Source: a virus. From it: a stretch of DNA of 25,714 bases. The DNA is taken from IMG/VR virus record IMGVR_UViG_3300021519_000064, positions 1 through 25,714 of that record; one strand, 5' to 3'. Under the pieces are notes generated by a model, which was not told the DNA's origin, did not search any database, and saw only the letters and a list, made by a program, of their open reading frames with translations. Numbering within the stretch: the first letter of the stretch is position 1; each line of letters starts with the position of its first letter. The position numbers and the translations under genes were made by a program. Below, piece after piece: positions 1 to 25,714 of this stretch.

Positions 1-284
1 AGGTTAAGCACGTCGGCACCGGGTTCATGCTGATCCGGCGTAATGTCTTTGAAGACTTGAAGGATCATGTAGGTTTCTACACCAACGGAGGCGTTACAGT
101 CCCGTCAGGTGAGAAGGTCTACGACTTCTTCAAGGTTCAGAACATAAACGGCGAGCTTTTGTCGGAGGACTACAACTTCTGCAATATGTACCGCGAACAA
201 GATGGTAAGGTCTGGGTTGCCCCTTGGTGTGAACTAGGGCATTTTGGGGCGTATCATTTTAGCGGCCAATATACGGAAGGTTAA
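1..284 (+). CDS. Glycosyltransferase-like protein, C-terminal end (5' truncated)
   Basis: The reading frame is open from the window edge (first full codon at 3) to the TAA at 282-284, so this is the end of a gene that starts upstream. The visible part reads GTGFMLIRRNVFEDL, then LSEDYNFCNMYRE, then ELGHFGAYHFSG. This series is typical of the end of a phage GT-A-fold glycosyltransferase group, in which the SED motif and a late His close the active site. It would transfer a sugar from a nucleotide-sugar donor in the host cytoplasm; the acceptor is unknown. A second glycosyltransferase follows 107 bp downstream, so the two may build one glycan on virions or on a host surface polymer. The internal ATG at 27 is not taken as the start, because the conserved GTGF motif lies upstream of it. 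The family call is from motif memory only. Confidence 0.6.
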   Translation, partial: VKHVGTGFMLIRRNVFEDLKDHVGFYTNGGVTVPSGEKVYDFFKVQNINGELLSEDYNFCNMYREQDGKVWVAPWCELGHFGAYHFSGQYTEG

Positions 285-289
285 AGCTC

Positions 290-302
290 GTGCTATAATG
301 AG
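290..302 (+). promoter_or_regulatory. Candidate extended -10 promoter
   Basis: TGCTATAAT at 291-299 is a perfect extended -10 element (TGnTATAAT). It sits 6 bp after the stop of the upstream gene and about 93 bp before the next start. No -35 box is visible at the usual distance, which extended -10 promoters do not need. The 9-mer GTGCTATAA recurs at 3280-3288 in the only comparable late gap. Host sigma-70-type use is inferred; a phage-specific polymerase signal is the alternative. Confidence 0.45.
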
Positions 303-391
303 CTGGCGATGGGGGACTGGAACTTGGCTTGTGAGGGGCGTCTTGTAATAGACAGAGACACTTCAACGGCGATCATCGAGGGGGATGCGCC

Positions 392-1471
392 ATGAAGATA
401 TGCGTTTACGCGATCAGCAAAAACGAAGAAATGTTTGTAGAGAGGTTCTGTGCGGCGGCAAAGGACGCTGACCTGATCCTGATTGGCGATACGGGGAGTA
501 CCGATGCAACAGTTGCTAAAGCTCAAGAATGTGGTGCCGTGGTCCACGATATATTCATTTCTCCTTGGCGCTTCGATCTTGCTAGGAATGCTGTTCTGGC
601 CCTTATTCCTCGCGATGTTGATGTGTGTATTAGTCTTGACCTAGACGAAGAGCTTCAGCCCGGCTGGCGTGAGGAGATTGAGCGTGTCTGGAAAGAAGGA
701 ACGACCCGCCTCCGCTACATGTTCGATTGGGGTTGCGGTATTGCCTTTTACTACGAGAAAATCCACGCCAGACACGGCTACTTCTGGCATCATCCCTGTC
801 ACGAATACCCGGTGCCAGACGGCAGAATTGCTGAAGTTTGGGCGCAAACGGACATGCTCCTTGCCATCCATAAACCTGACCCGACAAAAAGCCGGGGACA
901 GTACATGGATCTTCTGGAGCTTTCCGTAAAAGAAGACCCCCAATGCCCGCGCAACGCCTTCTATTACGCCCGCGAATTGAGCTTCAATGCGCGCTGGCAG
1001 GAAAGCGTTGACGCCTGCCGCTCTTATCTCAATTTGTCCCGCGCAACATGGCAAAATGAGCGTTGCTACGCCTATCGCGTTATGGGCCGGTGCTACAACG
1101 AGTTGGGGAACCCTGCCGATGCTGAAAAAGCGTTTCATGCCGCAGCCGCAGAAGCTCCAAACACCCGCGAGCCGTGGTGCGAATTGGCTATGCTTATGTA
1201 TCGGCAAGGTCGTTGGCCGGAAAGTTTTGCCTACGCCATGCGGGCGCTTCAGATTACAAACAGGGAAATGGTCTACACGGTAGATCCAGAAGTCTGGGGC
1301 TTTCAGCCGCACGACCTCGCCAGCATAGCGGCTTGGCATTTAGGGCTCGTTCAGGTATCTATTGAGCAAGCGCAAATGGCTGTGGATAAGTCGCCAAATG
1401 ATGCTCGTTTACAGCAAAATCTCAGGTTTGTGAGGGGCGAGCTTGAGAAGCCAAACACCGAGGCAGCGTAA
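392..1471 (+). CDS. Glycosyltransferase family 2-like protein with TPR repeats
   Basis: This 359-aa protein opens with MKICVYAISKNEE, the usual start of a GT-A glycosyltransferase. A nucleotide-binding GDTGSTD segment lies near residues 33-39 and the metal-binding DxD is DLD at residues 83-85. The second half (about 185-345) is helical and reads as tetratricopeptide repeats, for example GRCYNELGNPADAEKAF. Such TPR tails usually position a protein acceptor or partner. The reaction is transfer of a sugar from a nucleotide-sugar; donor and acceptor cannot be read from sequence. The start at 392 is preceded by a GGGGGATG ribosome-binding site. Its stop codon overlaps the next start by one base (TAATG), so the lysis-region genes downstream are probably translationally coupled to it. 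Confidence 0.75.
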   Translation: MKICVYAISKNEEMFVERFCAAAKDADLILIGDTGSTDATVAKAQECGAVVHDIFISPWRFDLARNAVLALIPRDVDVCISLDLDEELQPGWREEIERVWKEGTTRLRYMFDWGCGIAFYYEKIHARHGYFWHHPCHEYPVPDGRIAEVWAQTDMLLAIHKPDPTKSRGQYMDLLELSVKEDPQCPRNAFYYARELSFNARWQESVDACRSYLNLSRATWQNERCYAYRVMGRCYNELGNPADAEKAFHAAAAEAPNTREPWCELAMLMYRQGRWPESFAYAMRALQITNREMVYTVDPEVWGFQPHDLASIAAWHLGLVQVSIEQAQMAVDKSPNDARLQQNLRFVRGELEKPNTEAA

Positions 1472-1704
1472 TGGATGTGCAATCCCTCATAAACATTGCG
1501 GCAGTCATTGCGATTGGCTCTGGCGGCTGGTTCGCGCGAGAATTATGGGGTGCAGTTAAGGAATTGAGACGTGATCTTCATGATCTGGAGATAGACCTTC
1601 CAAAATCATACGTCAGCAAGCTTGATATGGATAAACGTATGGACCACATCGAAACGATGTTCCAGCGCATCTATGACAAGCTCGACGGGAAGGCGGATAA
1701 ATGA
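1471..1704 (+). CDS. Small membrane protein with coiled coil, lysis region
   Basis: The 77-aa product has one hydrophobic segment near the N terminus (about residues 6-22, INIAAVIAIGSGGWFA). A charged, probably coiled-coil part follows and ends in DKLDGKADK. It overlaps the upstream gene by one base and the downstream gene by four (ATGA at 1701-1704), so translation is coupled. Its place just before another membrane protein and the endolysin suggests a role in lysis, such as holin, holin partner or membrane-anchored accessory protein. A single membrane segment does not separate these. I do not recognise a named family. Confidence 0.6.
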   Translation: MDVQSLINIAAVIAIGSGGWFARELWGAVKELRRDLHDLEIDLPKSYVSKLDMDKRMDHIETMFQRIYDKLDGKADK

Positions 1705-2174
1705 GTACCACCGAAGAGAAACAAGAGAAGTTTGCCATCGAAATGGCAGCAAGCGCCAGTAAGGGCGCATTGGTCGAGAAGATTACGTTTGCCGGTATCC
1801 CAATCCTGTTTTCTTGCGTTGTCTACCTCATGAGTTCGTTGTCCAACGCCAATAACGAAATTATTCAATTGAAGTCCAAGATTGCGGTTGTTGTGAACGC
1901 CGACAACAAGGCGATCCCCCCGCAAGGCACCACCATCGACATGGCTCAGATCCGCGAGAATTTGAGTGATCAAATATCCAAGGTCGAGAAGGAAAGCGCC
2001 CTAGCCCGCGCGGCCATGACGCTCGACCGCGAACGCTCAATGTCTGCCATTGAAAAGAGCCGCATGGACATGGTTGCAGATGCTGCCGCTGCCCGCGCTT
2101 CTATTCGGTTTGACACGGCACAGATGATCGCTGCGCTTGATAAGCGCATCACCTTACTGGAGAAGGGGAAATAG
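1701..2174 (+). CDS. Holin-like membrane protein with long coiled coil
   Basis: The 157-aa product has a short charged N terminus and one clear membrane segment at about residues 28-47 (ITFAGIPILFSCVVYLMSSL). About 100 residues of predicted helix follow, with regularly spaced charged and Ala residues. The start overlaps the previous stop (ATGA) and the stop lies 2 bp before the endolysin start. The position and single-span topology fit a lysis protein (holin or lysis regulator), but most holins are shorter and lack such a long helical tail. A structural coiled-coil role is possible. Confidence 0.55.
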   Translation: MSTTEEKQEKFAIEMAASASKGALVEKITFAGIPILFSCVVYLMSSLSNANNEIIQLKSKIAVVVNADNKAIPPQGTTIDMAQIRENLSDQISKVEKESALARAAMTLDRERSMSAIEKSRMDMVADAAAARASIRFDTAQMIAALDKRITLLEKGK

Positions 2175-2176
2175 CC

Positions 2177-2935
2177 ATGAACATGAGCCAAGCGGGCATC
2201 GACGCCCTACTCAAGCCTTTTGAAGGCTGCAAGCTGACGGCCTATCGGTGTCCCGCCAACATCTGCACCATTGGTTACGGCCATACGTCTGCGGCGGGCC
2301 AACCCAGTGTCATGGACGGCATGAAGATCACGCAAAAGCAGGCGGAAGACATTCTTCGCCGCGATCTCGTGAAATACGAGACTTATGTTCACGACATGGT
2401 GCAGCAACCGCTGACCCAACATCAGTTCGATGTTCTCGTGGACTTTGTTTACAATGAAGGCCCGGGAAATCTGAAGACGTCTACCCTGTTGAAAAAGATC
2501 AACGTTGGGCAATTTGACGCCGTGCCTGCCGAGTTGATGAAGTTCACAAAGGGCGGTGGCAAGACACTTCCCGGACTTGTGCGGCGCCGCCATGCGGAAG
2601 GGGCTTGGTGGATGGCGAGCGATCCAGCGGTTGTATCGGCACTCGATGAAGCTCCTACGGCGGACGAACATGAACAACGTGCAATTGCTGATCCTGTACC
2701 TGCGCGAACAATGGCGGACAGCAAGCAAGGTAATGCGGCGCTACTCACGGCAGGTCTTGGAGGGCTGGGCGCAGCAAAGGAAATCGCTTCGCAGGCGCAA
2801 GACGCGTCTGATACGGCAAATCAGCTTATGGGCCTACTTAGCAACACCAACTTCCTTATCATGGCCGCAATCATTGGCCTTGGTGCAGCGATCTGGTTTT
2901 GGCGCAAACAACACATGGAGACACATGGTGTTTAG
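2177..2935 (+). CDS. GH24 (T4/P22-type) lysozyme endolysin with C-terminal membrane anchor
   Basis: This 252-aa protein cleaves the glycan strands of peptidoglycan. Residues 1-150 are a glycoside hydrolase family 24 lysozyme. The catalytic Glu is E16 in KPFEGCKLTAY and is followed by C25 and T31 at the family spacing E-x8-(D/C)-x5-T, just before IGYGHT. QHQFDVLVDFVYNEGPG near residue 86 is the second conserved block and GLVRRRHAE the last. After an Ala-rich linker, about residues 226-242 (FLIMAAIIGLGAAIWFW) form a membrane helix followed by RKQH. There is no N-terminal signal or SAR segment, so anchoring is at the opposite end from classical SAR endolysins. A holin-like protein precedes it and the spanin genes follow. 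Confidence 0.85.
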   Translation: MNMSQAGIDALLKPFEGCKLTAYRCPANICTIGYGHTSAAGQPSVMDGMKITQKQAEDILRRDLVKYETYVHDMVQQPLTQHQFDVLVDFVYNEGPGNLKTSTLLKKINVGQFDAVPAELMKFTKGGGKTLPGLVRRRHAEGAWWMASDPAVVSALDEAPTADEHEQRAIADPVPARTMADSKQGNAALLTAGLGGLGAAKEIASQAQDASDTANQLMGLLSNTNFLIMAAIIGLGAAIWFWRKQHMETHGV

Positions 2936-3158
2936 TCTTCTTTTCACGCCTCTGGGGCGGTATTTGGCCCTCTCAGTGTTAGCCATTGTACTAACTAGTT
3001 GTGTCTATTTCAAAATACGAGCGGATGCTATTGCCGAGATTAAGGCTGCGGCAACTGCCGATGCACTGAGGAGGACACAAAATGCGGTTAATGCTGGCGA
3101 TGCTGTTGATGTTTCCCCTGATGGGCTGCTCAAGTCTGACGGCCACAAGCGGGACTAA
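2925..3158 (+). CDS. Rz-like inner-membrane spanin (i-spanin)
   Basis: The 77-aa product starts at ATG 2925, with GGAG just upstream, and overlaps the endolysin gene by 11 bp. Residues about 10-29 are a membrane helix (LGRYLALSVLAIVLTSCVYF). A short charged periplasmic part follows and ends in LLKSDGHKRD, a tail typical of the short Rz-like proteins of alphaproteobacterial phages. It would join inner and outer membranes together with the lipoprotein encoded in another frame of its own 3' part. A longer reading of this frame starting inside the endolysin gene has no support. The role is inferred from topology and the embedded lipoprotein gene. Confidence 0.7.
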   Translation: MVFSLLFTPLGRYLALSVLAIVLTSCVYFKIRADAIAEIKAAATADALRRTQNAVNAGDAVDVSPDGLLKSDGHKRD

Positions 3159-3279
3159 CGGGGCAGTCTGCACCGTTTGGCGGGATGTGTCTTGGTCGTC
3201 CAAGGACACGACTGCCACAATCATTGAAGTTAAGCAGAACAATGCGCGCCGAGAGGGGTGGTGCGAAGGGCAAAAATAA
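3082..3279 (+). CDS. Rz1-like outer-membrane lipoprotein (o-spanin)
   Basis: The 65-aa product has a short signal peptide with a lipobox at residues 13-16 (LMGC), so C16 should be lipidated after signal peptidase II cleavage. The mature part contains VWRDVSWSSKDTTATI and ends in NNARREGWCEG, a pattern seen in small lipoproteins next to Rz-like genes in alphaproteobacterial phages. It overlaps the i-spanin gene by 77 bp in another frame, the classical Rz/Rz1 arrangement. It would sit in the outer membrane and complete the spanin complex that disrupts that membrane at the end of lysis. Confidence 0.72.
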   Translation: MRLMLAMLLMFPLMGCSSLTATSGTNGAVCTVWRDVSWSSKDTTATIIEVKQNNARREGWCEGQK

Positions 3280-3291
3280 GTGCTATAAGAG
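3280..3291 (+). promoter_or_regulatory. Candidate extended -10 promoter before the adaptor gene
   Basis: GTGCTATAAGAG begins on the base after the o-spanin stop codon. It contains TGCTATAAG (3281-3289), one base from the extended -10 consensus. The first nine bases match the element at 290-298, and GAG follows in both, shifted by one base. A start about 7 bp downstream would leave the AGGAG ribosome-binding site (3300-3304) within a short leader. No -35 box is visible. Confidence 0.42.
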
Positions 3292-3312
3292 GCGCTTACA
3301 GGAGTAACGGCC

Positions 3313-4050
3313 TTGACCACTGGCTTGTCCTATAGCGGAACCGTTTCAGGAACCATGAGCTATATTCAGCAGATTGCTGAAATGGCTGTCGTTGACCAGA
3401 CGGACGCCAATTATCTGGCCATTCTGCCTGCCATGATTACCTATGCGGAAAACCGCATGTATCGCGACTTGGACTTCATGTTCACGTCTACTTCCATAAC
3501 TGGCTACACAATCACCAATGGAAGCCGTCAAATCACCATTCCAGAAGGCACAATCGTTGTCAGTGAGCAAATCAACATCATCACACCTGCCGGGCAAAGC
3601 AACCCCGACGCTGGCACTAGAAACCCTCTTTTGCCCACGACAAAAGAGTATCTGGACGCCGTTTACGGGTCTGCTTCCTATACCGGCATCCCCCAGTATT
3701 TTGTGCCCTTCAACGACAATCTCTTTCTGGTAGGGCCGTTTTCGGACGCCACCTACTATGTGGAGATCGTTGGCACATACCGCCCGGCGAGCTTGTCCTC
3801 GACTAACACCACAACCTTTATCAGCCTCTATTTGCCCGACGTATTCATCATGGCGTCCATGATCTACATCTCGGCATACCAGCGCAACTTTGGGCGGCAG
3901 TCTGACGACCCGCAGATGGCGCAGAGCTATGAGGCCCAGTATCAGGCGCTCCTGAAGGGCGCTACGATTGAAGAGGCGAGGAAAAAGTTTGAGGCTGCGG
4001 CGTGGTCTTCGCAGGCCCCGGCACCTGTTGCTTCGCCGTCGAGGGGATAA
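3313..4050 (+). CDS. Head-tail adaptor / tail tubular protein A-like
   Basis: The 245-aa product resembles the adaptor proteins that sit below the portal in short-tailed phages. Diagnostic pieces are IQQIAEMAVV near the N terminus, ILPAMITYAENRMYRDLD at about residues 37-54, PQYFVPFNDNLFLVGPF near the middle, and a C-terminal helical part beginning YLPDVFIMASMIYISAY and ending in an Ala/Pro-rich tail. The first helix (ENRMYRDL) is shared by SU10- and phiEco32-type adaptors. I choose the TTG at 3313 because AGGAG lies 8 bp upstream. The ATG at 3355 would lose residues and has no good ribosome-binding site. The nozzle gene follows after 3 bp. Confidence 0.68.
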   Translation: MTTGLSYSGTVSGTMSYIQQIAEMAVVDQTDANYLAILPAMITYAENRMYRDLDFMFTSTSITGYTITNGSRQITIPEGTIVVSEQINIITPAGQSNPDAGTRNPLLPTTKEYLDAVYGSASYTGIPQYFVPFNDNLFLVGPFSDATYYVEIVGTYRPASLSSTNTTTFISLYLPDVFIMASMIYISAYQRNFGRQSDDPQMAQSYEAQYQALLKGATIEEARKKFEAAAWSSQAPAPVASPSRG

Positions 4051-4053
4051 CCC

Positions 4054-6144
4054 ATGCCCCATGCCTCGCTCAAGCTTATTCCCGGCGTCGATGTTAATCG
4101 CACCCCTGCCCTTAATGAGGCCGCGATTTCGTCTGGCGATTTGATCAGGTTTGTACCGGATCGGCAGGGCATGGGGCTTGTGCAAAAGCTTGGCGGATGG
4201 ACTACCTATGCCGGGCCTTTCTCGTCGTACATTCGGTGTTTGTGGGCGTGGGAAGATACCAATAGCAATTCCTATCTGGCTGTAGGCGCTGAAGCTTCTC
4301 TCAGTTACATCTTGAATGGAAATGTCGTCAGCATAACGCCACGCACTCTGACCGATAATGTGGCCGTTAGCATCAGCACTGTCTCTGGAAGTAGCGACGT
4401 TATCATTACAGATACCGGGTCCAGCATTACCAAATGGGATAACGTATATATCCAAACGCCGATTGCAGTCGGCGGTTTGGTGCTTTTTGGCGTTTATCCA
4501 ACAACCAATCCAACCTTGTCTGCTAATACCTATCACATCACAGCAGTCGATACTCTTGGCGCTCCCCAACTGGCAACTTCTACCGTTACTAATGGGGGTG
4601 CGGTTGCATCATTTAGCACCGTAATATCAACTGCGACAATTACTGTAACCCTCACGGGCCACGGTTATTCCGTTGGCGGTACATTTCCAATTGTTGTCTC
4701 AACGGCGGTTGGCGGTGTCACTCTTTATGGAAACTATACCGTTCAGACGGTCATTGACGCCAACAACTTCACCATAATTGCCGCCAATACAGCGTCTTCG
4801 ACTGTCACAAATAGCCCCATGAACGGGGGATTAGCTCGCTATGTCTACTACATTGGCGTGGGCCCCCTTCCAAATGGCACGGGTTACGGCATTGGCGGCT
4901 ATGGCCGAGGCGGATATGGCACCGGCAGTGTCGTTGTTCAAAACGGCAGTACGATCTCAACTTCCGACTGGACCTTAGACAATTGGGGCGAGATTTTAAT
5001 CTCATGCCCCCTGAATGGCCCTATTTATGAGTGGTCTCCTGCGGCTGGATACTCTGTTTCTGCGGTCATTAACACCGCCCCAATCGTCAATGCCGGTATC
5101 GTTGTGGCCATGCCGCAGAGGCAGATCATTGCGTGGGGATCGACGGAAACAGGCATCCAAGATCCTTTGTTGATCCGCTGGTGCGACGTTGACGATTTCA
5201 CCTCATGGACGGCAACCGTCACCAATCAGGCTGGTTCCTACCGCATCCCCAAGGGCTCCAAGATCATTCAGGGCATTCAGGCCGCACAACAGACCCTGAT
5301 TTGGACGGATCTTGGCCTGTGGTCCATGCAGTATGTTGGCCTCCCATTTGTCTACCAGTTCAATGAAATTGGCACTGGTTGCGGACTAATTGGGCGCAAG
5401 GCGGCGGCTTCAATGAGCGGCGTCGTCTATTGGATGGGCCAGAGCCAATTTTACACACTTGCAGGTAGTGGCCCGCAGCCCATTCCCTGCCCCGTGTGGG
5501 ACGTGATCTTTCAAGATTTGGATAGCACCAACCTCGACAAGATCCGCATTGCCGTAAACAGCCGCTTTGGTGAGGTTGCTTGGTACTACCCAACAAAGGG
5601 TAACGGCGGCGAGATCAACGCCTACGTCAAATACAACGTCGTCTTGCAGCAGTGGGACTACGGCTCCCTTGCCCGCACGGCTTGGACCAACGAAAGCGTC
5701 CTTGGGCCGCCTATTGGTGCGGGGACGGACAAGTACATTTACCAGCATGAAACCTCGACAAATGCCGCCACCAATGGCGTCAATGACGTCCCCATGCTGT
5801 CCAACTTCCAAACCGGCTACTTTGAAATAGCCGAGGCTGAACTGAAGATGTTTGTCGATCAGGTTTGGCCTGACATGAAGTGGGGCTATTTTGGCGGCAC
5901 AGCCAATGGCACAACGGTCTATCAGACGCCTACGGCGCAGGTTCAGTTGACCTTTTACGCGACTGATTACCCCGGCCAGACGCCAATTGCCTACGGTCCC
6001 TTTAACCTCACGCAATCGACGTCCTTCATTTCCCCGAGGTTCAGGGGGCGGCTGGTGTCGATCAAAATCAGTAGCAGTGACGTGAACAGCTTCTGGAGGA
6101 TCGGCAATCTACGTTACCGCACTCAACCCGATGGGAAGTTTTAA
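4054..6144 (+). CDS. Tail nozzle / tail tubular protein B-like beta-propeller protein
   Basis: The 696-aa product is rich in beta-strand and Gly/Thr/Ser. It begins with LKLIPGVDVNRTPALNEA, the usual opening of nozzle proteins that name a list of values and fields. The middle has RQIIAWGS, a DDFTSWTATVTNQAGSY block and LIWTDLGLWSMQYVGLP, which read as propeller blades. Residues about 165-265 are a Thr/Val-rich insertion that looks like two Ig- or fibre-like repeats (TITVTLTGHGYSVGGTFP), which could be a decoration domain. The order adaptor then nozzle is standard for podoviruses. The stop overlaps the next start (TAATG), so translation is probably coupled. The nozzle role is inferred from position, size and propeller-like motifs. 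Confidence 0.62.
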   Translation: MPHASLKLIPGVDVNRTPALNEAAISSGDLIRFVPDRQGMGLVQKLGGWTTYAGPFSSYIRCLWAWEDTNSNSYLAVGAEASLSYILNGNVVSITPRTLTDNVAVSISTVSGSSDVIITDTGSSITKWDNVYIQTPIAVGGLVLFGVYPTTNPTLSANTYHITAVDTLGAPQLATSTVTNGGAVASFSTVISTATITVTLTGHGYSVGGTFPIVVSTAVGGVTLYGNYTVQTVIDANNFTIIAANTASSTVTNSPMNGGLARYVYYIGVGPLPNGTGYGIGGYGRGGYGTGSVVVQNGSTISTSDWTLDNWGEILISCPLNGPIYEWSPAAGYSVSAVINTAPIVNAGIVVAMPQRQIIAWGSTETGIQDPLLIRWCDVDDFTSWTATVTNQAGSYRIPKGSKIIQGIQAAQQTLIWTDLGLWSMQYVGLPFVYQFNEIGTGCGLIGRKAAASMSGVVYWMGQSQFYTLAGSGPQPIPCPVWDVIFQDLDSTNLDKIRIAVNSRFGEVAWYYPTKGNGGEINAYVKYNVVLQQWDYGSLARTAWTNESVLGPPIGAGTDKYIYQHETSTNAATNGVNDVPMLSNFQTGYFEIAEAELKMFVDQVWPDMKWGYFGGTANGTTVYQTPTAQVQLTFYATDYPGQTPIAYGPFNLTQSTSFISPRFRGRLVSIKISSSDVNSFWRIGNLRYRTQPDGKF

Positions 6145-6599
6145 TGGCCGCTTCCTTAGACGACATCCTCACTACCCAGCGCAATGGCGTGATTGCCATC
6201 AATAATTTGGGGCAAAAATTGGCGCTCATCGAGGCCGATTTGCCGTGTGTTTGCAGCAATTTGGCGCTGATTGTCACGCAACTTACCAATCTGGCTGGCG
6301 CTTCTTTCCCGGCTACGACCAGCGCCACAATAGCTGCATCCACCACTTCTTTAGTTGTCGCGGGCACTGGGCGCATTTTTGCAGTTTCTATTCCCGTCCA
6401 TGCAGGTTCGGCACAAGTTTACATTTACGATTCAGCGACGACTGGCGGCATATCGGCGACCAACCTGATCTATGCGTCTTTGCCGTCAAACGCCGCTTCT
6501 TTCACGCCTTACCAAAGCGTGAACTTGGCATATACCCATGGTATAGTTTTGAAAACCGACGCAGGAATAAACTTCTGCGTTGCTTATACGGCCAATTGA
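6144..6599 (+). CDS. Putative structural protein, unrecognised
   Basis: The 151-aa product starts MAASLDDILTTQRNGVIAINNLGQKLALIE, a short helical N terminus. A Ser/Thr/Ala-rich, strand-forming region of about 100 residues follows and has no charged surface runs. This form, helix first and a small beta domain second, is common for small virion decoration or head-tail joining proteins encoded beside the nozzle. It overlaps the nozzle stop by one base. No family is recognised and the virion role is inferred from position. Confidence 0.5.
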   Translation: MAASLDDILTTQRNGVIAINNLGQKLALIEADLPCVCSNLALIVTQLTNLAGASFPATTSATIAASTTSLVVAGTGRIFAVSIPVHAGSAQVYIYDSATTGGISATNLIYASLPSNAASFTPYQSVNLAYTHGIVLKTDAGINFCVAYTAN

Positions 6600-6606
6600 G
6601 GACGCT

Positions 6607-7164
6607 ATGCCCCTATCGCGCGGAAAATCTCAAAAGACCATCAGCCACAACATCTCTGAGATGATTGGGTCCGGTCATCCTCGCGATCAGGCCATAGCAG
6701 CGGCTCTTAGCACCGCCCGCAAGACCAAAGCATTTGGTGGCCATACACCTGCTTTCATGCAGAAATCCGTCCAGCCCGGCGCTGAAGTCATTCACGAGGG
6801 GCCGATCCATAGCCCGGTGTCTGGCCGAACTGATCATCTGCCCATGCACGTCGCCTCTGGCTCTTACGTCATTCCCGCCGACATCATCAGCGCGATGGGC
6901 GAGGGGAACACCATGTCCGGCTTCAAGCAGATGAAGCAGATCCTGAGCGGAGCCAAGGCCATGCCAAAGGCGTCCGGTGGCCCTATTCGCGCCGTTCCTA
7001 TTGTGGCGGCGGGTGGTGAATATGTTGTAACGCCCCATGAGGTGACGTGGGCTGGCGATGGCGACATGGACGCAGGACATGAGACTTTCGATGGTTTTGT
7101 AACGGGGATGCGCGCCAAAACCATTAAAACTCTGAAGGGGTTACCGCCCCCGAAGAAAAACTGA
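6607..7164 (+). CDS. Conserved phage protein of the small basic KSxKTxSHNI type
   Basis: The 185-aa product starts at ATG 6607, preceded 5 bp upstream by GAGG. An in-frame ATG at 6580 lies inside the previous gene and has no such site. The N terminus, PLSRGKSQKTISHNISEMI followed by GHPRDQAIAAALSTARK, matches a short basic segment found in many phage proteins between tail genes and internal virion proteins. The rest carries GGPIRAVPIVAAGGEYVVTPHEV, with GG-containing turns similar in style to motifs in the giant protein downstream. It may be a virion assembly or structural component; the exact role is unknown. Confidence 0.55.
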   Translation: MPLSRGKSQKTISHNISEMIGSGHPRDQAIAAALSTARKTKAFGGHTPAFMQKSVQPGAEVIHEGPIHSPVSGRTDHLPMHVASGSYVIPADIISAMGEGNTMSGFKQMKQILSGAKAMPKASGGPIRAVPIVAAGGEYVVTPHEVTWAGDGDMDAGHETFDGFVTGMRAKTIKTLKGLPPPKKN

Positions 7165-7176
7165 GAGGGGAAAAAT

Positions 7177-7668
7177 ATGAGCGACGAACTGAAGGTAAGA
7201 GTTGGAACACCGGACGACATCCATGAAGCCATGGAATTGTCCATGATGGCTTGCGCCGAAAACGGTTTCAGGAACCCCGATAAAACTAAACTTCTCAATG
7301 AGTTATGGCAGGCTCTTAACTTAAATTATGGCCTCATTGGGATCATTGGAAAAGAGGGTGGGCCTATGGAAGGGGCCATCCTTTTACGCGTGGGCCCAAT
7401 GTGGTACAGTCATGATATGGTGTTGGAAGAAAAGGCGATTTTCATCCACCCTGACCATCGCAAGCACAGAGATGGTCGTGCGCGTAAGTTGGTTGAGTTT
7501 GCCAAGCAGACGGCAGATGAACTTGGTATTCCGCTTCTCATTGGGGTGCTTTCCAATGAGCGGACGGCGGGTAAGATCAGGCTATACGAGCGGCAATTGG
7601 GCAAGCCAACCGGGGCGTTTTTCTTGTATGGCGCCCAGACTGGTGAATATCCTGTGACGGAGCATTAA
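7177..7668 (+). CDS. GNAT-family N-acetyltransferase
   Basis: The 163-aa product transfers an acetyl group from acetyl-CoA to an amine of unknown identity. The GNAT layout is visible: RVGTPDDIHEAMEL (strand 1, helix 1), a central EEKAIFIHPDHRKHRDGRAR (strand 4 and the pyrophosphate-binding turn, where the usual R/QxxGxG is diverged to KHRDGRA), a following helix KLVEFAKQTADELGI, and LIGVLSNERTAGKIRLYERQLG at the end. Such acetyltransferases often lie between tail and ejection-protein genes in short-tailed phages, and their target is generally not known. A GAGAGGGG ribosome-binding site precedes the ATG. The gene ends 3 bp before the giant virion gene. Confidence 0.72.
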   Translation: MSDELKVRVGTPDDIHEAMELSMMACAENGFRNPDKTKLLNELWQALNLNYGLIGIIGKEGGPMEGAILLRVGPMWYSHDMVLEEKAIFIHPDHRKHRDGRARKLVEFAKQTADELGIPLLIGVLSNERTAGKIRLYERQLGKPTGAFFLYGAQTGEYPVTEH

Positions 7669-7671
7669 GAG

Positions 7672-10600
7672 ATGAGTAATCCCCTTTTCGCTTTTCGCCG
7701 GGACGAAGACTTTAACTTTGGCGGCGCAGCTAGGGGATTGCCTCCGGGCGTCCATCTTGAATTTTATGGTGGCGGCAAGGGTGGATCTAGCACCCAGTCT
7801 GTTTCCGTTCCTCCCGAAGTTTTGGCGCGATATAATGCCGTTAATGCTCGCGCCGAGAATGTGGCGCAGACACCGTTTACGCCATATTCCAGTAGTCCAG
7901 AAGCGTTTGTAGCGCCCCTATCATCTTCTCAGCAAGCTGGTATCGGCAACATTAATGCCCTTCAGGGGTCGGCTAATCAGGCTGTTCAGCAAGGCCAAAA
8001 CTTGCAGGGTCAAGGCATTGATACCGCCCGAACTGGTCAGGGTCAGGCCAACGCTATTGACCAAGCGGCCTTGCAGGGCATCAGTCAGGCTCAGCAACAG
8101 GGCACAGCCTACAATCAGGCGGCGGGTCAAAATATTGGACAGGCCATGTCTTCGGCCTCGCCTTACATGCAGCAAATGGCTGGCCTTACGCAGGCTGGCC
8201 TTGGGCAGGGGCAGCAGTATCTTGGGGGCGCAACAGGCTTAACTCAGCAAGCTATTCAGATGGGTCAGCAATACGCTAATCAGGCGCAGCCCTATTACAC
8301 TGGGGCATTACAGGCCGCGCAACCCCTAAATCAGCAGGCGCAGCAATACATGCAGGCTGGTGCGCAAGGTATCGCCCCGCAGGCGCTTGACTACTCCCAA
8401 TATATGAACCCTTACATGAACAATGTGGTTCAGGCCCAGCAGGCCCTTCAGGCGCAGGAAAACGCTCAACAGCGTTCCGCTTTGCAGGGTAAAGCTATTC
8501 AATCTGGCGCATTTGGCGGCGACCGTGCCGGTATTGAGCAGGCCAATCTTGCTCGCCAGCAAAGCCTCGCCAATCAGGCGACAATGGCCAACCTGCTTCA
8601 GTCAGGTTATGGACAGGCGCAAGCCGCCGCCCAGCAGCAGCAGGGCGTTGGTCTCGGTGCTGCTCAGGCAAACCGTGCGGCCCAGCAGGCTGCGGCTCAA
8701 CAGGCTGCTGCGTTTGGTCAGCAACAGTACGCCCAGAACCTTGGCCTCGGTCAGGGCCTCGCTGCCCTTGGACAGCAACAGTACGGTCAGGCGCTTGGCA
8801 CAGGCGCACAGATTGGTCAGCTTGGCCAGCAGGGCTACGCACAGAACCTTGGCGCTGGCGCTCAATTGGGCCAAGTTGGCCAACAACTATATGCACAAAA
8901 TATCGGTCAGGGTCAGGCTATTCAGGGCCTTGGCAATCAGCAGTTTACGCAGGGCCTTCAGGGATCACAGGCGGCTGCTGGAATTGGCCAGAACATCTTC
9001 GGCAATGCTGCCCAGACGGCTGGCATTACGCAGGCTGGCGGCATGAACACCGCCAATCTTGGCCTTCAGAACCAAGCCGCCCAGATTGCCGCAGCTCAGG
9101 CTCAAATGGCGGCTGGTCAGCAGCAGCAGCAGACCGATCAGGCTGGCAAAACGGCGCTCTACAATCAATTCTTGCAGCAGCAGGGCTATCCCTTCCAAGT
9201 TGGGCAGTATCTGGCAAACATCGCCGAGGGTACGGGGGCGTTGTCAGGCTCAACCACAACGGCGGCCCGCACAGGCCAGCGCGGTGGCCGCATGGGCGAC
9301 GGTTACGCGTCTGGCGGGCTTATTCCTGATAGTCAGGGCGGCGCAGTCTATGAGCCGGGTGCATACTATCGCGGCGGCTTAAACACTGGTGGTCGCACTG
9401 GTTTTGCTGCTGGCGGCTGGTCGCAAGATCCTGAAAGCGGCAATTGGTCAAATGGTGCGGAAGAGCCCACAACCATGTCCAATGCTGATTATCAGCAGAT
9501 GTTGGAGCGGCAAAACACTGGGGATACTACGCCTGCAACACCGGCTGTTGATCCGAGCAAGCCCATAGACCCCAAAGATTATTCCAAAATAATCAATCAG
9601 GCTTATGGCCAGATTGGTCGTACTGGGATCGGCACGGGCGCGAACAATATTGATCAGGCGGGCTATGACTATTGGACGAAGCAACTGCAATCAGGCGCAA
9701 TGACGCCTGACCAATTCAATGCTCAGTTCACCGCAAATGCGAAGGCATACAATGCCGCTAACCCGACTTCAGATGTAGCGAAATTGACGCAGCCTGCTAT
9801 ACAATCCAACGCGGATTGGCAGAACGTCAGCGGGTTAAACAAAGACATCGCGACTGCGTTTAAGGACGCCACAGGCAAGGATGTTGATCCAGCTTCTGCC
9901 CGCAAATATCAGGACATGCTGAACGCTGGCATGAGCATGGACCAGATCAAGTACAACATTGGGCATTCTGCGCCAGCCCTGTTGAAGTCTGGCGATGTTG
10001 ACGCTCTCAAGGGTACGCCGCTTACTTACAATGCGGGCAACTTCTCAAGGCCAGTTGCGCCAGTTCAAAACCAGTACGGTGCATATTCTGCGGGTGACTT
10101 TACCCCGGCTGGCGTGGGTTACGGTCAGCAGCAGGGTTATGGCCAGCGGCAGGGTTATGGGCCACAGGGCTATGGCCAGCCGCAGGGCTATGGCAATATG
10201 TCTGCCATGCAGGGCGGCTATGGTGGCTATGGCGGTGGCCTTGGCGGTTATGGCGGCAGCATGATGGGCGGCTACGGCCAGCCCAGCAATTACGGTATGC
10301 CCAACTTCGGCTCGTCTCCCCAGTACGGTGGCGCGCCTGATTATGCTGGCGCTATGCAGTATGGCGGAATGCAGTCCCAGTATGGGATGCCTCAGTTTGG
10401 GCGGCAGCAGAATTATTATCCGCCACAGGCCACCCCACAAGCAACTGGCAAGGGCCCCGCGCCTGTTTCACAGCAGGCTATGCCTGCCCCGACAGCTACT
10501 GGCAAGGGCGCCAGCACCCCGCCACCTACGACTGGTAAGGGTCCATCTACTGGCGGAACTGCCACTGGCTTCAATGCTGGCGGTCGCGTAGGCCGCGCTG

Positions 10601-13600
10601 ACGGTGGGCGGGCAGGATATGCGGGTGGGGGCGATCCCTCCAGCGTATTGCGCGGCCTCGCTGGTCAGTATGATCCCGGCGACCCGCAGGGTCTGGTAGC
10701 AAGGCAAGCAGCTATGTTTGCTGGCGCTCCGGGCGCTGGGGCTGCTGGGTATGTGCCCCCCTCTCAGGGCGGCGCTGGTCAGTACAAGATGCTTCAGCCG
10801 CAGGCAAATATTCTTCCGCAGCAACAGAGCGGTATCAAAGAAGCCATTGGCATGGGGACTAGTATTGCCAGCTTAGGTGAGGCGGGGAGCAAACTTTATA
10901 GTAAATTGAGCGGCCCCAAAACAACTGGCGCACAAGATATTCAGGCATTTTTTAATAAAGGAGATGCCGCCAGCCAAGCCGCAAAAGATATTTCTGGTGG
11001 CCTTAATGTGCCTGACCAATCTACTGGGTTAGGTGGGTTTTTCGGCAATATATTCGGTAGTGGAAATGCTGCTGGTGGCCGCATTGGCTATGCCGCTGGT
11101 GGCATCCCCGGCCTTGCTAACCTGAAACAAGGTTATGCCGATATTCCCGGCGGCACTGGAGAAGACACGCCAATGGGCGATGTCATCAAGCAAGGCACGC
11201 AAACACCTACTGAGTTGGCAAATGAAATGAAAGGCATGTCTTCAGGTGCTGGCGGAACGGGTGGTTCAGGTGGCGGCGGTCTCAGTGGCACTATTGGAAC
11301 AGCGGCTTCTTTGGCCAGCCTTGGAAATTTAGCGTTTAAAGCTGGTAGCTGGATGATGGGCTTGCCCATTTTTGCCGCAGGTGGTCGCGTTGGCAAGGCT
11401 GGCGGTGGTGCGTTGGTTGATCCCAGCAATCCCCAAGATCAGGCAATGGCGAAATCCTTCGACAACCTGCTCCAGCGTTATGATAACAACCCGCTTCTTG
11501 CCGCTGCGGCGATGGACGTTGGCACCAAGGTTGTTGACGCTGCCATTCAGAAGGCCCAGCAGACGGGTGGCGACATCACTGACTTCCTGCCCCGCAGGAC
11601 GCAGGAGTACATGTTTGCCCTGTCCAAGGCCGCTATGGGAGCCCATGAGGCTATCAACCGCCCTGCCCGTGCGACGGGTGGAAGGACGGGGTATGCGACT
11701 AGGGGGTCTACGGATGATGCTCCTGCTGGTTTGGCACCTGCGCCATCTGATGCGATGACGATGGATGATGTCGCTGGTGGGCTTTCGCCTGAGCCTACTG
11801 TGCAGGTGGCTGAATTGAAGAACCCCGATATTCTTCGCGCATTGCGTGGGTCTGAAGGGGCCAATGGCAATCCGGAAGCCAAGAACCCCAATTCAACGGC
11901 TGGTGGTTTGTACCAATACCTTGACAGCACTTGGCAAAAACAAGCGCCCCTTGCCGGTGTGGACATTAAACAATACCCCACAGCTAGGTCTGCCCCTGCG
12001 GAGATCCAGCATCAAGTGGCTGACGCCAATGTCAGCAGCATTTTGGAGCAGAACAAGGGTAATGTTCAGGCGGTTCCTCATCTTTGGTATTCGGGCAACC
12101 CCGAAGGAAAACTGAGCCCTGAAGGTCTTGCGGCTAACAAAGGGTTCACGCAAGAGCAGTATAATCAACGGTTCTTCAACAAGCTTGGGGCTGGTGCGCC
12201 TGAACAGAAACCCGTCCAAGTTGCCACAGCTACCGGCCTTGCGCCCAAGTCCGACGCTGGCCCGTTTGAGACCATTGGCAAGAAGATCCTGCCCGACGCC
12301 GTACCCACAGACAGCAGCTTCTGGGTTCCGCTGATTGCGGGCCTTGGCTCCATGCTGGCTTCTGATAAGTATCGTTTCTCGCAGCGCCTCGGTGAGGGAT
12401 TGGTTGGCGGTGCAGCTGCTTATGGGAAACAGCAAGAATTTCAACAGAAAAACGAACAACAGGCCCAGCAAATAGCGCAGAATGCTGCATTGATGGGGTT
12501 GAAGGGCAAGGAATTTGGGCTCAAGGAGCAAGAATTTTCGTTGACCCAGCGTACTCAAGCCATTCAAATTATGCAGCAGCTTCAGAAGATAAATCTGGGC
12601 CGTCAGATGGCGGGCCAGCCGGAATTAAGTGCAGAGGATTACTTTAAGCAAGTGGGGGCGTCTGATCTGCTTCCTGCGGCCAAAGCGCCTGATGCTGCAC
12701 CTGCTGCTGCTCCGACGGTAACGCCTCCGGCTCCTGCTGGTGGGTTAAACCCTCCTGCGTCCGCTGCTCCTGCTATTAATGGAGCTGCAACTGGCACTCC
12801 TGCTGTTGGGTTGCAGCCTCCTGCTGCTGCTACTACTGGCATATCTGCTACGCCCCATACTATTGCCGCATCCACTCCCGGAATGCCATCTATTAGAGAT
12901 CCGTTCTGGGCTACTGTTGATAGGTCTGATAGCCTTCCTACGATGGAACGAAATTGGAACTTGGCAATGGCTGTAGGCGATACGGCTACCGCTAATACCA
13001 TCATGCAAAGGATGGATACTATTAAGAAAACCGGCGAGGTAATGGTTAATGGGGAAGTAACCCATATCCCCGGTTATCTTGCCGCTCAAGCTGCTGCTGC
13101 TGCTGCAAAGGAAACAGCGACCAAACAAGCTGGATTGCCATTTATAGAGCGTATTGGTCCCGGTGGTGAAAAATACATTCCTGCTTTAGCCGATCAAGCT
13201 AAGGGAACAACGCCCAATATTCCTCCTGCTTCTACCGAAGCTGGAAAGGTTGAGCCTGCTGGTGCTGCTCCCCAAAAGGCTGTAATCGACCAGAAAACTG
13301 GGCAGGTTAATGGTTCAATTCCGGCTCCTCCTCCGGGTGGCGGGTATCCTTTGTCTAAACAGCCCGGCGCTACGGGCATGACACAAGCTGCTCAGAGATT
13401 GGCAAAGAATGATGAGCAGTTTGAAAAGGATTTTATGGAAAAAACACCTACAATGGATGCAGCCATTGAGCGTCTTGACCAAATGACTAATTCTTTCAAA
13501 ATGATCCATTCTGGAGCAATGGAAGACAAATTGAAGGGGTATGCTGCTTTGGCCGCGTCTTATGGCGATCAGAAGCTTGCCGCTAGGATCATGGGTGGCC

Positions 13601-14124
13601 AAGTTGGAGCGGTTGCAGCCGCTCAATTGATTGACAAAAACAAAGTCAATCTTGTTCTCGACACATTGAAAGCTGCAACCCCTCGTTTTGCTCAATCTGA
13701 ATTCCTCAAATTGAGTGATGTTGGTTCTCCTGACATCGCGATTGAGCCCCAAGCCAATCATGGCATGATTTCGACGAACAAAGGCACTATGGAATGGTCT
13801 CGCCAATTCACAAGAGATTGGGAAAAGGCGAAAGATGCTGGATGGCAGAGCCCAAGTGCGTTTTTCACTGAGTGGTCGCAGCTCAACCCACTTTCAACTT
13901 TTCAGGAAAGCGCCAGACGCCGGATGGGAACATTTGGGGGCATGGATCTCCCGCCCATCAATGAATGGACAGAAGGGGCGGTCTATCATGTTCCTAAAGG
14001 GTTGAAGGGGCCTCAAGCTGAACAAATGGGAAGGGCTGGCCTCAAGGGAGGGGATACATTCCGCTTTTTAGGGGATAAGATAGAACGGGTTAAACCATCT
14101 GACCTCTTCAAATATGGGCAGTGA
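7672..14124 (+). CDS. Giant internal virion-type protein with transglycosylase-like domain
   Basis: This 2150-aa protein is a mosaic of low-complexity and folded parts. Residues about 40-520 are rich in Gln, Ala and Gly and include SGAFGGDRAG (278-287), a motif I associate with alphaproteobacterial phage virion proteins. Residues 349-456 hold six copies of an 18-residue unit, and 633-695 resemble DUF4214 (GYDYWTKQLQSGAMTPDQF). A prion-like Gly/Gln/Tyr stretch fills 816-919 and ATGKG repeats about 923-962. A lysozyme/transglycosylase-like domain lies near 1384-1505, with candidate catalytic E1395 and GGLYQYLDSTW. A Gln-rich coiled coil at 1585-1647 leads to a Pro/Ala linker and a helical C terminus. 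Motifs of the type GGRxGxAxGG recur five times. It probably is ejected with DNA and opens the cell wall, as T7 gp16 does; this is inferred. Confidence 0.7.
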   Translation: MSNPLFAFRRDEDFNFGGAARGLPPGVHLEFYGGGKGGSSTQSVSVPPEVLARYNAVNARAENVAQTPFTPYSSSPEAFVAPLSSSQQAGIGNINALQGSANQAVQQGQNLQGQGIDTARTGQGQANAIDQAALQGISQAQQQGTAYNQAAGQNIGQAMSSASPYMQQMAGLTQAGLGQGQQYLGGATGLTQQAIQMGQQYANQAQPYYTGALQAAQPLNQQAQQYMQAGAQGIAPQALDYSQYMNPYMNNVVQAQQALQAQENAQQRSALQGKAIQSGAFGGDRAGIEQANLARQQSLANQATMANLLQSGYGQAQAAAQQQQGVGLGAAQANRAAQQAAAQQAAAFGQQQYAQNLGLGQGLAALGQQQYGQALGTGAQIGQLGQQGYAQNLGAGAQLGQVGQQLYAQNIGQGQAIQGLGNQQFTQGLQGSQAAAGIGQNIFGNAAQTAGITQAGGMNTANLGLQNQAAQIAAAQAQMAAGQQQQQTDQAGKTALYNQFLQQQGYPFQVGQYLANIAEGTGALSGSTTTAARTGQRGGRMGDGYASGGLIPDSQGGAVYEPGAYYRGGLNTGGRTGFAAGGWSQDPESGNWSNGAEEPTTMSNADYQQMLERQNTGDTTPATPAVDPSKPIDPKDYSKIINQAYGQIGRTGIGTGANNIDQAGYDYWTKQLQSGAMTPDQFNAQFTANAKAYNAANPTSDVAKLTQPAIQSNADWQNVSGLNKDIATAFKDATGKDVDPASARKYQDMLNAGMSMDQIKYNIGHSAPALLKSGDVDALKGTPLTYNAGNFSRPVAPVQNQYGAYSAGDFTPAGVGYGQQQGYGQRQGYGPQGYGQPQGYGNMSAMQGGYGGYGGGLGGYGGSMMGGYGQPSNYGMPNFGSSPQYGGAPDYAGAMQYGGMQSQYGMPQFGRQQNYYPPQATPQATGKGPAPVSQQAMPAPTATGKGASTPPPTTGKGPSTGGTATGFNAGGRVGRADGGRAGYAGGGDPSSVLRGLAGQYDPGDPQGLVARQAAMFAGAPGAGAAGYVPPSQGGAGQYKMLQPQANILPQQQSGIKEAIGMGTSIASLGEAGSKLYSKLSGPKTTGAQDIQAFFNKGDAASQAAKDISGGLNVPDQSTGLGGFFGNIFGSGNAAGGRIGYAAGGIPGLANLKQGYADIPGGTGEDTPMGDVIKQGTQTPTELANEMKGMSSGAGGTGGSGGGGLSGTIGTAASLASLGNLAFKAGSWMMGLPIFAAGGRVGKAGGGALVDPSNPQDQAMAKSFDNLLQRYDNNPLLAAAAMDVGTKVVDAAIQKAQQTGGDITDFLPRRTQEYMFALSKAAMGAHEAINRPARATGGRTGYATRGSTDDAPAGLAPAPSDAMTMDDVAGGLSPEPTVQVAELKNPDILRALRGSEGANGNPEAKNPNSTAGGLYQYLDSTWQKQAPLAGVDIKQYPTARSAPAEIQHQVADANVSSILEQNKGNVQAVPHLWYSGNPEGKLSPEGLAANKGFTQEQYNQRFFNKLGAGAPEQKPVQVATATGLAPKSDAGPFETIGKKILPDAVPTDSSFWVPLIAGLGSMLASDKYRFSQRLGEGLVGGAAAYGKQQEFQQKNEQQAQQIAQNAALMGLKGKEFGLKEQEFSLTQRTQAIQIMQQLQKINLGRQMAGQPELSAEDYFKQVGASDLLPAAKAPDAAPAAAPTVTPPAPAGGLNPPASAAPAINGAATGTPAVGLQPPAAATTGISATPHTIAASTPGMPSIRDPFWATVDRSDSLPTMERNWNLAMAVGDTATANTIMQRMDTIKKTGEVMVNGEVTHIPGYLAAQAAAAAAKETATKQAGLPFIERIGPGGEKYIPALADQAKGTTPNIPPASTEAGKVEPAGAAPQKAVIDQKTGQVNGSIPAPPPGGGYPLSKQPGATGMTQAAQRLAKNDEQFEKDFMEKTPTMDAAIERLDQMTNSFKMIHSGAMEDKLKGYAALAASYGDQKLAARIMGGQVGAVAAAQLIDKNKVNLVLDTLKAATPRFAQSEFLKLSDVGSPDIAIEPQANHGMISTNKGTMEWSRQFTRDWEKAKDAGWQSPSAFFTEWSQLNPLSTFQESARRRMGTFGGMDLPPINEWTEGAVYHVPKGLKGPQAEQMGRAGLKGGDTFRFLGDKIERVKPSDLFKYGQ
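8716..9039 (+). repeat. 54-bp tandem repeat coding an 18-residue unit, about six copies
   Basis: Units begin at 8716, 8770, 8824, 8878, 8932 and 8986, each exactly 54 bp long and in frame with the giant gene (residues 349-456). The protein pattern is GQQxYxQxLGxGxxIxxL, with the fifth and sixth copies decayed. Eighteen residues are five turns of an alpha-helix, so hydrophobic positions stay on one face. The DNA repeats are diverged, which suggests an old expansion under protein-level selection. Confidence 0.85.
10117..10428 (+). repeat. Low-complexity Gly/Gln/Tyr-rich coding segment
   Basis: Within the giant gene, residues about 816-919 consist almost only of Gly, Gln, Tyr, Pro, Met and Ser, with repeated QGYG and GGYG units and almost no charged residues. 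The DNA is an imperfect repeat of ggytatggc-type units. The composition is that of prion-like or phase-separating domains. Confidence 0.85.
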
Positions 14125-14126
14125 TC

Positions 14127-17100
14127 ATGGCTGGATTTGAGATTGATCAAGATTTTCTCAAGGCGTTTGGCGGGGCTCCAGAGCCGTCAACTACCAAGCC
14201 CGGATCAGCCAATGATTTGAAGGGTGCTTTTGCGGAAGGATCTCAGGCTGCTGAACCTTCGCTGGCATCTGGCGCTGTTGCTCCTTTTGTTGGGTTCAAC
14301 AAAGCCTTGATGACGCTTGGGAAACCCGTTGATTGGATTAGTTCGGGCATATCCGCCGTGACGGGGTTGCCGGAAGCTGAAGCCCCATTTGGCGGGTCAG
14401 AGTCAATTCGTCGTGGGTTGTCGTCAATTGGCGCTGATCCAACAAAGATGGAGCCAAGATCAACGGTTGAGAAATATCTTCAAGCGGGTGGCGAAGGTAT
14501 TGGCGGCGCGTTTACGATGGGTGCTGTTGGTCCTACGCTCGCCACTAAAGTTGCCCCCTATTTTCCCAATTTAGCCAAAACCATTGAGATGGCGACTGCT
14601 TTTCGGGCCCCTGTGGGTGCAAGTAGGCCAGCGGCTTTGGCTCCTGTTGCTGAAATGGCGGTTCCTGCTTTTACGGGGGGGATGGGTGCGGAAGCTGCTT
14701 CGGATCTTGTGCCGGAGTCATGGAAGGGCATTGCCGGATTGGGCGGTGGCCTCGCAGGCGGCGCAGTTGGTGCATTAGGGGTTGCTGGCTCAAAAGCTAT
14801 CCCAACAATGGCTCGGGCTGGTATGGACTACTTTGCTCCTCTTACAGAGGGCGGTCGTCAGCGTTTGGCGCAGGAAAAGGTTGTGGCAGGGATGGGAAGC
14901 CCGCTGCGCACAAGGGAGATCCTCACGGAGGAAACCCCCGATTTGGTTCCCGGCTCCAAGCCGACGTTGTTTCAAAAGACAGGCGATCAGGCGACCGGCC
15001 AGCTAGAGCGTCAGGCGGAAAGTTTGTCTCCCGCGCCATTCATTGAACGCCGTGGTGAGCAAAATGCCGCCCGAATTGAAGCCTTGAATAAGGCGCAACC
15101 TTCTGGGGCGCCAGAGGAGCTTCCTAATTTTCTGCGCAGCAAGTTGGCAGATATTGAAGAAGGGACGACCAAAAGCCTTGAAGGGGCTACTGCACGAGCT
15201 GCGGAGGAAACCCGCTTGCTTGGTGGGACGCAGACCCCTGAAGCCTATGGTCAAACACTGCGTCAGTCTACTGAAGATGCCAGAAAAGCGGCTCGTACAG
15301 CGAGATCCGACCTTTACAAGGCGATTGATCCTGACAACAAACTGAACGCAATTACGACCCCTATCCGTGAAATGGCAGATAACGTGCTTGGTGGCATGAC
15401 TGAGCATGATGCGCCTTTGTCTGGTGAGCCCAAAGCTATCTTTGAACTTGCTCAGAAGATGGGGGATGTGCTGCCGTTCAAAAACCTTGACGCCTTTGAC
15501 AAGCGGATTACTGCGGCTATATCGGCAGAGCGTCGTGCTGTTGGAGAAAGCCCGATTTTGATGCGTCTTTCTCAATTAAAGGGCGCTGTTGTCAATTCAA
15601 TCGTTAACAGCGCGGAAAACCAACACAATTGGGAGCAGGCTGCTGTTGCTGCTGGCAAAATGGCTCCTGAAGATACGCTTGCAAGCCGGATGAATGCTTA
15701 TGCGGAGAAAGCGGGTGAAGCGCCGGTTGTTACGGGCAAGCCAACTGCTTTTCAGGCTGATTTAGAAAACGCGCCTGTTTACCATCCTAATGGGCAGATC
15801 AACGTCAAATATCAAGTGGTTGATGCGCCAGACCTGATTACTTCCCATGATAAGGATTTCAGGCTTCGCTCGGATTATCCGCAGGAGCTTCAGCCACGCA
15901 ATCGCGCTGCCGGTCCTGCACAAGATCAGGTCAACGAGATTGCCTCCAAACTTCAGCCTGAGCGACTTGGGCCTTCTCCTGAAGTCAACAGCGGGGCTCC
16001 TATCATTGGACCGGACAACATTGTTGAAAGCGGCAATGGCCGCACCTTAGCCATCCAGAAGGCATATGATGCTGGTCGCGGAAACGAATACCGGGCATGG
16101 TTGGAATCGCAAGGCTACGACACCACTGGCATGAAACAGCCAATGCTTGTTGGCCGTCGCCTTACGGATATGACGCCAGATGAGCGTGTCAAGTTTGCTC
16201 AGTCGGCTAATACGCCTACGGGCCTTGGCATGGGTGCGGTGGAACAAGCTGCCTCTGATGCTCGTTTATTGGGGGATATTTCTGCCCCGATTTCCCCCGG
16301 CCCGCTGTCATCTGCTGCCAATCAGGATTTTGTCCGCGCCGTCATGGAGCGTTTGCCTGCCAGTGAGCGCCGTAATTTTCTTAATGACAAGGGCGAACTT
16401 TCTAGCGGCGGAGAGAAGCGACTTCAGGCTGCCCTATCTAGTAGTGCGTATGACGATCCTGCATTCATTCGCCGGGCGTTTGAAAGCACTGACAACAATA
16501 TCAAGGGCATTGCAGATGCTATGACCAGCGTTGCTGGTCCTTGGTCTAAGATGCGTCAGGCGGCTGCAAATGGCGACATTGCCCCTGAGCATGACATCAC
16601 AGACAACCTCATGGATGCGGTTCGCATGGTTATGCGGGCGCGCGATGAAGGTAAGCCGCTTGGGTTCTATCTGAAACAATCAGACATGTTTAATTCGCCT
16701 ATTGAGCAGATGGCGAAAGACATCATCATGCCAAATGGCGAGAAAGTTGCCAGCAGTAAGGCTATCTCTGCGTCTTTGCGTAATTACGCTGAAGAGGCGC
16801 AGAAAAATTTGGCTGGTGAAAGGCTTTTTGGCGAAACTTTGAAGCCAGAAGAAGTGCTTCGCACAAGCCTTGGAAAAGCTGAGAAAGAAGCAATTGAGCC
16901 GACTATTGCTGCCGAAGCCAAGCCCACACGCAAAAACCTTGAGCCTAATATGACGCCAGAAGCTGTTGAAGCTTCCAAGGCGGCTAAAGCCGCTCATGCC
17001 GAATATGCCAAGACTTATAAGCAGGGCACGGTCAACGATGTTTTGCGCACAACCGGATTTAGCGGCCAATATCGGACGCCCAATGCTACTGTGGTAGGAA

Positions 17101-18446
17101 AGTTTTTCCCTGCTGGCGCCAACGGCGAAGAAGCTGCTATGGCTTTTAGGAAAGCTGTTGGCGACGATGCCAAAGCTATTTCAACCATGCAGGATTACAT
17201 TTCGTGGTCTGCCCGGCGCGCTGCTGAACGCGAAGATGGGTCTCTTGACCCCAAAAAGTTTGCTACATGGCGCAAAACCCATGACAGCGCATTGCGCGCG
17301 TTTCCTGAGTTAGCAGGAAGATTTGATAACGCACTTGATGCGTCCAAGCGTATGGCGGAATTGGCTGTTGCTCGCAAAGGGGCGGTTGATGATTTTCAGC
17401 GTGGCGCTATAGGGCGTGTGCTGAAGGTTAGCGAGCCTGAAGACGTAGTAAAGACGGTTGGTTCCATATTCAACCAGACCAATGCCGTTGGGCAGATGAA
17501 GGCATTGGCTGACGCCACGGCTGGATCTCAATATGGGGGCATTAGCGATGGCCGCGCGGGATTGCGCCGGGCTATTGCTGAGTATGTCAACAACAAGTTC
17601 ATCAGCCCGGTTGAAAGTGCAACGTCTGGACAGGGCACAATCAAGTCTGCCAGCTTTCAAACGTTTTTGAAAAACAATGAAGCTGCTTTGACTGCAAAGG
17701 ATAAGGCAGGCCGGTCAATATTTTCTCCAAAAGAGCTGGAAGCTTGGAAGGCAATTGGAGAAGACTTAAATCGTGCAAACCGCTCTATTTCTGGGAATGC
17801 TTTGCCGGGACGTTCAACAACTGCTCAAGACATTTTGCCTTCGTTGAAGCAGGCAGAACAATCCAATCTGGGATTGCTTGCCAAAATGGCGATTGGAATG
17901 GGTGCTGGGTATGAAACACGGGGCACCATTGGTGCTGCTGGTGGCGTGTTGGGCGCTATTGGGAACCATATCATTGGCAATGCCAGAAACGCTGGTTTGA
18001 CCAAAGTTCAGGATATGGTTGTGGAAATCCTGCTTCATCCTGAGCTTGCATTGCCTGCTCTTGAACGGGTTTCCTCTTCATCTAAGCCAGCAGGCAATAC
18101 TTTAGCTGCGGCTTTTAAGAGGCTACCTGTTTATGGCCTAAATGGGGCTGGTGCTGGAAAACAAGAAGATGCGAATGATTATGCAAAAATATATGGCGAA
18201 AAAAATGACAATACGCCAGAACCTCGTCCGTTAACTATCCACGGCCCTGCTAATCGCTTTGCCGGTGGTCGCATAGGTCGCGCCTCTGGCGGCAAGGTCG
18301 CCCACAACATTCAGCCGCTTGTGAGCCGCCTCATGGGGCTTGCGGAGCAGGCCAAGAAGTCTACAGACAGTAGCACCAAGCCGTTGCTGGATGCCCCTGA
18401 CGCTAGTATCGTCAAGGCCCTCCGTGTCGCCAATCAAGCCATCTAG
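14127..18446 (+). CDS. Giant virion-type protein with DdrB/ParB-like domain
   Basis: The product is about 1439 aa from ATG 14127; a GTG at 14121 overlapping the previous stop is the alternative start. Residues 1-110 are Ala/Gly-rich and about 195-225 form a Gly-zipper-like hydrophobic stretch (GLGGGLAGGAVGALGVAG). Residues about 260-520 are helical. Residues about 550-895 match the DdrB-like ParB superfamily domain of phage polyvalent proteins: YQVVDAPDLITSH, ELQPRNRA, then GAPIIGPDNIVESGNGRTLA with the key Glu-Ser-Gly-Asn-Gly-Arg at 634-639. A second Gly-zipper hydrophobic stretch follows near 1255-1300, then GGRIGRASGGKV (about 1380), shared in style with the upstream giant, and a C-terminal helix ending ASIVKALRVANQAI. 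It is probably packaged and ejected; a DNA-binding or nucleotide-binding role is inferred from the ParB-like fold. Confidence 0.65.
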   Translation: MAGFEIDQDFLKAFGGAPEPSTTKPGSANDLKGAFAEGSQAAEPSLASGAVAPFVGFNKALMTLGKPVDWISSGISAVTGLPEAEAPFGGSESIRRGLSSIGADPTKMEPRSTVEKYLQAGGEGIGGAFTMGAVGPTLATKVAPYFPNLAKTIEMATAFRAPVGASRPAALAPVAEMAVPAFTGGMGAEAASDLVPESWKGIAGLGGGLAGGAVGALGVAGSKAIPTMARAGMDYFAPLTEGGRQRLAQEKVVAGMGSPLRTREILTEETPDLVPGSKPTLFQKTGDQATGQLERQAESLSPAPFIERRGEQNAARIEALNKAQPSGAPEELPNFLRSKLADIEEGTTKSLEGATARAAEETRLLGGTQTPEAYGQTLRQSTEDARKAARTARSDLYKAIDPDNKLNAITTPIREMADNVLGGMTEHDAPLSGEPKAIFELAQKMGDVLPFKNLDAFDKRITAAISAERRAVGESPILMRLSQLKGAVVNSIVNSAENQHNWEQAAVAAGKMAPEDTLASRMNAYAEKAGEAPVVTGKPTAFQADLENAPVYHPNGQINVKYQVVDAPDLITSHDKDFRLRSDYPQELQPRNRAAGPAQDQVNEIASKLQPERLGPSPEVNSGAPIIGPDNIVESGNGRTLAIQKAYDAGRGNEYRAWLESQGYDTTGMKQPMLVGRRLTDMTPDERVKFAQSANTPTGLGMGAVEQAASDARLLGDISAPISPGPLSSAANQDFVRAVMERLPASERRNFLNDKGELSSGGEKRLQAALSSSAYDDPAFIRRAFESTDNNIKGIADAMTSVAGPWSKMRQAAANGDIAPEHDITDNLMDAVRMVMRARDEGKPLGFYLKQSDMFNSPIEQMAKDIIMPNGEKVASSKAISASLRNYAEEAQKNLAGERLFGETLKPEEVLRTSLGKAEKEAIEPTIAAEAKPTRKNLEPNMTPEAVEASKAAKAAHAEYAKTYKQGTVNDVLRTTGFSGQYRTPNATVVGKFFPAGANGEEAAMAFRKAVGDDAKAISTMQDYISWSARRAAEREDGSLDPKKFATWRKTHDSALRAFPELAGRFDNALDASKRMAELAVARKGAVDDFQRGAIGRVLKVSEPEDVVKTVGSIFNQTNAVGQMKALADATAGSQYGGISDGRAGLRRAIAEYVNNKFISPVESATSGQGTIKSASFQTFLKNNEAALTAKDKAGRSIFSPKELEAWKAIGEDLNRANRSISGNALPGRSTTAQDILPSLKQAEQSNLGLLAKMAIGMGAGYETRGTIGAAGGVLGAIGNHIIGNARNAGLTKVQDMVVEILLHPELALPALERVSSSSKPAGNTLAAAFKRLPVYGLNGAGAGKQEDANDYAKIYGEKNDNTPEPRPLTIHGPANRFAGGRIGRASGGKVAHNIQPLVSRLMGLAEQAKKSTDSSTKPLLDAPDASIVKALRVANQAI

Positions 18447-18457
18447 GGATCATCGCT

Positions 18458-19138
18458 ATGGTTTCGACCTATACCACCAACAAGCGGATCGAGAAGCCGG
18501 GCAATAACGATTACATCGACACATGGAACGTCCCCGTCAACAACGACTGGGACATCATCGACCGGGCCTTTGGCGGCACCTTCACAGTGTCGTTGACCAA
18601 TACCAACGTCACCCTGACCCAGACCAATGTCCAAAACACCTGCATTCTGTTGCAGGGGGTGCTGACGGCTAACGTGACCGTCTACTTTCCTTCCGGCGTG
18701 TCTGGCTTCTACATCGTCAACAACAGCACCACGGGGGCATTTACCGTCACACTGCTTTCGGCTGGCGGCTCGCCCGGTCGCGGGGTAACGGCGGGACAGG
18801 GCTCTTATACGCTTGTTTGGTCCAACGGTAGCAACGTAGACCTTGCCACCAATGCGGCCCTGACGGCGGGTTCCGGCATTAGCATCGTTGGCAACACCGT
18901 CTCGATTGATGCCCCGCTTGCGCCTGTGTACGGGGGCACGGGGCAGGCAACGTATACCAATGGTCAGCTTCTGATTGGAAATAGCTTGTCGGGCGGCCTG
19001 ACGCCCAACACCCTGACGGCCGGTTCCAATATCACCATCACGAATGGCAACGGTACGATCACCATTGCCTCAACTGGCGGATCTGGTGGCCCCATTCCCA
19101 ATCCGTTTGGTGTCGCCTACATCATGGCTGGCGTCTAA
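18458..19138 (+). CDS. Tail fibre-like protein
   Basis: The 226-aa product has a short N-terminal anchor with NDYIDTWNVPVNNDWDIIDR, a form used by phage fibres to attach to the tail. Beta-rich Thr/Asn/Val repeats follow, then YGGTGQATYTNGQLLIGN, a fibre-shaft motif, and SNITITNGNGTITIAS. It ends in PNPFGVAYIMAGV. No enzymatic or obvious receptor-binding head is present, so it could be an adaptor for another fibre or a minimal trimeric fibre. It is the last late gene, and its final 69 bp lie under the opposite-strand gcrA-like gene. An AGGGAT site precedes the ATG. Confidence 0.65.
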   Translation: MVSTYTTNKRIEKPGNNDYIDTWNVPVNNDWDIIDRAFGGTFTVSLTNTNVTLTQTNVQNTCILLQGVLTANVTVYFPSGVSGFYIVNNSTTGAFTVTLLSAGGSPGRGVTAGQGSYTLVWSNGSNVDLATNAALTAGSGISIVGNTVSIDAPLAPVYGGTGQATYTNGQLLIGNSLSGGLTPNTLTAGSNITITNGNGTITIASTGGSGGPIPNPFGVAYIMAGV

Positions 19139-19579
19139 TTTGGGTTTCAGGATGTAGTAGCACAAAGCTTTGTGCTGGTTGCAGTATGCCGTGCTGGTTC
19201 TTGGTTCACCGCAATAGCGCGTGTTTTCGCCATTCACGGGCCCAAGGATGTAGCGGCATGATTTGGAAGTCAGCTCAAAAATTGTGATCCCGCCGTCCAA
19301 CTTGGGCGGCTCGGGTATTGGTGCGGGCGCAGGTTTATGTACCTTAATCTTAGGCTCAATTGGCCCTAGGTTTTTCACCATTGGCTTCACCTTTTCCTGC
19401 GGTTGCGCAATAGTAACTGCTTTATTCGCTATCCTGTGGAAAACTCGTCCTTTTTCCTTAAACCTGTGGATAACCCCCATAACCGTTCCACGAGTTATTC
19501 CACGAGCTTTGGCTATTTCACCGGAGGTTTTTCCGTTTTCCCACATTTCTGCAATTATTTCATTTCGTTCTTGCGTCAT
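19070..19579 (-). CDS. GcrA-family cell-cycle regulator homologue
   Basis: The 169-aa product has the GcrA arrangement. Residues 4-48 are a helix-turn-helix (IIAEMWENGKTSGEIAKARG, then ITRGTVMGVIHRF). A Pro/Lys linker follows, then a C-terminal motif at 98-141 with IFELTSKSCRYILG, YCGEP and AYCNQHKALCYY; C108, C123, C133 and H136 match the conserved Cys/His of the family. In alphaproteobacteria GcrA binds GANTC sites methylated by CcrM and brings RNA polymerase to cell-cycle promoters. The last 25 or so residues (from KLDASHD) go beyond the usual end and overlap the tail-fibre gene on the other strand. The start at 19579 overlaps the upstream DUF551-like gene by 20 bp. It is last in the early operon. 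Confidence 0.85.
   Translation of the reverse strand: MTQERNEIIAEMWENGKTSGEIAKARGITRGTVMGVIHRFKEKGRVFHRIANKAVTIAQPQEKVKPMVKNLGPIEPKIKVHKPAPAPIPEPPKLDGGITIFELTSKSCRYILGPVNGENTRYCGEPRTSTAYCNQHKALCYYILKPKLDASHDVGDTKRIGNGATRSAS
19159..19176. other. Perfect 18-bp palindrome near the convergent gene ends
   Basis: AGCACAAAGCTTTGTGCT is fully self-complementary and starts 21 bp after the tail-fibre stop, inside the gcrA-like gene. As RNA it can form a 7-bp stem with an AGCU loop from either strand. No T-run follows on either strand, so it is not a classical terminator. It may be an operator, or a weak stem that slows or protects the 3' ends of the converging transcripts. Confidence 0.5.
19435..19473 (-). 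promoter_or_regulatory. Two DnaA-box-like sites inside the gcrA-like gene
   Basis: On the - strand, TTATCCACA (19473-19465) is a perfect DnaA box and TTTTCCACA (19443-19435) fits the TTWTNCACA form. Their starts are 30 bp apart, about three helical turns, and both are followed by GG. They encode VIHR and VFHR in the GcrA DNA-binding domain. Another perfect box at 1381-1389 shows that single copies also occur elsewhere, so function is uncertain. Confidence 0.4.
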
Positions 19580-19769
19580 TTCTCTTTTTTTCCTTTTGTG
19601 GCGGATCGGGCAGCAACATCCAATGGGTTGGTTGCGGATTTAAGGCTCCATCAGTGCCTGTATCCCATTTGCCGCAGCAAAAAAACACTATCTCTACCCA
19701 CCGCCCGTTCCAGCTCAAGATCCAGCTTCCGTCTTGGGGGGCCGTTTCCATTGTTTGCCATTCGGTCAT
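19560..19769 (-). CDS. DUF551-like small protein
   Basis: The 69-aa product starts at ATG 19769, with GAGAGGG just upstream, and has the DUF551 signature: TEWQTMETAPQDGSWIL at the start and PTHWMLLPDPPQ near the end. The family is widespread in phages and its function is unknown. The Trp-Gln-x-x-Glu-Thr-Ala-Pro and Thr-His-Trp-Met pieces also occur in the 118-aa protein at 22593-22949, so this genome has two copies. The gene follows a hairpin terminator and overlaps the gcrA-like start by 20 bp. Confidence 0.7.
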   Translation of the reverse strand: MTEWQTMETAPQDGSWILSWNGRWVEIVFFCCGKWDTGTDGALNPQPTHWMLLPDPPQKEKKRNDARTK

Positions 19770-19791
19770 GTCGCGCCCTCTCAAGTAAAAT

Positions 19792-19817
19792 GCAGATGGG
19801 GCCGTAGTCCCATCTGC
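19792..19817 (-). terminator. Rho-independent-type hairpin, possibly bidirectional
   Basis: A perfect 9-bp stem (GCAGATGGG with CCCATCTGC) encloses an 8-base loop in the gap between the genes ending at 19833 and starting at 19769. On the - strand it is followed by ATTTTACTT and on the + strand by TTGTTTT. Reading along the early operon, it would reduce transcription of the last two genes (DUF551-like and gcrA-like). From the other side it could stop late transcripts that run past the fibre gene. Confidence 0.6.
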
Positions 19818-19832
19818 TTGTTTTAACCCACC

Positions 19833-20165
19833 TCACACCCCGTTGTCGGTTGGAGCATCCGCAACGGAATTTCGCGCCATTTCGGCAATCTCGCGCTCCA
19901 GCATATTGGCTGTCGCGAACATTCCCGCGAAGGCAAAATAATTGATGCCGTCAACATACGAGTCCAGATTGCACCTATCGCCTTCAAGCCTTCCCAGTTT
20001 GCAGGCGTGCATGATCATGGCGATGTCGTATGGAGTGATCGACTTGTTGAGCAACAATGTGGCGATCTTTGCCTGTCGCTCCAGTGTCTCCTTCATGTCG
20101 CCATACTGGCTGGCGCGGTCATGAAACACTTCGATAGTCCGTGTCATTACCTCTTGATATTCCAT
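19833..20165 (-). CDS. DUF6378-like protein
   Basis: The 110-aa product reads HDRASQYGDMKETLERQAKI at about residues 14-33, then SITPYDIAMIMHACKLGRLEG and DSYVDGINYFAFA. This is the pattern of DUF6378, a helical phage family that resembles MazG/dUTPase-like all-alpha nucleotide hydrolases in layout (Glu/Asp on paired helices). No reaction is proven for the family. The start at 20165 has AAGGGG 6 bp upstream. The in-frame ATG at 20195 lacks such a site, and longer readings of the frame run over the upstream gene. A hairpin terminator follows the stop. Confidence 0.7.
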   Translation of the reverse strand: MEYQEVMTRTIEVFHDRASQYGDMKETLERQAKIATLLLNKSITPYDIAMIMHACKLGRLEGDRCNLDSYVDGINYFAFAGMFATANMLEREIAEMARNSVADAPTDNGV

Positions 20166-20181
20166 TGTAGACCCCTTTTCC

Positions 20182-20412
20182 TTATTGTTTGTCATCGTAG
20201 ATGCGGACTTTTCCGACGTAGTGCTGGTTGATGAGTAGTTTTCCTCCGTTTTGTAATTCTCCGTTTTCGCGTTTCCATTCTGTGACCATGATGAAATCTT
20301 CTTGGTGCAGAACGTTCTGAAACTCCTCCAGTGTTTTTGCAGGGTAATCTCCGATGATTTGATGAGACATACCGTTTCTAGTTGGTACATTCAGTGTGAT
20401 GAAAAACTTCAT
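20182..20412 (-). CDS. Small conserved phage protein, paralogue of the 91-aa protein at 23567-23842
   Basis: The 76-aa product begins MKFFITLNVPTRNGMSHQII, contains LEEFQNVLHQEDFIMVTEW and ends INQHYVGKVRIYDDKQ. These three blocks align with the 91-aa gene at 23567-23842, so the two are paralogues of one alphabeta family with an MKF(L/F)ITxNxP start and a YVGKV end. The function is unknown. I use ATG 20412, which has CAGGGA upstream; an in-frame GTG at 20436 lies inside the previous gene. Small size and dense packing point to an early host-interaction protein, but nothing specific is visible. Confidence 0.6.
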   Translation of the reverse strand: MKFFITLNVPTRNGMSHQIIGDYPAKTLEEFQNVLHQEDFIMVTEWKRENGELQNGGKLLINQHYVGKVRIYDDKQ

Positions 20413-20426
20413 GTTGATCCCTGATG

Positions 20427-20669
20427 CTAGTTCCACAATTTCTTTTCTTCTTCCATATGCTTTACTTTCAATCCAATCAATTCCTTCATCTGGGTTTGAG
20501 CCAATTTTGTTGCCTCATCAATATCCTTTTGCGCAATATTCTCGGTTATGAATTCGCAAAGCGCCACCAATATTGCCATTGTTCCGTTTGAAGGACGGCC
20601 AAGTTTGTCAGCCAGCGCGAAAATAATATCCGATACCGCAAGGATTTTTTCGGATTTAGGGTCTAACAT
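20427..20669 (-). CDS. Small helical protein, unrecognised
   Basis: The 80-aa product (MLDPKSEKILAVSDIIFALADKL at the start, ending MEEEKKLWN) is predicted all-helical, with an acidic/basic mix and a charged C-terminal helix. It has no Cys, membrane segment or recognised motif. It overlaps the upstream 61-aa gene by 14 bp and ends 14 bp before the next start. Its place in an early operon of many tiny proteins suggests a regulatory or host-takeover role, but there is no direct evidence. Confidence 0.55.
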   Translation of the reverse strand: MLDPKSEKILAVSDIIFALADKLGRPSNGTMAILVALCEFITENIAQKDIDEATKLAQTQMKELIGLKVKHMEEEKKLWN

Positions 20670-20841
20670 AGGTTGCTCCTCTCATGAGCAGATGGTCTAA
20701 AGCTGATTGATTGGGTTCACTTTTTGGACGCTTTAACTCTATGATTTTCGCCTCAAGCTTATTGATCCTGTTTTCCATTCGGCGAATATCTGCTGCATAT
20801 TGCGCCATGCGGTCTTGCAGCACAAGGGCAAAAGTTTCCAT
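20656..20841 (-). CDS. Small coiled-coil protein
   Basis: The 61-aa product starts at ATG 20841 behind a strong GGGAGGATAAA site. METFALVLQDRMAQYAADIRR is followed by MENRINKLEAKIIELK, a clear heptad pattern, and a short tail ending RGATYVRP. The RINKLEA heptads resemble the RIExLEAAL segments of three other small proteins in this operon. It may oligomerise with them, but no partner can be read. It overlaps the 80-aa gene downstream by 14 bp. Confidence 0.6.
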   Translation of the reverse strand: METFALVLQDRMAQYAADIRRMENRINKLEAKIIELKRPKSEPNQSALDHLLMRGATYVRP

Positions 20842-20842
20842 T

Positions 20843-20941
20843 TTATCCTCCCACCACAACACAGATGGTGAAGATTGCCGCGATGGCTATGCCAGTGGCG
20901 ACAATATTGGCGGCTTCATATGCTAGATCCAAGGCTTTCAT
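20843..20941 (-). CDS. 32-aa single-span membrane microprotein
   Basis: ATG 20941 to TAA 20843 encodes 32 residues: a short MKALDLAYEAA start, then IVATGIAIAAIFTICVVVGG, one hydrophobic helix. A good GGAGATACCTG site precedes the ATG. The start lies 26 bp inside the end of the DnaA-like gene, and the stop comes one base before the next start codon, so the frame fills exactly what would otherwise be a gap. Function is unknown; candidates are a membrane stress toxin, a superinfection-exclusion peptide or a membrane anchor for a neighbour. Confidence 0.55.
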   Translation of the reverse strand: MKALDLAYEAANIVATGIAIAAIFTICVVVGG

Positions 20942-21419
20942 CAGGTATCTCCTTTTTGATGCAATCACTATGCACCGCAATTTGTTTAGGAACCGTTAAC
21001 AGCGGCAAATTATATCGCTTTGCATGTTGGCGAACGGCATGGAGGATTGTTGTGTGGTCCCGCCTACCCAGTATTATCCCCACCATAGGCAGGGAAAGGT
21101 TGAGCCTTTTCTTGATTTCGTATGCAGCTTCCTGACGGGCCTTTGTGTATTTCCATTTCCGACTTTGCCCCGTTATGTCTTTCGCCGTCATCTCATGCTT
21201 GATAGCAATTTCCTTCAAAATGGCCTGCGCAGGCGTCAAGGGGATAAACAAGCGCGGCATCTTTGGCTTTTCAGGTTCTGGTTCAAGCTCAGGCTCAGGC
21301 TCAGGCTCAGGGGCCAGTAGCATAACCGGCTGAATGATGATTGGTTTCTGCGGGGGCGTGTATCTCAAACGCTCCCGGACGGCCTTATAGTGCGCTTGCA
21401 TTTCTTCAATCGTTTGCAT
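20916..21419 (-). CDS. DnaA domain IV-like DNA-binding protein
   Basis: The 167-aa product carries the DNA-binding end of the replication initiator DnaA without its AAA+ ATPase. Residues about 62-137 read TPAQAILKEIAIKHEMTAKD, ITGQSRKWKYTKARQEA and LSLPMVGIILG, then the signature RRDHTTILHAVRQHAKRY (119-136). In DnaA this signature contacts the DnaA box. Upstream lies a charged N-terminal helix and a Pro-Glu spacer at 37-51 (PEPEPEPELEPEPEK). A stand-alone domain IV could occupy DnaA boxes at the host origin, or boxes on the phage, without ATP-driven assembly. It overlaps neighbours on both sides (14 bp and 26 bp). GGAGGAAAAAA precedes the ATG. Confidence 0.82.
   Translation of the reverse strand: MQTIEEMQAHYKAVRERLRYTPPQKPIIIQPVMLLAPEPEPEPELEPEPEKPKMPRLFIPLTPAQAILKEIAIKHEMTAKDITGQSRKWKYTKARQEAAYEIKKRLNLSLPMVGIILGRRDHTTILHAVRQHAKRYNLPLLTVPKQIAVHSDCIKKEIPDESLGSSI
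21287..21310. repeat. Hexanucleotide tandem repeat GCTCAG x4
   Basis: Four perfect GCTCAG units lie in the DnaA-like gene, with degenerate copies on the 5' side. They encode the Pro-Glu spacer between the N-terminal helix and the DNA-binding domain. Gain or loss of a unit keeps the frame and would change spacer length by two residues, so the site is a likely length-variable locus. Confidence 0.85.
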
Positions 21420-21612
21420 TTTTTTCCTCCAACAACTTTCTTGCTTTCCCGCATTCTTCCACTGCCGCCCAGCAATCGCAAGTGCTGGACAATTTATGTA
21501 GCGCCGCCTCTAGCTCTTCAATACGGTCCGCCGCTCGGTTTAACTCTGATTTGAGCGGATCGTAGAAGGTGGCCTTGGCGGACTCTCGTAGCTCCTGTGC
21601 TAAGTCAGTCAT
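21406..21612 (-). CDS. Small coiled-coil protein of the RIExLEAAL group
   Basis: The 68-aa product starts MTDLAQELRESAK, followed by ADRIEELEAALHKLSS and a C-terminal WAAVEECGKARKLLEEKNAND. The heptad block and the KARKLLEEK ending align with the 102-aa protein at 21970-22278, and the start resembles MSDLVQELRDRIE of the winged-helix protein at 22942-23325. It is predicted to be almost wholly helical. GGGAG precedes the ATG. It overlaps the upstream gene by 8 bp and the DnaA-like gene by 14 bp. Function is unknown. Confidence 0.6.
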   Translation of the reverse strand: MTDLAQELRESAKATFYDPLKSELNRAADRIEELEAALHKLSSTCDCWAAVEECGKARKLLEEKNAND

Positions 21613-21805
21613 TTAGCTCCCTTCCCATCGTTGGATTGTTGCGGCCCCGCACTTTGGTGTTAGGCCAAACCCAAACCTCCCCGGTGTCGTCCTGTATGCA
21701 GACCCACAGAAGATGATGCTCGTCGCCATTGTCGATCAGGAAGTGGCATAGGGCCTTGCCCAGCGGTGTAGTGAGGGGCATGGTAGGGTTAAGTTGAAGG
21801 ATCAT
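21605..21805 (-). CDS. Conserved small phage protein, unrecognised function
   Basis: The 66-aa product starts at ATG 21805 behind GGAGGTGGGAA, one of the strongest ribosome-binding sites here. It reads MPLTTPLGKALCHFLIDNG, then HHLLWVCIQDDTGEVWVWPN and NPTMGRE. I associate this pattern (a TPxGKAL helix, LWVC strand, DDTGE turn and NxTxGRE end) with a small family frequent in alphaproteobacterial phages and prophages, with no known function. It is probably a compact alphabeta domain. The gene overlaps its upstream neighbour by 17 bp. Confidence 0.6.
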   Translation of the reverse strand: MILQLNPTMPLTTPLGKALCHFLIDNGDEHHLLWVCIQDDTGEVWVWPNTKVRGRNNPTMGRELND

Positions 21806-21977
21806 TTCCCACCTCCAAAACATGTTTAATTAGTAAAACTTTTGCAGTTGGGTGGATTTCTTTCCAATATTCTGCAATTGCTTTTGCATCTTTTTTATCA
21901 AGATACCATCCATCCCAAACCGCGTTCCTTGAATTTCGGTGATGTAGCAGAATGCCCCACTCAAGTTTTTTACTCAT
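21789..21977 (-). CDS. Small alphabeta protein, unrecognised
   Basis: The 62-aa product starts MSKKLEWGILLHHRNSRN at ATG 21977, with GAGGGGAAAG directly upstream; longer readings of the frame run through the previous gene without such a site. WDGWYLDKKDAKAIAEYWKE and PTAKVLLIKHVLE follow, giving a strand-helix-strand outline with a conserved-looking Trp cluster. This resembles small host-interaction proteins, but no family is recognised. It overlaps both neighbours (8 bp and 17 bp). Confidence 0.55.
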   Translation of the reverse strand: MSKKLEWGILLHHRNSRNAVWDGWYLDKKDAKAIAEYWKEIHPTAKVLLIKHVLEVGNDPST

Positions 21978-22278
21978 CTTTCCCCTCCAGTGCTTTGCGG
22001 GCTTCCATGATTGTCTTCCAACAGCACCATGCTTCATAGGCATCTCCACCGTTGTAATGCATCAAAGCTTTCTCGTGCGTTGATGTATGCGGCGGTGGGC
22101 CAACCCCAATGAGAAGGGCAACATGATTTCCCCCAATCATAACCTTTTGCAGCGCCGCCTCCAGCTTCTCGATGCGGTCGGCGGCGGCAACTGCACGATT
22201 GATGTAGTCATCCTGCATTGCATCCCATTCTCGGCGCGTCGTTGCTCGTTGGATGCAGATTTTTAAGGGCTCGCTCAT
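21970..22278 (-). CDS. Small coiled-coil protein of the RIExLEAAL group, longer member
   Basis: The 102-aa product starts at ATG 22278, which overlaps the stop of the membrane microprotein gene (ATGA). It reads MSEPLKICIQRATTRREWD, then AAADRIEKLEAALQKV, a loop rich in His/Pro/Gly, and finally CWKTIMEARKALEGKDE. The heptad block and the ARKALEGK ending match the 68-aa gene at 21406-21612. The loop insertion of about 35 residues is the main difference between them. It is predicted helical and probably self-associates; function is unknown. Confidence 0.6.
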   Translation of the reverse strand: MSEPLKICIQRATTRREWDAMQDDYINRAVAAADRIEKLEAALQKVMIGGNHVALLIGVGPPPHTSTHEKALMHYNGGDAYEAWCCWKTIMEARKALEGKDE

Positions 22279-22376
22279 GGCATCCTCACCATTGTCACCA
22301 GCACCCAAGCGAAGATCCCCATAATAACAACCCCCGCCAACGGGTCCATGATCGCCTTTATCATTTCAGGTGTCAT
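22275..22376 (-). CDS. 33-aa single-span membrane microprotein
   Basis: ATG 22376 to TGA 22275 encodes MTPEMIKAIMDPLAGVVIMG and then IFAWVLVTMVRMP, with one hydrophobic helix from about residue 13 to 30. It starts one base after the stop of the zinc-ribbon gene, has GGGAGA upstream, and overlaps the next start by four bases (ATGA), so it sits exactly in register with its neighbours. Like the 32-aa frame at 20843-20941 it is too short for usual gene finding. Two such peptides in one operon suggest a membrane-directed early function; the partner is unknown. Confidence 0.55.
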   Translation of the reverse strand: MTPEMIKAIMDPLAGVVIMGIFAWVLVTMVRMP

Positions 22377-22377
22377 G

Positions 22378-22596
22378 TTAAATTTCTCCCGTTTTTTTAA
22401 CACTTTCTGCGGATGTGTTTAGTTTATCGACAGGTGCAGGGTCGCAGTAGATTTGATTAGGGCCTGCGGCACACTTGGGGCAGTGTGCGTTTCTTATTAT
22501 CTTGTCTACGGCATCAAACGGCATGGGAACATAGAAGCCTGTCCACTCATGCTTGCACTCGCCGCAGTGGACGATGAAGGGGGTTTTGTCAGTCAT
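22378..22596 (-). CDS. Small zinc-ribbon protein
   Basis: The 72-aa product has two Cys pairs: CGEC at about residues 11-14 in VHCGECKHEWTGFYVP, and CPKC at about 39-42 in RNAHCPKCAAGPNQIYC. They lie 24 residues apart and form a zinc ribbon. A Thr/Ser/Lys-rich tail follows. Such ribbons bind nucleic acid or proteins in many phages; the target is unknown. Its start overlaps the previous gene (ATGA), and its ribosome-binding site belongs to a 21-bp repeat also used before the 118-aa gene. Confidence 0.65.
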   Translation of the reverse strand: MTDKTPFIVHCGECKHEWTGFYVPMPFDAVDKIIRNAHCPKCAAGPNQIYCDPAPVDKLNTSAESVKKTGEI

Positions 22597-22609
22597 TTTT
22601 CATCTCCAT
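22589..22609 (-). repeat. 21-bp gene-junction repeat, copy 1
   Basis: This segment holds the GGAGAT ribosome-binding site, the start codon of the zinc-ribbon gene and the stop of the gene before it. It is identical over 21 bases to 22942-22962, which does the same job at another junction. The upstream genes read it in different frames, so conservation at the DNA level is not explained by protein sequence. Confidence 0.8.
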
Positions 22610-22949
22610 TCTTAGGCGGCGCAGGCAAAGGCATCCAGTGGGTGGGGCGTACTTCTAACTGGTCTTCTCCATCCATATCAGATGACCAATACGATACAAT
22701 TTTATCTAAGTTAAATGTTTCCCAATGTTCGGTATCTGCGTGTGTTGAGATGATGTTCTTGCAAACCATCCAGACAACTGGATCTCCCTTATCGTTTTTC
22801 CATGTTACAATGATTGGCTCCATCAACGGCGCAGTCTCTATCGGTTGCCACAAGGGGCGCTTGCAACTGCAACAGATAAATCTGTTACCGTCAGCCGCCC
22901 AGCGTTCCCAGCTTTTGGATCCGCAATAGCATTGTGCGGGTTCAGTCAT
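22593..22949 (-). CDS. DUF551-like protein with N-terminal Cys cluster
   Basis: The 118-aa product has two parts. Residues 1-35 carry CYCG (from about residue 7) and CCSC (from about residue 26), a likely zinc-binding cluster. Residues 35-112 are DUF551-like: LWQPIETAPLMEPIIVTW at the start and RPTHWMPLPAPPKN at the end. The shorter paralogue at 19560-19769 has the same WQxxETAP and PTHWM blocks without the zinc cluster. The function is unknown; the added cluster suggests nucleic-acid or protein binding. The start codon is inside the second copy of the 21-bp junction repeat and overlaps the previous gene by 8 bp. Confidence 0.68.
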   Translation of the reverse strand: MTEPAQCYCGSKSWERWAADGNRFICCSCKRPLWQPIETAPLMEPIIVTWKNDKGDPVVWMVCKNIISTHADTEHWETFNLDKIVSYWSSDMDGEDQLEVRPTHWMPLPAPPKNGDEK

Positions 22950-22962
22950 TTTTCATCTCCAT
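22942..22962 (-). repeat. 21-bp gene-junction repeat, copy 2
   Basis: Identical over 21 bases to 22589-22609. Here it encodes the last residues of the winged-helix protein (MEMKND and stop) and supplies the ribosome-binding site and start codon of the 118-aa gene. Confidence 0.8.
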
Positions 22963-23325
22963 CAGTTGCTTTAACTTTGCTTTGTTCTCATCATCCAGAT
23001 AGTAGCCGATGCCGCGCCATGTTTTGATCTCGATGCTGTATGGCTTCAGTCTCTTACGCAACTTCCACACGGCAACCTTCGTCCGCAAAGTCTGGTGCAT
23101 CTCGCCTTCGTACCGATTGTACTTTCCGTGGTCCTCAGTAACGTGATCAAGATAGGCGTAGGTGGTAAGGGGTCGCTTGCTGATCGCCATAAGCAGCGCA
23201 AGTTGCTGGCGACTGAGGACGCAGGCGAAAGTACCATCAACGGCTGTGGCGTTTTCATGGAGCTGCCTTATCTCTTCTTCCAGCATCTCAATGCGGTCAC
23301 GCAGTTCTTGCACAAGATCAGACAT
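22942..23325 (-). CDS. OmpR/PhoB-type winged-helix DNA-binding protein without receiver domain
   Basis: The 127-aa product has an N-terminal coiled coil (SDLVQELRDRIEMLEEEIRQ, residues 2-21). From about 37 to 111 comes a winged-helix domain of the response-regulator output type: LSRQQLALLMAISKR (helix 1), the TTYAYLDHV turn, TKVAVWKLRKRLK (recognition helix, 82-94) and IEIKTWRGIGYYLDD (the wing, 98-112). The pattern IxxxxGxGYxL at the end is the OmpR/PhoB hallmark, and CtrA of alphaproteobacteria ends similarly (KLRKKL and GRGYVL). There is no phosphorylatable receiver domain, so it would bind DNA constitutively, with the coiled coil for dimerisation. Which promoters it binds is unknown. Confidence 0.75.
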   Translation of the reverse strand: MSDLVQELRDRIEMLEEEIRQLHENATAVDGTFACVLSRQQLALLMAISKRPLTTYAYLDHVTEDHGKYNRYEGEMHQTLRTKVAVWKLRKRLKPYSIEIKTWRGIGYYLDDENKAKLKQLMEMKND

Positions 23326-23554
23326 TATCCGATCCTAACGCTTCAATCACAACACCATCAATCTCACTGCTGAAACGGTCGTACTTGCTATTGATCGCAC
23401 TCACTTTACGTAGCGCCGCTTCCAAATTTTCAATCCGGCTGGACTGGTTCCACGCCTTCGTTTCAAGCTCGTCAATTCTCTGCTCCGCCAACAGATATTG
23501 ATCGTGCCAGCGGTCTTCTTGCATCTGCCAATAGTGCGCTTGTTTAGTCATCAT
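23318..23554 (-). CDS. Small coiled-coil protein of the RIExLEAAL group
   Basis: The 78-aa product starts MMTKQAHYWQMQEDRWHDQY and continues AEQRIDELETKAWNQSSRIE, then NLEAALRKVSAINSKYDRF. The RIENLEAALRK block is nearly the same as those in the 68-aa and 102-aa proteins, so at least three genes of this operon share one heptad segment. An AAGGAAAAG site lies upstream, and ATG 23551 is an equally possible start. The C-terminal EIDGVVIEALGSDNV is unlike the other members. Function is unknown. Confidence 0.6.
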   Translation of the reverse strand: MMTKQAHYWQMQEDRWHDQYLLAEQRIDELETKAWNQSSRIENLEAALRKVSAINSKYDRFSSEIDGVVIEALGSDNV

Positions 23555-23566
23555 TGTTCTTTTCCT

Positions 23567-23842
23567 TCATTGTTGGTTATCTTTCCGCAAAAACTGATCT
23601 CCGGTCATTGGCTTCACTTTTCCTACATATCGCTGATTTATCGCCGTTATGCCTGCGGAATAGTAATGTGGAGAAAATTTGGGGCTTTGTTGATCTTTGT
23701 AAAATTCTTCTACAACGACAAAGTTATCCTCCTCAAGTTGAAGAACAAACTCTTGCAAACTTGTAGCAGGATGTTCCGCCATGATTTGATGGATGGCGCT
23801 TCCAGACCTTGCTGGCATGTTCATTGTAATCAAGAATTTCAC
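23567..23842 (-). CDS. Small conserved phage protein, paralogue of the 76-aa protein at 20182-20412
   Basis: The 91-aa product begins MKFLITMNMPARSGSAIHQI, contains LQEFVLQLEEDNFVVVEEFY and ends INQRYVGKVKPM followed by a basic tail. It shares all three blocks with the gene at 20182-20412. The pattern belongs to a small family I associate with alphaproteobacterial phages; no function is known. It is the first gene after the UUCG-loop terminator. Its upstream GGAGAAGTAAA is the same ribosome-binding sequence that precedes the ssDNA-binding-like gene, which suggests duplicated leader pieces as well as duplicated genes. Confidence 0.62.
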   Translation of the reverse strand: MKFLITMNMPARSGSAIHQIMAEHPATSLQEFVLQLEEDNFVVVEEFYKDQQSPKFSPHYYSAGITAINQRYVGKVKPMTGDQFLRKDNQQ

Positions 23843-23858
23843 TTTACTTCTCCAAGGG

Positions 23859-23880
23859 AAAAGAGTGGCCCGAAGGCCAC
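23859..23880 (-). terminator. Rho-independent terminator with UUCG tetraloop
   Basis: On the - strand, GTGGCC, loop TTCG and GGCCAC (23880-23865) form a 6-bp GC-rich stem with the very stable UUCG loop, extendable by G-T pairing. TCTTTTCCC follows. It lies in the 47-bp gap after the ssDNA-binding-like gene. It would cut most early transcripts after the first two genes, unless antitermination or a further promoter serves the small genes beyond. Confidence 0.75.
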
Positions 23881-23889
23881 CCTAGAAAC

Positions 23890-24576
23890 TCAACCAAAGT
23901 CTTCATCGTCGGCTACTTGGCGGGCGACAGGTGCCGCCGCCCGTGTTGACCCGGTAGAAGGCGGAGCCCGCTTAACCGGAATTTCCTCTTCATCGTCTAA
24001 TGAAGCAGGCGCAGATGCTGATGCAGTACGCGGTTGATATTGAAGATCATCGGGACGCTTAACCCAGCCGACAATCTCAAATGACGGGGCATAGTTAGTC
24101 TGCTTTTTTACACCGTCGCCCGTGACAATTGGGATAGGCTCATTCAAAACAACCACAGGCACTTTGCCTGCATTGTTTTTTGCCCCTGCCAAATAATCAT
24201 CGTGCAACTTATCAAGGCCACGCGAGAAACTTGCTGCATGGCTACTCAATTCGCGAATGTCGCCGCCGTTTTCTTTCGAAAGCTTCAGGACAATGCGAAA
24301 ACCCTTGCGGTGCTTGTCGCTAGGTTTTGCTGGCAACACTTCATTGTTGTGGACCAGAATCATTGACGGAGCGCCACCAGTGTCAAAGTCCATCCAGCCG
24401 TGTTCAATGTTCTCAACGTCCATCACCGCTTTAAAGCTGCGTGTAATGTCCACGTCAGTGTTTTCGCCATTGTCACGATCACGGCGGGTAATGCGTCCGG
24501 CCTTAGCGTTAAACTTCACAAAACCCATGAAGCTCTTGCTGTTTCCGGCGCTGTCATAGTTGATACCAAGTGCCAT
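23890..24576 (-). CDS. Putative ssDNA-binding / recombination-associated protein
   Basis: The 228-aa product starts MALGINYDSAGNSKSFMGFV. A strand-rich middle (TRSFKAVMDVENIEHGWMDF, then KGFRIVLKLSKENGG) and a second beta section (YAPSFEIVGWVKRPDD, about residues 165-180) follow. It ends with an Ala/Pro-rich linker and an acidic tip, ADDEDFG. A beta-rich core plus a short acidic tail ending in an aromatic residue and Gly is the layout of single-stranded-DNA-binding proteins, whose tail recruits partners. The nuclease gene directly upstream fits that role. The fold is inferred; no signature proves it. GGAGAAGTAAA precedes the ATG and a UUCG terminator follows the stop. Confidence 0.5.
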   Translation of the reverse strand: MALGINYDSAGNSKSFMGFVKFNAKAGRITRRDRDNGENTDVDITRSFKAVMDVENIEHGWMDFDTGGAPSMILVHNNEVLPAKPSDKHRKGFRIVLKLSKENGGDIRELSSHAASFSRGLDKLHDDYLAGAKNNAGKVPVVVLNEPIPIVTGDGVKKQTNYAPSFEIVGWVKRPDDLQYQPRTASASAPASLDDEEEIPVKRAPPSTGSTRAAAPVARQVADDEDFG

Positions 24577-24636
24577 TTTACTTCTCCATTGTGAGGCTAT
24601 CTGGCCAGCCTCTCGCCTTCGCCCATTCGGGCAGAA

Positions 24637-25386
24637 CTAAAGCTTCCACGTTTCAAATGCCGCCTGTCTGGCAAGCGGATCTGAAAAATAAAAGCTGTCA
24701 ACATCTGGCACCACAAGGGATGCCAGTTCATGCGGATCTTTGCTTATCGAAAGAAACCGCTGGATTGTAAGCGCGATTGTGCCCAGTGCTTCAACATGCT
24801 GGCGAATATTTTCCAGCTTGTAGACTGCGACTTTTTTGGGTGTGACATAACATAAACGCGCATCGAGATTTCCACTCCTCGCAGCGCAATATAATGCAAC
24901 CTGCCGGGCGTGATTGGTTGAGATTTTTGACGGCAAAGCATGTGACGTTTTAAGGTCGATAAGGATGCCATGATCTGCCCACTCCATATCGTAAAACCCA
25001 ATTAAGGGCACAAGCAAGCCATCAACCTTATACTCAATCTTTCCTTGGAAAGATGTGGGTTGCCCATAAGAGCGCAGCTCAGACAATCCCATTTTCACAA
25101 AGTCGGCAATTGCGCCTTCTTCCTTTTCTTTGCGCGGATCTCCGCTCATGACCGTCAATGATGCAAATTTCTTTTTTGCAACGTCAACCGCCTCTTGATC
25201 AGTAGATCCGCTCAGGCCAGCGACAACCCCATCCTCAACAGATGTCCCTCTGTGTGCAGCGCACCCAACAGGCGAACGTCTCTTTAACAGCTTCTCCAAC
25301 ACAAACATGGCCGGAGAGCCGATAAACAGGTTGCACGATGAAGGGCTGAGATGTTCGAGACCGTGGGTCTCAAAAGGATTGTCCAT
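24637..25386 (-). CDS. PD-(D/E)XK nuclease of the RecB/Cas4 type
   Basis: The 249-aa product has the motifs of RecB-family nucleases in order: AAHRGTSVEDG (H45, E51), GFYDMEW (D133), ILIDLKT (D144, K146) and RQVALYCAA (Q162, Y166 of the QxxxY motif). D133, D144 and K146 are the expected metal-binding and catalytic residues. The enzyme would degrade or trim DNA ends, most likely as the exonuclease partner of the ssDNA-binding-like protein in phage recombination, end processing or host DNA breakdown. I see none of the four Cys of the iron-sulfur cluster of true Cas4/AddB, so it is a cluster-free member. It is the first gene of the leftward early operon. Confidence 0.75.
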   Translation of the reverse strand: MDNPFETHGLEHLSPSSCNLFIGSPAMFVLEKLLKRRSPVGCAAHRGTSVEDGVVAGLSGSTDQEAVDVAKKKFASLTVMSGDPRKEKEEGAIADFVKMGLSELRSYGQPTSFQGKIEYKVDGLLVPLIGFYDMEWADHGILIDLKTSHALPSKISTNHARQVALYCAARSGNLDARLCYVTPKKVAVYKLENIRQHVEALGTIALTIQRFLSISKDPHELASLVVPDVDSFYFSDPLARQAAFETWKL

Positions 25387-25499
25387 ATGTCACTCGATAA
25401 GGTTTGATTTGGTGTTAATAAACTTAGGCCAAAAAAATATTTTGTCAATTTTTATTTTCCCTGTTGACAGGTTGGACATTTTGTCCCTACCTTAGTGAC
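25387..25499. promoter_or_regulatory. Symmetric divergent early promoter / operator region
   Basis: Two TTGACA boxes lie back to back: on the - strand at 25448-25443 and on the + strand at 25464-25469, 15 bp apart. The leftward one is followed after 16 bp by TAAGTT, the rightward one after 18 bp by TACCTT (weak -10s). A palindrome GGACA-TTT-TGTCC (25474-25486) fills the rightward spacer. ATGTCACT (25387-25394) and AGTGACAT (25494-25501) form an 8-bp inverted repeat at the two start codons. Repeated TGTC/GACA half-sites suggest binding by the adjacent helix-turn-helix protein. Confidence 0.6.
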
Positions 25500-25700
25500 A
25501 TGATGAACAAGCGAAGCATTGATTGGGAATTGGTTGAACGCCTCGCCGAAGGGCTTGGCGTTGATTACTGGGCGCGTCGGAAATGGGTCCAACGCAAACA
25601 GGTTCCCCATAAATGGCGCTTCGCAATGATCGCCGCATCCCGTGGCGCAATTAAGCCTGAAGACTTCATCAAAATGGATCGGAGCCGCCGTGCAATATGA
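25500..25700 (+). CDS. Small helix-turn-helix protein (Cro/CI-like repressor candidate)
   Basis: The 66-aa product reads MNKRSIDWELVERLAEGLGV, then DYWARRKWVQRKQVPHKWRF and IKPEDFIKMDRSRRAI. Its Ser/Lys/Arg-rich helices fit a minimal helix-turn-helix of the Cro/YdaS type: helix 2 about 11-18, turn, recognition helix about 21-32. It is transcribed away from the early operon, from the region with operator-like palindromes, so it probably regulates the divergent promoters. ATG 25500 overlaps the inverted repeat and ATG 25503 is one codon later; upstream in-frame ATG 25464 is inside the -35 box and is rejected. Confidence 0.6.
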   Translation: MMNKRSIDWELVERLAEGLGVDYWARRKWVQRKQVPHKWRFAMIAASRGAIKPEDFIKMDRSRRAI

Positions 25701-25714
25701 ATGTATTCTTGGCC
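25690..25714 (+). CDS. Start of a further gene at the window edge (5' fragment)
   Basis: GTG 25690 has GGAG 5 bp upstream and reads MQYECILG before the window ends; it overlaps the helix-turn-helix gene by 11 bp. An alternative ATG at 25697 (MNVFLA) overlaps the stop in ATGA style but its ribosome-binding site would be 12 bp away. Eight codons cannot identify a protein; a strand ending in ILG is compatible with many enzymes, RuvC-like resolvases among them. Confidence 0.35.

Follow-up and report, generated by a model that had tools for sequence, protein, structure and literature searches.

A conserved operator palindrome beside a Cro-like gene points to a probable orphan autorepressor in uncultured phages

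We analyzed the divergent promoter region near the right-hand end of a 25,714-nucleotide stretch of viral DNA (IMG/VR record IMGVR_UViG_3300021519_000064, positions 1 to 25,714; hereafter, the window), where a nuclease-superfamily gene is read leftward and a small helix-turn-helix (HTH) gene rightward. Sequence comparison argues with good confidence that the HTH gene encodes an orphan Cro-type autorepressor of the rightward operon, whose influence on the leftward gene, if any, would be indirect. Comparison with relatives shows that an operator palindrome and the protein co-occur, that the operator keeps a nearly fixed position, that the protein is homologous to Cro, and that two divergent promoters are present. 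Regulation at this locus thus appears mostly real, but of a general kind already known, and its layout appears to be kept in dozens of related phages.

A preliminary description had depicted this region as a nest of symmetric elements with shared half-sites, and direct reading of the letters located every element that it named. Two TTGACA -35 boxes, at 25464-25469 on the forward strand and 25448-25443 on the reverse strand, point outward, 15 bp apart, and this back-to-back arrangement recurs in relatives. The palindrome GGACATTTTGTCC, present as a single exact copy in the whole window, occupies 25474-25486 within the 18-bp spacer of the rightward promoter, upstream of the -10 box TACCTT (25488-25493). 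Both start codons are touched by an outer 8-bp inverted repeat, whose left arm, ATGTCACT (25387-25394), lies directly outside the leftward start codon (CAT, 25384-25386), and whose right arm, AGTGACAT (25494-25501), extends over the first two letters (AT) of the rightward start codon, the ATG at 25500. TGTC (25388, 25443, 25482) and GACA (25466, 25475, 25497) together occur six times in 115 bp, twice each in the -35 boxes, the palindrome and the outer repeat; shuffled sequences contained 0.78 copies on average, and none of 5000 shuffles contained six or more.

Shuffling this one 115-bp sequence alone gave unremarkable values both for the outer repeat (P=0.16) and for the 5+3+5 palindrome (P=0.18), and it is conservation across relatives that raises the palindrome above chance. 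The outer repeat is missing in all four near relatives aligned to the window. At chance level and unconserved, it was rejected as a functional element; both arms are judged coincidental, and the view of the repeat as part of the design falls away. Its left arm overlaps a weak leftward GAGTGA that, by eye, resembles a ribosome site.

Relatives of the HTH gene were collected with an alignment of ten HTH proteins, which returned 72 loci (73 with the window), some on contigs shared with the nuclease set described below. A scan with the single protein had yielded 27 stretches, none confirmed, and the alignment scan of genome contigs yielded 21, again none confirmed. The site GACAn3TGTC lies within 260 bp upstream of the HTH gene in 46 of the 73 loci; grouped at 70% identity, 14 of 24 protein clusters have this strict site within that distance and ten lack it. 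The upstream regions, 18.98 kb in all, contain 77 such sites, while the remaining 390.6 kb of these loci contain 3; shuffled upstream regions contained 0.38 on average and 3 at most. The position is nearly fixed: 39 of the 46 strict-site loci place the beginning of GACA 11 nt downstream of the first T of TTGAC, the others either having no preceding TTGAC (6/46) or having it at 143 nt (1/46). When the half-degenerate form GGAn5TGTCC was allowed, a site was present within 260 bp in 65 of 73 loci, and a TTGAC-spaced site was found within 700 bp upstream in 68 of 73, among them loci whose operon begins with a gene other than the HTH gene. Three of the five loci failing the 700-bp test (L122, L137, L144) carry the palindrome with another -35 box or spacing; in L094 the site, seen by eye, is at the nuclease gap, out of the 700-bp reach, and L140 is the HTH locus in which no operator was found. 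Given that site and gene co-occur and that the spacing to the -35 box hardly varies, it is very likely that the palindrome is the binding site of the adjacent HTH protein, as had been proposed. In L019 the operator reads TGACAAATTGTCA; the first rightward gene there encodes a GapR-like DNA-binding protein (PF10073, 2.6e-29) and the HTH gene comes second, an order also seen by eye in L023-L025, L028 and L067.

The first leftward gene of the window (24637-25386, reverse strand) belongs to the PD-(D/E)XK nuclease superfamily (PF12705, PDDEXK_1, E=9e-7), and a protein scan found 73 related virus loci. Four without a gene start were dropped from the gap analysis, and six with gaps shorter than 250 bp were dropped from the Fisher table. 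The remaining 63 loci, whose gaps span the full 250 bp, comprise 17 with both site and HTH gene, one with the site only, two with the HTH gene only and 43 with neither, an association with a Fisher value of 2.9e-12 when kinship is ignored. The site-only locus is L017. L008 and L020 are the HTH-only loci, with the HTH gene 2-3 kb to the right; the site of the L020 operon is farther in, as seen in L098 from the same contig, and the gap of L008 keeps a half-site by eye, with the HTH gene about 3 kb away. Conversely, 19 HTH loci have the site with no nuclease relative detected in the locus, so the site follows the HTH gene and not the nuclease. Across five aligned gaps, the chief conserved block consists of the TTGAC, TTGGACA and TGTCC letters. 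The spacer in the nuclease gaps of L006-L010 and L013-L016 retains the right half-site only (TTCCAAAATGTC), and the next gene is not the HTH gene. At L118, the nuclease's divergent place is occupied by a gene (2610-2864, reverse strand) for a small protein beginning MKFL.TM.MP..., which by eye resembles the product of window positions 23567-23842 (reverse strand).

The motif itself also occurs apart from the gene family. A scan with TTGACN5GGACANNNTGTCC returned at least 119 stretches with at least 125 matches. Among the 125 matches listed, 26 lie 0-800 bp before a same-strand HTH gene of the window family, 11 lie in the opposite orientation at 438-1688 bp from one, and 88 have no family HTH in the fetched locus; the motif alone therefore does not name the protein. 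Loci such as L148, L152, L187 and L246 show TTGAC-GGACAn3TGTCC in a promoter-like setting with no family HTH found in the locus, and other repressors may use the same palindrome at loci of this type. A DNA similarity search of phage records with window positions 24000-25714 found nothing. Protein searches of phage records gave one distant match for the nuclease (27% identity) and two for the HTH protein at E 0.01, both records being Synechococcus virus S-ESS1.

The rightward gene (25500-25700, forward strand) encodes 66 amino acids; its ATG at 25500 was taken as the start from the relatives, while the list of open reading frames begins at a TTG inside the -35 box. Profile comparisons place the protein near phage Cro proteins at modest scores. 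The window protein itself matched P22_Cro with E 0.022 and 15 bits, not reaching the Pfam cut-off of 30.2, YdaS at 0.09, below the cut-off, and carph-isopro (NF046037) at 0.0018 and 18.4 bits, not reaching the cut-off of 38. Across 37 family members, P22_Cro matched 14 and carph-isopro 33 at E<=0.1. A profile of the 37 members compared with the PDB matched an XPH1 chain (1.5e-6), Xfaso 1 Cro (3bd1, 1.2e-5), N15 Cro (2hin, 0.0055) and P22 Cro (1rzs, 0.056); as the same comparison also brings up HIV protease chains (from 0.004) and thyroid receptor chains (from 0.65), only the value of 1.2e-5 is firm among those for Cro. An AlphaFold2 model has four helices and a pLDDT of 83.9. The fold search with this model gave nothing at E<=0.001, and its best matches, although weak, were Cro chains (Foldseek E 0.72; Z 5.2, rmsd 2.6 over 57 residues). 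Taken as a family, these HTH proteins resemble prophage Cro proteins in their profile, and comparative genomics places an operator over the family's own early promoter.

To describe the promoters, 14 of the 68 TTGAC-spaced sites were removed as duplicates, leaving 54 distinct promoters, 48 with five letters and 6 with six between TTGAC and the site. When 41 distinct rightward promoters were aligned on TTGAC, an alignment in which the site letters are fixed by selection, the -10 places with a 17-bp spacer held A in 35 of 41 and T in 36 of 41. The window and its nearest relative, L001, apparently have an 18-bp spacer, shifted by one from the 17 bp of most aligned promoters. On the leftward side, 48 of 54 distinct promoters have GTCAA, corresponding to the -35 box at 25443-25448 (reverse strand), no more than 60 bp ahead of the rightward TTGAC, and a profile of 37 promoters gives a weaker TA...T signal; the putative leftward -10 box of the window is TAAGTT (25421-25426, reverse strand), with a 16-bp spacer. 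Both -10 boxes are weak, and a strict sigma-70 scan reported no promoter here; the assignment of the boxes in the window draws on their conservation in relatives. The corresponding transcript starts would lie at about 25500 for the rightward and about 25414 for the leftward promoter, about 86 bp apart. Since the rightward start would fall on the ATG and no ribosome-binding stretch precedes it by eye, this message is probably leaderless, beginning at the ATG or one or two bases from it.

Its place between the -35 box and the -10 box leads us to read the site as an element of autorepression. A dimer of the 66-aa Cro-type protein would bind GGACA-TTT-TGTCC in its own promoter and block RNA polymerase, thereby lowering the amount of the protein itself and of the products of the genes behind it. 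The back-to-back nuclease promoter, with no operator of its own in this phage, would be favoured only indirectly, through removal of polymerase from the neighbouring promoter; polymerases about 86 bp apart would crowd one another mainly via upstream contacts. What stands behind the HTH gene can be read in L001, where a RuvC-like protein (by eye, no Pfam match) is followed by a primase-polymerase/AAA protein, and the repressor therefore most likely limits the expression of replication genes. Elsewhere in the window, positions 14121-18446 encode a 1441-aa protein with a ddrB-like ParB-superfamily domain (PF18763, 2.4e-33), positions 7672-14124 a 2150-aa repetitive glycine/glutamine-rich protein with no Pfam match above the cut-off, and positions 20916-21419 (reverse strand) a 167-aa protein with a DnaA C-terminal DNA-binding domain (PF08299, 5.4e-15).

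The preliminary description went further and proposed a two-way switch driven by the HTH protein. In its full form, with the protein on the palindrome directly toggling both promoters and the outer repeat contributing to the design, this reading is unlikely for the window, even though it fits the two -35 boxes standing back to back at 15 bp and what is seen in relatives. On the leftward side, 31 of 54 distinct promoters carry a second operator; its distance from the leftward GTCAA is 0-2 nt in 29 of them and 9 nt in the other two. The window and L001, L002, L004 and L005 have the rightward operator only and no leftward one; moreover, the window's operator is about 60-72 bp away from the predicted leftward start, on its upstream side, and the outer repeat has already been set aside as unconserved. 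Control of the leftward promoter in the window phage would hence be indirect at most, because the second operator is missing. A symmetric switch, as judged by these comparisons, would belong to the two-operator relatives and not to the window; the earlier proposal is about half right, the HTH protein being the likely driver. The two -35 boxes are as little as 6 bp and as much as 34 bp apart in the 48 promoters where both were found; as the operators stay near their own -35 boxes despite this variation, each probably acts on its own promoter and not via a fixed dimer-dimer contact. Where present, the second operator is centred about 42-45 bp upstream of the predicted leftward start, a place comparable to that from which lambda CI at OR2 activates PRM. 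By this analogy, one small protein might, in the two-operator relatives, repress one operon and directly activate or restrain the other.

As far as can be read from the record, autorepression as proposed here does not amount to a switch between lysis and lysogeny, because the rightward genes in L001 are of the replication type and no CI-like partner was found. We searched the window record and 16 relatives, hand-picked and mostly long contigs (among them L033, with no detected HTH gene), bearing in mind that the records may be fragments. A CI profile, positive in two temperate-looking control records of which one is itself a profile member, found no match in the window record or in 15 of these 16 longer relatives, and neither did the tyrosine integrase PF00589; both were present in the remaining relative, G009 (the contig of L144). 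The serine recombinase PF00239 was absent in all 17 records. Peptidase_S24, tried as another CI marker, matched none of 22 records, temperate-looking ones included, and was discarded as uninformative in favour of the CI profile.

In temperate-looking records, this operator stands next to a CI-like gene, which occupies the place that the nuclease takes in the window. The virus records L182, L194, L210, L233 and L193 have a CI-like HTH gene in the region, and two of these proteins compared with Pfam matched HTH_31 and HTH_3 below the cut-offs; a tyrosine integrase was present in three of six temperate-looking virus records. A scan of genomes with the CI profile gave 23 loci, four of them with a divergent HTH gene of the family: Sphingopyxis bauzanensis and metagenome-assembled genomes (MAGs) of a Rhizobium sp., a betaproteobacterium and a Methylocystis. 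The gap between the CI-like and HTH genes contains the exact site in Sphingopyxis bauzanensis only and near-matching versions, by eye, in the other three; the Rhizobium and betaproteobacterial loci have an exact GACAn3TGTC as well, farther away. In four Sphingomonas loci, exact palindromes flank the CI-like gene on both sides and no family HTH gene was detected. The remaining 15 loci (14 from Flavobacterium/Flavobacteriales and one alphaproteobacterial MAG) have neither HTH gene nor site, except for a distant site in L278. From the organisms of these loci we would guess, and no more, that the window phage has an alphaproteobacterial host.

These loci lend some substance to another reading, in which the palindrome is the target of a CI-like repressor of a resident prophage or of the host and the phage protein merely competes with it or escapes it. 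Exact GGACAn3TGTCC-type sites do stand by CI-like genes in Sphingopyxis bauzanensis and the four Sphingomonas records, but the site is found with the HTH gene of the phage itself, for which self-control is the simplest account, and we regard the outside repressor as improbable. Less probable still is a MerR-type activator that would bind the spacer and turn the rightward promoter on. The operator does fill that spacer, and the -10 box is weak enough that no promoter passes the strict scan; on the other side, most of the 41 aligned promoters have a spacer of normal length, 17 bp, and the homology is to Cro, MerR_1 (0.015) and MerR (0.02) each matching just one of the 37 family members. A chance arrangement of common promoter letters, compatible with both single-sequence P values, is accepted for the outer repeat and, for the palindrome, is contradicted to the point of being hardly credible by the excess of upstream sites over shuffles and by their nearly fixed position.

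Beyond autorepression, we tentatively raise a broader possibility, which we hold to be rather doubtful, that a Cro-operator module has lost its CI partner and now serves as a built-in timer of replication operons in apparently non-lysogenic phages, the window being a reduced, one-operator version. The more immediate outcome is a specific and testable operator-repressor pair common to many uncultured phages; it suggests that control of the Cro type, known from the lysogeny switch, can be kept up where that switch is missing. The temperate-looking relatives with the same operator also raise the question of whether the CI-like repressor of a resident prophage could silence such phages.

Among known systems, lambda is comparable in promoter geometry. 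Its PR and PRM promoters are also back to back, with about 80-90 bp between starts, against a predicted distance of about 86 bp in the window; in contrast, no competition between CI and Cro is seen in the window, where the second promoter serves a nuclease. The window also differs from lambda-like immunity regions in that no CI-like gene or integrase was found in its record, and in having one operator against three in lambda. With the Cro proteins of P22, N15 and Xfaso 1, the window protein shares a small single HTH domain, its place as first gene of a rightward operon and an operator over its own promoter, whereas its divergent gene encodes a nuclease instead of a CI repressor. Literature searches for Cro-like proteins in virulent phages and for 'carph-isopro' found nothing, one for an orphan Cro, operator and divergent promoter in a lytic phage gave nothing relevant by title among the papers listed, and the six exact palindromes that turned up stood in three papers, all on SsoII/Ecl18kI. 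The cro mRNA of PY54 is described as leaderless, as proposed for the rightward message of the window, and PY54 Cro reportedly suppresses cI and not its own synthesis (PMC4488713). The site of the SsoII/Ecl18kI systems, AGGACAAATTGTCCT, has the same GGACA/TGTCC arms around another 3-letter centre and likewise stands between two genes, in their promoter region (PMC3978073, PMC3695355). The nearest documented behaviour is found here: the HTH domains of M.SsoII and M.Ecl18kI compete with polymerase on the palindrome at their own promoter, repress their own gene and indirectly raise the other (PMC3978073, PMC3695355), whereas the HTH part of M.Ecl18kI by itself binds roughly tenfold more weakly and has no control over transcription (PMC3695355). 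In this last respect, and in the reported behaviour of PY54 Cro, the known cases differ from the reading proposed for the window. Unlike these regulators, in which the HTH is part of a DNA methyltransferase, the 66-aa protein has no fusion to a cytosine methyltransferase, and the likeness considered here is one of site and layout. Further counterparts are L182, L194, L210, L233 and L263 (Sphingopyxis bauzanensis), which share the HTH family and a GGACAn3TGTCC site five letters past TTGAC, and differ from the window in having a divergent CI-like HTH gene with a mirror operator beyond.
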